Shown piece by piece: positions 1 to 64,000 of a stretch of 64,000 bases of DNA (the first letter of the stretch is position 1; each line of letters opens with the position of its first letter). The notes beneath the pieces are model-generated. The model did no database searches. It had not been told where the DNA came from and worked only from the letters and a program-made list of their open reading frames with translations. A program made the translations under genes and the position numbers. This DNA comes from Anaerobacillus arseniciselenatis. GTDB taxonomy: Bacteria > Bacillota > Bacilli > Bacillales > Anaerobacillaceae. The stretch lies in the NCBI RefSeq assembly GCF_001865995.1, contig NZ_MLQQ01000001.1, positions 744,001-808,000 on the forward strand, read 5' to 3'.

Positions 1-1
1 A

Positions 2-52
2 GCATCTCTTACTACTATGTATAAAAAGGATGTTTTACCTTCCGTCGGTTGA
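2..52 (+). CDS. possible 3' end of an upstream gene (partial)
   Basis: An open frame enters from the left edge and ends at TGA at 50-52; the visible residues end in KKDVLPSVG. A strong hairpin follows at 66-124, as expected after a real gene end. Only 16 codons are visible, so neither the product nor its reality can be established. Confidence 0.3.
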   Translation, partial: ASLTTMYKKDVLPSVG

Positions 53-65
53 TTTTAATCTAAAT

Positions 66-124
66 AATAATAGGGTGTCTATATTTAGCGCTGTGAGGTA
101 CTAAATATTGGACACCCTATTATT
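66..124. terminator. GTGTC/GACAC hairpin, likely bidirectional terminator
   Basis: Perfect 14-bp stem (66-79 with 111-124; core AGGGTGTC/GACACCCT), with an inner weaker stem TATTTAG/CTAAATA. It is A-rich on the left and ends in ATTATT on the right. It belongs to the same style as the hairpins at 10190-10240 and 33539-33604, all placed at gene ends. Confidence 0.5.
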
Positions 125-130
125 AATTGA

Positions 131-246
131 GTGAATTTCATAATCACTAAAAATGAGCCACATCACGCAATATATAGTCTGCGAGTGGTTTTGACGCAAC
201 TATATATTGATCTTAGTGGCGGAAATAATGAATTATGAAATTCATT
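131..246. repeat. MITE-like palindromic repeat, copy 1
   Basis: Terminal inverted repeats GTGAATTTCATAA (131) and TTATGAAATTCATT (233-246). The interior carries the family core GAGCCACATCACGCAA ... ATATATTGATCTTAGTGGC. An internal partial duplication around the CGCAA-TATATA core makes this copy longer than the typical 85 bp. The family has six copies in the window (also near 10283, 38455, 41641, 49640, 57346) and no coding capacity. Confidence 0.75.
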
Positions 247-270
247 AAATTATAAACTTGCACTGCTATC

Positions 271-474
271 TTAAAATGGCATAAAACGTGCGTAAAAACG
301 ATCGCGAAGATATGGGATTTGTAAAACACCTGATATCGCTAAACGGCGAATCCAGCTTGTTTGTAATACTGTATTCACGATCCTATAACGATACTGATAA
401 ATAAAAAAGACAGATACTAGCGAAATTAACATTGTCATTAACAAATTGTCGTTATTGTTGTTATTATTAAACAT
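271..474 (-). CDS. small hypothetical membrane protein (67 aa)
   Basis: I do not recognise a family with certainty. The protein starts with a run of six Asn residues and has one hydrophobic segment (about residues 10-26). A basic tail rich in Arg and aromatic residues follows, so it is probably a single-span membrane protein. A good ribosome site (GAGGTG, 8 nt before ATG) supports expression. It stands alone between a MITE-like element downstream and a variable-stem hairpin upstream. Confidence 0.6.
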   Translation of the reverse strand: MFNNNNNNDNLLMTMLISLVSVFFIYQYRYRIVNTVLQTSWIRRLAISGVLQIPYLRDRFYARFMPF

Positions 475-571
475 TTACGTCACCTCAGTTATACTTTTTG
501 ATTAATGGGCTAATTTTATTCTTAACTTTTATACAAAACCAGCATGACGATAACCGTCATCATCTAAGATG

Positions 572-651
572 AAAAGGTGGACACTTTCCCTCACTTCGCT
601 GTGACCTTCTAACGAATCTCAGAGGCTCGTTCACGAAAGTGTCCACCTTTT
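572..651. repeat. variable-stem hairpin repeat, copy a (short form)
   Basis: The outer stem is 17 bp and perfect (572-588 with 635-651; GGTGGACACTTTC / GAAAGTGTCCACC). It is followed by eight T. The interior CTTCGCTGT ... CTTCTAACGAATCTCAGAGGCTCG is shared with the other copies, whose outer stems differ. It is flanked on both sides by a conserved spacer of type ATACAAAACC...CATGACGAT...CGTCA (534-565 and 655-690), as in a small tandem array. This accounts for the 300 bp between the small protein and ldh. Confidence 0.8.
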
Positions 652-773
652 TTTTATACAAAACCGTCATGACAATATATCGTCACCACCTAAGAAGCAA
701 AAGAGCCTATCCAACTATTTAACCACAAAAAAGAGCCTAATCAAAAAGTTTGATTTAGACTCTAAACTATATT

Positions 774-1736
<963 letters not shown>

Positions 1737-1846
1737 TCAAAAATAAAATTTGCACAATAAGCTTTGCGTCCATTGTTGATTTCACATGAAAAAATAAATA
1801 AAAAAACAATTGTAAGCGTGCGACTATATGGCAACTTTATTAATTT

Positions 1847-2863
1847 TTAAACCCCGATATACCTAGCATAAATAGTTTTTGCCCTCGTAATATCTTCTGT
1901 ACCTTGAACTAATGTTCTTCCATCAGGAAACAAGACAAGCTTTTCACCTTCTTCTAATTCAGCCCGAACTAAAAAAGGGGTCTTAGAAACTTTCGCTACG
2001 CTTGACAACTTTTCTGCCCATTCATCTAAATTTAACTTATGTCCCATATTAATTTGTACTGTTTCTCTTCCGCAAAGTGACGTTACAGTTTGTTCTTTCT
2101 CTGCTTGTAATGCGGGGTATTGCTCTAAACTACAAGTTGGACAAGTATCCTTTTTCTTAGAAAACTTCATCTCATACATATGATGCTTCCACACATCAAA
2201 TGTTATTAAACTTTTTCGTTGAACATCGTAATTTCCAGTTAAATATTTTAAAGCTTCAATCGCTTGGAAAGAGGCAACGATATCAACAACAGGAGAAAGC
2301 ACACCGATCGTATCACATGTTTGCCCAGATGAATCTCCTCCACCAATAAAGCAGCGTAAACAAGGAGTAACTTCTGGAATAAAAATAGCTGACATGCCCC
2401 TAGAACTAACTGCCCCTCCATAAACAAATGGAATTTTCGCCTTGTAACATGCGTCATTAATTAAAAAACGGGTTTGAAAATTATCGGTGCCATCTAAGAC
2501 AAGATCAACCCCATCCATTAATTCATCTATATTTTGTAATGTTACATCAGCAACTATTCCTTCAACTACTACATCAGAATTAATCTTTTTTAAGCGCTTT
2601 TCGGCTGCGACAGCCTTTGGTAAAGCATCTAGTACATCATCTTCATCAAAAAGCAATTGCCGCTGTAAATTACTTTTTTCTACATAATCACGGTCGACAA
2701 AGCGAACATGACCAACGCCGGCCCGAACAAGGTGGTTTGCTAGTACTGTTCCTAGTGCCCCCATGCCGACTATTAATATTTTTTTTATTAATAATTGTCG
2801 CTGACCTTCTTCTCCAATCGGCTGAAATAATATTTGTCTAGAATAACGATCAATATTTTCCAT
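1847..2863 (-). CDS. moeB: MoeB/ThiF-family sulfur-carrier adenylyltransferase
   Basis: E1-like enzyme that adenylates the C-terminal Gly-Gly of a small sulfur carrier (MoaD or ThiS) for molybdopterin or thiazole synthesis. Visible motifs are YSRQILF at the N-terminus, the ATP-binding GMGALGT (about residues 33-39), NLQRQLLF, DGTDNF, and two CxxC zinc pairs (CLRC and CPTC). The region after about residue 255 is a short extra domain ending in an LVLFPDGRTLVQGT-type strand pair. ATG start with GGAGG 7 nt upstream. No other moa/thi gene is nearby, so the choice between MoeB and ThiF cannot be made from context; overall similarity favours MoeB. Confidence 0.85.
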   Translation of the reverse strand: MENIDRYSRQILFQPIGEEGQRQLLIKKILIVGMGALGTVLANHLVRAGVGHVRFVDRDYVEKSNLQRQLLFDEDDVLDALPKAVAAEKRLKKINSDVVVEGIVADVTLQNIDELMDGVDLVLDGTDNFQTRFLINDACYKAKIPFVYGGAVSSRGMSAIFIPEVTPCLRCFIGGGDSSGQTCDTIGVLSPVVDIVASFQAIEALKYLTGNYDVQRKSLITFDVWKHHMYEMKFSKKKDTCPTCSLEQYPALQAEKEQTVTSLCGRETVQINMGHKLNLDEWAEKLSSVAKVSKTPFLVRAELEEGEKLVLFPDGRTLVQGTEDITRAKTIYARYIGV

Positions 2864-2884
2864 CTATGATCCTCCAAACGTATT

Positions 2885-3433
2885 TTATGTATTAATAATT
2901 ACTCTATTGATAGGAACATCAAATTCTTCTTTAGGGATCTCATCCAGCAATTGAAAGTTGAATGCTAGTGAAACCGTATTATTGACATATTCCTTTAAAT
3001 AACGATCGTAATATCCACCGCCAAAGCCAATCCTGTAACCACGTTGGTCAAAAATAAGCCCTGGAACGACAAGCAAATCGATCTCGTTTTTTTCTACTAA
3101 AGGTGTGATTGTAACCATTGGTTCTTTTAGCGAGAAAAAACTATCTTCAACTTCATCAAACGATGTAATCTCATAAAACTTTAATTTTTTTTCACTCGGA
3201 TAACATTTTGGTACAACAATTCGCTTATTTTGTTTCCAACCAGCTTCAATAATCGGCTTTGTATTTACTTCCCGATTTGTAGATATCGTAATCCCTATTG
3301 TATTTGCTTCTTCCCATTCCTTACTTTCTAATAGTTTCATTTGCAATTGTTGAGAATATATTTGATAATCCTCGTTATTCATTTGCATTAATTTTCTTTT
3401 CATTTCGTCTCGAAGTTGTTTCTTAGGCTTCAT
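2885..3433 (-). CDS. yqgN: 5-formyltetrahydrofolate cyclo-ligase
   Basis: ATP-dependent conversion of 5-formyl-THF to 5,10-methenyl-THF in folate salvage. The family signature is clear near the C-terminus (GFGGGYYDRYL), as is the N-terminal basic helix (KKQLRDEMKRK). The start was moved from an upstream ATG at 3451 to the ATG at 3433, because GTGGGTGAT sits 6-7 nt before the latter. It lies 21 bp downstream of moeB's start in a compact minus-strand run after rpmG. Confidence 0.93.
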   Translation of the reverse strand: MKPKKQLRDEMKRKLMQMNNEDYQIYSQQLQMKLLESKEWEEANTIGITISTNREVNTKPIIEAGWKQNKRIVVPKCYPSEKKLKFYEITSFDEVEDSFFSLKEPMVTITPLVEKNEIDLLVVPGLIFDQRGYRIGFGGGYYDRYLKEYVNNTVSLAFNFQLLDEIPKEEFDVPINRVIINT

Positions 3434-3481
3434 TATTATCACCCACTTCATAATGTAAAAAAAAGTAAGCAGAAAGTCTGC

Positions 3482-3631
3482 TTACTTAGTTTCGCGGTGC
3501 AAAGTCATCTTTTTTAATCTTGGGCTATATTTTTTTAACTCAAGACGGTCTGGGTTATTACGTTTATTTTTAGTAGTGATGTAATTACGATCACCAGTTT
3601 CTGTACAAGCTAATGTAATATTTACGCGCAT
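3482..3631 (-). CDS. rpmG: ribosomal protein L33, Cys-poor (zinc-independent) form
   Basis: A 49-aa protein of the large ribosomal subunit. It begins [13 protein letters not shown] and ends TLHRETK, typical of L33. The zinc-binding form has two CxxC pairs; here only one Cys (CTETG) remains and the second pair is replaced (KKYSPR), so this is the C-minus form. GGAGGG lies 8 nt before ATG. It has its own sigma-A promoter (3675-3703). In B. subtilis such paralogues can replace the zinc form under zinc shortage; whether a C-plus paralogue exists elsewhere in this genome cannot be seen. Confidence 0.92.
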
Positions 3632-3674
3632 TCATTATCCCTCCAAACATGCTTTACTTCAATCATACTTTTAA

Positions 3675-3703
3675 ATAATAGCAAAATTATGAGAAACAAT
3701 CAA
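3675..3703 (-). promoter_or_regulatory. sigma-A promoter of rpmG
   Basis: On the minus strand: TTGATT (3698-3703), 17-nt spacer, TATTAT (3675-3680), about 45 nt before the rpmG start. No Zur-box-like dyad is seen around it. Confidence 0.6.
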
Positions 3704-3719
3704 GCATTTCTTTATTATT

Positions 3720-4370
3720 CTAGTTTGAACAACTTTGTACTGTTTTCTCGATATCATTACTATAAATCCAATTTTGTAAATTAAGTTGTAACAATAAATT
3801 ATCATTAATAATTTCATTTTCATTACGACCGGTACATAACCAAAAATATGCGTTCACTTCATCAGTGGCTTCGATTGTTCCTTCTAAACTAAAAACAGGA
3901 ATCGACGTCCCGTAAGAAAATGGGTGTATTTTCAATTGTCCGTCATTTAAAGAATCATTAACATTGTAATCCGTACAATACTGAATAATTCCACGTTTAT
4001 TTAAAAGACCATTTAGTAATAAATATTGACCTTTGTAAGAACGAACAATCGCTTCGGCAGATGGAGCAAAAAATGTCACAGCATCATTCATTTCATACGT
4101 AATCTGTTGAGAAATAAATAACTTAATAGTCCTTTTTTTCTTCGATAAATTAACTAAAGTGATATTTTGAAGGATCGTACGAACATCAACATTACTTTCA
4201 AATATAATCGATAGTTTATCAGTATTATTTTTAAATATTTGTCTATGTTTTTCTTCGTTTTTATCGATGCATATCCAATTTTCTGAATCTACCCAAGAGA
4301 AATGACCGTCTATCCAAACACCGTATTTAACTGTATTGATTGCTTGATTTAAACAACATTTTTGCTTCAT
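3720..4370 (-). CDS. stand-alone GH15-type N-terminal beta-sandwich domain protein
   Basis: 216 aa. The order of motifs (YGVWIDGHFSWVDSENW, then the NLSKKKRTIKLFISQ strand, SYKGQYLLLNG, GIIQYCTDY, and a strand near VNAYFWLCTG) matches the N-terminal super-sandwich domain of bacterial GH15 glucoamylase/glucodextranase-like proteins. The catalytic (alpha/alpha)6 barrel that should follow is absent: the frame stops after the sandwich, and no barrel remnant is found downstream. It is therefore a domain-only protein, not an obvious hydrolase. GGTGG lies 6 nt before ATG. It is the last gene of the polysaccharide operon, 27 bp after the nucleotidyltransferase. A carbohydrate-binding or scaffolding role is inference. 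Confidence 0.7.
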   Translation of the reverse strand: MKQKCCLNQAINTVKYGVWIDGHFSWVDSENWICIDKNEEKHRQIFKNNTDKLSIIFESNVDVRTILQNITLVNLSKKKRTIKLFISQQITYEMNDAVTFFAPSAEAIVRSYKGQYLLLNGLLNKRGIIQYCTDYNVNDSLNDGQLKIHPFSYGTSIPVFSLEGTIEATDEVNAYFWLCTGRNENEIINDNLLLQLNLQNWIYSNDIEKTVQSCSN

Positions 4371-4397
4371 CTTTTTCCACCTACCGTTTCATATACT

Positions 4398-5582
4398 TTA
4401 AAAATTATGAATTCTCTTTTCAGGATTGATCGGTTTTTGACTCGATTTGCTTTTCTCTACTATTAAAGATGTGCGAACAATCGCCGCCTCACTAATCTCT
4501 TTATTTGGCCATAATTTTACTTCTGGTTGAACCAATGCATTTGCCGATATCTTACAATATTCTCCTATTACTGAATCTTCACTAAGTGAAACTGAGCTCT
4601 CTAGTTGAACCCCTTTACAGATTGTTGTACCTTTCAACTCACTATAAGGTCCAATATATATATCATTCCACAAAATTGAATCTTCCAAAGTGCTATTTAT
4701 TGCTATCGTTGAATTATTGCCGATAATCGAGTGAGAGCTTATGAGTGTTCCTTTTCTTACGACTACTCCATTCCCAATTGAAAGAGGCCCTTGTAAAGTT
4801 ACTCCTTCTTCAATGACAGCATTCTCTCCCAGCCAAATGCCCTCTCTTACTTCCTTACCAGAAAGTTTGACATTTACCTTTTTACTTAATAAATCAAACT
4901 GCGCTTGACGATATGAATTTAGATTACCAACATCACACCAATACCCTTCGGCTTTATAACCATATATTTTGCCTTCCTTCTTTAGTAAATACGGGAATAG
5001 GTCTCTACTAAAATCTGTTGTGACCCCTTTTTGTATATACTTAAAAATATTAGGATCTAAAACGTAAATTCCAGTATTGACTGTATTACTAAAGAGCTCA
5101 TTAAACGATGGTTTTTCATGGAAACGAACGACCTCATTTTTTTCATTCGTCATAATAACCCCAAAATCACAGGGAGAGGTATAACGTTTCATAAATATGG
5201 TTACTAGTGCCCTTTTTTCATCGTGAAACATAATCCCTTTATTAAGGTCAAAATCTGTTAGTCCATCACCACTAATAACAATAAAGCGTTCATCTAAAAA
5301 ATGTTCGATATTTTTAATACTTCCAGCTGTTCCTAAAGGAGTCGATTCTTCAAAATAATATAGATGAACACCATACTTACTCCCATCTCCGAAATAATTT
5401 TTAATGACTTCTGACTTATATTGAAGTGTGACCGCAATTTCAGTAACCCCATTTTTTTTCAGTAATTCTATGCAGTACTCCATTACTGGTTTATGAACAA
5501 GTGGAACCATCGGTTTTGGAATTTTACATGTTAACGGTCTTAGACGTTTGCCCATGCCACCAGCCATAATGACACCTTTCAT
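4398..5582 (-). CDS. sugar-1-phosphate nucleotidyltransferase with left-handed beta-helix
   Basis: Cytoplasmic NDP-sugar pyrophosphorylase (NTP + sugar-1-P to NDP-sugar). The N-terminal catalytic domain carries MAGGMGKRLRPLT and PKPMVPL, the nucleotide-binding signature, plus ISGDGL and the EKPS loop. The C-terminal third (about 250-370) shows hexapeptide-type repeats (VIEEGV, SIGNGV, IIGNNS, VIGEYC) of a left-handed beta-helix. It resembles the first two domains of cyanobacterial-type GDP-mannose/glucose-1-P enzymes that carry a phosphomannomutase domain, which is missing here. The ATG at 5582 has GGAGG 10 nt upstream; a TTG at 5588 is also possible. It follows the GH57-GT4 gene with the ribosome site overlapping that gene's stop. 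Confidence 0.85.
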   Translation of the reverse strand: MKGVIMAGGMGKRLRPLTCKIPKPMVPLVHKPVMEYCIELLKKNGVTEIAVTLQYKSEVIKNYFGDGSKYGVHLYYFEESTPLGTAGSIKNIEHFLDERFIVISGDGLTDFDLNKGIMFHDEKRALVTIFMKRYTSPCDFGVIMTNEKNEVVRFHEKPSFNELFSNTVNTGIYVLDPNIFKYIQKGVTTDFSRDLFPYLLKKEGKIYGYKAEGYWCDVGNLNSYRQAQFDLLSKKVNVKLSGKEVREGIWLGENAVIEEGVTLQGPLSIGNGVVVRKGTLISSHSIIGNNSTIAINSTLEDSILWNDIYIGPYSELKGTTICKGVQLESSVSLSEDSVIGEYCKISANALVQPEVKLWPNKEISEAAIVRTSLIVEKSKSSQKPINPEKRIHNF

Positions 5583-5588
5583 CAGCAA

Positions 5589-8381
5589 TTAACCTCCAAT
5601 ACACTCTTTTTTACTTAAACATGTATCATCATAAACAGCTACCGTCTCTTTTGTTAATGAATCCCAGCTATATTTAGTCGTTGCTAACAATTTTCCATTT
5701 TTAGCAATTCTTTTTGAGAGATCTTCGTCTTCTATACAAGTAATGATTTGGGTAGCTAAGCTTTGCACATCGTTAGGATAAATTTTCAACCCCGTTACTT
5801 GATGGGTAACAATTTCTCCTAACCCCCCAGTGTCAGAAACGACCGTTGGCTTACTAGCAATCATCCCTTCTAGAGCAACAATACCAAACGGTTCATATAA
5901 GCTTGGGAATAAGCATATGTCACAGCCATTTAAGATTTGATTTCTTAATTCATCAGAAATAAAGCCGATAAAATGAACTGAATGCTCTAATTTTCTTTTT
6001 TTAATTTGGAGTTGATAACTTTCTAACATAGGACCTTTTCCAGCAATGATAAATTTAACATTAGGATACTTTGCTAATATTAAAGGTGTAGCGTCTATAA
6101 TTGTTTGGAAACCTTTTTCTTTAACAATTCTTCCAACTGAAAATACATATATATCCGTTTCTTTACCATATTTTTGTTTCCAGTTTACACCTTCCCCAGA
6201 AACCATCTCGATGTCGACCCCGTTAGGTATCATTTCAATTTTTTCCTCAGGAAGCTGAAACACTTTTTTTATTTCTGTTTTCATGTAATCACTACAAACA
6301 ATGACTTTATTTGCCACGTAACATAATTCCCATTCCTTATGACTAATATCTCGCTGCAGTTGTGTGTAAATACCTCCATTTCTACCATGCTCTGTCGCAT
6401 GAATCGTTGCAACCAATGGAATATTCAGTTCCTTTTTTATTGACTTAGCTGCGACACAGACGAGCCAATCATGAGCATGGATGATGTCAAAATTAATTAC
6501 ATCTGCCAACTTTACAACATAATCACTAAAAGCTACATTTAAACTGCCTACCCAATGGTAAAATTCATCAGCATACGGTTGTAGACTCTGGACGCGATGA
6601 ACATGGACTCCTTCTAGTACTTCGTAATTTCTACTTTCTTTTGCTGCTGTAGTAATCACATGTACTTCGTGTCCTTGATTGACAAGTGTCCTCGATAAGT
6701 CGTAGACATGTCGTGAAAGCCCGCCAACGATTAATGGTGGGTATTCCCAAGCCAACATTAAAATTGTTTTTTTATTTTCTTTTAATTGGGGATGCCTTTG
6801 AAATTTCGAACAAATTAGATCGTTTTTCGATATAAAAACTTCTAGTTGGATTTCTTCTAGAAACGGATATTCATTCTCAAATTCTGTTAACATTTCATCG
6901 CTTAATTGTTCTTTCAAAAGTAGTAACTTCAACTTCTCAAAGCGTGATAAATGTTCTTTAATACGATTTACTGCATATTTTGATGTAGTTTCTGCATCAA
7001 TCATAAACGACCAGTCACTACTAGAAGCCAACATCCATTCCCGAGCCATTTGCTTTAAACACCGATTTACTTCAATACTCTTATCTTTGTATTTAGTGAC
7101 ACAATGAATTATTTCCGTTTCTGTTTGGTGAAGGTCACGGTACAGCCAACTATTTTTCTCATTTAACCAAACTTCCCCGTAGCCGTTCCTCCCCCAAGTA
7201 TTAAATGAAACATTGACCGTTTTTAGGTCTTTATAATGATGTTCTATAAATTGTTCTGGTGTAACAAAACTAAACTTTTCACTTCCAGTTTCTATTACTT
7301 GCGTTAACCATTCTGGTCCTTCAAACCACCAGTGGCCAAATAACTCAGCATCGAAAGAAGTAACCACCATATAAGGTGGGAAACATTGATCTTTATGTTT
7401 TTCGAGCTCACTTTTAATCATCGCAATAAAATGTTCACTATGTTGCTTTACTTTTTTTAAAGCGTTTTTTCGGTTATAAAAATGCTTTTCCTCTGTTTTC
7501 CCTGTTACACGGTTGTATTTTAAACCTGTGTCTATGCGAAATCCTTTAGAATGCATAAACGGCTTTACATATTCCCACTCTCTTTCATAGGCAATGTCTC
7601 GATAAAATTCTCGATACTCTACATCTCCAGGGTAGCCATCTATCGAACTCCAAACTTTATTCGTCAGCTCACTATTACGTGGAAATAATATTAATCCATG
7701 TGGAGAATAGATAGGATTACGAGATCGCTCACCTAGTGAAGGGTCTGCTAATCTTAATGCATGTTCATCAACAAACGTATAGCGAACCCCTTCTTCAAAT
7801 AAAATTCGGTCTATTCCAGGAGAAAATGCGCACTCAGGTAACCAAAACCCCCTTGGTTTATAACCAAAATGCTTCTTAAATATTTGAATTCCATGAATAG
7901 CTTGTGCTCTTACTGCTTCCTTTGTCAGTAAGTACGGAAAAAAAGCGTGAGTTGCAGAGCTACAAATGCATTCAATCTTCCCTACTTCATTGAAGTGACG
8001 AAATCCTTTTAAAAGATTTTGATCCCATAATAAAAAGGTATGCTTTAGTTGTTTAAATCGTTTCGTATAAAAGTCTACTAATAACTTTTCTTCGTTAGCT
8101 TTAACGTGGTTGTTTTCTTTTTTAAGTAAGGACTCAACTTTTTCTAGGTAGAGCAAATACCTCCTTTGCATTAATGGATCAGCTAACATTTCTAACAATG
8201 GTGCCGAAAATGAGATAGTAAACATTTTTTCTTTTCTTTGTTTCTCTAAATTCCATAATAAAGGTATATAAGTTTCTGATATTGCTTCAAAAAGCCAACG
8301 CTCTTCTATTCTTTCAGCGTCTTTGTGTCTAACATAAGGCAAATGGGCATGTAATATTAATGAAAAATAACCGCTATTCAT
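5589..8381 (-). CDS. GH57 alpha-glucan branching enzyme fused to GT4 glycosyltransferase
   Basis: 930 aa with two enzymes in one chain. Residues 1 to about 520 are a GH57/DUF1957 branching-enzyme module: HAHLPYVRH at 11-19, the nucleophile Glu183 in FWLPECAF, and the acid Asp344 in SFDAELFGHWW. From about 540 a GT4/starch-synthase-like transferase begins (LAWEYPPLIVGGLSRHVYDL, then HAHDWL, then SVGRIVKEKG). It ends with the E-x7-E donor motif EPFGIVALE and KYSWDSL. In most genomes these are separate genes. There is no signal peptide, so it is cytoplasmic. ATG with GGGGG 9 nt upstream. It probably extends and branches an alpha-glucan using the neighbouring nucleotidyltransferase's product (inference). 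No frameshift separates the halves. Confidence 0.88.
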   Translation of the reverse strand: MNSGYFSLILHAHLPYVRHKDAERIEERWLFEAISETYIPLLWNLEKQRKEKMFTISFSAPLLEMLADPLMQRRYLLYLEKVESLLKKENNHVKANEEKLLVDFYTKRFKQLKHTFLLWDQNLLKGFRHFNEVGKIECICSSATHAFFPYLLTKEAVRAQAIHGIQIFKKHFGYKPRGFWLPECAFSPGIDRILFEEGVRYTFVDEHALRLADPSLGERSRNPIYSPHGLILFPRNSELTNKVWSSIDGYPGDVEYREFYRDIAYEREWEYVKPFMHSKGFRIDTGLKYNRVTGKTEEKHFYNRKNALKKVKQHSEHFIAMIKSELEKHKDQCFPPYMVVTSFDAELFGHWWFEGPEWLTQVIETGSEKFSFVTPEQFIEHHYKDLKTVNVSFNTWGRNGYGEVWLNEKNSWLYRDLHQTETEIIHCVTKYKDKSIEVNRCLKQMAREWMLASSSDWSFMIDAETTSKYAVNRIKEHLSRFEKLKLLLLKEQLSDEMLTEFENEYPFLEEIQLEVFISKNDLICSKFQRHPQLKENKKTILMLAWEYPPLIVGGLSRHVYDLSRTLVNQGHEVHVITTAAKESRNYEVLEGVHVHRVQSLQPYADEFYHWVGSLNVAFSDYVVKLADVINFDIIHAHDWLVCVAAKSIKKELNIPLVATIHATEHGRNGGIYTQLQRDISHKEWELCYVANKVIVCSDYMKTEIKKVFQLPEEKIEMIPNGVDIEMVSGEGVNWKQKYGKETDIYVFSVGRIVKEKGFQTIIDATPLILAKYPNVKFIIAGKGPMLESYQLQIKKRKLEHSVHFIGFISDELRNQILNGCDICLFPSLYEPFGIVALEGMIASKPTVVSDTGGLGEIVTHQVTGLKIYPNDVQSLATQIITCIEDEDLSKRIAKNGKLLATTKYSWDSLTKETVAVYDDTCLSKKECIGG

Positions 8382-8402
8382 GTAAATATGCCCCCTTCTA
8401 TT

Positions 8403-8894
8403 TTATTTTTCATAATAAGTGTAACTGCTATAACCTTCCAGCCATTGTGGTGCTTTTTGTTGTCCTTCAATCCATTTTGAATAAGAGTGGTTCTCAGACG
8501 CTACTTCTGCTTGCAATGACTTTGGAGTTGCAGCTGAATTAGATCTAACAATTGAAAAAAAAACTCCACTCTTCGTTTCAACACCAACATCTACACAGTA
8601 TGTTCGATGAGGAGTTACTTCCTTCAAGAAATATTCAAGACAATGTTCAAATAAGGGATAATCAACATAGCGATGAGCGTTATGTCCATTGAAATGTATC
8701 GCCGTAATGTCATATAGTCTTAAAACTTTCTGAAGGTTATTCCATTTTCCATTTAAATGCTGTTCTAATAAGATCTTTTTCCTATTAGAAATCTCCCAAT
8801 AGCAATAAAGTATATATGGTGATTGCGTCATTAACACGCATTTATCTACTTTTGTTTCTTTCAATGACTTCAACTTTTTTCGGCCTTTCTGCAC
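8403..8894 (-). CDS. DUF4912 protein, first gene of the polysaccharide operon
   Basis: 163 aa. After a basic N-terminus, residues about 18-36 read VLMTQSPYILYCYWEIS, the signature of DUF4912, and the aromatic pattern continues to the C-terminus (QWLEGYSSY). The biochemical function is unknown. Family members are often found beside GH57 enzymes, as here: it lies 21 bp upstream of the GH57-GT4 gene, probably co-transcribed. The start is uncertain. GTG at 8894 has no good ribosome site; TTG about 21 nt inside, after AGAAAGG, is an alternative. Confidence 0.7.
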   Translation of the reverse strand: MQKGRKKLKSLKETKVDKCVLMTQSPYILYCYWEISNRKKILLEQHLNGKWNNLQKVLRLYDITAIHFNGHNAHRYVDYPLFEHCLEYFLKEVTPHRTYCVDVGVETKSGVFFSIVRSNSAATPKSLQAEVASENHSYSKWIEGQQKAPQWLEGYSSYTYYEK

Positions 8895-9267
8895 ATTGTC
8901 GCCGTATTGACGATTAAGCTATAATAATATGCGGTGTAAATATTTTATATGAATCTTTTTTCAGTTTATAATAACATCTTACAATTGTTATAAAAAGCCA
9001 ACAAGAAGCCTATTTTGTTGAAAATTGTCTATCCTATACTACGTAACAACTAAACAGGCAAAATTTTTTAAAACTCGCTTAATTTTATCGTTATAAGAGA
9101 AAATAATACCTCAGATAGCGAAGAAACGACAAAAAGAACTTTTTTTATATATTTACTCCGACAACTTTTTCAGCCATCATCATGTAATTTGTTCCATATT
9201 TCAAAGTAAGGTTGTTATTTTATATAGTTATGATATAAAAGAATAGATTGTACGAGGAGGGAATGTA
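8895..9267. other. divergent intergenic region
   Basis: 373 bp, strongly AT-rich, between the polysaccharide operon (left) and a plus-strand gene (right). I see no gene. It holds the plus promoter at 9212-9239. A short dyad AACATCTTACAATTGTTATAA lies near 8971-8992; the minus promoter of the operon is probably in this area but not clear enough to call. None of the window's dispersed repeats occurs here. Confidence 0.5.
9212..9239 (+). promoter_or_regulatory. sigma-A-like promoter
   Basis: TTGTTA (9212-9217), 16-nt spacer, TATAAA (9234-9239), 28 nt before the ATG of the downstream gene, whose ribosome site is GAGGAGGG. Confidence 0.5.
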
Positions 9268-9612
9268 ATGGAATACACAATTATTACTTTATTTTCTTTA
9301 GCGATTATTTTATTCATTATTTCTTTTTTTAAAAAAGATCGAAATAAAGAAGTTGAAAAGCAAATAGAAAATTTTTCAATTACACTAATGCAAGAAATTT
9401 ACCAATTAAAAAAGAAAGTTAAAGTACTTGAAGAAGAAATTTTAATTGGACAAGATGAGCGCTACTTTACAGTTGATCAAACTTCATCTTCACAAACAAT
9501 TGACAGAGATAAAGTTTTATCTCTATACGAAGAAGGCTATTCACTTGATGAAATTGAAGACTTAACCAATTTAAGTCGTGAACAAATAGATCAACTTTTA
9601 AGTGAAGCTTAA
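9268..9612 (+). CDS. membrane-anchored coiled-coil protein with small C-terminal helix domain (hypothetical)
   Basis: 114 aa, family not recognised. An N-terminal membrane segment (about residues 4-20) is followed by KKDRNK, a charged coiled coil (about 28-62), and a C-terminal DNA-binding-like helical motif (VLSLYEEGYSLDEIEDLTNLSREQIDQLL) of the kind used to sense or order partners. Excellent ribosome site (GAGGAGGG, 6 nt). It is co-oriented with the LysM/MltG-like gene 32 bp downstream and likely forms an operon with it. Confidence 0.75.
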   Translation: MEYTIITLFSLAIILFIISFFKKDRNKEVEKQIENFSITLMQEIYQLKKKVKVLEEEILIGQDERYFTVDQTSSSQTIDRDKVLSLYEEGYSLDEIEDLTNLSREQIDQLLSEA

Positions 9613-9644
9613 AGCTCGTTATTCTTTATGAAGGGAGATTACAG

Positions 9645-10139
9645 ATGACCAAAAAAATGTTACAAGGTATTGCGGCTGGAATCATGCTAACTACCTTAAT
9701 CTTTGCATACAATTTTTATTTTACGAACAATTTTACCGTCATAAAAGATCAGCCAGATAACGTAATTGGTGAAGTTTCAGAAGAGGATATTGAGCAATAC
9801 TTAAAATCGCATAATTTGGTGGCGGTGGATAAACTTGAATATGAAGAGCTATTAAATTTGAAAAAAGTCGAAAAGGAAGAAGTTGAAAAAAACGACGAAG
9901 ATGGCCGTCAAGAAGAAGTAGTTGAAGACGATAGCATTAAAGAAGTTTTATTTGTGGTTGAACCTGGCACTAGTAGTGGGACTGTTGGCATAATGCTTGA
10001 AGAAGAAGGGTTGATTGATGATAGGCAGCAATTCGAAAACTATTTAAGTGACGCTGGACTAGAAACACAAATTAGAGCGGGAGAGTACTATCTGTCAACC
10101 GGTATGTCGTTAGAAGAAATCATTGAAAACCTCACCTGA
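9645..10139 (+). CDS. membrane-anchored MltG-type LysM-like domain protein, no catalytic domain
   Basis: 164 aa. A signal anchor occupies residues 5-26, then an acidic Glu/Asp/Lys-rich linker to about 103. The C-terminal 60 residues (VEPGTSSGTVGIMLEEEG, then AGEYYLSTGMSLEEIIENL) match the small LysM-like module that precedes the catalytic part of endolytic transglycosylase MltG/YceG. The YceG catalytic domain is absent and the frame ends cleanly, so this is probably a peptidoglycan-binding or adaptor protein outside the membrane (inference). AAGGGAG lies 7 nt before ATG. Confidence 0.75.
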   Translation: MTKKMLQGIAAGIMLTTLIFAYNFYFTNNFTVIKDQPDNVIGEVSEEDIEQYLKSHNLVAVDKLEYEELLNLKKVEKEEVEKNDEDGRQEEVVEDDSIKEVLFVVEPGTSSGTVGIMLEEEGLIDDRQQFENYLSDAGLETQIRAGEYYLSTGMSLEEIIENLT

Positions 10140-10189
10140 TTTTATCAACTCAAAACTTCTTATCATTTAAATTTCATAATACTAATCAG

Positions 10190-10240
10190 TGGGGGTGTCT
10201 CTAAATAAAGATCTAATTCTTTATTTGAAGACACCCCCAA
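10190..10240. terminator. GGGGTGTC hairpin after the MltG-like gene
   Basis: Outer stem GGGGGTGTCT / AGACACCCCC, then inner stem TAAATAAAGA / TCTTTATTTGA, loop about 6 nt. There is no strong T-run on the plus side, so termination is inferred from structure and place. It is the same style as 66-124 and 33539-33604. Confidence 0.45.
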
Positions 10241-10282
10241 TTTATGGTTATTATGAAATTCACTTCATTAGTAAACACTATA

Positions 10283-10395
10283 ATGTAATTCATAATGCTG
10301 ATTAAGCGCCACTAGATGTAGATGAATGTGGCTAGTTTATTCGCAAACTATATATTGCGTGATGTGGCTCATTTTTGGTAATTATGAAATTCACT
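10283..10395. repeat. MITE-like palindromic repeat, copy 2
   Basis: Inverted relative to copy 1: GCGCCACTAGATG ... AACTATATATTGCGTGATGTGGCTCATTTTTGGTAATTATGAAATTCAC. An extra terminal segment TTATGAAATTCACT occurs just before it (10251-10264), suggesting nested or repeated insertion. Its right end lies about 30 bp before the start of the next gene, so it may supply that gene's upstream region. Confidence 0.7.
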
Positions 10396-10427
10396 CTAAT
10401 GATAAAATCACAAAAAAGGAGTTTAAC

Positions 10428-10610
10428 ATGAAAGTCTTTGCAATTATAACCGTTGCCATTTTTGCGTTTCTAATTCTTCCGGTTCACTATTTAGTGTTTG
10501 TTAAGTTTACGCATGCTGTTGATTATCCAAAAACACCTTTAATTTTATTAGTTGCCATTGCCTTTCTCATTGCAATTTTCACAGCAGGGTACAATGAAAG
10601 TAAGGAATAA
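10428..10610 (+). CDS. small two-span membrane protein (60 aa, hypothetical)
   Basis: I do not recognise the family. Two hydrophobic helices (about residues 3-24 and 36-53) are joined by a short loop with HAVDYPKTP, and the tail is NESKE. The start is the ATG at 10428, preceded by AAGGAG at 6-7 nt. The reading frame stays open upstream to 10326, but that part is the MITE-like repeat and is not expected to be coding. Confidence 0.65.
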   Translation: MKVFAIITVAIFAFLILPVHYLVFVKFTHAVDYPKTPLILLVAIAFLIAIFTAGYNESKE

Positions 10611-10616
10611 AAAACA

Positions 10617-10730
10617 AGGGTATCCATAAGTATTATCGCCAAAAATAACTATTTAATATAGTATACCGTTTATACATTGGTCTATATTAAGTAGCTATTG
10701 GCGACTACACTTTGGATTCCCTTTGTATAT
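10617..10730. repeat. long imperfect inverted repeat between convergent genes
   Basis: Arms GGGTATCCA ... TATCGCCAA..TAACTATTTAATATA pair with TATATTAAGTAGCTATTGGCGA ... TGGATTCCC. It sits exactly between the convergent small membrane gene and pbpA, consistent with a bidirectional transcription stop, although no long T-run is present. Confidence 0.5.
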
Positions 10731-10735
10731 AATCC

Positions 10736-12859
10736 TTAGAATGAGTCTTCCTCTGTTTCTATTTCAATAAATTCAATTTCTTCCTCTAGATTCGGAAGTC
10801 TCGGACCATTTCTGTCATTTTCTAAACCAAAATATGCATCTAAAATGTTGCCTGAAATTGTGTTTGCTGGTCTTCCAATGCCGATACTCCCTCTACTGTC
10901 ATCGATTTTCAAATCGGGTACAATGACTACAAAAGCGACCTCTGGATTGTCGTACGGTGCATAACCAACAAAGATTTGATTATTCCCCCTTATTGCCTGC
11001 CCATTCCGATCCCTAATTACATTATTATGTGCATCTCTAACAAAGGTCAACTGCGAAGTACCTGTTTTTCCTGCGACTTTAAAAGAATTATTTGCAAGTG
11101 CTCTTGCTGTCCCTTGAGAACCATGCACGACAAGTCTAAAGCCTTCTTGAACTCTTTCAATGTAATCATCATTCATGTCTACTCGATTTAAAACGTTCGG
11201 GGAAAATTGTTTTACTACATTTCCAAGCTCCCCTTCTACAGTACTCGGTTCTCGAATTTCTCTAACTAAACGAGGTTGAATTCGATAGCCTCCATTGGCA
11301 ATCGTCGCTGTATACTGAGCAGTTTGTAAAGGTGTATAAGTGTCAAACTGTCCATAAGATAAATGGGCAAGGTTACCAATTTCTTGAATTCCACCGTTAA
11401 AACCAGAGCCTTCGGATGGAAGATCAATACCCGTTCTAATCCCTAAGCCAAGTTGATTAAAATAGTACCTCATAATATTATAGCCTTTTGGAATATTACC
11501 TGACCAACTATTAGTAGCGCGGTTATAAGTTCCTCCTAACGCCAAAGCAATTTCTGCCATATAAACGTTTGAAGAACGTTCAAGTGCTGTTAAATCATTG
11601 ATTCTCCCCATTGTCGTATGAGAACTTATTCTAGTACCACGAATATCTATCGTTCGATCGTTGATGATTTGCCCTGGAGATACAACCCCTGCTTCAAATC
11701 CAGTTAAAATAGTAGCTCCCTTTACTGCGGAACCCATTTCAAAACTATTATAAACGTTCCCTAATTCATAGGAAGTTAACTCTCCAGTAGTATTATTTTC
11801 TCTAAAGCCTGACATTGCTAAAATTTCCCCTGTATGCGGTTCAAGCATTAGTGCATAAGCTGCAGGGACTCCGACATAACCATCAATAGATCTTAGTCGG
11901 TCAATTTCTTCTATTACAATTTGTTCGACAGATTGCTGAAGCTCCATATCCAAGGTTAAAACTAAATCATTGCCTCGCTGCCCAGGCGTTTCAATAGGTT
12001 GATCTATCAAACGTCCAGATCCATCAAGGACATGTTCTAAAACTTCTTTTTCGCCCCTTAATACATCTTCATACTGTTGCTCTAATTGACTTGTTCCAAC
12101 TTGGTCACTGCGATAATATCCTCTTGATAAATAATAATCTACATTATCTCTTTGTATCGAACCGACATTACCAAATATCTGTCTAAAACTATTCCCATAT
12201 ACATAGTTCCGTTCTGCGTCCCTTATAATATCTACTCCAGGCAACTCAGATAAATGTTCTAGAACTCTAGCCGCTTCCACGTAAGTTACATCGGTGACCC
12301 GTTGAGGTGTATGAGCAAAGCCCCTATCAAACTCCCTTTTTATAGAAATTATTTCCATATCTTCTGTTGATAACTGCTCTAAATGCTCCTCTGAAATTCG
12401 ATCCAGTTGCAAACGATAAACAGCCATATGGTCATTATCTAATTCAGCAATTTCTTCCTGACTGACAAGGTTAACTGCCTCTTCAGGGTAAGTCAATATC
12501 CAGTAGTCTTTCATATCGCGTTCAGTAACTTTACTCGTGTCAACTTCAATTAATTCATTTAAACGCCTTGCAACGCGAAGTTTTTCATCATTTGAAACAT
12601 TCCTATTCGTATAAGTCAACATCAAGACAAGCCTATTTTCAACAATGGCATGGCCGTTCCGATCATACATAATTCCTCTCGGTGCTTCATTTTTTGCTAT
12701 GACATTAACAGTACGTTCAAGTTTTTGTTGGTATTGTTCTCCTTGTACAATTTGAACAACTCCTAAACGTAAAATAAGAGCAGAAAATAACAAAAAAACG
12801 ACAAAGAAAAGAATATTTAAACGGATAGGTATATGAGTTTTTTTCTTTTTTTTGCTCAT
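10736..12859 (-). CDS. pbpA: penicillin-binding protein 2A, class B transpeptidase
   Basis: Peptidoglycan D,D-transpeptidase acting outside the membrane. It has an N-terminal cytoplasmic KKKKK stretch and one anchor (about 13-33). The dimerisation domain with RGIMYDRNG (61-69) follows. The penicillin-binding domain has the active-site Ser377 in SAVK, the SSN motif at 429-431, and AGKTGTSQ near residue 595. 707 aa, full length for PBP2A/PbpH. Gene order sodA-yqgE-pbpA is the same as in B. subtilis, where this protein takes part in rod-shape wall synthesis. GGGAAGG lies 6 nt before ATG. Confidence 0.93.
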   Translation of the reverse strand: MSKKKKKTHIPIRLNILFFVVFLLFSALILRLGVVQIVQGEQYQQKLERTVNVIAKNEAPRGIMYDRNGHAIVENRLVLMLTYTNRNVSNDEKLRVARRLNELIEVDTSKVTERDMKDYWILTYPEEAVNLVSQEEIAELDNDHMAVYRLQLDRISEEHLEQLSTEDMEIISIKREFDRGFAHTPQRVTDVTYVEAARVLEHLSELPGVDIIRDAERNYVYGNSFRQIFGNVGSIQRDNVDYYLSRGYYRSDQVGTSQLEQQYEDVLRGEKEVLEHVLDGSGRLIDQPIETPGQRGNDLVLTLDMELQQSVEQIVIEEIDRLRSIDGYVGVPAAYALMLEPHTGEILAMSGFRENNTTGELTSYELGNVYNSFEMGSAVKGATILTGFEAGVVSPGQIINDRTIDIRGTRISSHTTMGRINDLTALERSSNVYMAEIALALGGTYNRATNSWSGNIPKGYNIMRYYFNQLGLGIRTGIDLPSEGSGFNGGIQEIGNLAHLSYGQFDTYTPLQTAQYTATIANGGYRIQPRLVREIREPSTVEGELGNVVKQFSPNVLNRVDMNDDYIERVQEGFRLVVHGSQGTARALANNSFKVAGKTGTSQLTFVRDAHNNVIRDRNGQAIRGNNQIFVGYAPYDNPEVAFVVIVPDLKIDDSRGSIGIGRPANTISGNILDAYFGLENDRNGPRLPNLEEEIEFIEIETEEDSF

Positions 12860-12927
12860 TTAAAACCTTCCCTTTCGTAATTAAAATTGAATCATAAAAC
12901 CATTATCACTATTTAGTTTGTAAAATG

Positions 12928-13079
12928 TCGGTCGCTTTTCTTTCGCTTCGCTGTAAAGCAACTGACCTCAATCACATCATGTTACGCTTCACCGAGAAAG
13001 CAACATGCGGCTTTGCGACGAGTAACCGCAGGAGCACCTTCTAACGAATTTTAGAGGCTCACTCAAGAAAAGCGACCGA
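12928..13079. repeat. variable-stem hairpin repeat, copy b (long form)
   Basis: Outer stem perfect over 15 bp (12928-12942 with 13065-13079; CGGTCGCTTTTCTT / AAGAAAAGCGACCG). The interior holds the long-form block ACTGACCTCAATCACATC ... GCTTTGCGACGAGTAACCGC ... GGAGCACCTTCTAACG, absent in short copies. It fills most of the gap between yqgE and pbpA. Confidence 0.8.
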
Positions 13080-13137
13080 GCATTCTTTTTCAGACAAAAT
13101 GATTCATCTTTTTATTATACTAAAAAATATAAGAATA

Positions 13138-13342
13138 GACACCTACTAAATAGGTGCCTTTATTGAATATACAATTATGAATTTTTACCATAAAAAACTT
13201 CGAAGCCCTCGCCCCCGCCAACTCAAAACTCAAAACTCAACATTCAACATTCAACATTCAACACTCAAAACTATAGAAGCATCATCGATTTATCCCACAA
13301 AATTTGTAATTTTTAATTTTGAATTGTAAATTGTACATTCAA
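13138..13342. other. hairpin plus low-complexity stretch after yqgE
   Basis: A CACCTA/TAGGTG hairpin (about 13141-13158) is followed by simple sequence (repeats of AACTCAAAACTCAA and CATTCAACATTCAACA, 13217-13272) and AT-rich DNA up to the yqgE stop. I see no gene. Confidence 0.5.
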
Positions 13343-14638
13343 TTAAACAGTTGAACCATCATTATCTCCCTCACCTAGCTTTTTATTTCTAGGCAGTGAA
13401 TATTCCTCTCCACCCTCGTCCGGCTTTTCAATATCCACTTTTCTAATGAATAAATAAAGGATTAAATGACCGGCTCCGAGTACTAATAGTAGCATCGGAA
13501 TGCCTTTCTCTTCGTTAAATAATGTCACTGTCAAAAGGAACAATAAAATCGAAAATATTCGGCCACTATTTAAAAACAGCTCTCTAACCACAATATATTC
13601 GACCCGCATTTCCGCTGCCTTCCAGCCTTTTCCGATTACATCATAAGTTAAAGAGATATAAGGAACGAGTAAAATTGGATAAGAAATAGAAATAGCTACC
13701 CCGTACATAATTAACCTTGTAAAGTTAAGTTCAAACACGATTAAAAATATAGCTAAATATAAACCGATCCCACCTAATAATATAGCTTTTTTTCGGAAAT
13801 GAGGTTTTATAAATCGGCCAACTATATAATAAGTAACAAAAGAAACGGCTGAAGCTACAAGGCCATATGTACCAATCGCTAACTCACTATTCGTTGCAAT
13901 ATATACCCAGACTACGATTACAAAAACAAAGGTCCCTTCACGCAATCCTTGGAAAAAGTGAGCATGCAATATATGTCTCCAGTTCGGGCTATTTTTACGC
14001 TCCTTCAGAATTCTTTTAAAGTCAAAGGTTCCAGTAGCAGGACGGCGCTTTAAAAAGAAGCTTAAAATGACAGCTCCTACAAAAAGAGTAAGTGATATTC
14101 CGAAAATAACTTTATATCCGGTTAACTTCTCCATACTCGTTATTAAAAATCCTGCTAAAATTGGTCCAATCATTCCTGCAAACGATGTTACCAATCCTAA
14201 AAATCCATTAAAGAAATCTCTCGTTTCAGGCTCTGTTATTTCAAACGTTAATACATTGAAAGCAAGCCAGTAAAAACCGAAACCAATACCAATCAATGCA
14301 CCTAAAAGTAATAAGTAACTATTAGCTTTTTCTCCAAGAAATAACACTGTGAAAAAGAAAACGGATAGGAAGGATACTCCTAGCCGTAAAACAATAACTC
14401 TGTCAATTTTTTTCGCCCATCTACCGGCTAATATAAAAGTGATCGGTTGCATAACGACAGATGCTAAATTATAAAGCGCAATATGAGTAAATTCTCCAGA
14501 TTGCTTCCATAAATAAACATTAACAAATGTGTTTGATAAAGCAATACTTAATGCATATAATCCACCAATGATTAAAAGTAGGGTTAAATCACGATTAACC
14601 TCTACCTCTCCTAAAAACTTTTTAAAAATTAGTTTCAT
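13343..14638 (-). CDS. yqgE: MFS-type membrane transporter YqgE
   Basis: 431 aa, about 12 hydrophobic segments, with the conserved short loop GRWAKKIDR after helix 2-3 typical of the major facilitator fold. The substrate is unknown. It lies between sodA and pbpA exactly as in B. subtilis, which supports orthology. The C-terminal tail (about 400-431) is acidic and hydrophilic and probably cytoplasmic. ATG start; the gene is separated from pbpA by the 483-bp repeat-rich gap, so co-transcription is doubtful. Confidence 0.85.
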   Translation of the reverse strand: MKLIFKKFLGEVEVNRDLTLLLIIGGLYALSIALSNTFVNVYLWKQSGEFTHIALYNLASVVMQPITFILAGRWAKKIDRVIVLRLGVSFLSVFFFTVLFLGEKANSYLLLLGALIGIGFGFYWLAFNVLTFEITEPETRDFFNGFLGLVTSFAGMIGPILAGFLITSMEKLTGYKVIFGISLTLFVGAVILSFFLKRRPATGTFDFKRILKERKNSPNWRHILHAHFFQGLREGTFVFVIVVWVYIATNSELAIGTYGLVASAVSFVTYYIVGRFIKPHFRKKAILLGGIGLYLAIFLIVFELNFTRLIMYGVAISISYPILLVPYISLTYDVIGKGWKAAEMRVEYIVVRELFLNSGRIFSILLFLLTVTLFNEEKGIPMLLLVLGAGHLILYLFIRKVDIEKPDEGGEEYSLPRNKKLGEGDNDGSTV

Positions 14639-14735
14639 TTCCGACGCCCCTTTACCATCTCACTCGTAGTTTGGCTCATATTTGCACCGTTATACGAAAT
14701 AAATGATAAATTTAAAAGCAACGCCTTATTCCACA

Positions 14736-14766
14736 CAAAAAGACTACTCAAAAAATTGAGCAGCCT
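14736..14766 (-). terminator. rho-independent terminator of sodA
   Basis: On the minus strand GGCTGCTCAA, TTTT loop, TTGAGTAGTC, then TTTTT. All ten pairs form if two G-U pairs are allowed. Confidence 0.75.
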
Positions 14767-14778
14767 TTTTTAAAAAAA

Positions 14779-15390
14779 TTATTTTGCACTGTTGTAACGT
14801 TTTGCAACTTCATCCCAATTAACAACATTCCAAAAAGCAGAAATGTAATCAGGACGTTTGTTTTGATAGTTTAAATAATAAGCATGTTCCCATACGTCTA
14901 AACCTAAAATAGGTGTTTTGCCTTCCATTACTGGAGTGTCTTGGTTTGGTGTACTAGTTACCGCAAGCTTACCATTATCGACAATTAACCAAGCCCAACC
15001 AGAACCAAATCTAGTTGCTCCCGCTTTTGCAAATTCTTCTTTAAATGCATCGAAACTTCCGAAAGTAGAATTAATTGCATCTAGAAGTTCACCCGTTGGC
15101 TCGCCTCCACCATTCGGAGACATTACTTCCCAGAATAATGTATGGTTAGCATGGCCACCACCGTTATTACGTACTGCAGTACGAATGCCTTCAGGTAAAG
15201 CATCTAAGTTGCTGATTAATTCTTCAAGACTTTTATCAGCTAAGTCAGCATGCCCTTCTAATGCGTTATTTAAGTTCGTTACATACGTGTTATGGTGTCT
15301 TCCATGGTGAATTTTCATAGTTTCTTCATCAATATGAGGTGCTAATGCATCAAATGCGTAAGGTAATTCAGGTAATGTAAACTTTGCCAT
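14779..15390 (-). CDS. sodA: superoxide dismutase (Mn/Fe)
   Basis: Disproportionates superoxide in the cytoplasm. The metal ligands are visible: the first His in [13 protein letters not shown], the second in the [11 protein letters not shown] helix, and the Asp and His in LDVWEHAYY. The Q-rich middle ([14 protein letters not shown]) is typical of Mn-SOD. 203 aa. The start is ATG at 15390 ([16 protein letters not shown]) with GAGGAGG 8 nt upstream; the open frame further upstream has no ribosome site. The gene has its own terminator. Confidence 0.96.
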
Positions 15391-15741
15391 TATAAATTCC
15401 TCCTCGAGTTCCAAAAATTAATTTTTGTAAATGAATTTCATTTAAGTAAATACATGTTTTAATTACTACTCTTACCACAAGTATTATACTGTTAATTCCT
15501 ACATTAGCAGATTTACCCTTTCCTTTCAAACAATAAACCTCGACTTTTATATTTTGGTTTATGTAACTACCGCCAATGTTTTTCTAGTTTTTAAACCCTC
15601 TTTTACTATACCCAAAAATTAGTTTAAATATGAAAGATTTTTAGCATTTTTTCGGTGTTTGACTTTTATAAATATATAGACATGCTTTTTTCAAATTATG
15701 AACTGCTATTTATATTAAAAAACGAAAGGAGGAAACTATGA
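15391..15741. other. divergent region between sodA and uppP
   Basis: 351 bp, AT-rich, no gene seen. On the minus strand TTGAAA (about 15530) with TAATGT 17 nt further is a possible sodA promoter. On the plus side TTTCAA, 16 nt, TATATT just before the uppP ribosome site is a weak candidate. No dispersed repeat is present. Confidence 0.4.
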
Positions 15742-16569
15742 ATGAACTGGGTTGAAGCACTAATTTTAGGCATCGTTCAAGGGTTATCTGAATTTCTTCC
15801 TATTTCTAGCTCTGCCCACCTTGTCATTGTTCAAAAGCTACTCAATATCCAAGTAGAGGGGAATCAATTAGAATTTGAAGTATTATTACATTTTGCATCC
15901 TTACTAGCTGTGACGATTTATTTCCGAAAAGATATATTCAATATTTTAAAAGGCTTTTTTACTTATTTACTTAAAAAGGATAAAAAATATAGGACAGAAT
16001 ATCGCTTCGGATGGTTAATCATATTTGCTACGCTGATTACAGCAATTTTAGGGAAGCTATTTCAAGATGTACTTGGGAGAAATATAACAAGTCCTGCAAC
16101 CATTGGAGTTTCATTAATAATAACAGGACTTTTTCTCATACTCATTGAGCATGGTGTAAAGCCTGGGCATCGGACTGTAAAAGAAATGACGTGGAGAGAC
16201 GGGTTAATCGTCGGTTTCGGCCAAGCACTAGCTGTGTTACCAGGAATATCGAGGGCAGGAAGTACATTAGTAACAGCCTTATGGTGTGGTCTTGAAAAAC
16301 AAACGGCAATCCGTTATTCATTTTTACTTTCGATACCACTTATTTTAGGAATATCTATTGTGGAAATTCCAGAAATGTCCCCACTATACTTCGAATTATA
16401 TTTTTATGAAACATTAATTGCGTTTGTGGCAAGTTTCCTTTTTGCAATTATTGGTATAAAATGGCTAATTACTATGGTAAACAAAACGAAACTTTCATAC
16501 TTTGCCGTTTATTGTATTTGCTTAGGAATTATCGTCTGGTTATTTATTCATGATTCTCAAGTTTTTTAA
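15742..16569 (+). CDS. uppP: undecaprenyl-diphosphatase UppP (BacA type)
   Basis: Integral membrane enzyme that dephosphorylates undecaprenyl diphosphate to recycle the wall lipid carrier; it can raise bacitracin tolerance. Signatures are LGIVQGLSEFLPISSSAHL at the N-terminus (catalytic EFLPxSSxAH) and ALAVLPGISRAGST (the Arg-Ser motif). 275 aa, about eight membrane spans. ATG with GGAGG 9 nt upstream; an earlier ATG at 15738 is out of frame. The 3' end overlaps the convergent HesB-like gene by 26 bp. Confidence 0.95.
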   Translation: MNWVEALILGIVQGLSEFLPISSSAHLVIVQKLLNIQVEGNQLEFEVLLHFASLLAVTIYFRKDIFNILKGFFTYLLKKDKKYRTEYRFGWLIIFATLITAILGKLFQDVLGRNITSPATIGVSLIITGLFLILIEHGVKPGHRTVKEMTWRDGLIVGFGQALAVLPGISRAGSTLVTALWCGLEKQTAIRYSFLLSIPLILGISIVEIPEMSPLYFELYFYETLIAFVASFLFAIIGIKWLITMVNKTKLSYFAVYCICLGIIVWLFIHDSQVF

Positions 16570-16870
16570 ACGCCATTTTATGGACAAAAACTTGATTTTT
16601 GCTGAACAGTTTAAGTCGTCCATTCACATAATCAATATTTAATTGATCATCGAAAAAGACGGTATGCTTTTTATACATGTATATAGGTATACCGTTTGTT
16701 TTTATTTGCTCTAGCATTTCAACATCTTTTTGCGAAGTAATAAATAAAACAGGAACTCCATTCACAGCACAACCACATCCATCAGTATCATAAAATAATA
16801 GAAGAGCACCTTCGCATTTTAAGTATTCATTTATGTAATTATGCGCCGCTTCAGTAAACAATATTTCCAT
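16544..16870 (-). CDS. HesB/IscA-like protein, YqkB family
   Basis: 108 aa. The motif FYDTDGCGCAVNGVPVL matches the YqkB subgroup of the HesB/IscA fold, with two of the usual cluster-binding Cys in GCGC and the third C-terminal Cys missing, as in that subgroup. The role in iron-sulfur assembly is family-level knowledge and uncertain for YqkB-type proteins. It is convergent with uppP, overlapping by 26 bp. Downstream of the tRNA cluster in the minus direction but with its own ATG. Confidence 0.75.
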   Translation of the reverse strand: MEILFTEAAHNYINEYLKCEGALLLFYDTDGCGCAVNGVPVLFITSQKDVEMLEQIKTNGIPIYMYKKHTVFFDDQLNIDYVNGRLKLFSKNQVFVHKMAFKKLENHE

Positions 16871-16971
16871 TCTTTAAACACCTTTCCAAGTTTTACACTA
16901 AATTAAAAAACGACCTATATGCTTATATAAATAATAAACACATAAATCGTTGGTTTCAATTAATAAGTTAA

Positions 16972-17064
16972 TGGCGGAGGAAGAGGGATTCGAACCCCCG
17001 CGCGGTTTAACCCGCCTGTCGGTTTTCAAGACCGATCCCTTCAGCCGGACTTGGGTATTCCTCC
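16972..17064 (-). tRNA. tRNA-Ser (TGA)
   Basis: Class II tRNA with long variable arm; acceptor GGAGGAA/TTCCTCC, T-loop GGTTCGAATCC, anticodon loop CTTGAAA giving TGA; CCA is encoded. Last of five tRNAs in the minus-strand cluster. Confidence 0.95.
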
Positions 17065-17071
17065 GTTTAAA

Positions 17072-17148
17072 TGGTGGACCCTGTAGGACTCGAACCTACG
17101 ACCAACCGGTTATGAGCCGGTTGCTCTAACCAACTGAGCTAAGGGTCC
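17072..17148 (-). tRNA. tRNA with CAT anticodon, probably tRNA-Ile2
   Basis: Acceptor GGACCCT, anticodon loop CTCATAA, encoded CCA. It resembles the Bacillus tRNA-Ile(CAU), in which C34 is changed to lysidine by TilS, more than the elongator Met tRNA (which is the other CAT tRNA at 17249-17325). Automatic calls may label it Met. Confidence 0.85.
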
Positions 17149-17164
17149 TTCTCTTATTTTTTTA

Positions 17165-17241
17165 TGGGGCGACTGATGGGAATCGAACCCACGAATGCCG
17201 GAGCCACAATCCGGTGCGTTAACCACTTCGCCACAATCGCC
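17165..17241 (-). tRNA. tRNA-His (GTG)
   Basis: Anticodon loop TTGTGGC; the extra 5' G (position -1) pairs with C73, the His identity element; CCA encoded. Confidence 0.95.
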
Positions 17242-17248
17242 AAAATAA

Positions 17249-17325
17249 TGGTAGCGGCGGAGGGGATCGAACCCCCGACCTCACGGGTATGAACCGTACG
17301 CTCTAGCCAGCTGAGCTACACCGCC
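17249..17325 (-). tRNA. tRNA-Met (CAT), elongator
   Basis: Acceptor GGCGGTG with the G1-T72 wobble, anticodon loop TTCATAC, CCA encoded; sequence nearly as in B. subtilis elongator tRNA-Met. Confidence 0.93.
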
Positions 17326-17330
17326 AAATT

Positions 17331-17405
17331 TGGCTCCACAGGTAGGACTCGAACCTACGACCGATCGGTTAACAGCCGATTGCTCTACCACTGAGCTACT
17401 GTGGA
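17331..17405 (-). tRNA. tRNA-Asn (GTT)
   Basis: Acceptor TCCACAG, anticodon loop CTGTTAA, CCA encoded. First tRNA of the operon, right after the promoter. Confidence 0.95.
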
Positions 17406-17426
17406 ATATTTTTAAGGACAAGATTT

Positions 17427-17456
17427 ATAGTAACATGTAGTTGTTATAATTGTCAA
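17427..17456 (-). promoter_or_regulatory. sigma-A promoter of the tRNA operon
   Basis: Minus strand TTGACA (17451-17456), 18-nt spacer, TACTAT (17427-17432), about 20 nt before tRNA-Asn. Confidence 0.7.
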
Positions 17457-17628
17457 CACTTTTTTATTTCCACTGAATGGAACGTTTTTTGTAAGACAAG
17501 AAAAAATATAACATAATTTTTTTTGTATAACAAGAGAATTTAAGAAATTTTATATAAAATAATATCATCCACTTTTTTCATACAAAACCCGCATGACGAT
17601 TAATCATCACCATCTAACATGAAAATTC

Positions 17629-17776
17629 CGGTCGATTTCCCTCACTGCGCTGTAAAGTTACTGACCTCAATCACACCTTGTGATACTTCTTAGCAAATTC
17701 ATCGTGCTGCTTTGCGACGAGTAACCGCAGGAGCACTCCGTTCCAGCTTTAGAGGCTTGTTCGGAAAAGTCGACCG
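17629..17776. repeat. variable-stem hairpin repeat, copy c (long form)
   Basis: Outer stem CGGTCGATTTCC / GGAAAAGTCGACCG (slightly imperfect). Interior is the long form with ACTGACCTCAATCACA and GCTTTGCGACGAGTAACCGCAGGAGCAC. Conserved spacers ATACAAAACCCGCATGACGAT (17580) and ATACAAAATCTTCATGATAA (about 17789) lie on both sides. It fills the gap between the tRNA promoter and the Na/Pi transporter. Confidence 0.75.
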
Positions 17777-17872
17777 TCTTTATTTTCATACAAAATCTTC
17801 ATGATAATCTCCGTCACCTTCTAATATAGAAATACTAGGAGGTGGCGGCGCCTAACCAACAAACCAACTATC

Positions 17873-19501
17873 CTAAAAATCTTCTTCTCCGATAACAGCC
17901 TCTGCAATATTCACTGCATGGTCACCAATTCTCTCTAAATTACTTACCATATCAACAAAGACAATCCCGGCAGAACCAGTACAATTTCCTTCATTAATTC
18001 TTAAAATATGATTTTTACGAAGCTTGCGTTCCATTTTATCAATTTTTTCTTCTTTTAATACTACCGAACGAGCTTCAACGATATCATTATTTTCTAATGC
18101 TTTAATTGCTTGTTGTAACGTAGAAATCGTTAAATTAAACATTTCATCTAAATCTTGAATTGCTTTATTTGACATTGTTACTTTATTTGTAATTTGATAG
18201 TCAATAAGTTCAACGATATTTTCCATATGGTCACCGACACGCTCAATATCTCTTATTGTATCCATAAGCATCGAGTGCATTTCAGAATCTTGAGCTGATA
18301 ATGATTTTGCTGATATTAAAACTAAATAGTCGGTAATTTTTCTATCTAAGTTATTAATTGCATCTTCAAACTGAACGGTTAATTCTGCATGTTTCTTTTG
18401 TTTTGTTTTCAAATATTGGTTTGCTTCTTGCAAACCTTGTTCCGCAAATTCAGACATTCTTAGTACTTCTTTTTTCGCTTGCCCTAAAGCAATAACTGGA
18501 GATTGCTGAATGAACAATGGGTCTAAATGTTGAGCTTTATATTCTATTGCCGAATCTTTACCAGGAATTAATTTTGTTACAATGATTGCGAGTATCGCAA
18601 CAAATGGTAACTGAATTAAGACGTTAGCTGTATTAAAAATCCCGTGAGCAAAGGCAATTTGCATCGCTGGATTCAAGTATAATTTTTCACTAATATATAT
18701 AATAAAGTGTGTGTACGGTACTAGTAATAATAAAATAATAAAAGTTCCAATTAAATTAAAAATAACATGTGTTAACGCGGCACGCCTCGCTGCAATAGAA
18801 GCTCCGATTGAAGCTAAAATCGCCGTAATCGTCGTACCTATATTATCCCCAAAAAGGACTGGAAGTGCCGCCCACAAATCCATGGCACCTTGATCGTATA
18901 AAGTTTGTAATAAACCAATCGATGCTGTCGAGCTTTGAACTGCGACCGTGAAAAAAGCTCCGATAAAAACACCTAATATCGGATTTTCACTCATACTAAG
19001 CGTTAAATCAGTGAAAGCTTGCAAGTCTCTTAAAGGTCTCATCGCATCACCCATTAAGCTTAAACCGAAAAATAGAGCTCCAAACCCGAAAATAACTTGT
19101 CCATAGTTATGAGCTTTTTTATTTTTAATAAAGAAAATGAAAAAAGTCCCTATAAATATAATTGGTAATGCGTAGGCTTGAATTTTAAATCCGATAATGA
19201 AAGCCGTAACGGTTGTTCCGATGTTCGCCCCCATAATAACTCCAATCGCTTGGTGCAATGTCATAAACCCTGCATTTACAAGACCAATTGTTAATACTGT
19301 TGTCCCCGTACTTGTTTGTAAGGCAACTGTCACAATAAGGCCTGCAATAACACCCATTATAGGGTTTGAAGTGAACTTATCTAAAATATCTCTTAGTCGA
19401 TCTCCGGCTACTTTTTGTAGCCCATCTCCCATGAACTTAATACCAAACAAAAATATTCCTAGTCCACCTAAAAACATAAAAATAATTGATTGTACGTCCA
19501 A
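17873..19501 (-). CDS. Na+/phosphate cotransporter family protein with PhoU-like C-domain
   Basis: 542 aa. The N-terminal 310 residues hold about eight spans, with two copies of the family repeat (VALQTSTGTTVLTIG at about 60 and VAVQSSTASIGLLQ at about 190). The C-terminal 200 residues are a helical PhoU-like domain (RDIERVGDHMENI and NLERIGDHAVNIAEAV). Similar proteins (NptA/YjbB type) move phosphate with Na+; export or import cannot be told. The start is TTG at 19501 with AGGGG 9 nt upstream. Confidence 0.88.
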   Translation of the reverse strand: MDVQSIIFMFLGGLGIFLFGIKFMGDGLQKVAGDRLRDILDKFTSNPIMGVIAGLIVTVALQTSTGTTVLTIGLVNAGFMTLHQAIGVIMGANIGTTVTAFIIGFKIQAYALPIIFIGTFFIFFIKNKKAHNYGQVIFGFGALFFGLSLMGDAMRPLRDLQAFTDLTLSMSENPILGVFIGAFFTVAVQSSTASIGLLQTLYDQGAMDLWAALPVLFGDNIGTTITAILASIGASIAARRAALTHVIFNLIGTFIILLLLVPYTHFIIYISEKLYLNPAMQIAFAHGIFNTANVLIQLPFVAILAIIVTKLIPGKDSAIEYKAQHLDPLFIQQSPVIALGQAKKEVLRMSEFAEQGLQEANQYLKTKQKKHAELTVQFEDAINNLDRKITDYLVLISAKSLSAQDSEMHSMLMDTIRDIERVGDHMENIVELIDYQITNKVTMSNKAIQDLDEMFNLTISTLQQAIKALENNDIVEARSVVLKEEKIDKMERKLRKNHILRINEGNCTGSAGIVFVDMVSNLERIGDHAVNIAEAVIGEEDF

Positions 19502-19651
19502 AACGCTCGCCCCTTCAAATGTTTATATGTGTTTCGACAATCCTCTACAATCGTACTGTTCAAATGTTGATTGATTATTAACCTTTTGTAAAGATTTTGT
19601 AAAGATTTTAAATACATGTTGCACTTATTAATTAAACAAGCTTGCCTTATT

Positions 19652-19730
19652 AAGCGAAGCGAAAGAGGTTGGCCGGCATTCACATTGTAGATATGACGAA
19701 AAATCTTCATGAACATTTTATATGAAAATT
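19652..19730. repeat. variable-stem hairpin repeat, copy d (half element)
   Basis: Carries AAGCGAAGCGAAAGAGGTTGGCCGGCATTCACAT, the reverse-orientation end seen in copy g (50816-50886), plus part of the flanking spacer. The opposite arm is missing, so no stem can form; a decayed or half copy. It lies between the divergent Na/Pi transporter and yqgB. Confidence 0.55.
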
Positions 19731-19830
19731 AATTAACAATCCTAAAATGTTAACTTGTTCATTAGCATAGGATTCGTTAAAATATACACTAGTCAATTAG
19801 TTAGAGAAACTTAACACAAAGGAGATAAAT

Positions 19831-20616
19831 ATGAATATATTTCAACAATTTATTAAAAGTCTATATTCCCCAGAGACGATCGCTAAGTTTCGCTTTCAAG
19901 GGATTGGAAAAACGATTTTATATGTATTCCTCTTAATGTTAATAACATTTTCGGTAGCTGCCTTTCACTTAGGGTCTACGGTTTCAACTACAGTTAACCA
20001 GTTTCAAGAAGTACTTGAAAACGAACTACCATATTTCGAGCTTAATAATAGTATTTTAACGTCAGATTTAGATGAGCCAATGCACATTCAAATCGATGGG
20101 GATAATTTTGTTTTCGATACGACAGGCACATTAACTGCTTACGATGTGGAACAACAGTACAGACAAGCCATTGCTTTATTAGAAACAGAAGCAATATTAA
20201 TTACTGATGGAGTTAGCGAATCATTTCGTTATCGGGAATTTGGTAACATTAACTTAACAAAAGGCCAACTAGAAGAACTGACTGAATCAATCGTTAGCTT
20301 ATTACCACTTATTATCAGTATCATAGTCCTTATTTTGTATGTTGTATTAACTGCTCTAAAATACATCGGTATTTTTGTTCTTTCTTTCATAGGTTTAATC
20401 CTTAAGAAAAATGCCGGAATTACTATACCATATAAACAGGTTTGGATTTTATCAGCCTATGCAGTTACTTTACCTACTGTATTTTTTGCGATTACAGATT
20501 CCCTATACATTTATATTCCATTTTCTTTCACGCTGTATTGGCTAGTGGCAATTATTATGCTCTTTTTAATCTTTAGAGAGATACCAAAGCCTAAAGATGA
20601 TGATACAATGAACTAA
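19831..20616 (+). CDS. yqgB: DUF1189 membrane protein YqgB
   Basis: 261 aa: MNIFQQFIKSLYSPETIAKFRFQGIGKT is the conserved DUF1189 start. One membrane span near 30-50, an extracytoplasmic part of about 110 residues, and four C-terminal spans. Function unknown. In B. subtilis it lies close to sodA, as here. Ribosome site AAAGGAGA, 6 nt. Confidence 0.85.
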   Translation: MNIFQQFIKSLYSPETIAKFRFQGIGKTILYVFLLMLITFSVAAFHLGSTVSTTVNQFQEVLENELPYFELNNSILTSDLDEPMHIQIDGDNFVFDTTGTLTAYDVEQQYRQAIALLETEAILITDGVSESFRYREFGNINLTKGQLEELTESIVSLLPLIISIIVLILYVVLTALKYIGIFVLSFIGLILKKNAGITIPYKQVWILSAYAVTLPTVFFAITDSLYIYIPFSFTLYWLVAIIMLFLIFREIPKPKDDDTMN

Positions 20617-20648
20617 ATTTTAAATATGATTTTTAAGTTACATAAGAA

Positions 20649-20697
20649 AAGCTGTCCCGTAAGTGCCTAACACTCATGGGACAGCTTCTTTTTATTT
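20649..20697. terminator. bidirectional terminator between yqgB and the NfeD-type gene
   Basis: Stem AAGCTGTCCC-TAAGTG / CACT-ATGGGACAGCTT (20649-20665 with 20671-20687), then CTTTTTATTT. Convergent genes on both sides. GCTGTCCC/GGGACAGC style. Confidence 0.75.
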
Positions 20698-20723
20698 CTA
20701 GACCAATCTAAATTAATACGTTT

Positions 20724-21365
20724 TTATCCTTCTTCCTCTTTTTTCACAACAATTCGTGTACCATCAACAGCAACAACCTTCACCTTTGTTCCAGCATCTA
20801 ACCATTGACTATCACTCGTAGCAGAATAATATTTACCTTCATATTTGATCGTTCCAATCGGTCGGAATGGTGTCGTTGTTACAACTTCTTTTCCGATTAG
20901 CTCTTTATACGATTCATTTAAAGAATTGTAACCTAAATCTCCGGTTAATCGGTCCTTTAATGTCATCTTACTCCACAAATTTCTTGGCGGAAAAACTTTA
21001 ATAAATAAAGTAGAAGCACCAGCACCAAGTAGTAACGCCATTGAAACAAGAAAACCGTATATGATGTTCGGAGTTGGAATGGCAATACCTAATATCATCA
21101 TTAATATTCCCAGTGCTGCTAAAGTCCCATCTGAAACAAACTTACCATCAATCACCAATAGAACTATACCAATAATATAAAGGAGCGCAACCCAAACTCC
21201 CATGCCAGAACCAGGTGTAATATGAAAAGAAAAATATGTTGCCATAATTCCAATGCCAATGATTGCAAATATCCCTTTCACCTTAACTAAAAGTTCCCCA
21301 AATAAAAATAGACTTCCTAATAAAACGACAAAAAAACCGACGCTCGCTATATTTAATACTTCCAT
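20724..21365 (-). CDS. NfeD-family membrane protein (YuaF-like)
   Basis: About 213 aa: four to five membrane spans (residues 5-135), then an OB-fold-like C-terminal domain (GKEVVTTTPFRPIGTIKYEGKYY ... VDGTRIVVKK). It lacks the ClpP-like protease part of the long NfeD (62349-63674). Short NfeD proteins partner flotillins in membrane microdomains, but no flotillin gene is adjacent here. ATG at 21365 with GAGGAG 7 nt before it. A near-perfect sigma-W promoter lies upstream, which points to the cell-envelope stress regulon. Confidence 0.82.
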   Translation of the reverse strand: MEVLNIASVGFFVVLLGSLFLFGELLVKVKGIFAIIGIGIMATYFSFHITPGSGMGVWVALLYIIGIVLLVIDGKFVSDGTLAALGILMMILGIAIPTPNIIYGFLVSMALLLGAGASTLFIKVFPPRNLWSKMTLKDRLTGDLGYNSLNESYKELIGKEVVTTTPFRPIGTIKYEGKYYSATSDSQWLDAGTKVKVVAVDGTRIVVKKEEEG

Positions 21366-21403
21366 CTCACCACTCCTCATCACATAATCGACTTATCTTA
21401 ACT

Positions 21404-21429
21404 TACGAATAGAACAGTACAATGTTTCA
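21404..21429 (-). promoter_or_regulatory. sigma-W-type ECF promoter
   Basis: Minus strand TGAAAC (21424-21429), 16-nt spacer, CGTA (21404-21407): exact match to the known B. subtilis sigma-W consensus, about 40 nt before the start of the NfeD-family gene. Confidence 0.75.
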
Positions 21430-21601
21430 AATTTTTTGCGTTAAAAAAGTCAATTTAATCTTCATTATATAACTAAGTATAACTTAGTGTAGGTAAAATA
21501 TTAAAGTATGAATGTTAATGCAAAAACACGATATGTTCAAAAGTGCCATACGGAGAGTTTTCTTTAATATAATTTGGGAACAATAAAATGAGGTGATCAT
21601 C

Positions 21602-21697
21602 ATGAAAAAAAACAAAAAGAAATCTGTTGTTAAAAAGAAAGATAACAAAACGACATTCTCTTTCAAACAATTAGAAACCAAAAAACTATCTGTTTAA
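21602..21697 (+). CDS. tiny Lys-rich protein (31 aa, hypothetical)
   Basis: Begins MKKNKKKSVVKKKDNK and ends KLSV; about 14 of 31 residues are Lys. A good ribosome site (GAGGTGAT, 7 nt) and TATAAT at 21568-21573 support expression, although no -35 is seen. Not recognised. It lies alone between the sigma-W promoter and a long hairpin repeat. It could be a small nucleic-acid-binding peptide or a chance frame. Confidence 0.45.
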   Translation: MKKNKKKSVVKKKDNKTTFSFKQLETKKLSV

Positions 21698-21711
21698 AAA
21701 CATACATAAAC

Positions 21712-21840
21712 AGAAAAGCGGAGGTGACTCGATAGGTGTGATAAAAACTGGAACCATCCATCTGAAAGGCGCTTTTTTGCCTTTTAGATGGATGGTTCCA
21801 GTTTTCGAAGACCTAGTCACCGCAGCTGGACAACGAAAAG
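21712..21840. repeat. AGAAAAGCG-type repeat with 27-bp hairpin, copy 1
   Basis: Starts AGAAAAGCGGAGGTGACT and closes with AGTCACCGCAGCTGGACA. The centre is a hairpin of 27 bp with a single mismatch (21744-21770 with 21779-21805; ACTGGAACCATCCATC / GATGGATGGTTCCAGT). The left half recurs at 40262-40316. Confidence 0.75.
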
Positions 21841-21913
21841 CAATCGCCGTACCAACAATATATTGGCAACGGCGATCTGTCGTTTCGCTTGAGTTATGTT
21901 TTAAACCTCTTTC

Positions 21914-22786
21914 TTAGCCTTTCGTAAACCACCCTTTAATGGCATCAATCAATTCATTAATGATGTCAAGTAAATTAGCTATAAACGATTGTGTTTCTTC
22001 CCTGCTTAAAATTTCTCCTAAATTATCACGAATTTTACTTATTTGATTTTGAACTTGATTCCAATCAATATTCAAATCTTTCATGCGGTTAAAGAGTGAA
22101 AACAAACCAGCTAACTCCTCATCTGTCAAAGTAATCCCTAGCTCATTTGCTACTCTTTGAATAAGGTCACGAAGTTCTTCATCTGTTGTCACTGGATTTT
22201 TTGCTAACTCTTCTTTAATTCTAGCCATTAACTCCGTAGCTTTTTCGAACCCAAGACGATCACCAAGTTCCGCGGTTCGAACCATTTCTTCATTCGCTAC
22301 TTGCTTTTGTTCTTCTGGGATTTCAATCTCAGTTGTAATTTCATACGCCTTAATAATCCCAGTTAAAGCACCTGTTCCGGATACGTTAAAAGGCGCCGTT
22401 ACATATATTTCAGCATCTGTAACCCCAGCCGTCACTAAGGCATTGGCATACATCCCTTCAGCAACCCAATTGATATTGTTCGTTGTTACATTAATCCCTG
22501 AACCACTATCTAATAATGTAATTTTTGCTGATGATATTGCGCGTGTACCAATTTGTTGTTTACTAATATATTCACCTAAATATTGATGTTCCTCTTCATT
22601 AGAAACATAAATTACTTCAACACCTTTTGGTACACCCATTTCAAGTAAGAGTTGCTCCTTTTGTTCTTCACTTAAATCTTTTCCTAAAGTAACAATTACA
22701 TCACCAACAACCGCATCTCCTAATACAGAATTAGGAAATAAGAGTGCAAACATTGAAAGTAATAAAATTAATAATAGTTTTTTCAT
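21914..22786 (-). CDS. ypuA: secreted DUF1002 protein YpuA
   Basis: 290 aa. A signal peptide (MKKLLLILLLSMFALLF...VLG, about 23 residues) precedes the conserved DUF1002 core (VTLGKDLSEEQKEQLL, ISSAKITLLDSGSGINV, NNINWVAEGMYANALVTAGV). A helical C-terminal third follows. Exported; molecular function unknown. The start was set at 22786, where AAGGAG lies 7 nt upstream; the frame before it is open but reads through repeats of AACTAACAAC and is not coding. Confidence 0.85.
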   Translation of the reverse strand: MKKLLLILLLSMFALLFPNSVLGDAVVGDVIVTLGKDLSEEQKEQLLLEMGVPKGVEVIYVSNEEEHQYLGEYISKQQIGTRAISSAKITLLDSGSGINVTTNNINWVAEGMYANALVTAGVTDAEIYVTAPFNVSGTGALTGIIKAYEITTEIEIPEEQKQVANEEMVRTAELGDRLGFEKATELMARIKEELAKNPVTTDEELRDLIQRVANELGITLTDEELAGLFSLFNRMKDLNIDWNQVQNQISKIRDNLGEILSREETQSFIANLLDIINELIDAIKGWFTKG

Positions 22787-22861
22787 AAAGTTACTCCTTT
22801 TTAGGCTAATTTCTTCTTTTATCTTTTTGATTATATCCAACTTTCCACTTTCGAACTTTCC

Positions 22862-22907
22862 CCAAACCAACTAACAACTAACAACTAACAACTAACAACT
22901 AACCAAC
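22862..22907. repeat. short tandem repeat CTAACAACTAACAA
   Basis: Five or so units of AACTAACAAC-type sequence. Similar CCAACTAACCAAC strings lie at 17853-17871, 24468-24505, 54258-54284, 60545-60563 and (complement) 50716-50742, all intergenic. Simple sequence, no spacers, not a CRISPR. Confidence 0.7.
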
Positions 22908-22985
22908 AATTATACAAATTAATCAAACACTTTTTTAAAAAAATTAAAAAGTGCCCTTTTACCTATTTTTCAATTCCCCCATCTA

Positions 22986-24206
22986 TTATTTTCCAATGAT
23001 AACACTCGGCAATTTTTTTATCATCGGCTTTAATTTCAAGGCAGCAATCATCCACAAGCTACAAATTGTAATTAAAATAACTGCTTTTACAAACATATCG
23101 ACAACTTCTTCCATCCATAAAGAGAAAAAGATCGGCCCAAATGCCACCCCTAAAAAACGAACCATTGCATATAAAGACACGATGAGACCTCTTTCTTTTC
23201 CACCGACTGACGATGTTATTAATGTATTAATACACGGAAGTACAAACCCTAAACCAGCAGCTGCCAACGTTAAGCCGAATATCAACGCTTCGAGGGTATG
23301 AAAAAATATAAAAAATACTAGTGCACCTGTTTGTAACATTGCCCCAAGTAATAGTAATTGCTTCATGTAAACATGGTCACTATCAATATTTTTTCCTGTC
23401 CAGTACGAAACGACCGTTAATGCGCCTAACGGTATCATAAAAACAATCCCTTTAAAAATTCCGTTTATTTGATAGATCCTCTCAATTTCAAATGATAAAA
23501 AGACGAGTAAACCAAATAATATAAACAAACCGATCGCTCCCAAAAACGAAAGCGGAAAAAGCCACCATGCCTCTTTTTTCATTACTTTCAGTAACATTTT
23601 TCGATACTTTGTTAGCGAATCATTGCTCCTTTGTTGATCAACTGTTTTTATTGAAAAATATATCCCTAAAAAAGCGACAAGTGAAATGATAAAATAAACA
23701 TAAAAAGCAGAGTACCAAAAGAATAATGCTGCAATCGCCCCGATAAATGGACTAAAAACTTTCCCTATGCCATTAAATACTTCTAGAGCCCCTAAACTTT
23801 TACTACGTTCACTACCTTCAAAGAGGTCACCAACTAATGCCATTGCTAATGGCGCTGTACCACCTGCGCCAATCCCTTGGATAACTCTCCCTACAAGAAC
23901 CCACTCATAGGGATTTGCCACACCTCTTCCTGCAATAATGGTTATAATGCTTCCTACCATTACAAAACCTAAAGAAATTAAAACTAGTTTTTTTCGACCA
24001 AAACGATCCGACAAAAACCCAACAATAGGGATAACGACAGCTGCTAAAATCGAGAAAACCGATAAAAGAAAACCTACCTGTACTGGAGTAATATTGAGCT
24101 CTTCTTCCATTAACGGCAAAATAGGTATCAGCATAGAATTACCTAAAACCATCACTAGAGGCAATAATCCTATGATTATAATTAAAAATGATGTTTTTAA
24201 CTTCAT
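22986..24206 (-). CDS. MFS transporter (DHA1-type drug/siderophore exporter family)
   Basis: 406 aa, 12 predicted spans. Motif A after helix 2 reads GFLSDRFGRKKLVL; motif C-like GxxxGP is replaced by GIGKVFSPFIGA. The pattern fits proton-driven drug or siderophore exporters (YmfD/Bmr-like); the substrate cannot be assigned. GAGGG, 7 nt, ATG. Monocistronic, between ypuA and a variable-stem hairpin. Confidence 0.82.
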   Translation of the reverse strand: MKLKTSFLIIIIGLLPLVMVLGNSMLIPILPLMEEELNITPVQVGFLLSVFSILAAVVIPIVGFLSDRFGRKKLVLISLGFVMVGSIITIIAGRGVANPYEWVLVGRVIQGIGAGGTAPLAMALVGDLFEGSERSKSLGALEVFNGIGKVFSPFIGAIAALFFWYSAFYVYFIISLVAFLGIYFSIKTVDQQRSNDSLTKYRKMLLKVMKKEAWWLFPLSFLGAIGLFILFGLLVFLSFEIERIYQINGIFKGIVFMIPLGALTVVSYWTGKNIDSDHVYMKQLLLLGAMLQTGALVFFIFFHTLEALIFGLTLAAAGLGFVLPCINTLITSSVGGKERGLIVSLYAMVRFLGVAFGPIFFSLWMEEVVDMFVKAVILITICSLWMIAALKLKPMIKKLPSVIIGK

Positions 24207-24322
24207 AATTAGACCCTCATTTTTAGTTCTTTTTGAATGTGGACAAGCATACGATTAAGTACAAGCTATCAAATTTTACATACAAAACCTTCATGACGAT
24301 TAACCATCACCATCTAATATTT

Positions 24323-24404
24323 AAAAGAACGAGCGATTTCCTTCTCTTCGCTGTAAACTTCTAACGAATTTTAGAGGCTCGTTCAGGATATCACTCGTTC
24401 TTTT
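24323..24404. repeat. variable-stem hairpin repeat, copy e (short form)
   Basis: Outer stem 18 of 20 pairs (24323-24342 with 24385-24404; GAACGAGCGATTTCC / GGATATCACTCGTTC), followed by TTTTTT. Interior CTTCGCTGTAAACTTCTAACGAATTTTAGAGGCTCG. Spacers ATACAAAACCTTCATGACGAT before and ATACATGCGCTCATGACGA after. It fills the 320-bp gap between the MFS gene and yqfZ, with CCAACTAACC simple sequence at 24468-24505. Confidence 0.8.
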
Positions 24405-24525
24405 TTCATACATGCGCTCATGACGAAGCAATATCTAGCTTTTTAACATGTAAAAACTTGAGACGTGACCTATCCAACAAACCAACTAACCACTAACCAA
24501 CCAACTTACAAATGGAGGTAACTTT

Positions 24526-24846
24526 ATGAAAAAACTTTTTATTACTCTACTTACGATCATCACAATATATAGCATTTATTATGACCTGAATATGGGAACA
24601 TTACCCCAAATGACTGAGGCTGCCAATTATATAACAGAACAACATACAGGTGAAAGTAAAAGCAAGAGCGAATTAATTGAAGTACAACCCGGTTACACGG
24701 TGTTAACCATTGTAGAAGAACTTCATATAGGCCCAGTGAAAGCTTCTATCCAACAAATCGTTTCTGACTTTGAACAACTAAACCCAGGAGCGAGTGCTAG
24801 CAATATCCAAGTAGGTAAAAGCTATTTATTTCCGTTATATCAGTAG
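24526..24846 (+). CDS. yqfZ: LysM-like exported protein YqfZ
   Basis: 106 aa: N-terminal hydrophobic signal/anchor (residues 3-18), a polar linker, then a LysM-type module (VQPGYTVLTIVEEL ... LNPGASASNIQVGKSYLFP). Located directly upstream of ispG in the same direction, as in B. subtilis. Ribosome site GGAGGT, 7 nt. Probably wall-associated; role unknown. Confidence 0.82.
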   Translation: MKKLFITLLTIITIYSIYYDLNMGTLPQMTEAANYITEQHTGESKSKSELIEVQPGYTVLTIVEELHIGPVKASIQQIVSDFEQLNPGASASNIQVGKSYLFPLYQ

Positions 24847-25012
24847 GTAACTTGTGAAATGATATTATTTTGCTTCCGCCTTGCCAAAAGACGTCGCTCA
24901 TTGATAAAATAAGAGTAATTTTGAATTATAAATGGGGCTTTCAACAAAAGGTACTCATTTAAGTAATTCTTGAAATTATTTTTAATGACTATAAAAGGGG
25001 CGAAAATATTTT

Positions 25013-26101
25013 ATGACCCAGATTGTCCATAGAACTAAAACAAGACCTGTAAAAGTTGGCAAAGATCTTACCATTGGTGGTAATAATGAGGTTGTTATTC
25101 AAAGTATGACAACCACTAAAACACACGATATCGAAGCCACTGTCGCAGAAATTTTACGGTTAGAAGAAGCAGGCTGCCAAGTCGTTCGTGTAGCGTGCCC
25201 AGATATGAGAGCAGCTGAAGCGATTAGTGAAATTAAAAAAAGAATAAACATTCCACTCGTTGTTGACATTCATTTTGACTATAAGCTGGCCTTAAAGGCG
25301 ATTGAAGGCGGAGCAGATAAAATTAGAATTAACCCTGGTAATATCGGTAAAAAAGAAAAAGTTGAAGCGGTCGTTAGCGCTGCGAAGGAAAAAGGAATCC
25401 CGATACGAATCGGTGTAAATGCTGGATCATTAGAAAAGCGAATTTTAGATAAATACGGTTATCCAACAGCTGAAGGCATGGTGGAAAGCGCACTACATCA
25501 TATAAAAATTCTGGAAGACTTAGATTTTTACGATATTATCGTTTCAATGAAAGCTTCTGACGTTAATTTAGCGGTTGAAGCTTATGAAAAAGCTGCTCAA
25601 GCTTTTGATTATCCACTTCATTTAGGGATTACCGAATCAGGAACATTATTTGCTGGTACAATAAAGAGTTCTGCGGGACTCGGTGTATTATTGCATAAAG
25701 GTATTGGCAATACAGTGCGTATTTCATTAAGTGCAGATCCTGTAGAAGAGATTAAAGTCGCTAGAGAACTCCTAAAATCCTTCGGACTTGCAGCCAATGC
25801 CGCTACGCTTATTTCTTGCCCGACTTGTGGTCGAATAGAAATTGACTTAATAAGCATTGCCAATGAAATTGAAGACTATATTTCAACCATTAAAGCACCA
25901 ATTAAAGTTGCGGTACTAGGATGTGCTGTTAATGGACCTGGTGAAGCCAAAGAAGCGGATATTGGTATTGCAGGGGCTAGAGGCGAAGGGTTGTTATTTA
26001 GACACGGTGAAATTGTGCGTAAAGTTCCTGAGGATATTATGGTTGAAGAGCTTAAAAAAGAAATTGATAAAATCGCATTAGAAAAAATGCAAAAAAATTA
26101 A
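25013..26101 (+). CDS. ispG: 4-hydroxy-3-methylbut-2-enyl-diphosphate synthase (flavodoxin)
   Basis: [4Fe-4S] enzyme of the MEP isoprenoid pathway that converts MEcPP to HMBPP, the step before IspH (40628-41566). Cluster ligands are visible in SCPTCGR and [15 protein letters not shown]; the TIM-barrel start reads [18 protein letters not shown]. 362 aa, usual length for the Gram-positive type without the extra central domain. ATG start after AAGGGGCG. Ends at a strong terminator. Confidence 0.96.
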
Positions 26102-26113
26102 CTTTTTCTCATT

Positions 26114-26199
26114 AAAAAGAGGCTTATAACTAACTTGGAGCTGTCCTATAAGTGTCTGACACTTATGGGACAGCCGACAGTTAATCTAGCCTCTTTTTT
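26114..26199. terminator. nested hairpin terminator between ispG and yqfX
   Basis: Outer stem AAAAAGAGGCT / AGCCTCTTTTTT, inner stem GCTGTCC-TAAGTG / CACTTATGGGACAGC. Bidirectional: A-run on the left, T-run on the right, convergent genes. Confidence 0.75.
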
Positions 26200-26223
26200 A
26201 CGTGATTATTTTTCTAAGCTAAC

Positions 26224-26649
26224 CTAGAAAAATGGTGAAAAAAACAACGTTAAGATGATTGAAACTGCACCGATACCAATTGCCCAGTTTCCAAGTCCAG
26301 TTGCTCCATTTCGACGAGCAATAAAGCCAACAATTATACCTGCTGCTCCTAAAATCACAGGTAAAAAGAACAATGAAATGATCGAGAGGACGATGGCAAA
26401 TGCTCCTACCCCTCTACCTTCAGCTGCATGACCGTCTGCAGTTTCGACTTCATTTTCCTCGTCTACATCTTCAGCAAATGGACGCTCCCCAACAAAGCCA
26501 CGTGTTGGTGCAAACTCAGCAGCCGTTTCTTCCCTATGATCACCATTAGGGTAATCTGCAGAAGTAACACCATTTGGGTTTTCATCTCTCTCTTCATTTT
26601 CTAAATGAAGAGAACGATTATCCTGGTTCCTATTGTTTATGTCAGTCAT
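26224..26649 (-). CDS. yqfX: YqfX, acidic protein with two C-terminal membrane spans
   Basis: 141 aa: a long hydrophilic acidic N-terminal half (Asn/Asp/Glu rich), then two hydrophobic helices (about 82-104 and 119-140) around FIARRNGATGLGNWA, the DUF4190-like pair. It lies next to ispG as in B. subtilis. Function unknown. The start is ATG 26649 (MTDINN), with GAGGG 6 nt upstream; an ATG two codons earlier abuts the ribosome site. Confidence 0.8.
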   Translation of the reverse strand: MTDINNRNQDNRSLHLENEERDENPNGVTSADYPNGDHREETAAEFAPTRGFVGERPFAEDVDEENEVETADGHAAEGRGVGAFAIVLSIISLFFLPVILGAAGIIVGFIARRNGATGLGNWAIGIGAVSIILTLFFSPFF

Positions 26650-26819
26650 TGTCATCCCTCGCTTTCTTTTTCAGGAGCAGTTTTAGTATTACACTGATGA
26701 GCCGCATTATAGATGTTAATGATTTCAAATTAAGGAACGTCTTTTTATGTTATGTTAAACTAAAGCAAGACATTGATTTAGGTTCATAATTAAACAACAT
26801 TTGGTAGGTGACAACAAAA

Positions 26820-27386
26820 ATGGAAAAACAAATACGCTTAGGACTTGATATTGACGGAACGGTTACATGTCCAACAACATTTATTCCTTATTTAAACAAG
26901 CACTTTAATAAAAACATTACATTAAATGATATTACTCAATATGACTTTACCGTTTTATTGGATATTAGTACCGATCAATTTTGGGAATGGATGAACGAAC
27001 ACGAACCGATTATTTATGCAAATGCAAAAATGGCTAGCTACTTCACAGATGCCCTAAAACGCTGGAAAGATTTACACCACTTCACGTATATTAGTGCTCG
27101 CGGAAATCATTTACTAGATGTGACAAAGAACTGGTTCCATAGCAACGCGATCCCTTATCACCATATCGAGCTTTTAGGTCAGCACAATAAGTTAGAAGCA
27201 ATAAAAAAAAATAAAATCGATATATTTTTTGAAGACAAACACGATAATGCTTGTGACATAGCAGAAGAATGTAACATCCCTGTTATTCTAATGGATACGC
27301 CTTATAACCGTGATCCAATCCCAGGTCAAGTAATCAGGGTTAAAGACTGGAAGGAAGCTGCTGATTGGGTTAACCAATGGAAATAG
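26820..27386 (+). CDS. yqfW: HAD-superfamily nucleotidase (5' nucleotidase-like)
   Basis: 188 aa. The HAD motif I reads LGLDIDGTVTCP; motif II is YISARGN; the C-terminal acidic motif FFEDKHDNACDIA completes the active site. This corresponds to the NT5C/YqfW putative deoxyribonucleotidases. Convergent with zur. GTG at 26808 overlaps the ribosome site TAGGTGA, so ATG 26820 is preferred. Confidence 0.85.
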   Translation: MEKQIRLGLDIDGTVTCPTTFIPYLNKHFNKNITLNDITQYDFTVLLDISTDQFWEWMNEHEPIIYANAKMASYFTDALKRWKDLHHFTYISARGNHLLDVTKNWFHSNAIPYHHIELLGQHNKLEAIKKNKIDIFFEDKHDNACDIAEECNIPVILMDTPYNRDPIPGQVIRVKDWKEAADWVNQWK

Positions 27387-27390
27387 AAAA

Positions 27391-27440
27391 AGGCTGTCCC
27401 AAAAGTAAGTGTCAGATACTTACTTTTGGGACAGCCTCTT
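27391..27440. terminator. bidirectional terminator, nucleotidase/zur
   Basis: Perfect 20-bp stem (27391-27410 with 27418-27437; AGGCTGTCCCAAAAGTAAGT and its complement), 7-nt loop, A-run on the left and CTCTT on the right. Confidence 0.8.
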
Positions 27441-27464
27441 AATTTAAACTGAAATAATGGGAAC

Positions 27465-27875
27465 TTACATACATTCCTTACAATAACCATATACTTCAAA
27501 TTTATGGCCGACAATTTTAAAATCGTTCGAATCTCCACTTAATTGATCCATCGGACATAAATGAATATGTTTCGTTTTTCCACATGTTAAGCAAATAATA
27601 TGGTGGTGATGTTCATCGGTAGAACAACTAAAACGAAATTTCTTTTCTCCTTCTAACTCCGTCATTTCTAATATACCTAATTCAACGAATGTAGATAAAT
27701 TACGATATATTGTATCAAAGCTCAAGCCCGGATATTCATTTTGCATTGCTTCCAAAACATCTTTGGCAGCAATATATCTTTTTTCTTCAGAAAAGAGCTG
27801 AAGCATCTGTTCACGTTTCCCAGTATGCTTGTACCCTTTTTCTTTAAGTATTAGCAATGCTTTTGTGACATCCAT
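27465..27875 (-). CDS. zur: zinc uptake regulator Zur (Fur family)
   Basis: 136 aa: winged-helix N-terminal domain (GYKHTGKREQMLQLF; SFDTIYRNLSTF is the recognition helix region), then the metal domain with HHHHIICLTCGK and the second pair CKEC at the C-terminus, together the structural zinc site. Zur identity is favoured by synteny with B. subtilis and by the znuBC-like genes that precede it in the same direction (38 bp gap). In the known system Zn-loaded Zur represses zinc uptake. Confidence 0.9.
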   Translation of the reverse strand: MDVTKALLILKEKGYKHTGKREQMLQLFSEEKRYIAAKDVLEAMQNEYPGLSFDTIYRNLSTFVELGILEMTELEGEKKFRFSCSTDEHHHHIICLTCGKTKHIHLCPMDQLSGDSNDFKIVGHKFEVYGYCKECM

Positions 27876-27913
27876 AAAGTAACTCCCCCATGTTTCAAAG
27901 AAAAGTTTACATA

Positions 27914-28747
27914 TTAACTTTTCCTCTTAATTATAATCGTTATAAGTAATATTATAACAGCAGTCATTACAATTGTACCACCAGGAGCTAAATTTAAATG
28001 ATAAGCACTTACTAAGCCCACGATTACAGATATTTGACCAAATAAAATAGCAAACAAAAACATTTGCTTAAACCCTTTAGCGATCCGCATACTAGCGGCA
28101 ACAGGCAATGTCATTAATGAACTTACTAGTAATATCCCTACGATGCGCATTGATGATGCAATCACAAGCGCAACCATAATGATAAAAATGAGGTGTACTA
28201 ACCTTTTATTAATACCTGATACTACGGCTTGCTCTTCATCGAAAGACAAAAAGAAAAGTTCTTTATAAAATATTATTAATAACGAAATAACGACAATCGT
28301 TATGATACCAATTGTCCATAAATCTGAACGTGTAACTGCAATTACACTACCGAATAAATAATTAAATAAATCCGTATTAAATCCATCTGCTAAAGAAATA
28401 AAAACGACCCCTAATCCGATACCACCAGAAAGAATAATTGGTATCGATAATTCTTGATACGTTTTATATACAGTTCTTAATTGTTCAATAAGCAAAGCAC
28501 CTGCTACAGAAAAGGCAATCCCAAGATATAGTGGGTTAAGGGTAGCAAAAAACAAAAAATGTTTACTTAATAAAAGACTAAAAGCGATCCCCGATAACGT
28601 CACATGACTTAACGCGTCCGCAATAAGTGATAAGCGTCTAACAACTAAAAACACACCTAAAATTGGGGCTAGAAAGCCGACCATTATTCCCGAAAAAAAT
28701 GCATTTTGTAAAAACTCATACTGAAGAAAAACAGAAATTATTTCCAT
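27914..28747 (-). CDS. znuB: zinc/manganese ABC transporter permease (ZnuB-like)
   Basis: 277 aa, about eight spans, ABC-3 family: MEIISVFLQYEFLQNAFFSGIM start, then APILGVFLVVRRLSLIADALSHVTLSG with the conserved D-A-x-S-H. The start at 28747 follows AAAGGAG (6 nt) and lies right after the stop of the ATPase gene. Together with the ATPase and zur it forms znuC-znuB-zur. The C-terminus ends in IIIKRKS. No substrate-binding lipoprotein gene is in the operon. Confidence 0.87.
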   Translation of the reverse strand: MEIISVFLQYEFLQNAFFSGIMVGFLAPILGVFLVVRRLSLIADALSHVTLSGIAFSLLLSKHFLFFATLNPLYLGIAFSVAGALLIEQLRTVYKTYQELSIPIILSGGIGLGVVFISLADGFNTDLFNYLFGSVIAVTRSDLWTIGIITIVVISLLIIFYKELFFLSFDEEQAVVSGINKRLVHLIFIIMVALVIASSMRIVGILLVSSLMTLPVAASMRIAKGFKQMFLFAILFGQISVIVGLVSAYHLNLAPGGTIVMTAVIILLITIIIKRKS

Positions 28748-28748
28748 G

Positions 28749-29522
28749 TTATTCTCCTTTCTCTTCATGGTTATGAGAAAGTATATGAACGCCGTGACCA
28801 TGAAAAGCCGAAAGACCGTGGTTTTTTTCAAATTCATTCGTATTTCCATGGAAATGTAGGTGTTTATTTAAACACGCTACAGCATTAACATGATCCGTCA
28901 TGCCACTTACATCATGAGTAACTAGCAGTAAAGTAATACCTGTTTTATTTAATTCGGTTAACATTGAGTAAAAATTACTAACAGATTGAATATCTACACC
29001 AACTGTTGGTTCATCTAAGATCAACAATTGTGGATCACTAACTAAAGCCCTCGCTATAAATACACGTTGTTGCTGTCCACCGGAAAGTTGACCAATATTT
29101 TGCTTTGAATATTCTGTCATTCCAACCATTTCAATTGCTTCTCTCACCTTTTCTTTATGTTTTTTCGTAAGAAAGCGAAAAAGACCGACCTTTCCAAACA
29201 AACCCATTGAAACGACTTCAAATACTGAAGCTGGAAAACCACTGTTAAAACTATTTGCTTTTTGAGAAACAAAGCCAATTTTATCCCAATTTTTAAACTT
29301 ATTTACAGGTTGACCAAATAACTTTACCCCCCCTTGGGCAGGATGAAGCAAACCTAAAATACACTTTATTAACGTTGACTTTCCCGAACCATTAGGACCA
29401 ACTAAACCTAAAAAGGACCCTTCTTTCACTTTTAAATTAATATTTTCTAATACCGCTCGAGTCCCGTATTGAAAAGATAAATTTTCAATATTAATGACAT
29501 AATTTTCTTCTTCATTTCCCAT
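28749..29522 (-). CDS. znuC: zinc ABC transporter ATPase (ZnuC-like) with His-rich tail
   Basis: 257 aa: Walker A GPNGSGKST, Q-loop VSQKAN, signature QLSGGQQQR, Walker B LLILDEP, H-loop VTHD. The C-terminal 30 residues are His-rich (HLHFHG, FHGHGVHILSHNH), a usual mark of zinc systems. The start was set at ATG 29522 (MGNEEENY) with GGGGGAT 8 nt upstream. Its leader, about 200 nt long, contains an AGAAAAGCG-type repeat. Confidence 0.87.
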   Translation of the reverse strand: MGNEEENYVINIENLSFQYGTRAVLENINLKVKEGSFLGLVGPNGSGKSTLIKCILGLLHPAQGGVKLFGQPVNKFKNWDKIGFVSQKANSFNSGFPASVFEVVSMGLFGKVGLFRFLTKKHKEKVREAIEMVGMTEYSKQNIGQLSGGQQQRVFIARALVSDPQLLILDEPTVGVDIQSVSNFYSMLTELNKTGITLLLVTHDVSGMTDHVNAVACLNKHLHFHGNTNEFEKNHGLSAFHGHGVHILSHNHEEKGE

Positions 29523-29550
29523 AATAATGATCCCCCATTGAAAGATACTA

Positions 29551-29692
29551 AGAAAAGCGCAAGGCACCTGCTTATCGGCGAAAACCAGTGGAAGGCCTAC
29601 CCCGCGGCGGTTAGGTTTTAGACCGCAAGGGGAGGACTGAAGTGGTCGAGCCGATGGCGCCTGAAGTTAGACATAAAAAGCGCAAGGCGCCC
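29551..29692. repeat. AGAAAAGCG-type repeat, copy 2, in the znuC leader
   Basis: AGAAAAGCGCAAGGC ... GGAAGGCC ... GGACTGAAGTGGTCGAGCC ... GGCGCCTGAAGTTAGACA, followed by a second AAAAAGCGCAAGGCGCC. Same layout as 50404-50524. It is GC-rich compared with its surroundings and lies between the proposed znuC promoter and the ribosome site, so it would be part of the mRNA leader. Confidence 0.75.
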
Positions 29693-29731
29693 CACCTTAA
29701 TTTTAAGAACGATTCCGATTTGATAATTGGT

Positions 29732-29760
29732 AGTATACACGACTATATTTTTTTTGTAAA
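29732..29760 (-). promoter_or_regulatory. sigma-A promoter of znuC-znuB(-zur)
   Basis: Minus strand TTTACA (29755-29760), 17-nt spacer, TATACT (29732-29737). Just downstream AAATCGGAAT (about 29713-29722) matches one half of the Zur-box consensus, but the other half is poor, so a Zur operator is only a suggestion. Confidence 0.6.
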
Positions 29761-29827
29761 ACAAACTACCATTTTCATTATAGTATGATTAAATAAAAAT
29801 AATCACCTTTAATTATTAGGAGGATGT

Positions 29828-31366
29828 ATGAATAAGAAAAATATTGCGCTAATTGATATAGGTTCAAACTCAATTCGCCTCGTTATCTTTAAAATAGATG
29901 AACGCGGCTATTATAAAGAAATACAAAATTTAAAAGTAGTAGCCAGACTCAGTAGCTATATCGATGAAAATGGTTATTTAACAAACGATGGTATTTCTAA
30001 GCTATTACAATCATTAAAATATTTTCAAGAGGTAACACGTACATATGAAATATCGAAAATAAAATGTGTTGCAACAGCGGCGATTAGGCAAGCTAAAAAC
30101 CAAGATAAAATTTTAAATAAAGTAAATGCAATGACTGACTTCTCTATTCGAATTTTATCAGAATATGAAGAGGCATTTTTCGGCTATTTAGCAGTCACCA
30201 ATTCTACAAACATCAAAAATGGTGTGACGATCGACATCGGTGGCGGGAGTACTGAAGTAACTTTATTTAAAGACAGGAAACTTATTCACTTTCATAGTTT
30301 TCCTTTCGGGGCTATTACATTAAAGCAACGGTTTATTGAAAATGAAATCCCGACACAGGAAGAAAAAGAACGACTAAAAACATTTTTACGAGAACAGTTT
30401 CAATCATTAAACTGGCTTTACAATAGCAATATGCCTCTCATCGGAATTGGTGGAAGTGCGAGAAACCTTTCCTTAGTTCATCAACGTAAATATAATTATC
30501 AACTTCGTGGGCTCCATCAATATGAAATGAGTTTTAAATCAATGAACGGTATAGCTCATGAATTAAAAAACATGTCTTTTAAAGAGCGTCAAATGGTTGA
30601 AGGGCTTTCTAAAGACCGTGCTGATATTATCATTCCTGCAGCAGAAGCGATCTGTACGTTAATGGAAGTTACAAAAGCACCTCAATTTATTATGAGTAAT
30701 AAAGGGTTAAGAGATGGATTGTTTTACGAAGAGCTTTTCCTGCAATTAAATATCGAAAACTTTCCTAGCGTTGTTGAAGAAAGCTTTTATCAATTAAATC
30801 AAGAATACGAAATCAACATTAATCATGTAAAATACTTATCGAATATCGTAAATCAGCTTTACCATGAACTTAAAGATTACTTTTACCTTACGTTAACTGA
30901 AGATGATTTACGTTTACTGTTATTAAGCTGTCGAGTTCTATATATCGGAGAATTTATAAATCATGAAACGAGTAGTGAAAATACTTTTTATCTTTTAACA
31001 AATAAAACGATTGAAGGTTTAACACATCATGAACGATTAAAGATTTCCTTAATTGCTTCGTTTAAATCCAAAAACGTGCTACTTTCTTACATTGAAAATT
31101 TTAAAAATTGGTTTACAGAAGAGGAAGTTATAAAGTTGGAGTTATTAGGTGCAATGCTAAAATTTTCATATGCCCTAAATTTAACGAGACGGGAGCTTAT
31201 TACAAAGGTTAACGTATTCGAATTTGCTCCCAAAGATGAACTTAAGTTGTCTCTCACCTATAATTCTGAGCCATACTTTGAACAAGCCAAAGCTCAAAAA
31301 TATAAAAAGCATCTTGAAAGGGTCTTAAAGAAACGGGTCGACCTCATGTTCCGTGGTCTCCAATAG
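29828..31366 (+). CDS. ppx: exopolyphosphatase (Ppx/GppA family)
   Basis: 512 aa. Hydrolyses terminal phosphate from polyphosphate. ASKHA-fold motifs: LIDIGSNSIRLVIF at the N-terminus, VTIDIGGGSTEVTLF near 135, GIGGSARNL near 205. A helical C-terminal HD-like half extends from about 300, as in the long two-domain enzymes. It precedes ppk by 56 bp on the same strand, so synthesis and breakdown enzymes are likely one operon. Ribosome site AGGAGG. Confidence 0.93.
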   Translation: MNKKNIALIDIGSNSIRLVIFKIDERGYYKEIQNLKVVARLSSYIDENGYLTNDGISKLLQSLKYFQEVTRTYEISKIKCVATAAIRQAKNQDKILNKVNAMTDFSIRILSEYEEAFFGYLAVTNSTNIKNGVTIDIGGGSTEVTLFKDRKLIHFHSFPFGAITLKQRFIENEIPTQEEKERLKTFLREQFQSLNWLYNSNMPLIGIGGSARNLSLVHQRKYNYQLRGLHQYEMSFKSMNGIAHELKNMSFKERQMVEGLSKDRADIIIPAAEAICTLMEVTKAPQFIMSNKGLRDGLFYEELFLQLNIENFPSVVEESFYQLNQEYEININHVKYLSNIVNQLYHELKDYFYLTLTEDDLRLLLLSCRVLYIGEFINHETSSENTFYLLTNKTIEGLTHHERLKISLIASFKSKNVLLSYIENFKNWFTEEEVIKLELLGAMLKFSYALNLTRRELITKVNVFEFAPKDELKLSLTYNSEPYFEQAKAQKYKKHLERVLKKRVDLMFRGLQ

Positions 31367-31422
31367 TTTCATTTTAAGATTGGTTCTTTTTTGCCAGTTT
31401 ATTTTTGGAAAGGTTGATATTT

Positions 31423-33516
31423 ATGAAAAAGCGAAGTAAATCTTTAAACAATTACATCGATATCAATAACCCTAATTTTTACAATAATCGAGAGCTGAGT
31501 TGGCTTAAGTTTAACGAAAGAGTATTAGAAGAAGCCGTTGATGAACGGAATCCATTATTAGAACGCCTTAAATTTGTTGCAATTTTCAGCTCCAATCTCG
31601 ATGAATTTTTTATGGTTAGAGTGGCAGGCTTAAAAGATCAAGTAAAGGCAGGCTTTAACAAACCAGAAAATAAAGCAGGATTAACCCCTAAACAGCAAAT
31701 CGAAAAAATATCAAATCTAACTCATAAAATTGTCGAACGACAAGACAACTTATATACAAAAACACTGCTTCCGAAGCTTTATCATGAAGGCTTTCAATTT
31801 TTATCGATTGAAGAATGTAATAGTGAACAACTTCAATATTTACAGGGACGGTTTGAAACTTATATATTACCCGTGCTGACACCGATGGCGATTGATGCAT
31901 ATCGCCCTTTTCCGATGCTTTTAAATAAAAGCTTGAACTTAGCGGTTTTAGTAAAGCAGCAAGATGATCAAAAAGAAAAGTTAGCGATCGTTCAAGTCCC
32001 TAGTGTTCTAAACCGATTTATTCCCCTTCCATCTGCCAATGGAAAAAGTCAGTTTATCTTGCTCGAAGATGTGATAAGCCATTTTATTTATAAATTGTTT
32101 AGTGGTTTTACCGTATTGAATGTTTCTCCATTTCGAATAACGAGAAATGCTGATTTAACTTTACACGAAGAAGGCGCAAGAGATTTATTAAGGGAAATTG
32201 AAAAAGAATTAAAAAGACGGAAATGGGGTGCTGCGGTTCGTCTTGAAATGCAAGGGAATAAGATGTCAAATAAAGTATTAGCATTTTTATTAGACGTTTT
32301 AGACCTGAAACAGCACGATGTTTACTCATTTAATAGCCCTATCGATTTAACCTTTTTATTTAAGTTTTATTCAACGATCGGAAAAGAACATGATTATTTA
32401 ATGAATGAAACTTTAATACCACAACGTCCTAAAGATTTATCGATTGATGAAAATATTTTTGAAGCAATTTCAAAAAAAGATATTTTTTTACATCACCCAT
32501 ATGAATCTTTTCAACCGATTATCGATCTCATTTCTATTGCGGCAAATGACCCTCATGTTTTAGCCATTAAACAAACATTATATCGGGTTAGTGGCGATTC
32601 ACCGATTATCCATGCATTAGCTCAAGCTGCCGAAAATGGAAAACAAGTCACTGTTCTTGTTGAATTAAAAGCACGTTTTGATGAAGAAAATAATATTCAA
32701 TGGGCCAAAAAATTAGAGAAATCTGGAGTTCATGTAATATATGGAATTACTGGATTAAAAACACATAGCAAAATCACTTTAGTCGTTCGTCACGACAAAG
32801 ACTGTGTTCAACGGTTCGTGCATTTAGGAACTGGAAATTATAACGATTCTACCGCAAAGCTTTATACTGATATGGGGCTTTTAACATGTAATGAAAAGTT
32901 CGGAATCGATGCAACTAATTTCTTCAACTATTTAAGTGGGTTTAGTGACAAACCAAAATGGAACTACTTATCAACAGCGCCATTTGAAATTAGGGACACG
33001 TTCTTACAATTAATCGAAGCTGAAATTGCTTATCATGAACAAACTGGAAACGGAAAAATTATCGCCAAAATGAACTCATTAACTGATAAACCAATAATTA
33101 TAAAGCTATATGAAGCAAGCCAAGCTGGAGTGAAAATTGATTTAATAATTAGAGGGATTTGTTGCTTAAGACCTGGTATTAAAGGGGTAAGCGAAAATAT
33201 CAATGTTCGCAGTATTGTTGACCGCTTTTTAGAACATAGTCGTATCTTTTATTTTCATCACGGTGGAAAAGGTGCCCTTTATTTATCTTCGGCTGACTGG
33301 ATGACCCGTAACATGGAAAAACGAATTGAAATCTTATTTCCTATTGTAGATGAAACTTTAAAAAAGCGTGTAAAACATATTTTAGATATTACGTTGCAAG
33401 ATAATGTAAAAGCACGTGAGCAAGATAAAGAAGGCAATTATAGTTATGTAAAAAAGAAGGAAACAGATCTAGATATCCAAAGTCAATTAGTTTTTTACAA
33501 TATGGCTTCTAAATGA
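31423..33516 (+). CDS. ppk: polyphosphate kinase 1
   Basis: 697 aa. Reversible ATP-driven polymerisation of phosphate. Signatures: NRELSWLKFNERVLEEA (N-terminal domain), the two phospholipase-D-like catalytic parts with THSKITLVVRHD and FVHLGTGNYNDSTAKLYTD, and HSRIFYFHHGG carrying the second conserved His. ATG 31423 is preferred, since the upstream TTG (31405) is inside the GGAAAGG ribosome region. Ends at a bidirectional hairpin before the mntBC-like genes. Confidence 0.95.
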   Translation: MKKRSKSLNNYIDINNPNFYNNRELSWLKFNERVLEEAVDERNPLLERLKFVAIFSSNLDEFFMVRVAGLKDQVKAGFNKPENKAGLTPKQQIEKISNLTHKIVERQDNLYTKTLLPKLYHEGFQFLSIEECNSEQLQYLQGRFETYILPVLTPMAIDAYRPFPMLLNKSLNLAVLVKQQDDQKEKLAIVQVPSVLNRFIPLPSANGKSQFILLEDVISHFIYKLFSGFTVLNVSPFRITRNADLTLHEEGARDLLREIEKELKRRKWGAAVRLEMQGNKMSNKVLAFLLDVLDLKQHDVYSFNSPIDLTFLFKFYSTIGKEHDYLMNETLIPQRPKDLSIDENIFEAISKKDIFLHHPYESFQPIIDLISIAANDPHVLAIKQTLYRVSGDSPIIHALAQAAENGKQVTVLVELKARFDEENNIQWAKKLEKSGVHVIYGITGLKTHSKITLVVRHDKDCVQRFVHLGTGNYNDSTAKLYTDMGLLTCNEKFGIDATNFFNYLSGFSDKPKWNYLSTAPFEIRDTFLQLIEAEIAYHEQTGNGKIIAKMNSLTDKPIIIKLYEASQAGVKIDLIIRGICCLRPGIKGVSENINVRSIVDRFLEHSRIFYFHHGGKGALYLSSADWMTRNMEKRIEILFPIVDETLKKRVKHILDITLQDNVKAREQDKEGNYSYVKKKETDLDIQSQLVFYNMASK

Positions 33517-33538
33517 GCTGAACAAAAAAGCATATAAA

Positions 33539-33604
33539 AAGGTGTCCCTTAACGTCAGCTCACTCAAGAGATAACTGATACATTAATAAGGGACACCACT
33601 TTTA
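33539..33604. terminator. bidirectional terminator, ppk / metal permease
   Basis: Stem GGTGTCCCTTAA (33541-33552) with TTAATAAGGGACACC (33583-33597), T-run after it. Same GTGTCC style as 66-124. Confidence 0.65.
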
Positions 33605-33619
33605 AGACAGTTAATATTT

Positions 33620-34483
33620 TCAACTTGCGGATACTCTCGACCTTAACGCTTTCCAAATAACCCCTTGTTTCGGCGAAAAAAAGAAGGCTAAACCGAATAA
33701 AATCGAAGCAACGAGCACAATAGTTGATCCTGAACTGACATCAAAAAGTACCGAATAGTATAGACCAACCACTCCGGAAATCACACCGAAAATTGCCGCC
33801 AAAACGAGCATAATCGATAAACGATCCGTTAGTAAATACGCTGTTGCCCCCGGTGTAATAAGCATTGCAACGACAAGAATAATTCCAACCGTTTGTAAGG
33901 ATGCTACTGTAACTAACGATAACAATAACATAAGCATATAATGAATAAATTTCACAGGAAGCCCTGTCGCTTTAGCCATGGTTGGATCAAACGTACTTAA
34001 TAATAATGGGCGATAAAATAAAATAATCATCACTATCACAAAAATGCCCATGCCGAACGTAATCCATAAATCGGTTCTTGATACACCGAGTACATTACCG
34101 AATAAAATATTCCATAAATTTACACTCGTTCCTTTTAAAGTTGAATTAAGTACAACCCCTAATGCAAAAGCTGCTGTGAATAATATCCCGATCGCGGAGT
34201 CATCCTTTATCCTACTATTTTGCGATATATAGCCTATTCCTAATGCGGTTAAAACACCAGTGATTACTGCTCCTATAAAAAAGCTCGCACCGATCATATA
34301 AGCGATGACTATACCTGGTAAAACCGCATGGGATATCGCATCCCCCATAAGAGCCATTCCTCTTAAAATGATAAAACAACCGATTACTCCACAAATAATA
34401 CCTACTAAAATAGCTGCAATTAAAGCATTTTGTAAATATTGATACCTTGAAACTTGATCAATAAAAGTCATGATTTGTTGCAT
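33620..34483 (-). CDS. manganese/zinc ABC transporter permease (MntC/D-like)
   Basis: 287 aa, about eight spans, ABC-3 family; IILRGMALMGDAISHAVLPGIVIAY contains the conserved D-A-x-S-H-x-x-L-P-G. Closest in character to the manganese MntABCD permeases. It overlaps the ATPase gene by one base (ATG/stop), so translation is coupled. B. subtilis has two permease genes and a lipoprotein in this operon; here only one permease and the ATPase are found. Confidence 0.85.
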   Translation of the reverse strand: MQQIMTFIDQVSRYQYLQNALIAAILVGIICGVIGCFIILRGMALMGDAISHAVLPGIVIAYMIGASFFIGAVITGVLTALGIGYISQNSRIKDDSAIGILFTAAFALGVVLNSTLKGTSVNLWNILFGNVLGVSRTDLWITFGMGIFVIVMIILFYRPLLLSTFDPTMAKATGLPVKFIHYMLMLLLSLVTVASLQTVGIILVVAMLITPGATAYLLTDRLSIMLVLAAIFGVISGVVGLYYSVLFDVSSGSTIVLVASILFGLAFFFSPKQGVIWKALRSRVSAS

Positions 34484-35244
34484 TAATTGCTCACCACCAT
34501 CATGTTGTCATTACTATCGAATAATGTGATACTTCCTTTATACGCTTTTGAAAGTATTTCTGGCTTATAAACGTCGGCGACTTTTCCTGCACCTACTAAT
34601 TCTTGGTTTAATATTAAGAGATGGTCAAAGTATTTCTCTACCTTACTTAAATCATGGTGAACAACAAAGATCGTTTTTCCTTCACTTTGGAGCTGTCGTA
34701 ACAAGTCAACAATAATATTTTCCGACGTAGCATCAATTCCGACGAAAGGTTCATCTAAGAAAAACACATCTGCTTGTTGAGCTAATGCTCTGGCAATAAA
34801 AACTCTTTGTTGTTGTCCGCCTGACAGTTGACCAATTTGCCTTTTAGCAAACTCTGTCATACCAACTTGTTCAAGAGCGTCTTTTGCAATTTGTTTATCT
34901 TTAAAACTAGCTTTTTTATACCAAGGAATAAATGCATACCTTCCCATTAGCACTACATCTTCTACTATTACAGGGAAGTCAAAGTCAATTGAGCTTCTTT
35001 GTGGTACATAGGATATTTTTTTGCGCATTTGTTTTATTGATTTGCCAAAAATCTCAACTTTGCCAGCAAATTTTTCCAATCCCATAATTGCTTTAATTAA
35101 CGTTGATTTCCCCGCCCCATTAGGACCAATAATTCCTATAAGTTGACCACGCTGAAAGCCGAAGCTTATATTTTTTAATGCATGATGACCACCATAGTTT
35201 ACAGAGAGACGCTCAACACTTATTTCAGGTTGGTTAGCCGTCAT
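34483..35244 (-). CDS. manganese ABC transporter ATPase (MntB-like)
   Basis: 253 aa: Walker A GPNGAGKST, Q-loop VPQRSSIDFDFP (the DWDFP/DFDFP-type stretch typical of MntB), signature QLSGGQQQR, Walker B VFFLDEP, H-loop VVHHD. It lacks the His-rich tail seen in the zinc ATPase at 28749-29522, which supports a different metal, probably Mn. GGAGGAAC lies 4-6 nt before ATG. Operator-like palindromes lie upstream. Confidence 0.87.
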   Translation of the reverse strand: MTANQPEISVERLSVNYGGHHALKNISFGFQRGQLIGIIGPNGAGKSTLIKAIMGLEKFAGKVEIFGKSIKQMRKKISYVPQRSSIDFDFPVIVEDVVLMGRYAFIPWYKKASFKDKQIAKDALEQVGMTEFAKRQIGQLSGGQQQRVFIARALAQQADVFFLDEPFVGIDATSENIIVDLLRQLQSEGKTIFVVHHDLSKVEKYFDHLLILNQELVGAGKVADVYKPEILSKAYKGSITLFDSNDNMMVVSN

Positions 35245-35272
35245 CGATTGTTCCTCCTTTAGAATTTAAAAA

Positions 35273-35305
35273 GTTTGTTTAAGAAACTTCTTTTGCTTAA
35301 TGGCA
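35273..35305. promoter_or_regulatory. two operator-like dyads upstream of the mntBC-like operon
   Basis: GTTTGTTTAAGAAAC (35273-35287) and TTGCTTAATGGCAA (about 35292-35305) are short inverted repeats with the TTTNNNTTAANNNAAA look of MntR/DtxR-type sites. They sit 30-60 bp before the ATPase start. MntR binding is inference; no clear -10/-35 was identified here. Confidence 0.4.
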
Positions 35306-35410
35306 ACTTTTTTCGTAAACATAACTCGTTACTTTTTTTAACTTCACCCATTTTTTTATAATCAAATTCAATATATGATTAATAATATTCATTTGTGCAT
35401 ATCATATTGC

Positions 35411-35454
35411 CTATAAGTTAAAAAGTTTCCTAAAGGAAACTTTTTAACTTATAG
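35411..35454. promoter_or_regulatory. perfect 20-bp-arm palindrome (GTTTCC-TAAA-GGAAAC core)
   Basis: Arms 35411-35430 and 35435-35454 are exactly complementary around a TAAA centre. The core GTTTCC/GGAAAC resembles the known MntR operator half-site AAGGAAAC. A 20-bp perfect arm is much longer than an operator needs, so a terminator or cruciform is possible too. It lies 167 bp before the MntB-like start in a 363-bp gap with no gene; the rest is AT-rich. Confidence 0.55.
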
Positions 35455-35607
35455 TAAATTATATTAGTTACTCTAAACAATTGCAATTATTATTTTTTTA
35501 GAAATAACCCATTAAATTTCAACGATAATTCTTCGGATATTTTCACGTTCCCGTCTAATAAACATAATATAAATTTGACTAATTTATTAGATAGGAGCGG
35601 TACAAAC

Positions 35608-35871
35608 ATGAACCCTTTTATTATACAAATGGTAAACCATAAGCTTAATACAATTAATAAAAATGAATTACTGCAATTAGCTCAACAGCACCAATTTAAC
35701 ATAACCGAAAACCAAGCTAAAAGTATCATTACTATTTTACGTTCTGAAACGATAGATGTAACAAACCAAAAACAACGAGACCGACTATTAGCAAAACTAA
35801 AAAGACAAGTCGACGCAAAAACTGCAAAACAAGTAAACGAAATGCTTAGCCAGTATGATCAATATTTATAA
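35608..35871 (+). CDS. yqfT: DUF2624 protein YqfT
   Basis: 87 aa, helical, soluble: MNPFIIQMVNHKLNTINKNELL start and KLKRQVDAKTAKQVNEMLSQY end, matching the DUF2624 family of Bacillaceae. Function unknown. It lies between the metal genes and nfo as in B. subtilis. The start at ATG 35608 follows AGGAG (11 nt); a TTG at 35575 is upstream without a site. Confidence 0.75.
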   Translation: MNPFIIQMVNHKLNTINKNELLQLAQQHQFNITENQAKSIITILRSETIDVTNQKQRDRLLAKLKRQVDAKTAKQVNEMLSQYDQYL

Positions 35872-36041
35872 TGTGAAATTTACAATTTAGAATTGTGTAG
35901 GTAGTGACTTGGAGTTCGGAGTTTGGAGTTTTGAATTTTGGCTTTTAGTTTTTGTAGGTTATGCTTCGGAGGTTGTTGGCTTTTGACGTTATGTTTATTT
36001 ATAAGCTATGGTACATGCTCGAGCATTTCTTTTACGATAGG

Positions 36042-36170
36042 AAAAAAGAGGCTGGGACAAAACAAAGTGTCAGACACCGCTAGACACCGAATATAGACAT
36101 ATGATAAATCTTTACGTCTATATTTAGTAGGATCCGCGTGGTGTCAGACACTTTTGTCCCAGCCTCTTTG
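36042..36170. repeat. 120-bp nested hairpin repeat, inverted pair copy 1
   Basis: Outer stem GGCTGGGACAAAA / TTTTGTCCCAGCC, second stem AGTGTCAGACACC / GGTGTCAGACACT, third ATATAGAC / GTCTATAT. It is almost identical (about one difference) to the reverse complement of 43620-43747. A T-run at the end makes it a likely terminator between yqfT and nfo. The preceding 35880-36040 is simple sequence (GGAGTTTGGAGTTTTG-like) without a gene. Confidence 0.85.
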
Positions 36171-36171
36171 T

Positions 36172-37059
36172 TTAGGCCATTATTTTTTGTTGAAGTTCTG
36201 GATCGAATTTTTTATTTTTTAACATTTCGATCTCGTGCTTATAAGGTGGTTTTTTATCTTTCTTATCCTCACCTACATAAGGAGTTTCTAATATTTTCGG
36301 TATATTCGTTAATTGTGGATGATGTACAATATAATTTAATGCTTCAAAGCCAATATGACCGAAGCCAATGTTTTCATGGCGGTCTTTTTTTGCACCACAC
36401 TCATTTTTACTGTCATTAATATGCAACACTTTTAAACGATCTAATCCAATGATCTTATCAAAGTCATTAAGAACTCCATCAAAATCTTCAACAATATTAT
36501 ACCCGGCATCGTGAACGTGACAAGTATCCAAACAAATTGATAACTTCTCGTTTAATTGAACGCCACTAATAATTTCAGCTAATTCTTCAAAGCTTCTACC
36601 ACATTCGGAACCTTTGCCTGCCATTGTTTCTAATGCAATCTGGACTTCTTGATCTTTTTCTAGAACTTCATTTAAACCTGTAATAATTTGCTTGATGCCA
36701 GCTTCCGCACCTTCTTTAACATGAGCCCCAGGGTGTAAAACAATTTGTCTTGCCCCGATTTCATGAGTTCTTGCAATTTCTGACTTCAAGAAATTTACCC
36801 CTAATTCAAACGTTTCTGGCTTAATTGAATTTCCGATATTTATGATATAAGGGGCATGAACGATAATCTCATCAATCCCGTGCTCTAGCATATGTGCTAA
36901 ACCAGCAGGAATATTTAACTCTTCGATCGGTTTCCTACGTGTATTTTGTGGTGCACCAGTATAAATCATAAACGTATTTGCACCATATGACACTGCTTCT
37001 TCACTAGCAGCTAGAAGCATTTTTTTACCACTCATTGATACGTGTGATCCTAGTTTCAT
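36172..37059 (-). CDS. nfo: endonuclease IV (AP endonuclease)
   Basis: 295 aa TIM-barrel enzyme that cleaves DNA at abasic sites in base excision repair. Trinuclear zinc motifs are visible: [45 protein letters not shown] and [26 protein letters not shown]. It lies 26 bp after cshB, likely in one operon, as in B. subtilis. Confidence 0.95.
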
Positions 37060-37085
37060 CCTCTAGATTTCTCCTTTGTTATCAA

Positions 37086-38420
37086 CTATTTCTTTTTGTT
37101 TATACGCCTATTTCTCTTCTCTTGTTTTTCTTGTTGCCATTTTGCCTTTTTCTTATATCCGGGTTTGACACTTTTCGGTTTTGCTTTTGCTTTCCCACCC
37201 GTAACAGGAGTAGTCTTCCCCTTTTTAACTATAACAGAGCTTGTAGTATTCTTTCTAACTTTACGCTTAAACTTATTTTCAAGCTCAACCCATTCACCGT
37301 TTTTCAGGTCTACAAAAGAAAATTGAATTTTACGATCCATCAACTTTTGAATAGCTTCTTCATCTTTTTCTTCAAAAATAGATAGCGCAATTCCTGATTC
37401 ACCCGCACGTGCCGAACGCCCAACACGATGCACATACCAGTCGAGGTCATTTTTCGGGAGTTCATAATTAATAATATGAGTAACCCCTTTGATGTCAATT
37501 CCTCTTGCAGCTAAATCGGTAGCAACTAAATATTGAACTTTTGCAGCGTTTACTTCTTTCATCACTTGCTTTCTATGGCGAGGATTAAGTCCACCATGAA
37601 TTCGATCAACATTTAATCCAGCCTGTAACATCGCATCTGCAATTTCATCAACTTGCTCTTTTTTATTAGCAAAAATAATCGCAAAGTAGGGGTTATATTT
37701 CCGAGCAACATCAATAACGAGTTTAATTTTATCTCTGTGTTTTGCAGGTAGTAGATAATGGTCAATTTTTTCAGCCGTTGTTTGTGCTGGATCTACTTGA
37801 ACATGCCTTGGATTATTCATATATTTCTTTAAAAATGGTTGTAGTTTTTCTGGTATTGTTGCAGAGAAGACGAGCATTTGAAGCTCTTCGCCCATACGCG
37901 AAGCAATTTTATCTACTTCCTCAATAAAACCCATGTCGAGCATTTGGTCAGCTTCATCAACAACTAATATTTCAGAAGTATACACTTTTAACGCCTGTGC
38001 TTCGACCAAGTCATAAATTCTTCCAGGTGTTCCTACGACAATTTGTGGTTGAGTTTTTAACTTTACAATCGTTCTTAACCGGTCAGTCCCACCAACAATT
38101 AATTTAGCCGTCATTTCATCTGAAAACTGAAGAAGCTTTTCTAACTCAGTATAAATTTGCGTTGCTAACTCTCTTGTTGGGGCCGTTATCACAGCTTGTA
38201 CTTCATCTTTTGTTACATCTATTCTTTCTATAATTGGAATCAAAAACGCTAATGTCTTCCCTGAACCGGTTTGCGATTGACCTATGACATCTTTTCCTGA
38301 AACAATTGCAGGAATTAACCTTTCTTGAATTTCAGTTGGCATAAAAAAGCGTTGTTCATTTAACCCTTCAATTATAAATGGCTTTAATTGAAACCTTTCA
38401 AAATTGGATTTCTTCATCAT
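37086..38420 (-). CDS. cshB: DEAD-box RNA helicase CshB
   Basis: 444 aa. Q motif and PTEIQERLIPAI; motif I SQTGSGKT; PTRELATQ; DEAD box in VVDEADQMLDMG; SAT in VFSATIPE; motif VI YVHRVGRSARAG. The Lys/Arg-rich C-terminal tail (about 385-444, ending in RINKKK) is typical of CshB, a cold-shock RNA chaperone-helicase. Synteny (yqfR position next to nfo) supports the name. AGGAG, 7 nt, ATG. Confidence 0.92.
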   Translation of the reverse strand: MMKKSNFERFQLKPFIIEGLNEQRFFMPTEIQERLIPAIVSGKDVIGQSQTGSGKTLAFLIPIIERIDVTKDEVQAVITAPTRELATQIYTELEKLLQFSDEMTAKLIVGGTDRLRTIVKLKTQPQIVVGTPGRIYDLVEAQALKVYTSEILVVDEADQMLDMGFIEEVDKIASRMGEELQMLVFSATIPEKLQPFLKKYMNNPRHVQVDPAQTTAEKIDHYLLPAKHRDKIKLVIDVARKYNPYFAIIFANKKEQVDEIADAMLQAGLNVDRIHGGLNPRHRKQVMKEVNAAKVQYLVATDLAARGIDIKGVTHIINYELPKNDLDWYVHRVGRSARAGESGIALSIFEEKDEEAIQKLMDRKIQFSFVDLKNGEWVELENKFKRKVRKNTTSSVIVKKGKTTPVTGGKAKAKPKSVKPGYKKKAKWQQEKQEKRNRRINKKK

Positions 38421-38454
38421 TTAAATTCTCCTACCTTTAAATACTCTAATTTAA

Positions 38455-38564
38455 TGAATTTCATCATTCATTATTTTCGTCCCTAAGACCAATATATAGT
38501 TGCACCAAAACACTTGCAACTATATATTGTTTCATGTGACTCTTTTTGGTAATTATGAAATTCA
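38455..38564. repeat. MITE-like palindromic repeat, copy 3
   Basis: TGAATTTCATCATTCATTATT ... CCAATATATAGTTGCACC ... TTGCAACTATATATTG ... GTGACTCTTTTTGGTAATTATGAAATTCA. The central CAATATATAGTTG/CAACTATATATTG part forms a second, inner hairpin. It lies between the divergent cshB and yqfQ genes; the rest of that 350-bp gap (38565-38760) is AT-rich without a gene. Confidence 0.7.
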
Positions 38565-38772
38565 ATTAATTGCTTAAAGTTTTATGTATTGTGAAACTAA
38601 TTTTAGGAACACATAATCAAATTATCCTAGACATAATACTATACCATTCTTTTCGTAAAATCAAAATCAACTACGAATTACACCCTTATCAATTATTGTT
38701 AGTAGCACCACCGTCTATATACATGCATATACCTAATTGTAGAGGAATATTGTTTATGAAAGGATGGAGCCT

Positions 38773-39309
38773 ATGTATCCAATGCCAACACCACAAATGC
38801 CACCAATTACTCCAACAACACCATTTGCTTCTCAAGGGATGATGCAAGGAGCTCAACACTTGAGCAGAATGCCTCTTCAACAAGGCGCCGCCATCGGAGG
38901 ACAATCCGGTGGATTACTTGGGAAGTTACTAGGGGGAGCACAAGCTGGAGCTGGAGGCGGTGGTTTAACAAATATAGTCGGAATGCTACAAAATGCTCAA
39001 AAAGCAATTGGAATTTTTCAACAAGTTAGTCCTTTAGTTCAACAATACGGACCGTTAGTTAAATCTTTGCCTGCACTTATTAACATAATGAGAAGCAATG
39101 GAAATGAAGATGATGAACAAAAAACTGAAGCATCAACTCCAAATGAAAGTAATAGTGAAACAAAGTTAAAGACAGAGCAAGTAAAAAAGAAAAAAACGAC
39201 TAAAAAGAAAGGGAAACAAAAAAAATCCCAAGCTAAAAAAATGAGCACCCAAAAAACTAATTCAACTGAAATAGGCAATGGTATACCAGCACCTAAACTT
39301 TATATTTAA
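38773..39309 (+). CDS. yqfQ: YqfQ/VrrA-like protein
   Basis: 178 aa: a Pro/Met/Gln-rich N-terminus, a Gly-rich stretch (GGQSGGLLGKLLGGAQAGAGGGG), the conserved VGMLQNAQKAIGIFQQVSPLVQQYGPLVKSLPALI block, and a highly basic Lys-rich C-terminal half. This composition and the place beside cshB-nfo match YqfQ (VrrA in B. cereus group). Function unknown; sporulation or surface association is sometimes proposed. Two ATG starts (38764, 38773); the second has the better-spaced AAAGGA. Confidence 0.75.
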   Translation: MYPMPTPQMPPITPTTPFASQGMMQGAQHLSRMPLQQGAAIGGQSGGLLGKLLGGAQAGAGGGGLTNIVGMLQNAQKAIGIFQQVSPLVQQYGPLVKSLPALINIMRSNGNEDDEQKTEASTPNESNSETKLKTEQVKKKKTTKKKGKQKKSQAKKMSTQKTNSTEIGNGIPAPKLYI

Positions 39310-39350
39310 AAAAGATCATTTATGAGAGTCCTATCATAGTTCCATGAAAA

Positions 39351-39421
39351 TGTCGGTCGATCTCCATTAGAGAGCTGTTAATCTTACAACATAAGAGGCT
39401 TGTTTAAGAAATCGACCGACA
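39351..39421. repeat. variable-stem hairpin repeat, copy f (degenerate short form)
   Basis: Outer stem 13 of 14 pairs (TGTCGGTCGATCTC, 39351-39364, with GAAATCGACCGACA, 39408-39421), followed by a T-run. The interior keeps only AAGAGGCTTGTTTAAG from the family. Plausible terminator for yqfQ. The rest of the gap to the CarD gene is the 5' leader of that gene. Confidence 0.7.
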
Positions 39422-39516
39422 AATTTTTTATACATATTATAGTTATATTAGGACATATTATAGTAGTAGACAGGAGACAGTGAATTGTTGTAAAATTTTT
39501 CTTTTTCGCATAAATG

Positions 39517-39525
39517 TGTTATAAT
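39517..39525 (+). promoter_or_regulatory. extended -10 promoter of the CarD-family gene
   Basis: TGTTATAAT (TG-n-TATAAT) with a weak TTTTCT at the -35 place. It would give a leader of about 170 nt before the ATG at 39705. Confidence 0.45.
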
Positions 39526-39704
39526 ATTTACACCCTCAAAAAAGATCTGCATAGTAAAACCTTATATATTTACATATTATGCTTCGCTTCATTTTAACTA
39601 TTCTCCCACAATACAATTTAAAGTGAACTTCATAAACATAAGTTTATTTTTTTGGAGAATACTGTTTGCTGTTTATGTTTAATAAAACGTTTGGAGGTAT
39701 GCTC

Positions 39705-40202
39705 ATGTTCAATGTAGGTGATCACGTAGTCTATCCATACCACGGTGCTGGAACAATTCGAGATATTGAAGAAAAGGAAGTTTTAGGAGAAAAGTTATTA
39801 TATTACGTATTGTACTTTCCTCTTAATGATGTCACACTAATGCTTCCAGAGGATAGAATCGATAGTTCTGGTTTAAGAAAGGTTATTGAAGAAAATCAAC
39901 TAGATGAACTAATTTATGCTCTTCAAAACGGAATACAGACGAAGAATGAAAATCCAAAACAATATTCAAGAGAAAATGAGAATTTATTAAAATCAGGAAA
40001 TATTATCGACGCTGCTCACGTAGTAGCTAACTTAAGTTTAAAAGAACATGAACGTACAAATGGACTTCATATTCAAGATCGTAAAAACTTAGATAAAGCA
40101 AAACAGTTTCTCGTAAGTGAACTTATGCTTGCTAACGATATGACAGAAGAAGAAGCTTACGAATTCATTGATAAATACGTCCAAATCTCCCAAGGAGCAT
40201 AG
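39705..40202 (+). CDS. CarD/CdnL-family transcription factor
   Basis: 165 aa. The N-terminal 55 residues are a CarD_CdnL_TRCF domain (MFNVGDHVVYPYHGAGTIRDI ... YYVLYFPLNDVTLMLPED), which binds the beta subunit of RNA polymerase and stabilises open complexes. The C-terminal part is helical (LSLKEHERTNGLHIQDRKNLDKAKQFL). In B. subtilis the similar protein is YdeB. The ATG at 39705 has GGAGG 7 nt upstream; in-frame ATGs before it lack spacing. Confidence 0.85.
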   Translation: MFNVGDHVVYPYHGAGTIRDIEEKEVLGEKLLYYVLYFPLNDVTLMLPEDRIDSSGLRKVIEENQLDELIYALQNGIQTKNENPKQYSRENENLLKSGNIIDAAHVVANLSLKEHERTNGLHIQDRKNLDKAKQFLVSELMLANDMTEEEAYEFIDKYVQISQGA

Positions 40203-40316
40203 TCTTGAATAGGCAAATCTTGATGGACCGAAACGCTCGAGAAGCTAGGCAGTGGAGCTAGACATAGAAAAGCGGAGGGGACTTGAAAGGTCCGACAAAA
40301 ACTGGAACCTTCCATT
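40203..40316. repeat. AGAAAAGCG-type repeat, copy 3 (truncated)
   Basis: Begins right after the CarD stop: GACCGAAACGCTCGAGAAGC ... GTGGAGCTAGACATAGAAAAGCGGAGGGGACTTGAAAGGT ... AAAAACTGGAACC. The second part matches the left arm of 21712-21840, but the right arm is missing. Confidence 0.7.
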
Positions 40317-40322
40317 ACATTT

Positions 40323-40359
40323 CCCTGCATCAATTTATCACTTTGATGCAGGGATTTTT
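40323..40359 (+). terminator. rho-independent terminator of the CarD gene
   Basis: Perfect 11-bp stem CCCTGCATCAA (40323-40333) / TTGATGCAGGG (40343-40353), then ATTTTT. Confidence 0.75.
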
Positions 40360-40404
40360 CATATACTATCAACAATCGGTATTAATCCACTGCATTGGTG
40401 TAGC

Positions 40405-40545
40405 TTCTTTCCACTTACATACATCTCTCTGCATCAAACCATCACTTTGACACACTTAACTTCTCCATGCACTTACATTTATTCACATCCATCTCTGTTT
40501 TCTACGCAGTTTCTCCATTCACTTACATCTCTCTATATAACTTCT
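40405..40545. repeat. pyrimidine-rich imperfect tandem repeat
   Basis: Three or four diverged units with CACTTACATxxATCTCTCT and TCACTTTGA-like segments (near 40410, 40470, 40516). GCATCAAACCATCACTTTGA near 40429 repeats part of the terminator just upstream. Plus strand is almost free of G; no credible gene. Confidence 0.5.
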
Positions 40546-40551
40546 CTTTGA

Positions 40552-40581
40552 TTGCATAAAAATAAAAGTTTAATTTATAAT
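40552..40581 (+). promoter_or_regulatory. sigma-A promoter of ispH
   Basis: TTGCAT (40552-40557), 18-nt spacer, TATAAT (40576-40581), about 46 nt before the GTG start. Confidence 0.6.
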
Positions 40582-40627
40582 GAGAGGAAGATATTCATTT
40601 GAATTTAAACAAGGAGGTTTTCCTACA

Positions 40628-41566
40628 GTGGAAGTTTTAAAAATCTCTCCCCGTGGATATTGTTACGGGGTTGTTGATGCTATGGTTTTAGCAAGACAAG
40701 CTGCCAAGAACCTAGATTTACCTAGACCTATATATATTTTAGGAATGATCGTTCATAATAAACACGTAACTGATGCATTTTCTGAAGATGGGATTATTAC
40801 ACTTGATGGTGCTAACCGTCTAGAAATATTAAAAAAGGTTGATAAAGGAACCGTTATTTTTACTGCTCACGGTATTTCTCCAGAAGTTCGAAAAATAGCA
40901 AAAGAAAAAGGACTGACAACCGTAGACGCAACGTGTCCAGATGTAACCAAAACTCACGACTTAATTAAAGAGAAAGCAAACGACGGCTATGAAATCATCT
41001 ATATCGGTAAAAAAGGACACCCTGAACCAGAAGGAGCAATCGGAGTTGCTCCTAACCATGTTCATTTAGTTCAAAATGAAGACGATGTCGATCAACTAAA
41101 GATTACTAGTGATAAAGTCATCATCACTAACCAAACGACAATGAGTCAGTGGGATGTATCTCATATTATGAAGGCGGCTATTGATAAATACCCAAAGTCA
41201 GAAATTCATAACGAAATTTGCCTTGCTACTCAAGTTCGTCAAGAAGCCGTCGCAGAGCAAGCTAAAAATGCTGATTTACTTATTGTCGTAGGTGACCCTA
41301 AAAGCAATAATTCAAACCGCTTAGCACAAGTTTCACAAGAAATTGCCGGAACACCAGCTTATCGTATTTCTGATGTATCTGAGCTAGACATTGAATGGTT
41401 AAAAGGCATAAAAAAAGTCGCAGTTACTAGTGGCGCATCAACACCAACTCCGATTACGAAAGAAGTCATTCATTATTTAGAACAGTTTGAGGAAAATGAT
41501 CCAGCAACATGGAAACTTGAAAAGAAGGTTCCTCTAAATAAAATCTTACCTAAAGTAAAACATTAA
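40628..41566 (+). CDS. ispH: 4-hydroxy-3-methylbut-2-enyl diphosphate reductase
   Basis: 312 aa. Last step of the MEP pathway: HMBPP to IPP and DMAPP, using a [4Fe-4S] cluster. Cluster Cys are in [19 protein letters not shown] and [22 protein letters not shown] and [10 protein letters not shown] are also conserved. The GTG at 40628 ([10 protein letters not shown]) matches homologue length and follows AAGGAGG (10 nt); an ATG further upstream overlaps the -10 element and cannot be used. With ispG both iron-sulfur steps of the pathway are in this window. Confidence 0.95.
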
Positions 41567-41607
41567 TGAAGACTCGCCAAAAAACAGTATAAGCTAAGAT
41601 AATATTA

Positions 41608-41634
41608 AAAAACGGGCTTAAGCCCGTTTCTTTA
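41608..41634 (+). terminator. rho-independent terminator of ispH
   Basis: Perfect 10-bp stem AAACGGGCTT / AAGCCCGTTT, followed by CTTTA. Confidence 0.75.
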
Positions 41635-41640
41635 CATCAA

Positions 41641-41725
41641 TGAATTTCATAATTCATGATTCTCGCCACTAAGATCAATATAGTTGCGTGATATGGCTCA
41701 TTTTTGGTAATTATGAAATTCACTC
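41641..41725. repeat. MITE-like palindromic repeat, copy 4 (canonical size)
   Basis: Cleanest copy, 85 bp: TGAATTTCATAATTCATGATTCTCGCCACTAAGATCAATATAGTTGCGTGA... to TTTTTGGTAATTATGAAATTCACT. Its right end touches the stop codon (41724-41726) of the Nif3 gene. Confidence 0.8.
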
Positions 41726-42845
41726 ACATAAAAGTAAATGGATCAGTGTTGATTTTAGAAACTATAATCTTCGTGTCATATTTATTATCACGAACGAAGT
41801 TTTCTAAAAAGGAGCTTACTGCTTCTTTCATAACCTTCTCGACATTATGACCTGGATCAACGATATTTAAGCCATCCATCATTGCATCATGAGCCACATG
41901 GTAGTACATATCTCCAGTCACGAATACATCTGCACCTTTAAATAATGCCTGTGATACATATTTGTTTCCATCACCGCCTAAGACCGCAACTTTACTAATC
42001 TTAGTGTTCATATCGCCTACCACTCTTAAACCGTCTACTTTAAAGGCTGTTTTAACGAACAAAGCAAACTCTTTTAAAGGCATTTCATTTTCAAGGTAAC
42101 CGATTCTTCCTAATCCAAGTTGTTCACCTTTATTATGTAATGGATAAATATCGTAGGCAACCTCTTCATATGGGTGAGCTTTGATCATTGCCGATATCAC
42201 TTTGTTTTGCAATGGAGCAGGAAAGATCGTTTCTATTTTTATTTCATTCACTCTTTCTAACTTTCCTTGTTCACCAATAAACGGATCGGTCCCAGCTTCT
42301 GGTTTAAACATCCCTGTTCCTTCTGAATTAAACGAACAATGACTATAATTCCCAATATACCCTGCACCAACCCTTCCTAGCGCTTCTCTAACTTGTTCAG
42401 CATGTTCACTAGGAACAAATACGACTAGTTTTTTCAAAGTTATTTCTGTCGTTGGTGCTAAAACATCAACATTTTGTAAACCGAGTTTTTCTGCCATTAA
42501 ATCATTTACCCCACCTTTGGCGACATCAAGATTAGTATGGGCAGCATAAACTGCGATATTGTGTTTAATTAACTTTTCGACAATTCTTCCATATGGGCGA
42601 TCTGTAGGGATCGATTTTAACGGACGAAATATAATCGGGTGGTGAGCGATGATTAAGTCTACCCCTTCTTCAATCGCTTCGTCCACTACGGCTTCTAACA
42701 AATCTAGAACTACCATCACTTTATTAATGGGCTTATTCAAAGTACCAACTTGCAAGCCAATTTTATCTCCTTCAACAGCTAATGATTTCGGTGACCACGA
42801 TTCAAACGCTTGAATAATTGCTTGACCGTTTGCTAATTTTGCCAC
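41724..42845 (-). CDS. yqfO: Nif3-like dinuclear metal center protein YqfO
   Basis: 373 aa. Metal ligands are in IIAHHPIIF near residue 65, in AAHTNLD near 104, and DPGHNVE near 330. Between the two Nif3 halves is the inserted PII-like domain (about 130-230, KLVVFVPSEHAEQVREALG), as in the Bacillus form. The reaction is not established; it may act as a GTP cyclohydrolase-like or chaperone protein. It overlaps trmK by 13 bp, so translation is coupled. A MITE-like repeat abuts the stop codon. Confidence 0.88.
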   Translation of the reverse strand: MAKLANGQAIIQAFESWSPKSLAVEGDKIGLQVGTLNKPINKVMVVLDLLEAVVDEAIEEGVDLIIAHHPIIFRPLKSIPTDRPYGRIVEKLIKHNIAVYAAHTNLDVAKGGVNDLMAEKLGLQNVDVLAPTTEITLKKLVVFVPSEHAEQVREALGRVGAGYIGNYSHCSFNSEGTGMFKPEAGTDPFIGEQGKLERVNEIKIETIFPAPLQNKVISAMIKAHPYEEVAYDIYPLHNKGEQLGLGRIGYLENEMPLKEFALFVKTAFKVDGLRVVGDMNTKISKVAVLGGDGNKYVSQALFKGADVFVTGDMYYHVAHDAMMDGLNIVDPGHNVEKVMKEAVSSFLENFVRDNKYDTKIIVSKINTDPFTFM

Positions 42846-43549
42846 TTTAAAACCTCCTCTACCTCGTTTATTTTCTCTAATAATTGCTTTTTCTTTTCGA
42901 CTACTTCATTTGTTTGTTTTGCTTTTTCAAACTGTTGGACAATTTCCTTCCATGAAGTTAGCTCACTTTTCCACTTTTTCAAAAATATATCGCTTCTTTT
43001 TTCCATTAAAAAAGGACCTAGCAATAATTCTAAATTACGTTTTTCTTCACTATAAGGTGAATTTCCTTCTCTATCGGCTGTTAAAATTTCATAAATAACT
43101 CCATCTTCTTCAATGATCTCTTCGTTTATAAGTATCCAATTGTTTTCTTCAAGCCATACCCTTATTTGGTTAGCTGCAACATTCGGTTGTAAAATTAACC
43201 GTTTTATACCTGGAAGTTTTTCTCTCCCGTGCTCTAAAATTGATACTATTAAAGGACCTCCCATTCCAGCAATAGTAATAACATCTACTTCACCTTTATT
43301 GAGGACTTGTAACCCATTTCCTTTTCTTACAGAAATTTCATCTGTGTAATTTAATTTCCGAACTTGTTCAACCGCAGACTGAAACGGTCCCTCATTCACT
43401 TCTCCAGCAATGGCCGACGTAATTAAACCGTGCTTTAATGCGTAACATGGTAAATATGCATGATCTGAACCAATGTCAGCGATCGTACTCCCAGGTGGAA
43501 TTTGCTCAGCTACTAATGTTAATCGTTTTGATAAATTTGTTTCATTCAT
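42833..43549 (-). CDS. trmK: tRNA (adenine22-N1)-methyltransferase TrmK
   Basis: 238 aa. SAM-binding motif IADIGSDHAYLPCYALKHG, then ITIAGMGGPLIVSILEHG (the NPPY-like motif of this family) and RLILQPNVAANQIRVWL. The C-terminal third is a coiled coil (KQTNEVVEKKKQLLEKINEVEE). It methylates A22 in some tRNAs. The position upstream of nif3 and downstream of sigA-cccA matches B. subtilis. Confidence 0.92.
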   Translation of the reverse strand: MNETNLSKRLTLVAEQIPPGSTIADIGSDHAYLPCYALKHGLITSAIAGEVNEGPFQSAVEQVRKLNYTDEISVRKGNGLQVLNKGEVDVITIAGMGGPLIVSILEHGREKLPGIKRLILQPNVAANQIRVWLEENNWILINEEIIEEDGVIYEILTADREGNSPYSEEKRNLELLLGPFLMEKRSDIFLKKWKSELTSWKEIVQQFEKAKQTNEVVEKKKQLLEKINEVEEVLKWQN

Positions 43550-43619
43550 CTCAAAATCACCTTTACTAATTTATGTATTATCTATTTAATCTTAATCGTT
43601 CTATTTGTTATATGCAAAC

Positions 43620-43747
43620 AAAAAAAGGCTGGGACAAAAGTGTCTGACACCACGCGGATCCTACTAAATATAGACGTAAAGATTTATCATATGTCAATAT
43701 TCGGTGTCTAGCGGTGTCTGACACTTTGTTTTGTCCCAGCCCTTTTC
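43620..43747. repeat. 120-bp nested hairpin repeat, inverted pair copy 2
   Basis: Nearly exact reverse complement of 36042-36170, with the same three nested stems. Here it lies between the co-directional cccA and trmK and can end cccA transcription. The pair brackets the segment from nfo to trmK. Confidence 0.85.
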
Positions 43748-43748
43748 T

Positions 43749-44147
43749 TTAATTTGCAACTTCTATTAAGTATTCAGCGATCGCTTCGGCATCAGATTCT
43801 GGGAAAGCTGGCATTCCTGGTATGCCATAATCTTCTCCACCTTCATGAATGATTGTCATAATTTCTTCTTTAGAACGACGATCACCAATGCCAATTAAGT
43901 TACCCATTGGACCATCAAAGCTTCCCCCATGACAGCCGATACACGACGCTTGATAAGCTTGTTCACCTAGAGCCATAGGATCCGATGTATCGACGGTTTC
44001 TTGTGTCTGCTGTTCTTCCACCGCATCTTCACCCTCAAGAGCTAACCTCTCTTCTTTTTGGGTCACACCGATAAAAGATAAACTAATCATAAGTATTAAA
44101 CCTACTACTGCAATTGCAGCAAATGGAAATAAAGGTTTTCCTTTCAT
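43749..44147 (-). CDS. cccA: membrane-anchored cytochrome c-550
   Basis: 132 aa: N-terminal transmembrane anchor (about 8-27), a Glu/Gln-rich acidic linker, and a class I c-type domain with heme motif CIGCH and the Met axial ligand in GIPGMPAFPE. It carries electrons on the outer side of the membrane. It lies between sigA and trmK as in B. subtilis. ATG with GAGGGAG upstream. Confidence 0.93.
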   Translation of the reverse strand: MKGKPLFPFAAIAVVGLILMISLSFIGVTQKEERLALEGEDAVEEQQTQETVDTSDPMALGEQAYQASCIGCHGGSFDGPMGNLIGIGDRRSKEEIMTIIHEGGEDYGIPGMPAFPESDAEAIAEYLIEVAN

Positions 44148-44304
44148 ATTGCCACTCCCTCAAAATTATTCAATATAATCACTATTAATAACAAACTAAT
44201 GTTATTTTACTTGAAAACAAAGGCCGAGAAAAGAGAAATGCATAAATTTATCAAATAAATCTTATATTTCCACAATAAATACAGTATTATATCTCTATCA
44301 TTGA

Positions 44305-44844
44305 CTAAATAAGTAAAAAATAAAAGACGATGATAAAACCAATAGCACCAGAAATTGTAAAGTACTTCAGTTTATATTTTTTTCCAATAAATAGCCATAC
44401 AATACATGTAAAAAAAACCGTGAGCATAATTGCTAATGGTTGATTAGGGAAAAGGTAGTCAATGACATCAATCGAAGCTAAAAAAACAATAAGCGCTCCT
44501 AACAATATAAAAAAATGAGCAAACCGCTGTTCATACTTTTTCACAAAAAAAGCTAAGAAAAACATTAAACCACTAAAAATAATTACTAAAGCAGTTTGCA
44601 AAAGGGGAGAAAAGTCAGTAAAATAAATGACAAGAAATGTTAATCCTAATAAAGTCATTCCAATAACCATAAACAGTAACATCAATAGTTGGTTAGACAC
44701 GCTAGAGTTTAATTTCTGTTCATTTTTGCCTGTTTCTTCTCCTTCTGTATATAAAGTTAATAAAAAGTTGCAATATTGTTCAGGTAAAAGACGATTTTTT
44801 TTCCAATATTTTATTTCATTTATAATAATTTTTTTTCGATCCAT
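44305..44844 (-). CDS. four-span membrane protein with KLLPEQYC-type N-domain (hypothetical)
   Basis: 179 aa. The cytosolic N-terminus reads EIKYWKKNRLLPEQYCNFLLTLYTEG, a motif seen in Bacillus DUF2157-like membrane proteins. Then come five to six hydrophobic helices from about 60 to the end. Start ATG 44844 with AGGAGG 6 nt upstream. Function unknown. It lies between sigA and cccA. Confidence 0.7.
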   Translation of the reverse strand: MDRKKIIINEIKYWKKNRLLPEQYCNFLLTLYTEGEETGKNEQKLNSSVSNQLLMLLFMVIGMTLLGLTFLVIYFTDFSPLLQTALVIIFSGLMFFLAFFVKKYEQRFAHFFILLGALIVFLASIDVIDYLFPNQPLAIMLTVFFTCIVWLFIGKKYKLKYFTISGAIGFIIVFYFLLI

Positions 44845-44920
44845 CTCCGTCCTCCTAAAAGTGGTGTTCAATTCCAAAATAAAAGGCTTATCCCGATTGG
44901 AATAAACCTTTTAATAACTT

Positions 44921-46036
44921 TTATTCAAGGAAATCTTTTAAACGCTTGCTTCTACTAGGGTGGCGAAGCTTACGTAACGCCTTTGCTTCAATTTGTCGAA
45001 TTCTTTCTCTAGTTACACCAAAAACTTTACCTACCTCCTCAAGTGTTCTAGTTCGACCGTCATCGAGTCCAAAACGGAGTCTGAGTACATTTTCTTCTCG
45101 ATCAGTTAAAGTATCTAAAACGTCTTCTAGTTGCTCTTTTAACAGCTCGTAAGCAGCGGCATCTGATGGAGCTAACGCTTCTTGATCCTCGATAAAATCA
45201 CCGAGGTGAGAATCGTCCTCTTCACCAATAGGTGTTTCTAAAGAAACTGGTTCTTGAGCAATCTTTAAGATTTCTCTAACCTTTTCAGGTGTTAAGTCCA
45301 TTTCTTCTGAAACTTCTTCAGGTGTTGGTTCACGCCCTAAGTCTTGCAATAATTGACGCTGAACACGAATAAGCTTATTAATCGTTTCCACCATATGAAC
45401 AGGGATACGGATTGTTCTAGCTTGGTCAGCAATTGCTCTAGTGATTGCCTGACGTATCCACCAAGTTGCGTACGTACTGAATTTATATCCTTTTTCATAG
45501 TCGAATTTTTCTACAGCCTTAATTAATCCCATGTTGCCTTCTTGTATTAGATCAAGGAATAGCATTCCTCGGCCGACGTAACGTTTAGCAATACTAACTA
45601 CAAGCCTTAAATTTGCTTCTGCGAGCCTTCGTTTTGCCTCTTCGTCACCAGTTTCTATTTGTTTTGCTAATTGAATTTCATCCTCTGCAGATAGTAGAGG
45701 AACACGACCGATTTCTTTTAAATACATACGAACTGGATCATTGATTTTAATCCCTGGCGGAACACTCAAATCATTTAAATCAAATTCTTCTTCTTTCGCA
45801 ACTTCTTGCAAATTAGGTACATCCTCAGTTTCGTTTAAAACTTCAATTCCTTGTTCACCTAAATATTCAAAAAACTCGTCGATCTGATCTGAATCTTGAT
45901 CAAAGCTAGCTAGCTTTTCTGTGATGTCCGCATATGATAAAACACCCCGTTTTTTTCCGAGTTCTACTAATTGTTCTTTTACTTGATCGATTGACATTTC
46001 TCCTTCAGCCACAGGGCGAAGCGGTTTTTCTGCCAT
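44921..46036 (-). CDS. sigA: RNA polymerase primary sigma factor SigA
   Basis: 371 aa. Region 1.1 at the N-terminus, region 2 with [25 protein letters not shown] and the -10 helix [14 protein letters not shown], region 3, and region 4 with [20 protein letters not shown]. Typical RpoD length for Bacillus. ATG at 46036 with GGAGGGG; the upstream open frame is not coding. It follows dnaG by 108 bp in the macromolecular synthesis operon. Confidence 0.97.
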
Positions 46037-46144
46037 TACGACCCCTCCTTCCGATTGTTCAACCTTATACATCCAAAGCAACGATGAGTTGCTATTATTA
46101 GAGCAGGTATACTTTTAAAATTTATAATTTATAATTTATAAGCA

Positions 46145-47953
46145 CTAATGCTTTAATTCCTTCTTCATTTGAATGATCTCCATGGCGATATTTGCCGCCG
46201 ATTTATAATCACCTTTACTTTCAGCCTCTTTTCTCGCTCTTTCCTTATTCTCGATCTCGATGACCTTAGGATAGTTTGTGATTTGCCTTATGTAATCATT
46301 CAACTCTTGCTCCGACAATTCTTCACTAATTGTCATCATCGCTACTTCAGTGGCTATTCTTGTTAATTTTTCATCATTAAGCCTTTGAATAAATTGACTT
46401 GAATTCGGCTCATTCCCTTCTCCATAATAGGCATATAAATGGGCAACAATCGCATGGTACTCATCAATATTAAAGTTACCACCTATTTTTTCTTGAACGG
46501 TACAAGCAATGTTAATATCTTTCATCATATAGGCTAAAAGCATTCGTTCCGCATTGTGAAATGCAGGTAAAAGTTTCTTTTCTGTGACAAACTTATTTCT
46601 TACACTTGGTACGCTTTGGTGTTCATTTTGTGGGTTGTTTTGCTTTTTTTGTTTGTATAAGCGGTACAACTCTTGTTTTAGTGCATTCAAAGAAAGAGAA
46701 AATTCTTGAGATAACTGCCTTAAATAATGGTCTCTTTCAATCGCGTTAGTGAGGGAAGTTATTTCAGAAAGAACATTTTCAATGTATGCGATTCTTTCAG
46801 CTTCATTTTGAAGATTCTTCCCTTTTCTAAGAAAATTCATTTTAAATGCCATCGTTGTTTGATTAGCATTAATGACTTCTTTACGGAACTTTTCTGAACC
46901 GTATTTTTGTATATAATCATCAGGATCATAACCTTCTGGGAGGTTAGCAACCTTCACATTACAATTATTAGCTTCTAATATTTCAATCGCTCGGTACGTC
47001 GCTTTTAAACCAGCATTATCTGAGTCATAACAAATAATAACAGATTCTGCATTTCTTCTAATAAGCTTTGCTTGCTCATCTGTAATCGCAGTTCCTAATG
47101 TCGCAACCCCGTTTCGAACTCCAGCTTGCCATGCAGTAATAACATCTACATAGCCTTCAAAAAGGACCGCTTCATTATTTTTTCTCATTTCAGATCTTGC
47201 AATATGAAAGCCATATAAGATTTTACTTTTATTAAAAATCTTCGATTCTGGACTATTTAAGTATTTAGGGTGATCATTCCCGATAACTCTTCCTCCAAAA
47301 CCAATCACCTTTCCATCTTTGTTCCAAATTGGAAACATCACTCGATCGCGAAAACGGTCAAAAAATTTGCCATCAAAATCACGTTTAGCAAGAAGACCAA
47401 TTTGTTCCATTATGTTTAAAGAAACTTTACGTTTATCAAAAAAGTGAGCTAACGTATCCCACGCATTAGGTGCAAAGCCAAGGGAAAACGTGTTGATCAT
47501 TTCTGTTGTAAAACCTCTTTCTGTTAAATAATGAAAGGCATCTTTCCCTTGTTCTGTATTCATTAACAGATGGTGATATAGCTTTGCAGCTAATTCACTT
47601 CCAGAAATCATTGTATTATTTTCGGTCGACATTTTTGCTGCTTCATTTTGTTGTAATTCCGGTAGATCGATGTTTGTTCGCTCAGCTAAATGTTTCACTG
47701 ACTCTAAAAACTCATAGCCTTCTATAGCCATAACAAACGAAAAAACGTTACCACCTGCGCCACAACCAAAACAATGATAAAGTTGTTTATCTGGTGATAC
47801 AGAAAAGCTTGGCGTTTTTTCCCCATGAAACGGACATAAGCCTGTTAAATTACGGCCTTGCTTCTTTAATTGAACGTATTCACCAATAACATCTACAATG
47901 TCTACAGAATTTCTTATTTTCTCGACCTTTTCTTCAGAAATTCTATTTCCCAT
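46145..47953 (-). CDS. dnaG: DNA primase
   Basis: 602 aa. CHC2 zinc finger (LCPFHGEKTPSF, then CFGCGAGGNVF), catalytic TOPRIM domain (VLFEGYVDVITAWQAGV, then ICYDSDNAGLKA), and a C-terminal helicase-binding domain from about 440. Makes the RNA primers for replication. The start MGNRISEEK (47953) matches homologues; the longer frame upstream lacks a ribosome site. Between yqxD and sigA as expected. Confidence 0.96.
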   Translation of the reverse strand: MGNRISEEKVEKIRNSVDIVDVIGEYVQLKKQGRNLTGLCPFHGEKTPSFSVSPDKQLYHCFGCGAGGNVFSFVMAIEGYEFLESVKHLAERTNIDLPELQQNEAAKMSTENNTMISGSELAAKLYHHLLMNTEQGKDAFHYLTERGFTTEMINTFSLGFAPNAWDTLAHFFDKRKVSLNIMEQIGLLAKRDFDGKFFDRFRDRVMFPIWNKDGKVIGFGGRVIGNDHPKYLNSPESKIFNKSKILYGFHIARSEMRKNNEAVLFEGYVDVITAWQAGVRNGVATLGTAITDEQAKLIRRNAESVIICYDSDNAGLKATYRAIEILEANNCNVKVANLPEGYDPDDYIQKYGSEKFRKEVINANQTTMAFKMNFLRKGKNLQNEAERIAYIENVLSEITSLTNAIERDHYLRQLSQEFSLSLNALKQELYRLYKQKKQNNPQNEHQSVPSVRNKFVTEKKLLPAFHNAERMLLAYMMKDINIACTVQEKIGGNFNIDEYHAIVAHLYAYYGEGNEPNSSQFIQRLNDEKLTRIATEVAMMTISEELSEQELNDYIRQITNYPKVIEIENKERARKEAESKGDYKSAANIAMEIIQMKKELKH

Positions 47954-48019
47954 TTTTTTCACACCATTCTTACTCATCATTGTATAAAAGGTTGGAGTAT
48001 ATAATTTCGAGTTTTTTTG

Positions 48020-48481
48020 CTAAACTCCTTCTAGTTTTGACAAAATTTTTTCAAATTCCTCATAAAACATCAAAATATCTTCATTCTTTATTTTTTTTGG
48101 GCCTTTCGTTTTCATCCCTGCCCTTCTTTGAATTTTCCCTAAATGTCTAGTAAACAAAAGTTCATTCATATCCTCTTCAAGAAAAATTTTCCCCCGAGGT
48201 GAAATTACGTTAACCCCTTTAGGGAGCAGCAGACCTGCTAACCCATGATCTTGGGTAACAACGACATCACCACGACGACAATGGTTAACTATATACAGAT
48301 CTGCTTCTTCCGCTCGCGAGTCTACTGTCACTAACTCTGCTCCTAACGACGGATTTATTTCATGTGCGTAGGAAGCAACAAAGACAAGTTTTTTGTTATA
48401 CTTTTTGCATAGATGACCGATCTCTTCTTTTACAGGACAAGAATCAGCATCGACATAAACCGTCAGAACATCATTTCGCAT
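48020..48481 (-). CDS. yqxD: UPF0178/DUF188 protein YqxD
   Basis: 153 aa: VYVDADSCPVKEEIGHLC and VVTQDHGLAGLLLPKG are the hallmarks of the YaiI/YqxD family, which has a PIN-like fold with conserved Asp. Activity not established. First gene of the operon with dnaG and sigA. ATG start. Confidence 0.9.
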   Translation of the reverse strand: MRNDVLTVYVDADSCPVKEEIGHLCKKYNKKLVFVASYAHEINPSLGAELVTVDSRAEEADLYIVNHCRRGDVVVTQDHGLAGLLLPKGVNVISPRGKIFLEEDMNELLFTRHLGKIQRRAGMKTKGPKKIKNEDILMFYEEFEKILSKLEGV

Positions 48482-48586
48482 AATTGATTATTCTACATCT
48501 CCTATAGGAATCCTTCTTTTTAATGTTTTAAGTAGAAATTACCACCTTTTTAAACTAATTAAATGTATGAACAGTTTTTTATCTAT

Positions 48587-48614
48587 ATAATACTTCATCT
48601 ACTATCATTACCAA
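48587..48614 (-). promoter_or_regulatory. candidate promoter of yqxD-dnaG-sigA
   Basis: Minus strand TTGGTA (48609-48614), 16-nt spacer, TATTAT (48587-48592), about 105 nt before yqxD. The 316-bp gap 48482-48797 otherwise contains only AT-rich DNA and the terminator at its right end. Confidence 0.45.
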
Positions 48615-48724
48615 AAACTATAGAATAAGTCTTGACTTTTTTAATTTATTTGTTCTAGTTCAAGATTATGCATAATTTTTGATCACAATATTTCATTATA
48701 AGCTATTTTTTTAATTCTAGCCAT

Positions 48725-48756
48725 AAAAAAACTCACCGGGTTGGTGAGTTTTTTTA
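48725..48756. terminator. terminator after yqfL
   Basis: AAAAAACTCACC / GGTGAGTTTTTTT stem with GGGTT loop; symmetric A- and T-runs, so active in either direction. It separates yqfL from yqxD-dnaG-sigA. Confidence 0.85.
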
Positions 48757-48797
48757 TAAATCTAGAGAATATACCTTTTTTATAAACTATTTTTTGT

Positions 48798-49613
48798 TTA
48801 TTTACCACTAAACATATTCCAAATCAGATTTGCAGTTTCTTCTACCGCTTTATTAGATACATCAATAACAGGGCAACCTATTTTAGACATGATCTTTTCA
48901 GCATACTCAAGCTCAACTTTTATTCTTTCAACATTGGCATATGTAGCTTCTGCTTTTAGGCCCAAAGCTTTTAGGCGTTCAGCTCTTATATCGTTTAACT
49001 TTTCAGGACTAATCGTAAGACCGACACACTTCTTTGGTGATACACTGAATAGTTCTGCAGGTGGTTCAACCTCAGGAACTAAAGGGACGTTAGCAACTTT
49101 CAAACGTTTATGGGCCAGATATTGAGAAAGCGGGGTTTTCGATGTTCTTGATACGCCCACTAATATAACATCAGCTCTCATAATCCCTCTCGGGTCTCTT
49201 CCATCATCATATTTAACTGCAAATTCAATTGCTTCAACTTTTCTAAAGTAATCCTCATCTAATTTATGGACAAGTCCTGGTTCGTAACGTGGTTGTTTAT
49301 TTGTTAAATCTTGGATTTTACCAATCATTGGTCCAATTATATCAACCGTAGTTACTCCTGCCTTATTTGCTTGATCAATTAAATATTGTTTTTTATCAGG
49401 AATTACTAAAGTGAAAGCAATAATTGCATTTACTTCCTTAGCTAACGTAATAACTTCTTCGATCGTTTCCTCATCTTCTACATAAGGAATTCGTCGAATA
49501 TCTATGTTCGAGTGATTAAATTGACTTGCTGCAGCTTTTACTACTAACTCTGCAGTTTCCCCTACAGAATCTGAAACTACATAAACAATGGGGTGGTTAT
49601 TAATTACTTGCAT
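48798..49613 (-). CDS. yqfL: pyruvate, phosphate dikinase regulatory protein-like kinase/pyrophosphorylase
   Basis: 271 aa, DUF299/PpsR family: [20 protein letters not shown], the P-loop-like [26 protein letters not shown], and [11 protein letters not shown]. Family members phosphorylate and dephosphorylate PPDK or PEP synthase; in B. subtilis YqfL is linked to CcpN and gluconeogenic gene control. It lies 139 bp after ccpN with a MITE-like repeat between them. ATG 49613 with GGAGG, 5 nt. Confidence 0.92.
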
Positions 49614-49639
49614 TTCTACCTCCACTTTAAATTTATTAA

Positions 49640-49720
49640 TTTTCATAATTTACCAAAAATGAGCCACATCACGCAACTATATATTGATCTTAGTGGCGAG
49701 AATAAAAAATTACGTAATTG
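49640..49720. repeat. MITE-like palindromic repeat, copy 5
   Basis: TTTCATAATTTACCAAAAATGAGCCACATCACGCAACTATATATTGATCTTAGTGGCGAG with a decayed right terminus (AATTACGTAATT). It lies directly upstream of the yqfL ribosome site. Confidence 0.75.
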
Positions 49721-49752
49721 ATTAAATAAACTAATATTTTTGCCCTACTAAA

Positions 49753-50397
49753 TTATTCGTCATTTGCAAGATCAACAAGTGCCTTAGTTATGTTTGTTTT
49801 CGTGATACGACCTACCACTTCATAACTAGTACCGTCACTCGATTTGACTACCGGAAGAGCATCAATTTGCTTTTCGATCAGTTTTTTTGCAACATCAATA
49901 ATTAAATCGTCTTTATAACAAATCGTTAAATTAGGCATTCTTGTCATAATTATATTAACAGGTACTGTTTCAAGGACTTGTTTTCCAAGGCTTGCCCTTA
50001 ATAAGTCCTTCCTTGATAATATCCCTACAAGAGATGATGACTCATCTACGACGAACAATGTCCCAACGTCTTCTAAGAACATTGTACATATAGCATCGTA
50101 AACAGACGAGGACTCTTTCACGACTACAGGGATCGATTGATATTGTTTAACCGTTAATTTCATCACTTTTTCGGCCAATAACTGTTTTCCGCTTTTTCCA
50201 GTATAAAAATAACCAACTCTAGGGCGGGCATCTAAGTAACCTGCCATTGTCAAAATTGCTAAATCTGGCCTTAACGTTGCCCTAGTAAGTGATAGCTTTT
50301 CTGCTATCTGTTCTCCTGTAATAGGACCGTTATCCTTTACAATTTCAAGTATTCGTTCTTGCCTATTATTTAGTTCTATTTTCCTCACCGCCTCCAT
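49753..50397 (-). CDS. ccpN: transcriptional repressor CcpN
   Basis: About 214 aa: N-terminal winged helix (ILEIVKDNGPITGEQIAEKLSLTRATLRPDLAIL) and two CBS domains (CTMFLEDVGTLFVVDE... and KLIEKQIDALPVV). Represses gluconeogenic genes in the B. subtilis model. The start is difficult: ATG 50397 lacks a ribosome site, and GTG 50388 (MRKIELNNRQ, matching homologues) has GGAGG only 2 nt before it. An AGAAAAGCG-type repeat ends 7 bp upstream of the ATG, so the native upstream region was probably altered. Confidence 0.9.
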   Translation of the reverse strand: MEAVRKIELNNRQERILEIVKDNGPITGEQIAEKLSLTRATLRPDLAILTMAGYLDARPRVGYFYTGKSGKQLLAEKVMKLTVKQYQSIPVVVKESSSVYDAICTMFLEDVGTLFVVDESSSLVGILSRKDLLRASLGKQVLETVPVNIIMTRMPNLTICYKDDLIIDVAKKLIEKQIDALPVVKSSDGTSYEVVGRITKTNITKALVDLANDE

Positions 50398-50403
50398 AAC
50401 ATT

Positions 50404-50524
50404 AGAAAAGCGCAAGCGACTTGGTCACGAGCGAAAGGCACTGGAAGGCCTTTGACAGAAGCCGCTTTTGGGCTTCCGAAAAGGACTGAAGTGACCGAGC
50501 TCGTAGGCGCTGAAGCTAGACAGC
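50404..50524. repeat. AGAAAAGCG-type repeat, copy 4, at the ccpN start
   Basis: AGAAAAGCGCAAGCGACTTGG ... GAGCGAAAGGCACTGGAAGGCC ... AGAAGCCGCTTTTGGGCTTCC ... GGACTGAAGTGACCGAGC ... GGCGCTGAAGCTAGACA. Same block order as 29551-29692. GC-rich against its neighbours. The usual glyQS genes are not present in the following gap. Confidence 0.8.
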
Positions 50525-50815
50525 TTTCCAAGTACAAATATATATACGTCCTTATCTTTTTAGAAAAGCGCATGCTCCTGTCTAAATGTGTTATGCTTTT
50601 TCGATAATTATATACTAAATGATCAATAAATTCTATTTCAAAAAACAAAAAGAAGATAACTCGGTAAGATACAACTTAATGATCCTGTATCTTATACGAA
50701 TTACCTTCTAAAAGTTGGATAGTTGGTTTGTTGGTTTGTTGGAAAGTAAAACCCAAAGTTTTTACATGTTAAGTGTGACATTGCATCGTCATGAAAATAT
50801 TGTATAGAAAATGTT

Positions 50816-50886
50816 CGGCCGAACTCTTGAGTGAGCCTCTAAAATTCGTTAGAATTTTACAGCGAAGCGAAAGAGTTCGGCCGGCA
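50816..50886. repeat. variable-stem hairpin repeat, copy g (short form, reverse orientation)
   Basis: Outer stem TTCGGCCGAACTCTT (50816-50830) with AAGAGTTCGGCCGG (50873-50886). Interior AGCCTCTAAAATTCGTTAGAATTTTACAGCGAAGCG is the family core reversed. The rest of 50525-50935 is a small AAGATACA/TGTATCTT hairpin (about 50668-50694) and GTTGGTTTGTTGG simple sequence; no gene. Confidence 0.78.
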
Positions 50887-50935
50887 TTTACATTCTAGAT
50901 GTTGATGATGCACCTTCAGATTTTTTATGAAAAAT

Positions 50936-51685
50936 TTAATCAATGTTCATCTTATCTAATTGATTTAAGAACCGTTTACTTTTTAAATGTAGGCCAGAAT
51001 ATTCGTCATAATATTCTTCTACAATTTGTTTTAATTGAATTTTTGTTTCTTGTTTAACTGAAATAGACCCTAAGCGGTTTAACTCAAAATAATAAAATAA
51101 TCGAAGCAACTTCGCCGTAGCAGCGCTAATTTTTAATGTTTTATTGTCAACATGTAAACAGCAATGACATAGAAAGCCACCTTCTTTTACAGAAAACGAA
51201 AACTCCCCTTCATTTGCTCCACAATGGGTACACCCATCTACATGTAGGCCAACTCCTGCTACTCTCAACATTTTAATTTCAAAAATTCTTGTTAAAATTT
51301 CGTAATCATAACCTTCATCTATGAAGTGAAATGTTTGATAAAGAAATTCAAATAGATAAGGATTTTTTTCGTTTTGCTCTGTTAATTTATCTAATAACTC
51401 TACAATATAAGCGGAATAGGCCGTTAAAAATATATCAGCTCTTAAATCTCGAAATGAGCTAATAATTTCTCCTTGATTTAACACCCCTAGCCCTGACGTC
51501 TTTTGAAAGACGTACTGGCCATGAGTAAATAGCTGTGAAATAGAAGAAAGACGGCTCTTAGGACGTTTAGCCCCGCGAGCCATCACACCAATTTTACCTA
51601 ATTCCCGTGTATACAATGTTAAAATTTTATTCGACTCTCCGTAATCGGTGGTTCGAATAACTATTCCCTCTACCTTTTGTAACAT
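50936..51685 (-). CDS. recO: DNA repair protein RecO
   Basis: 249 aa. OB-fold N-terminus (MLQKVEGIVIRTTDYGESNKILTLYTRELGKIGVMARGAKRPKS), helical middle, and a zinc finger CTHCGANEG ... CHCC. Loads RecA with RecF/RecR in gap repair. The ATG at 51685 follows GGTGAT. Next to yqzL and era as in B. subtilis; glyQS should follow downstream but does not. Confidence 0.95.
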   Translation of the reverse strand: MLQKVEGIVIRTTDYGESNKILTLYTRELGKIGVMARGAKRPKSRLSSISQLFTHGQYVFQKTSGLGVLNQGEIISSFRDLRADIFLTAYSAYIVELLDKLTEQNEKNPYLFEFLYQTFHFIDEGYDYEILTRIFEIKMLRVAGVGLHVDGCTHCGANEGEFSFSVKEGGFLCHCCLHVDNKTLKISAATAKLLRLFYYFELNRLGSISVKQETKIQLKQIVEEYYDEYSGLHLKSKRFLNQLDKMNID

Positions 51686-51722
51686 TATTATCACCGCGCC
51701 ATTAAATTAATGGCAAACAAGA

Positions 51723-51866
51723 TCAACTTGTAGGAGTGTCTACTTCATCTAGCTTCTCTCTTAACTCCTCTCCTGCATCCACAGTGTCTCTTTCAATTTC
51801 CTTCATAATTAAGTACGTGTCGACGCTACCTGTCATCGAAAATACCTTCCAGGAAAAATCTAACAT
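51723..51866 (-). CDS. yqzL: YqzL-like small protein (47 aa)
   Basis: MLDFSWKVFSMTGSVDTYLIMKEIERDT ... followed by an acidic tail. The start FSW-VFS-TG-VDTYL matches the YqzL family, which is always found between era and recO in Bacillaceae, as here. AAAGGTGG lies 8 nt before ATG. Function unknown. Confidence 0.85.
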   Translation of the reverse strand: MLDFSWKVFSMTGSVDTYLIMKEIERDTVDAGEELREKLDEVDTPTS

Positions 51867-52082
51867 AAGAGAATCCACCTTTCTTTTTCGAGAAACTTGA
51901 TTTACTTTAATTAATCACCGTTTTATTTAAAAGCTATTCTAGACCTCGCTATAACAATTAGAATGACCTTATTTGCAAAAAACATGTTAAGGAAATATTA
52001 CTAATTTTTTTATGAATAAAAGAAAACTCTTACAAGCCAACACAAGCGCCTTATATTTATTTTAAATAATTTACAAATAAAA

Positions 52083-52108
52083 AACAACGCTCATAAATAA
52101 GCGTCGTT
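52083..52108 (-). terminator. rho-independent terminator of the era operon
   Basis: Minus strand AACGACGCTTAT / ATGAGCGTTGTT stem followed by TTTT, about 20 bp after the era stop. Confidence 0.75.
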
Positions 52109-52126
52109 TGCCATTTTTTAACAATA

Positions 52127-53429
<1,303 letters not shown>

Positions 53430-54179
53430 TTAATCGTCCTTTCGTTTGTTTACATTTATAACTATTTGATTACTTTCTAAATTATGTTCTACCGTTTTTC
53501 CGTGCTCATCTTGAAGAAATGCCGCTTTATCTGGGGGGACCACGACACCACCTGATATGATAAATTTCAACCCTTGCTCCACCGTCATATTTAAAACAAT
53601 TACCTCTTTTTCTGGAACTAAAACAAGCCATCCAGAAGTAGGATTAGGTGTTGTTGGCAAAAAAACGTTAATACAATCTTTTTCAGTTCTTCTTTGTACT
53701 TCCCCCTTCGATTCTCCAGTTAAAAAACCGAGAGTATATACACCTTTTCGAGGGTATTCTATCATGACTACTTTTTTAAAAGAAGAACGTTCTTGAGTAA
53801 AGGCATTAATCATTTGCTCCACCGACGAGTATATATAACTGACAAAAGGAATTTTTCGAAAAAAATAATCAACATTATCGAAAAGATATTGTTTTTTTCC
53901 TTTCCTCCTCATCGAACCGATAACAGAAATAATTACGATCGTTAAAATAAACCCAATGCCTAAAATTCGTTCCGAAAAGGGAGTGTACACACCTAAAAAA
54001 TAAATTGTTCTCTCATCGACCTTCAAAATTCTTAACGCTTTTAAAATGTCTGTTAAAAATTGTCCTAAAAAGCGATCGATCACCGAAAACAAAAATTGTA
54101 CGACATAAAGAGTAACAATTGCAGGTAATAGTGTAATAAAACCAACAATGATATTTTTTTGAAACGCTTTCCACCACAT
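53430..54179 (-). CDS. DUF502 membrane protein
   Basis: 249 aa. Two N-terminal spans (about 9-33 and 70-90) are followed by RKIPFVSYIYSSVEQMINAF and the DUF502 core (VMIEYPRKGVYTLGFLTGE, VFLPTTPNPTSGWLVLVP). Function unknown. In B. subtilis dgkA is followed directly by cdd, so this gene is an insertion in the conserved order; it lies 3 bp from cdd. GTG/ATG alternatives do not change the product much. Confidence 0.8.
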   Translation of the reverse strand: MWWKAFQKNIIVGFITLLPAIVTLYVVQFLFSVIDRFLGQFLTDILKALRILKVDERTIYFLGVYTPFSERILGIGFILTIVIISVIGSMRRKGKKQYLFDNVDYFFRKIPFVSYIYSSVEQMINAFTQERSSFKKVVMIEYPRKGVYTLGFLTGESKGEVQRRTEKDCINVFLPTTPNPTSGWLVLVPEKEVIVLNMTVEQGLKFIISGGVVVPPDKAAFLQDEHGKTVEHNLESNQIVINVNKRKDD

Positions 54180-54261
54180 GAGAAGTGTCCCCTCTCATTA
54201 TTTATTATGACTATTTAGTCAAAGGAGTATGTTGAAAAAGTTGCAGGGCTTTCCTTTCCAA

Positions 54262-54654
54262 CTAACCAACAAGCCAACTAACCATCGGCTCATAAAAGAT
54301 TAATATGCCGATGACTACAGCAAATATACTAAAGATCAACACAGCACCAGCGGAAACATCCTTAGCAACCTGCGCCATCGGGTGAAACTCTTTTGTTACG
54401 AGGTCTACTACCCTTTCAATAGCAGTGTTAACTACTTCTAAAGCGATCACAACACCAATAACGAGTAATAAGATTAACCGTTCATATAGTGAAATTTGTA
54501 AAACAAACGACAAAGTGATTACTACAAATGCTATTAGAAGATGAATTTTCAAATTTTGTTCATGAGTTATTGCTTGTTTTAAACCTGAAGCTGCATATCG
54601 AAAACTCCAAACAAACCTCTTCCAAACTTTATCATAACTATTTTTGAAGTCCAT
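54262..54654 (-). CDS. dgkA: undecaprenol/diacylglycerol kinase DgkA
   Basis: 130 aa, three spans. RYAASGLKQAITHEQNLKIHL and VVIALEVVNTAIERVVDLV are the conserved catalytic segments (E-x-x-N-T-A-I-E). In Gram-positives it phosphorylates undecaprenol, feeding the lipid carrier pool together with UppP. It overlaps ybeY by 17 bp. Low-complexity CCAACTAACCAAC separates it from the DUF502 gene. Confidence 0.93.
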   Translation of the reverse strand: MDFKNSYDKVWKRFVWSFRYAASGLKQAITHEQNLKIHLLIAFVVITLSFVLQISLYERLILLLVIGVVIALEVVNTAIERVVDLVTKEFHPMAQVAKDVSAGAVLIFSIFAVVIGILIFYEPMVSWLVG

Positions 54655-55099
54655 AGGCCTCTAAAATATCCTCTTGTCTTTTAAACATCACTTTTTCATC
54701 GCTTTCATTTAGATGATCATAGCCTAAAAGATGAAGAAATCCATGTACTACGAGAAATCCTAACTCCCTTTCAACTGAATGACCGTATTCCTTCGCTTGT
54801 TCGATCGTCTTCGGATATGAAACGATAATATCCCCTAAAAGATTAGGTGCCCCTTCGATCAGCATATCTGTATCATCGTCATTTAATGCAAAGGAAATAA
54901 CATCCGTTGCAGCATCTTTATTACGGTAGTCGCGATTAATTTCTTTAATTTGTTCATCATCTACAAAAGTAATTGATACTTCAGAACCATTAGTTACATC
55001 CTCTATTTTAGCTGCTTCATTTAAAAGATTTTCTACTAAGCTCATTTGTTCTCCCGTCACATTACCTGTTTCATCATGAATATCAATATCAATGATCAC
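54638..55099 (-). CDS. ybeY: endoribonuclease YbeY
   Basis: About 153 aa. The zinc motif HGFLHLLGYDH is clear, and NRDYRNKDAATDVISF is conserved. Acts in 16S rRNA maturation and ribosome quality control. The GTG at 55099 (MIIDIDIHDETG) matches homologue length and follows GAGGG (5 nt); GTG 55111 is a longer alternative. It overlaps the end of pgpH by 11 bp. Confidence 0.93.
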   Translation of the reverse strand: MIIDIDIHDETGNVTGEQMSLVENLLNEAAKIEDVTNGSEVSITFVDDEQIKEINRDYRNKDAATDVISFALNDDDTDMLIEGAPNLLGDIIVSYPKTIEQAKEYGHSVERELGFLVVHGFLHLLGYDHLNESDEKVMFKRQEDILEAYGLQK

Positions 55100-57314
55100 T
55101 TTTGCCCTCACCCTTCTCTTTTACATCTTCCGGATATTCAATCCTAGAATGGAACGTACCTTTAAGCGTCTCACAAATAGACGTAGCGACTGTATTTAGC
55201 TGCTTTAATGTTAAATCACATTCATCAAACTGACCATCCTCAAGACGGTCGGTAATAATTTTTTTAACTAAAGATTCAATTTTTTCAGGTGTTGGTTTCG
55301 CCATCGAACGTACTGCAGCTTCAACACAATCACAAATCCCAACAATTGCTGACTCAGAGCTTTGCGCCTTCGGTCCTGGATACCGGAACTCTTCCTCTGG
55401 GATCGTTTGTTCTACTTCTTGGTTAGCTTTATGGTAAAAAAACTTTAATAAACTTGTTCCATGATGTTGTTCAGCAATATCTATAATTTCCTTTGGCATC
55501 TTATGATTTTTTAACATTTCCGCTCCATCGTAAGGGTGAGAAATGATAATCGTTTTACTTAGTTGTGGTGACAACTTATCATGTGGATTTTCCATTTTCA
55601 TCTGGTTCTCTATAAAGAAATGTGGTCGCTTCGTTTTCCCGAGATCGTGATAGTAAGATCCGACTCGTGCTAATAATCCATTTGCTCCGATCGCCTCACA
55701 TGCTGACTCAGCCAAATTAGCGACAATCACGCTATGGTGATATGTCCCTGGTGTCTCAATTAATATCTTTCTTAACAAAGGATGATTTGGATTAGAGAGT
55801 TCGATTAATTTCATTGTAGATAATATACCAAAGCCAGCCTCAAAAAACGGTAACAACCCTAGCGTTAAAACTGCTGCTAAAAACCCTGAAAGAAATGCAA
55901 ACCCTATATGCGAGCCAATTTCTAACCAACCGTATTGGACATTCCTTAACATTAGTAATGCCACAATTGTCATGATATTAATAACTGCTACAAATAATCC
56001 AGCTTGTAAAATTCGTGATACCCGATTTGATTTACCTAAGAAAAATACTCCTGCAACTGAACTAAAGAAAACATATATACCTAATGTATAGTTTACAACC
56101 CCCATCGATTCAGCATTAAATATAATACTAGCAATAATTGAAAAAACCATACTAGTAAAGAGGGCTACACGTTGATGAATTAACATTGTAATTAGCATTG
56201 AACCTACTGCAATAGGAACGATAAGAGTAATTCCTTGAAAATTCAAATTATAAGTTAAACTAGTGACCTTCATTAAAATTACAGAAACTAAAAAAATCAA
56301 TACGTACATGAGTAAATGGCTATTATTTTTTTGTAGAGATGTTTTGGCATCACTTAAATAATAAGCTAACATTAAAACTAGTAATATAACGAGAATTGCT
56401 AACCCGACAAAAGGAAAAACATTCCACTGATCATCCAATAGCCCTAAAAGAGCTAGTTGACTGTAAACAGTCGTCGTAATGATCTCTCCTGTTTCTACGA
56501 TTAATTGCCCTTCTCGAATCATCACAGGTTCAACAGCTTCGATTGCATCTTTTCTAGCAAGTTCCGTCGCTTCATCATCATAAATATAATTCACAGTTAT
56601 ACCAAACCTAGCCATTTCTACCATGGCACGGTGTAACTTTGGAGTCACTGTAGAGATATTGATTTTCGTTTCGACTAAATCTTTGGCTTCATCAACATCA
56701 TCAATTCGAATTTCTTCACTCATGACATTATGAATGACGTTGGTTGTAGTTTCTCTTGCAATTTCTAGCTCATGCTCGTCCACTTCAAGTAAAGTAGTTA
56801 ATGTTTCATCAGACAAATCCTCACTTGTTTGATTAGAAATGATAAGTTTTAAATTAGCTAACTTTTCATCGAGTGGAATTTTTTCAACTTCGCTTATTTT
56901 TAACTCTTGCTCTTCTTCACTATCAAAATCCTCATTTTGGATTTCATCTAACCTTTCGTTAAAATCCTTTTCGGCCTCTTCATTAATTTGGGCGATAATT
57001 TTAAAAATATCGTTAATTTTTTGCACTTGTTTTTGTGCAATAGCTTTACTATTTGTATACTGAGGAGTTACCGCCCCTTCTGCAAGGTTTTTCTTCTGTA
57101 ATGTAGCTTCTTTATCTTCAACAGTAATAGGAGCACGAATATCTTGTTCAGCAAAAGATCCTGGATTTACATTAAGCGTTTCAGGGTAAATGTTACTGAA
57201 CATAGATAAGTACATAATAATTCCTAAAATCACAAACAAAATAACCCTTATGTAACGGTGATCTTTTAATTTTTTCCACCATTTTTGTTGATCAATTGGT
57301 GCACTTTTCCCCAA
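55089..57314 (-). CDS. pgpH: 7TM-HD cyclic-di-AMP phosphodiesterase PgpH (YqfF)
   Basis: 741 aa. N-terminal span (about 25-42), a large extracytoplasmic Glu-rich domain (50-280, 7TMR-HDED), seven spans (about 290-480), and a cytoplasmic HD domain (GTYHHSVIVANLAE, YYHDLGKTKRPHFF, IISHPYDG, EQHHGTSLLKFFY). This family degrades c-di-AMP in Listeria and Bacillus. The TTG at 57314 has AGGTG 6 nt before it; GTG 57323 overlaps the site. It follows phoH after a gap of about 270 bp with a MITE-like repeat and a hairpin. Confidence 0.92.
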   Translation of the reverse strand: MGKSAPIDQQKWWKKLKDHRYIRVILFVILGIIMYLSMFSNIYPETLNVNPGSFAEQDIRAPITVEDKEATLQKKNLAEGAVTPQYTNSKAIAQKQVQKINDIFKIIAQINEEAEKDFNERLDEIQNEDFDSEEEQELKISEVEKIPLDEKLANLKLIISNQTSEDLSDETLTTLLEVDEHELEIARETTTNVIHNVMSEEIRIDDVDEAKDLVETKINISTVTPKLHRAMVEMARFGITVNYIYDDEATELARKDAIEAVEPVMIREGQLIVETGEIITTTVYSQLALLGLLDDQWNVFPFVGLAILVILLVLMLAYYLSDAKTSLQKNNSHLLMYVLIFLVSVILMKVTSLTYNLNFQGITLIVPIAVGSMLITMLIHQRVALFTSMVFSIIASIIFNAESMGVVNYTLGIYVFFSSVAGVFFLGKSNRVSRILQAGLFVAVINIMTIVALLMLRNVQYGWLEIGSHIGFAFLSGFLAAVLTLGLLPFFEAGFGILSTMKLIELSNPNHPLLRKILIETPGTYHHSVIVANLAESACEAIGANGLLARVGSYYHDLGKTKRPHFFIENQMKMENPHDKLSPQLSKTIIISHPYDGAEMLKNHKMPKEIIDIAEQHHGTSLLKFFYHKANQEVEQTIPEEEFRYPGPKAQSSESAIVGICDCVEAAVRSMAKPTPEKIESLVKKIITDRLEDGQFDECDLTLKQLNTVATSICETLKGTFHSRIEYPEDVKEKGEGKSDH

Positions 57315-57345
57315 GTTTCTCACCTCTTAATTTCTTCTTATCTGA

Positions 57346-57419
57346 GTGAATTTCATAATTACCTAAATTGAGCCATATCAATACGTAATTGCGATAATAT
57401 TGAATGATGAAATTCATTA
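57346..57419. repeat. MITE-like palindromic repeat, copy 6 (shortened)
   Basis: GTGAATTTCATAATTACCTAAATTGAGCCATATCA ... GATGAAATTCATT. The central part is shortened and changed (ATACGTAATTGCGATAATATTG). It sits within 35 bp of the pgpH start. Confidence 0.7.
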
Positions 57420-57447
57420 AACTTATAAAATTTTCACATAGTTGCAG

Positions 57448-57493
57448 TAATAAATCGAGAATTAACACTAAAATGTTAATTCTCAATTTATTA
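57448..57493. repeat. 20-bp-arm hairpin between phoH and pgpH
   Basis: TAATAAATCGAGAATTAACA (57448-57467) pairs with 57474-57493 with one mismatch, loop 6 nt. No T-run beyond the arm, so attenuation or mRNA processing is possible; its role is unknown. Confidence 0.6.
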
Positions 57494-57585
57494 TACAATA
57501 TTAATTTCGCCAGTAGGTTACAAGATGATTACTCTTGTTATAATATGCGTGATAAACAAAGGGACTAAGAAAAAATTAAGTACTA

Positions 57586-58545
57586 TTATTCATTTTCACT
57601 ATTGTCATATGCAGTAATTACTTTTTGAACTAAAGGATGGCGCACAACATCTGCCGCTTGCAAATACATAAACTCAATTCCATTAACGTCTTTTAATATT
57701 TCAAGAGCAGTTCGCAAACCAGATTTCTTTCCTTTCGGTAAATCAATTTGAGTTAAATCACCTGTAATAACCATTTTCGAACCGAAACCTAATCTCGTTA
57801 GAAACATTTTTATTTGCTCTGAAGTTGTGTTTTGAGCTTCATCTAAAATAACAAATGAGTCATCTAGAGTTCTTCCCCTCATATAGGCTAGAGGAGCCAC
57901 TTCTATCGTTCCCCTTTCCATAAGACGTTCAGTTTGCTCTACACCAAGAACATCGTGCATAGCGTCATATAGAGGTCTTAAGTAAGGGTCAACCTTTTCT
58001 TTAAGATCTCCAGGTAAAAAGCCTAAACTTTCTCCAGCTTCAACAGCCGGCCTAGTCAATACGATCCGTTTAATTAAGCCATCCTTTAAAGCGGTCACAG
58101 CCATAACGACAGCTAAATACGTTTTACCAGTACCAGCTGGACCAATTCCAAATACAATATCCCGCTTTTGGATTGCTGATACGTAATGTCGTTGTCCTAA
58201 CGTTTTGACTAATATCGGTTTCCCTTTTACATTAACAGTAATTTTTTCTTGATAAAGCTCAAGTAATTGTTCAAGCATACCCCGTTCTGCCAATTGAACA
58301 GCATAGATCACGTCTCTCTCAGATATGTGCGTTCCTTTTCGTATTAAGCTAAGAAGAGTATCTACAACGTCATGAACGAGAGTTATCTTTTCATCTTCCC
58401 CAGAAACTAAAATTTTCTCTCCTCTAGTTACAATAGTTACTGATAATTTTTCTTCCATTCTTTTTAAGTGTACATCGTTTGGACCAAATAAGCTCATCGC
58501 TTCGTTTGCATTTTCTAGTTTTAAATCAATAAGTATTTCTGACAA
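57586..58545 (-). CDS. phoH: PhoH-family ATPase
   Basis: 319 aa. P-loop FGIGPAGTGKTYLAVVMA, Walker B-like FVILDEAQNTT, and LTRPAVEAGESLGFLPG. Cytoplasmic ATPase with probable RNA-related role, conserved next to ybeY. TTG 58545 (MSEILIDLK) has AAGGAG 10 nt upstream and fits homologues; the earlier in-frame TTG is too close to the site. It overlaps the end of yqfD region in the usual yqfC-yqfD-phoH order. Confidence 0.93.
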   Translation of the reverse strand: MSEILIDLKLENANEAMSLFGPNDVHLKRMEEKLSVTIVTRGEKILVSGEDEKITLVHDVVDTLLSLIRKGTHISERDVIYAVQLAERGMLEQLLELYQEKITVNVKGKPILVKTLGQRHYVSAIQKRDIVFGIGPAGTGKTYLAVVMAVTALKDGLIKRIVLTRPAVEAGESLGFLPGDLKEKVDPYLRPLYDAMHDVLGVEQTERLMERGTIEVAPLAYMRGRTLDDSFVILDEAQNTTSEQIKMFLTRLGFGSKMVITGDLTQIDLPKGKKSGLRTALEILKDVNGIEFMYLQAADVVRHPLVQKVITAYDNSENE

Positions 58546-58550
58546 TATCC

Positions 58551-59738
58551 TCAATCTCCTTGAATGATTGGTTGTGATTTTGCAATATCTTCTATTACTT
58601 GGTAGTGTATCATTAATGTAACTTTACCATTCTCATTTGTTTGGTGCAAAACATTTTCCCCTTTTATTACTGCATCTTCATCTAATTTTTTCATTAATTC
58701 TTCCTTGGCCATTAATGTAGCAGTATCGACTGCTTCTTCTTCGCTGTATTCACGGACGAATGTTTCCTTTTCTAATATAACTTCTCGATGGTATTCAATC
58801 GGTAAGCTCCAGTTCAGAAAATTTAAACGGTGACGCTCTTCATTTGTTTCATATTCATTAAATTCTATTTTCCCTAAGCCCCAGAACGGAATAGAAAAAT
58901 TGAAAATTGAAAAAGAATGCTTTGTTTTTTTCTCTCCAGTAAATGTTGAAAATTCAGTTACAAGCGGAATGGACACGTTTGACTTGTACCAAATTTCACC
59001 AAGGATTTTTCCTTTTGCAGGAGCAATCTCCATTTTACCTTCTTTACCAATAAAACCGCTGACAAGCATATCGCCTTTCTCAACAAAATCATTAGGAGTT
59101 ACTTTCGGTTGTCCTTGCTCCACGAAAATATCATAGATAATTGCTTTTTTCTTAGATACTAAGTGTCTCGGTGAAATAGGTTCTTGTTTTTCTGGAAAGG
59201 TTTGTTCTACGACATTAAAGTGGAAGGTCGTCCCATTTAATGTTACACCAATCCATGTCGCTTCATCAATTTTCTCAGACACTTTCATTTGTATATCTTC
59301 TACACTCGGAAGTAAAAAATGAAACTTTCCTCGTTTTATCCCTAATTCATCGACTGCTTGTTTTAATTCGTGTTCGATTTTAGGAGAGGCACCCTCAATT
59401 GAAATATTCCAAACCATATTAGATAATATAAAAAGAATAGCGACAAAAGCGACCATACCTGCAACAAATCCGGCACGGGAAATCATTTTTTTAAATAAAA
59501 AAGGAACACCTTTTCGTTCAATAAAATAAACTTTTACTTTTGTCTCTTTAACAATAGGACGAATTCTTTTTACATCCTCTAAGGCAACGTAGCAAACAAT
59601 CGTTTCTTCACCGACTCTTCGAATGTGCCAAATTGATACTTTCTCATGAATACACCTATTTAAAAATAATTCTGTATATTTTCCAACCACTTTAATCCTT
59701 GTAAACCCTGAAAATGTGTTTGTCCATGAATTCTTCAT
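58551..59738 (-). CDS. yqfD: sporulation protein YqfD
   Basis: 395 aa: SFGF-like N-terminal basic part, one transmembrane span (about 80-103), then an extracytoplasmic domain (KGDMLVSGFIGKEGK, ILGEIWYKSNVSIPLV). YqfD is expressed in the mother cell under sigma-E in B. subtilis and needed for efficient sporulation. ATG 59738 with AGGAGGGG; it follows yqfC by 10 bp. Confidence 0.92.
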   Translation of the reverse strand: MKNSWTNTFSGFTRIKVVGKYTELFLNRCIHEKVSIWHIRRVGEETIVCYVALEDVKRIRPIVKETKVKVYFIERKGVPFLFKKMISRAGFVAGMVAFVAILFILSNMVWNISIEGASPKIEHELKQAVDELGIKRGKFHFLLPSVEDIQMKVSEKIDEATWIGVTLNGTTFHFNVVEQTFPEKQEPISPRHLVSKKKAIIYDIFVEQGQPKVTPNDFVEKGDMLVSGFIGKEGKMEIAPAKGKILGEIWYKSNVSIPLVTEFSTFTGEKKTKHSFSIFNFSIPFWGLGKIEFNEYETNEERHRLNFLNWSLPIEYHREVILEKETFVREYSEEEAVDTATLMAKEELMKKLDEDAVIKGENVLHQTNENGKVTLMIHYQVIEDIAKSQPIIQGD

Positions 59739-59748
59739 GTTTCCCCTC

Positions 59749-60048
59749 CTAGCGTTTTTTCTGCTCTCCTTCATTTATGTAAATCACTTGGTCAATAACT
59801 CCTTCAAGCAGTAATTCCTCAGGTAAAATCGTTTTTATGACAAAATGATTTCCTTTAATTAACAATTGACCCTGCTCTAATAAAAGCCTTAACTCTTGAT
59901 TGGAAAATTTCAGAACACCGCGATGGTTCTCGATATAAATATGTAATTGTCCAATCATCGTAATTCTTGGAAGATCCATCGTAACATCGGCAGGAAGTTC
60001 CATTTTATCAGTCATCCATTTTCGAACCATTTTATTTATCTTCCTCAT
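59749..60048 (-). CDS. yqfC: sporulation protein YqfC
   Basis: 99 aa: ELPADVTMDLPRITMIGQLHIYIENHRGVLKFS and NHFVIKTILPEELLLEGVIDQV match YqfC closely. Small YabP/YqfC-fold protein, sigma-E controlled in B. subtilis. First gene of yqfC-yqfD. AAAGGGGG lies 11 nt before ATG. Confidence 0.93.
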   Translation of the reverse strand: MRKINKMVRKWMTDKMELPADVTMDLPRITMIGQLHIYIENHRGVLKFSNQELRLLLEQGQLLIKGNHFVIKTILPEELLLEGVIDQVIYINEGEQKKR

Positions 60049-60093
60049 AATGTAACGAACCCCCTTTCATATCATTTTTATGTTAAGAAACGA

Positions 60094-60123
60094 ATCGGTA
60101 TCACCTTTTTTTTATTGAATATG
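60094..60123 (-). promoter_or_regulatory. possible sigma-E promoter of yqfC-yqfD
   Basis: Minus strand CATATT (60118-60123), 15 nt, GATACCGAT (60094-60102), resembling the sigma-E pattern ATATT-N14/15-CATACAnT with mismatches at the first and later bases of the -10. Position and the known sigma-E control of the genes make it plausible. Confidence 0.4.
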
Positions 60124-60173
60124 TAATCTGAACTTCCATACAAAACGACGGTAACCGTCACCATCTGAAATGT

Positions 60174-60251
60174 AAAAGGTGAATGATTTCCTTCACTGCT
60201 GTGACCTTCTAACGAATCTCAGAGGCTCGTTCACGAAACCATCCGCCTTTT
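60174..60251. repeat. variable-stem hairpin repeat, copy h (short form)
   Basis: Outer stem AAAAGGTGAATGATTTC (60174-60190) and GAAACCATCCGCCTTTT (60235-60251): 14 of 17 pairs, with the changed positions giving wobble pairs in one of the two RNA strands. Interior CTGTGACCTTCTAACGAATCTCAGAGGCTCG is nearly the same as copy a. Tandem with copy i. Confidence 0.8.
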
Positions 60252-60300
60252 TTCATACAAAACGCTCATGACGATATATCGGCACCAGCTAAGAAATAAA

Positions 60301-60455
60301 TGCCGGCCGAATTCTCTCGCTTCGCTGTAAAGCTACTGACCTCAATCACATCATCTAATACTTCTTTGAGAATTCATCGTGCAGCTTTGCGACGAGTAAC
60401 CGCAGGAGCACCCTCTAACGAGTTTTAGAGGCTCACTCGAGAAATCGGCCGGACA
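60301..60455. repeat. variable-stem hairpin repeat, copy i (long form)
   Basis: Outer stem TGCCGGCCGAATTCTCTCG (60301-60319) with CGAGAAATCGGCCGGACA (60438-60455). Long interior with ACTGACCTCAATCACATC and GACGAGTAACCGCAGGAGCACCC. Spacers with CATGACGAT and CATTACGATTAACTCGTCA on the two sides. Together with copy h and the next two structures it fills the 720-bp gap before yqfC. Confidence 0.8.
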
Positions 60456-60563
60456 TTTTCATATAATACGTTCATTACGATTAACTCGTCACAAGCTAAA
60501 ATGTAAAAGTTCGGTTACGAATTTCAACTTTCGACTTTCAAACTATCTAACCAACTAACCAAC

Positions 60564-60597
60564 AAAAAAAGGCTAAGCATATGCTTAACCTTTTTCT
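60564..60597 (-). terminator. terminator-like hairpin upstream of yqfC region
   Basis: AAAAAGGCTAAGCAT / ATGCTTAACCTTTTT, one mismatch, with A- and T-runs on both sides. It follows the floA operon in the minus direction and should separate it from yqfC. Confidence 0.7.
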
Positions 60598-60621
60598 TGT
60601 AGAAATATTATTTTTTTGTCA

Positions 60622-60765
60622 ATTTAGACTGATTGAAAACGCTAGTCAGACGAGGCGTGAACCCTTGAGGTTAGCGGAGTTACCTTAGAGGGTAATGAGC
60701 ATATCCTCAAGGGTGAACAACAACGTATGCGAGCGTTTGTCTACAGTCTGGACAAGGCTAAGCAC
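60622..60765. repeat. large nested inverted repeat downstream of the floA operon
   Basis: Three stacked stems: TTAGACTG / CAGTCTGG, AAAACGCT / AGCGTTT, and ACCCTTGAGG / CCTCAAGGGT around GGTTAGCGGAGTTACC. GC content is above the surroundings. No second copy in this window; it looks like a dispersed structured element or a processed RNA. Confidence 0.6.
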
Positions 60766-60769
60766 ACGC

Positions 60770-61300
60770 TTATCCTTGCCTTCTTCTTGTACTCATTGAA
60801 GGGCGGTAAGAACCTTTCGCCCTTGGCTTACCCAATATTTCAGACCATACTACACCTTTAATAGCTTCTTCTTTAGATATATTGGAGAAGTCTAACTTCA
60901 CCTCTTGACTAGCAGTGAGGTCATCCTTATATATCGGTGAGTCTTTTAAATTTGCACCAATATTTTTCGCAGCTTTTTTATTTTGCTTTGCTTTTTCATA
61001 TTTCTCTAAAAGTTCATTACTGCGATTAATACCATCCATTGAAGCTGTAGCTCGTTCTTCAGTATAAGTATACGTAGTATCAGTTTGACTACTCGGCTTC
61101 GGTTCGGTCTTTTCTTCTTGGCGAAATATTTCTTGCCAATCAATTTCAACTTGCTTTCCTTCACCAGTAGAGCCACCACGATTTTGCGTTTCTCTTTTCG
61201 CTTGTTCCTCTTTACCTTTTTGTAAAAAGCTTAAAATCGCACCGATGATTAAGAAAAGCAAGATTGGGTTGGAAGTTATTGCTCTTAGGAGATCCTCCAT
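60770..61300 (-). CDS. membrane-anchored basic protein downstream of floA (hypothetical)
   Basis: 176 aa: one N-terminal span (about 10-24), then a long charged, low-complexity part (Gln/Lys/Glu/Thr rich). The conserved-looking C-terminal motif is LDFSNISKEEAIKGVVWSEILGKPRA. Position is that of B. subtilis yqfB, but the protein is not similar in size. Third gene of the nfeD-floA operon (31 bp after floA). It may be a partner of the flotillin (inference). Confidence 0.7.
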   Translation of the reverse strand: MEDLLRAITSNPILLFLIIGAILSFLQKGKEEQAKRETQNRGGSTGEGKQVEIDWQEIFRQEEKTEPKPSSQTDTTYTYTEERATASMDGINRSNELLEKYEKAKQNKKAAKNIGANLKDSPIYKDDLTASQEVKLDFSNISKEEAIKGVVWSEILGKPRAKGSYRPSMSTRRRQG

Positions 61301-61331
61301 TTTTTACGGCCTCCTCTTCATAGGGAAATTA

Positions 61332-62324
61332 TTAATATTTATTTCCATCCTTCTTGTTATCATCAGTAGCTTTACCGATTGAATCTCTCATATCTGTATC
61401 TGCCATGATGTTTTGAATGTTCATATAATCCATAACACCCATGTTTCCAGAACGTAATGCTTCACTCATTGCAAGAGGTACTTCTGCTTCTGCTTCAACA
61501 ACTTTTGCACGCATTTCTTCAACTTTCGCTTTCATCTCTTGTTCTTTCGCTACAGCCATCGCACGACGCTCTTCGGCTTTCGCTTGGGCAATCTTCTTAT
61601 CAGCTTCCGCTTGATCTGTTTGAAGTTCTGCCCCGATATTTTTCCCGATATCAATATCTGCAATATCAATCGATAAAATCTCAAAAGCAGTTCCAGCATC
61701 TAACCCTTTAGCAAGAACAGTTTGCGAAATTAAATCTGGATTTTCTAATACTTTCTTATGGTTCTCAGCAGAACCGATCGTTGATACGATACCTTCACCA
61801 ACACGAGCGATAACTGTATCTTCACCAGCACCACCGACAAGGCGATCAATATTAGCACGAACGGTAATACGCGCTTTTGCTTTTACTTCAATTCCATCCA
61901 TTGCCACACCGGCAATAAATGGTGTTTCAATAACTTTCGGGTTAACACTCATTTGAACTGCTTCTAACACGTCACGACCAGCAAGGTCAATCGCAGCAGC
62001 ACGTTCGAATGAAAGTTCGATATTAGCTCGTTGTGCAGCAATAAGGGCATTAACAACTCGGTCAACGTTACCACCTGCTAAGTAATGTCCCTCAAGCTGA
62101 TTTGTACTTAACTCAAGCCCTGCTTTTACAGCTTTAATTAACGGATTTACAACACGTGCTGGGATAACTCGACGTAGTCTCATCCCTACTAATTGGAATA
62201 TTCCAACACGAACCCCTGCAGCTAATGCAGAAATCCAAAGCATTACCGGTACAAATGTAAATAATACAGCAAAACCGATAACAATTAATCCTACAATAAT
62301 GAGTAAAAAGATTTCTTCTGGCAT
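61332..62324 (-). CDS. floA: flotillin-like protein FloA
   Basis: 330 aa. N-terminal hairpin membrane anchor (about 5-38), then SPFH-like domain ([43 protein letters not shown]) and an Ala/Glu-rich coiled coil ([30 protein letters not shown] in part). Organises functional membrane microdomains. Follows nfeD by 24 bp as in B. subtilis yqeZ-yqfA. Excellent AAAGGAGG site. Confidence 0.95.
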
Positions 62325-62348
62325 TTTTATTTCCTCCTTTAATTATCG

Positions 62349-63674
62349 TTATTCATTCAATTCACGAACAACAATTCTTGATCCTTGTGTAGCAACAATC
62401 ACTACTTTCTTCCCTTGCTCAATATACCCTCCTTCAGAAACAACGTCAAGCCTTTCACCTTCAAAATTCGCTGTGCCAGACGGTCTTAATGTCGTCATTG
62501 CAATACCTTCTCGTCCGATTAACTCTTTACGAGTTTCATTTGAGACATAGCCCAGTTCCGATTTTGTGGCATCGGTCAAAATCATTCTTTTTAAAGGTCC
62601 CCTATAACCAAAATATTTAAAGAAAATGATCGAAACAATCACAGTAATAACTACGGCTATAAGAATTGATAAAAGGATATTAACCGTTGAATATGAAGCA
62701 AGAACCATACTACCAATGATCGCAATAACCCCTAGTATACCGAAAATTCCAAAGCCAGGGAAGAACACTTCAATAATAATTAATATTATTCCTGCGCCAA
62801 ATAAAATTAATGTTTCAAACCCTGCAAACCCTGCAAACAAATGACCAAAGAAAAATAATAATAATGCAGAAATCCCCATAATGCCCGGAATGCCGAAACC
62901 AGGAGAATATAATTCAAGTACTAATCCCAAGCTACCAATCGAAAGTAAAATAGGAATAATTACTGGATGTGTGACAAATCTTGCAATTTGCTCTGCAAAA
63001 CTTACCTCTAACCCTTCTTGAATAGCATTTTCAAGCCCTAAAAAGGCTAATAACTCATCTCGATCACTTGCAATGGCCTCGGCATAACCAACTTCCAGTG
63101 CTTCACTTGAAGTTAATGTTAAAAGTTCACCTACACCTGCTCGATACTCTGGTAAATCGATACTACTATCTGCCATAGCTCTAGCATAGATAGGATCGCG
63201 ATCCCCTGCAGCAGCTTCTAACGTCGCTAACCACATTGACTGCGTTTTTTCCTCAGCTGCATTCCCAGCTCCATCGATGACAGCCGCAGAACCCATTGTC
63301 GTACCCGGTGCCATGACAATTTGATCGGCATTTAAAGCAATATAAGCACCTGCAGACAAAGCTTGAGCTGTTACATAGGCAGTAATTGGCGTTTCAGTAT
63401 TTTTAATTAAAAAAGCAATGTTCGTTGCAGCATCAACAAGACCACCAGGCGTGTCTATTTCTAAAACAATATGGTCTGCTCCTTCTGCTTCAGCCGTATC
63501 CAAAGCTCTTTTTAAAAATGCTTCAAGGCCCCGCTCTACAGCTTGTTCTATCGGGATAAAATAAACAACCTTATCTTCAGCTTGGCTATGTACTGGTGGC
63601 TGGGTTATTAAAGAAATAGAAGAAAAAATAATGAGAGCAAGGAACATCATTTTCCTTAGTAATGCTGTTGTCAT
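62349..63674 (-). CDS. yqeZ: long NfeD, membrane serine protease-like (YqeZ)
   Basis: 441 aa. Signal/anchor (residues 1-28), ClpP/SPP-like domain (EIDTPGGLVDAA, SAGAYIAL with TTMGSAAVIDG carrying the catalytic Ser), five spans (about 230-360), and an OB-fold C-terminus (GREGIAMTTLRPSGTANFEG ... GSRIVVRELNE). Partner of FloA. ATG at 63674 with AAGGAGGGG 9 nt upstream. Transcribed from a sigma-W-type promoter. Confidence 0.93.
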   Translation of the reverse strand: MTTALLRKMMFLALIIFSSISLITQPPVHSQAEDKVVYFIPIEQAVERGLEAFLKRALDTAEAEGADHIVLEIDTPGGLVDAATNIAFLIKNTETPITAYVTAQALSAGAYIALNADQIVMAPGTTMGSAAVIDGAGNAAEEKTQSMWLATLEAAAGDRDPIYARAMADSSIDLPEYRAGVGELLTLTSSEALEVGYAEAIASDRDELLAFLGLENAIQEGLEVSFAEQIARFVTHPVIIPILLSIGSLGLVLELYSPGFGIPGIMGISALLLFFFGHLFAGFAGFETLILFGAGIILIIIEVFFPGFGIFGILGVIAIIGSMVLASYSTVNILLSILIAVVITVIVSIIFFKYFGYRGPLKRMILTDATKSELGYVSNETRKELIGREGIAMTTLRPSGTANFEGERLDVVSEGGYIEQGKKVVIVATQGSRIVVRELNE

Positions 63675-63715
63675 TTCAATGAACCCCTCCTTTCTTTTTC
63701 TTGGCACATTAACTA

Positions 63716-63742
63716 TACGTTTTATAGTATAGGAAAGTTCCC
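63716..63742 (-). promoter_or_regulatory. sigma-W-type promoter of yqeZ-floA
   Basis: Minus strand GGGAAC (63737-63742), 17 nt, CGTA (63716-63719), about 42 nt before the start. The B. subtilis yqeZ-yqfA-yqfB operon is a known sigma-W target. Confidence 0.65.
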
Positions 63743-63907
63743 TCTTTTTTAAAATAAATTATTCGATTCAATATAATTATAAATTAAATAACAACACATT
63801 AACAAGTTTTGAAAGAGTTCTCTTGCCCAGTCCAGACGAAAGCTTTAGTTATTCTTATACTATCAACCGAACAGCCCTCACCGATTAAGATTTACCTTCA
63901 TTAACGT

Positions 63908-63936
63908 GCAAAAACGCCTTGCAAAAGCAAGGCGCT
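63908..63936 (-). terminator. rho-independent terminator of yqeY
   Basis: Minus strand GCGCCTTGC, TTTT, GCAAGGCG, then TTTTT; begins about 10 bp after the stop. Confidence 0.85.
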
Positions 63937-63943
63937 GTTTTAT

Positions 63944-64000
63944 TTATGATAAATATTGTTGTACAAGTCGATTAACTATTGTGCCGTCCGTTTTACCTTT
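63944..64000 (-). CDS. yqeY: GatB/YqeY domain protein, C-terminal end (partial)
   Basis: The last 18 codons are visible: KGKTDGTIVNRLVQQYLS then TAA. The G-K-x-D-G-x-x-V-N-x-L-V motif is the C-terminal end of YqeY/GatB-tail proteins, whose B. subtilis gene lies just before yqeZ. The gene continues beyond the right edge. Confidence 0.8.
   Translation of the reverse strand, partial: KGKTDGTIVNRLVQQYLS

Follow-up and report, generated by a model that had tools for sequence, protein, structure and literature searches.

A compact four-gene locus in Anaerobacillus arseniciselenatis is probably an operon for the synthesis of a second, glycogen-type alpha-glucan. From the comparisons below, we take its GT4 glycosyltransferase to be the core activity and the GH57 module fused to it to be an optional editing module. 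The locus is real and conserved and, as far as the literature searched shows, not experimentally described; those searches returned no experimental account of a GH57-GT4 fusion. The locus lies in the window, the 64,000-nucleotide stretch of DNA analysed here (contig C1, 744001-808000), and comprises the following features.

3720-8894, minus strand: the four-gene locus (ORFs and family searches)
8976..9018, minus strand: conserved promoter element, a dyad ACAA-N10-TTGT plus an extended -10 TGTAAGAT, with the -10 at 8981-8976 (EM motif)
8403..8894, minus strand: DUF4912 protein, 163 aa; the likely start, TTG 8873, gives 156 aa
5589..8381, minus strand: GH57-GT4 fusion protein, 930 aa
6834..8381, minus strand: GH57 branching-enzyme module with BE_C; Glu183 (7833-7835), Asp344 (7350-7352)
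5607..6776, minus strand: GT4 glycosyltransferase module; G553, G554, R751, K756, E830, E838
4398..5588, minus strand: sugar-1-phosphate nucleotidyltransferase (396 aa) carrying a left-handed beta-helix; probably starts at ATG 5582
3720..4370, minus strand: gene 4 (216 aa), an orphan supersandwich domain from the N-terminus of a GH15 enzyme, without catalytic barrel

The preliminary description had claimed four co-directional, tightly spaced genes, one of them a 930-aa GH57-GT4 fusion with Glu183, Asp344 and the GT4 E-x7-E. The ORFs and domain matches bear this out, with intergenic gaps of 21, 0 and 27 nt. Downstream lie a 49-aa ORF, which we take to be ribosomal L33, and a gene for 5-formyltetrahydrofolate cyclo-ligase (MTHFS; TIGR02727, 183 bits). 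The fusion is 77% identical to that of an Anaerobacillus-type relative (L033).

Using the fusion to search 299 Bacillales genomes, and defining the locus by a close GT4 scoring >300 bits to the profile, we found it in 106, the source genome included. In all 106 the order is DUF4912, GT4 or fusion, nucleotidyltransferase, gene 4, MTHFS, on one strand (genes present counted). MTHFS falls in the stretch examined in 101 of the 106, and a PhoU-like protein, presumably PhoU itself, in 66 (18+32+16). It had been suggested that the same order be sought in relatives: DUF4912, fusion and nucleotidyltransferase follow one another identically in 17/17 named Bacillaceae loci with the fusion, and the genes are not scattered. 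We excluded the fusion of L046, whose frame is split between two ORFs, from the fusion set. The fusion is not restricted to Bacillaceae: among the best 120 of 7932 matches, fused relatives are also seen in Brevibacillus, Effusibacillus, Paenibacillus and Polycladomyces. Fused forms among these 120 often carry the database name "1,4-alpha-glucan branching protein domain-containing protein" or "DUF1957", so the architecture is known to automatic annotation. Unfused DUF4912, GH57, NTP-PMM and GT4 occur together in nine loci from uncultured Clostridia/Bacillota (L052, L058, L063, L066, L067, L071, L076, L080 and L081), with DUF4912-GH57 on one strand and NTP-PMM and GT4 on the other (GT4 match, E 1e-129 to 1e-137).

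Sequence comparison of the 106 loci upholds the earlier claim of intact GT4 residues: G553, G554, R751, K756, E830 and E838 (GGRKEE) are kept in every one. The Glu+Asp pair of GH57 is intact in 34; another 43 have a GH57 without the pair, and in 29 the module is gone, leaving nine proteins with an N-terminal DUF4912-like stretch and 20 with GT4 alone. Elongation and branching had been proposed to be physically linked. In this genome both are indeed fused and intact; as a principle the link is not general, because the GH57 pair or module has been lost in 72/106 loci, in all of which the GT4 residues are kept. B. subtilis YqgM may be the GT4-only form; a DUF4912 match is present in the control B. 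subtilis genome. Nine proteins of 561-589 aa, at first counted among 52 decayed fusions, show no match to GH57 and resemble fusions of DUF4912 with GT4. A DUF4912 profile supports this reading for two of the nine at E<1e-3, and Pfam for 0 of five scanned; the other seven assignments come from our reading of shared sequence. On a quick GT4 tree with long-branch warnings, rooted with 10 unfused relatives and labelled with the first classes (52 decayed), GH57 changes between intact and not intact at least seven times among the 106; the starred branches alone force three changes, counted with the outgroup.

The dead GH57 remnants are under purifying selection in the pairs tested. Their dN/dS ranges from 0.12 to 0.34, compared with 0.04-0.13 for the attached GT4 halves (13 pairs, one of them on 20 codons; a fourteenth gave no value). 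Judging from these values, the remnant seems still to serve some purpose other than catalysis, though it is less tightly constrained than GT4. We suggest that it survives as a non-catalytic, probably glucan-binding, domain.

Both GT4 domains, PF13439 and PF00534, are present in the window's fusion, together with E830-x7-E838 and the G, R and K residues. The best NCBIfam model for this half is glgA_Coryne (TIGR02149), which scores 160.3 bits where the cut-off is 302.4. As a family, GT4 enzymes act with a wide range of donors and acceptors. For the nucleotidyltransferase, the nearest solved structure is 8x7s, labelled UTP-glucose-1-phosphate uridylyltransferase (214 bits), followed by mannose-1-phosphate guanylyltransferases (150 bits); NCBIfam man1P_GTase_Rv gives 254 bits (cut-off 440). 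Given the closeness to the guanylyltransferases, GDP-sugars are possible donors. Identity with GlgC is not supported (TIGR02091, 137.4 bits; cut-off 424.9). The nucleotidyltransferase gene is present in 79/106 loci (27+35+8+9), and in 24/106 its product exceeds 600 aa; in the one such protein scanned, the C-terminus is PGM/PMM-like. The window's protein is without the PMM-like domain of such relatives. We considered an active phosphomutase on the long forms and rejected it: by pattern, an SHNP-type loop is absent from 34/34 proteins >600 aa (24 from Bacillales, 10 from Clostridia/Bacillota), so the PMM-like domain is probably inactive.

The GH57 half has a BE_C domain (PF09210, 92.2 bits) and finds its nearest solved relative in Thermotoga maritima AmyC (PDB 2b5d; 389 bits over 511 residues). 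Like AmyC, it combines the catalytic pair with a cysteine by the nucleophile and a short catalytic loop. This cysteine, Cys184, is kept in 33 of the 34 members with an intact pair; a Cys in this position is named as a branching signature in the part of PMC6616209 seen. We looked in alignments for the long, flexible Tyr loop of "true" high-activity branching enzymes; the corresponding stretch, 205-225, is short, without Tyr and AmyC-like. These features place the GH57 half in the short-loop AmyC type. Enzymes of this type, as excerpts of PMC6616209 and PMC10346327 describe them, cut alpha-1,4 chains, form alpha-1,6 bonds weakly and are strongly hydrolytic. AmyC itself has been shown to form alpha-1,6 branches, with hydrolytic activity of up to 30% (PMC6616209, in part), and in a comparison of three GH57 enzymes its alpha-1,4-elongation was the highest (PMC10346327, in part). 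AmyC is a stand-alone protein, whereas the window's GH57 has GT4 attached; glycosyltransferase terms do not occur in PMC6037648, from the AmyC literature. This is the one GH57 above cut-off in the source genome, whose assembly (G000) is 80% complete.

Gene 4 contains the GH15 N-terminal sandwich; its 216-aa product has no Pfam match and no PF00723 barrel, and PF00723 finds no match anywhere in this genome. Eight genomes hold a full-length GH15 gene inside the locus, one of them assigned to Fictibacillus, and the one full-length GH15 scanned is nearest to oligosaccharide amylase. Gene 4 derives from the full-length, glucoamylase-type enzyme that those eight genomes still hold. The orphan domain is under purifying selection in the pairs tested (dN/dS 0.06-0.33 in seven pairs, with 0.33 for window versus L132).

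DUF4912 (PF16258) matches gene 1 with 100.5 bits against a gathering score of 29.4, and this is the one DUF4912 gene of the genome. A separate DUF4912 gene accompanies 34/34 intact, 43/43 decayed and 15/20 GT4-only loci, with dN/dS of 0.06-0.56 in eight pairs. The domain is apparently the usual partner of GT4, a small fn3-like fold that is probably glucan-binding or scaffolding. The locus thereby ties the unexplained DUF4912 to GT4, and not to GH57 alone. In 49 of 92 separate DUF4912 proteins there is an N-terminal extension of >55 aa. Where present among the 33 aligned (30 of the 33 proteins in the alignment), it is HTH-like, and its Pfam matches are sub-threshold in the two scanned. The window's protein is without this stretch.

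Upstream of the locus lies a conserved 46-bp element. From 106 upstream regions, 67 remained as EM input after a redundancy filter, and 44 of these carry the element at >25 bits (log-likelihood 921 versus 164-176 in three shuffles; 25 rounds for the real set, 20 for the shuffles). Regions of the intact, decayed and GT4-only classes are all represented; the 23 regions at or below 25 bits include both DUF4912-GT4 regions tested. A looser expression finds 53/106 upstream regions, compared with 0.3 in shuffles, and within the genome the pattern is matched exactly by the window copy alone. The element reads as a sigma-A-like promoter, in which the right half of the dyad ACAA-N10-TTGT would be the -35. 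A sporulation sigma-E promoter was also considered. The window has a candidate 58 nt upstream (score 10.9, reached by 3/100 shuffles), but it is not conserved: a best site reached by fewer than 10/100 shuffles occurs in only 5/33 upstream regions (window, L039, L043, L121 and L124), at differing places. Autoregulation by the HTH-like stretch of DUF4912 is not claimed, because the window protein and that of L033 are without the stretch and retain the promoter element.

The classical glycogen genes are present as well. The preliminary description had noted that the classical glgBCDAP cluster is not seen in the window. The idea that the locus stands in for a missing glg operon is not supported for this genome, where glgB-C-D-A-P (GH13 GlgB, GlgC, GlgD, GT5 GlgA and GlgP) is complete in a row at L113, making the four-gene locus a second system. 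Family searches place GlgB, GlgA and GlgP above cut-off on that stretch of contig C2, with GlgC found in the genome and a second GlgP on C21; none of GH13 GlgB, GT5 GlgA or GlgP is among the four genes. Counting GlgC at E<=1e-100 (3/229 positives are below the curated cut-off), we found glgC in 95/106 locus-bearing genomes. No match came from 11 of the 34 genomes with intact GH57; each of the other 72 genomes gave one. Put the other way, GH57 is intact in 11/11 genomes without glgC and in 23/95 with it (Fisher p 1e-6, not phylogenetically independent). The 11 genomes represent about three lineages; tested by independent pairs with the revised labels (2-3 pairs), the association gains no support. 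We regard the association as a lead.

The search for GlgA, GlgB and GlgP covered 16 genomes. At the thresholds used, nine locus-bearing genomes of one family (f46, at least one a Fictibacillus) yielded no GlgA, GlgB, GlgC or GlgP; all nine have an intact fusion and the nucleotidyltransferase, and eight have the full-length GH15. These genomes may have another alpha-glucan route, for example one with GlgE, TreS or GlgX. GlgC and the locus are both missing from a further f46 genome, G218. The remaining two of the 11 glgC-less genomes, G050 and G091, have GlgP. In G008 and G120, GlgA, GlgC and GlgP were found and GH13 GlgB was not, so the GH57 of the fusion may be their branching enzyme. The simplest reading of this gene content is that, in some genomes, synthesis and branching may both come from the fusion unaided, and that others may depend on it for branching only.

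How might the locus work? In the pathway that we favour, the nucleotidyltransferase would convert glucose-1-phosphate to NDP-glucose, with which the GT4 half would extend alpha-1,4-linked chains; the GH57 half would either trim these chains or cut and rejoin them. DUF4912, and GH57 where dead, would hold the glucan. Breakdown would be the task of the full-length GH15 in eight relatives and of the two GlgP phosphorylases in this genome. The donor, the acceptor, the linkage and the polymer itself are inferred from the gene set. More tentatively, and with rather less confidence than in the pathway itself, we suggest that in Fictibacillus-type genomes the operon is a glycogen pathway without GlgA, GlgB, GlgC and GlgP, its GT4 synthase tied to a brancher and its breakdown left to GH15. 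Elsewhere, beside the classical pathway, the brancher would have been free to lose its catalysis time and again and to serve instead as a glucan-binding arm of the synthase. Genomes in which GlgA, GlgB, GlgC and GlgP were not found, and which have an intact fusion and a glucoamylase-type gene, would offer a direct test of the GT4 role. The loci at this single chromosomal site also form a natural series: a chain with two enzymes, a fusion with a pseudo-enzyme, and GT4 on its own. Comparing these would reveal what a branching domain contributes to a polymerase once its catalysis is gone.

It is also conceivable, though we think it unlikely, that GT4 makes some other dedicated glucoside (for example a short acylated or methylated glucan, a primer or a glycolipid), as in the mycobacterial MGLP pathway, and that GH57 sets a single alpha-1,6 bond or trims. 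The mycobacterial proteins Rv3031 and Rv3032, encoded in one cluster, belong to GH57 and GT4, respectively. In the account of PMC4555173 (in part) they act in one pathway, Rv3031 as a hydrolase resembling branching enzymes and Rv3032 as an alpha-1,4-glycosyltransferase, and weak branching by short-loop GH57 (PMC10346327, in part) would suit such a product. So would the dispensability of GH57 (72/106) and the coexistence of the locus with a full glg operon here and with glgC in 95/106 genomes. However, no methyltransferase or acyltransferase is among the four genes, the eight operons with full-length GH15 (nearest, in the one scanned, to oligosaccharide amylase) count against this reading, and a fusion of GH57-BE_C to a true GT5 GlgA in L059 points to alpha-glucan. 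A module for degradation or remodelling, in which GH57 would be an amylase or a 4-alpha-glucanotransferase and GH15 a glucoamylase, leaving GT4 a minor or salvage role, is less probable still. It would account for the hydrolytic nature of GH15 and for the hydrolysis and high alpha-1,4-elongation of AmyC noted above (PMC6616209 and PMC10346327, both in part), but the parts that get lost are the hydrolytic ones: the GH57 pair is missing from 72/106, and full GH15 survives in 8. The GT4 residues, by contrast, persist in 106/106, and a nucleotidyltransferase gene is present in 79/106. That the locus is a relic without coherent function, its fusion and orphan domain decaying leftovers, is very improbable: GH57, the GH15 barrel, the PMM-like domain and the HTH-like stretch have been lost repeatedly across relatives, but dN/dS is below 1 for the orphan domain, DUF4912 and the GH57 remnants, and the promoter element is kept in 44/67 upstream regions.

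An alpha-glucan operon of the kind we prefer has several partial counterparts among known systems. Its predicted chemistry (NDP-glucose synthesis, alpha-1,4 elongation, alpha-1,6 branching) is like that of the classical GlgB(GH13)-GlgC-GlgD-GlgA(GT5)-GlgP operon. It differs in using GT4 rather than GT5 and GH57 rather than GH13, both on one chain, along with a non-GlgC nucleotidyltransferase, DUF4912 and, in eight relatives, GH15 in place of GlgP. The GT4 GlgM/actinobacterial GlgA family, closest to the GT4 half by NCBIfam model, is not fused to GH57, and the window's GT4 scores below the family cut-off. In the MGLP pathway the two enzymes are separate proteins accompanied by a methyltransferase gene, whereas here GH57 and GT4 are fused; the part of PMC4555173 seen mentions neither DUF4912 nor GH15. 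The planctomycete MAG L059, like the window, has a brancher and a glucan synthase on one chain, and we take its GH57-GlgA fusion as separate because the synthase is GT5. In archaea, GT4 lies beside GH57 genes in Picrophilus torridus and Methanoculleus bourgensis, and the Methanoculleus GT4 is a proposed, unproven glycogen synthase; the 2024 review that reports these clusters (PMC11046441) considers that the role of GT4 in archaeal glycogen metabolism needs clarification and, in the part seen, does not describe the clusters as fused or mention DUF4912, both of which set the Bacillales locus apart.

Flanking features in the window are:

Window 8976-9018, minus strand: conserved promoter element upstream of the DUF4912 gene, whose -35 is overlapped by a dyad of 18 bp
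Window 3482-3631, minus strand: 49-aa ORF between gene 4 (the orphan GH15 sandwich gene) and the cyclo-ligase gene

The promoter element is retained also at loci whose DUF4912 protein has lost the N-terminal HTH-like stretch. The 49-aa ORF presumably encodes ribosomal protein L33.

In some relatives (loci L149-L155), GT4 and DUF4912 are gone and orphan GH15 sandwich genes still lie in the same neighbourhood. Features seen at two other loci are:

L044 11601-12254 (Rossellomorea aquimaris): tandem repeat DNA immediately 3′ of the nucleotidyltransferase gene
L046 6001-8779 (Halalkalibacter akibai): fusion gene broken into two overlapping frames

Read on the minus strand, the repeat gives a short peptide, repeated. 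The split of the H. akibai gene is perhaps a sequencing error.

Glycogen genes also occur outside the locus. GlgA, GlgC and GlgP are found in the genomes of L120 and L163 (G008 and G120), in which GH13 GlgB was not found at E<=1e-100.

L114 8288-10729 (G000:C21, the genome of the window): second glycogen phosphorylase gene, separate from the glg operon

Further GH57 genes are seen in other contexts:

L052 3201-4892 (likewise L058, L063 and similar): second GH57 gene, diverged, about 560-590 aa
L059 219-3314: planctomycete chain joining GH57-BE_C and GT5 GlgA

In the Clostridia/Bacillota loci (L052, L058, L063 and similar), the second GH57 gene is transcribed away from DUF4912-GH57. The planctomycete chain is a further example of a branching enzyme-synthase fusion.
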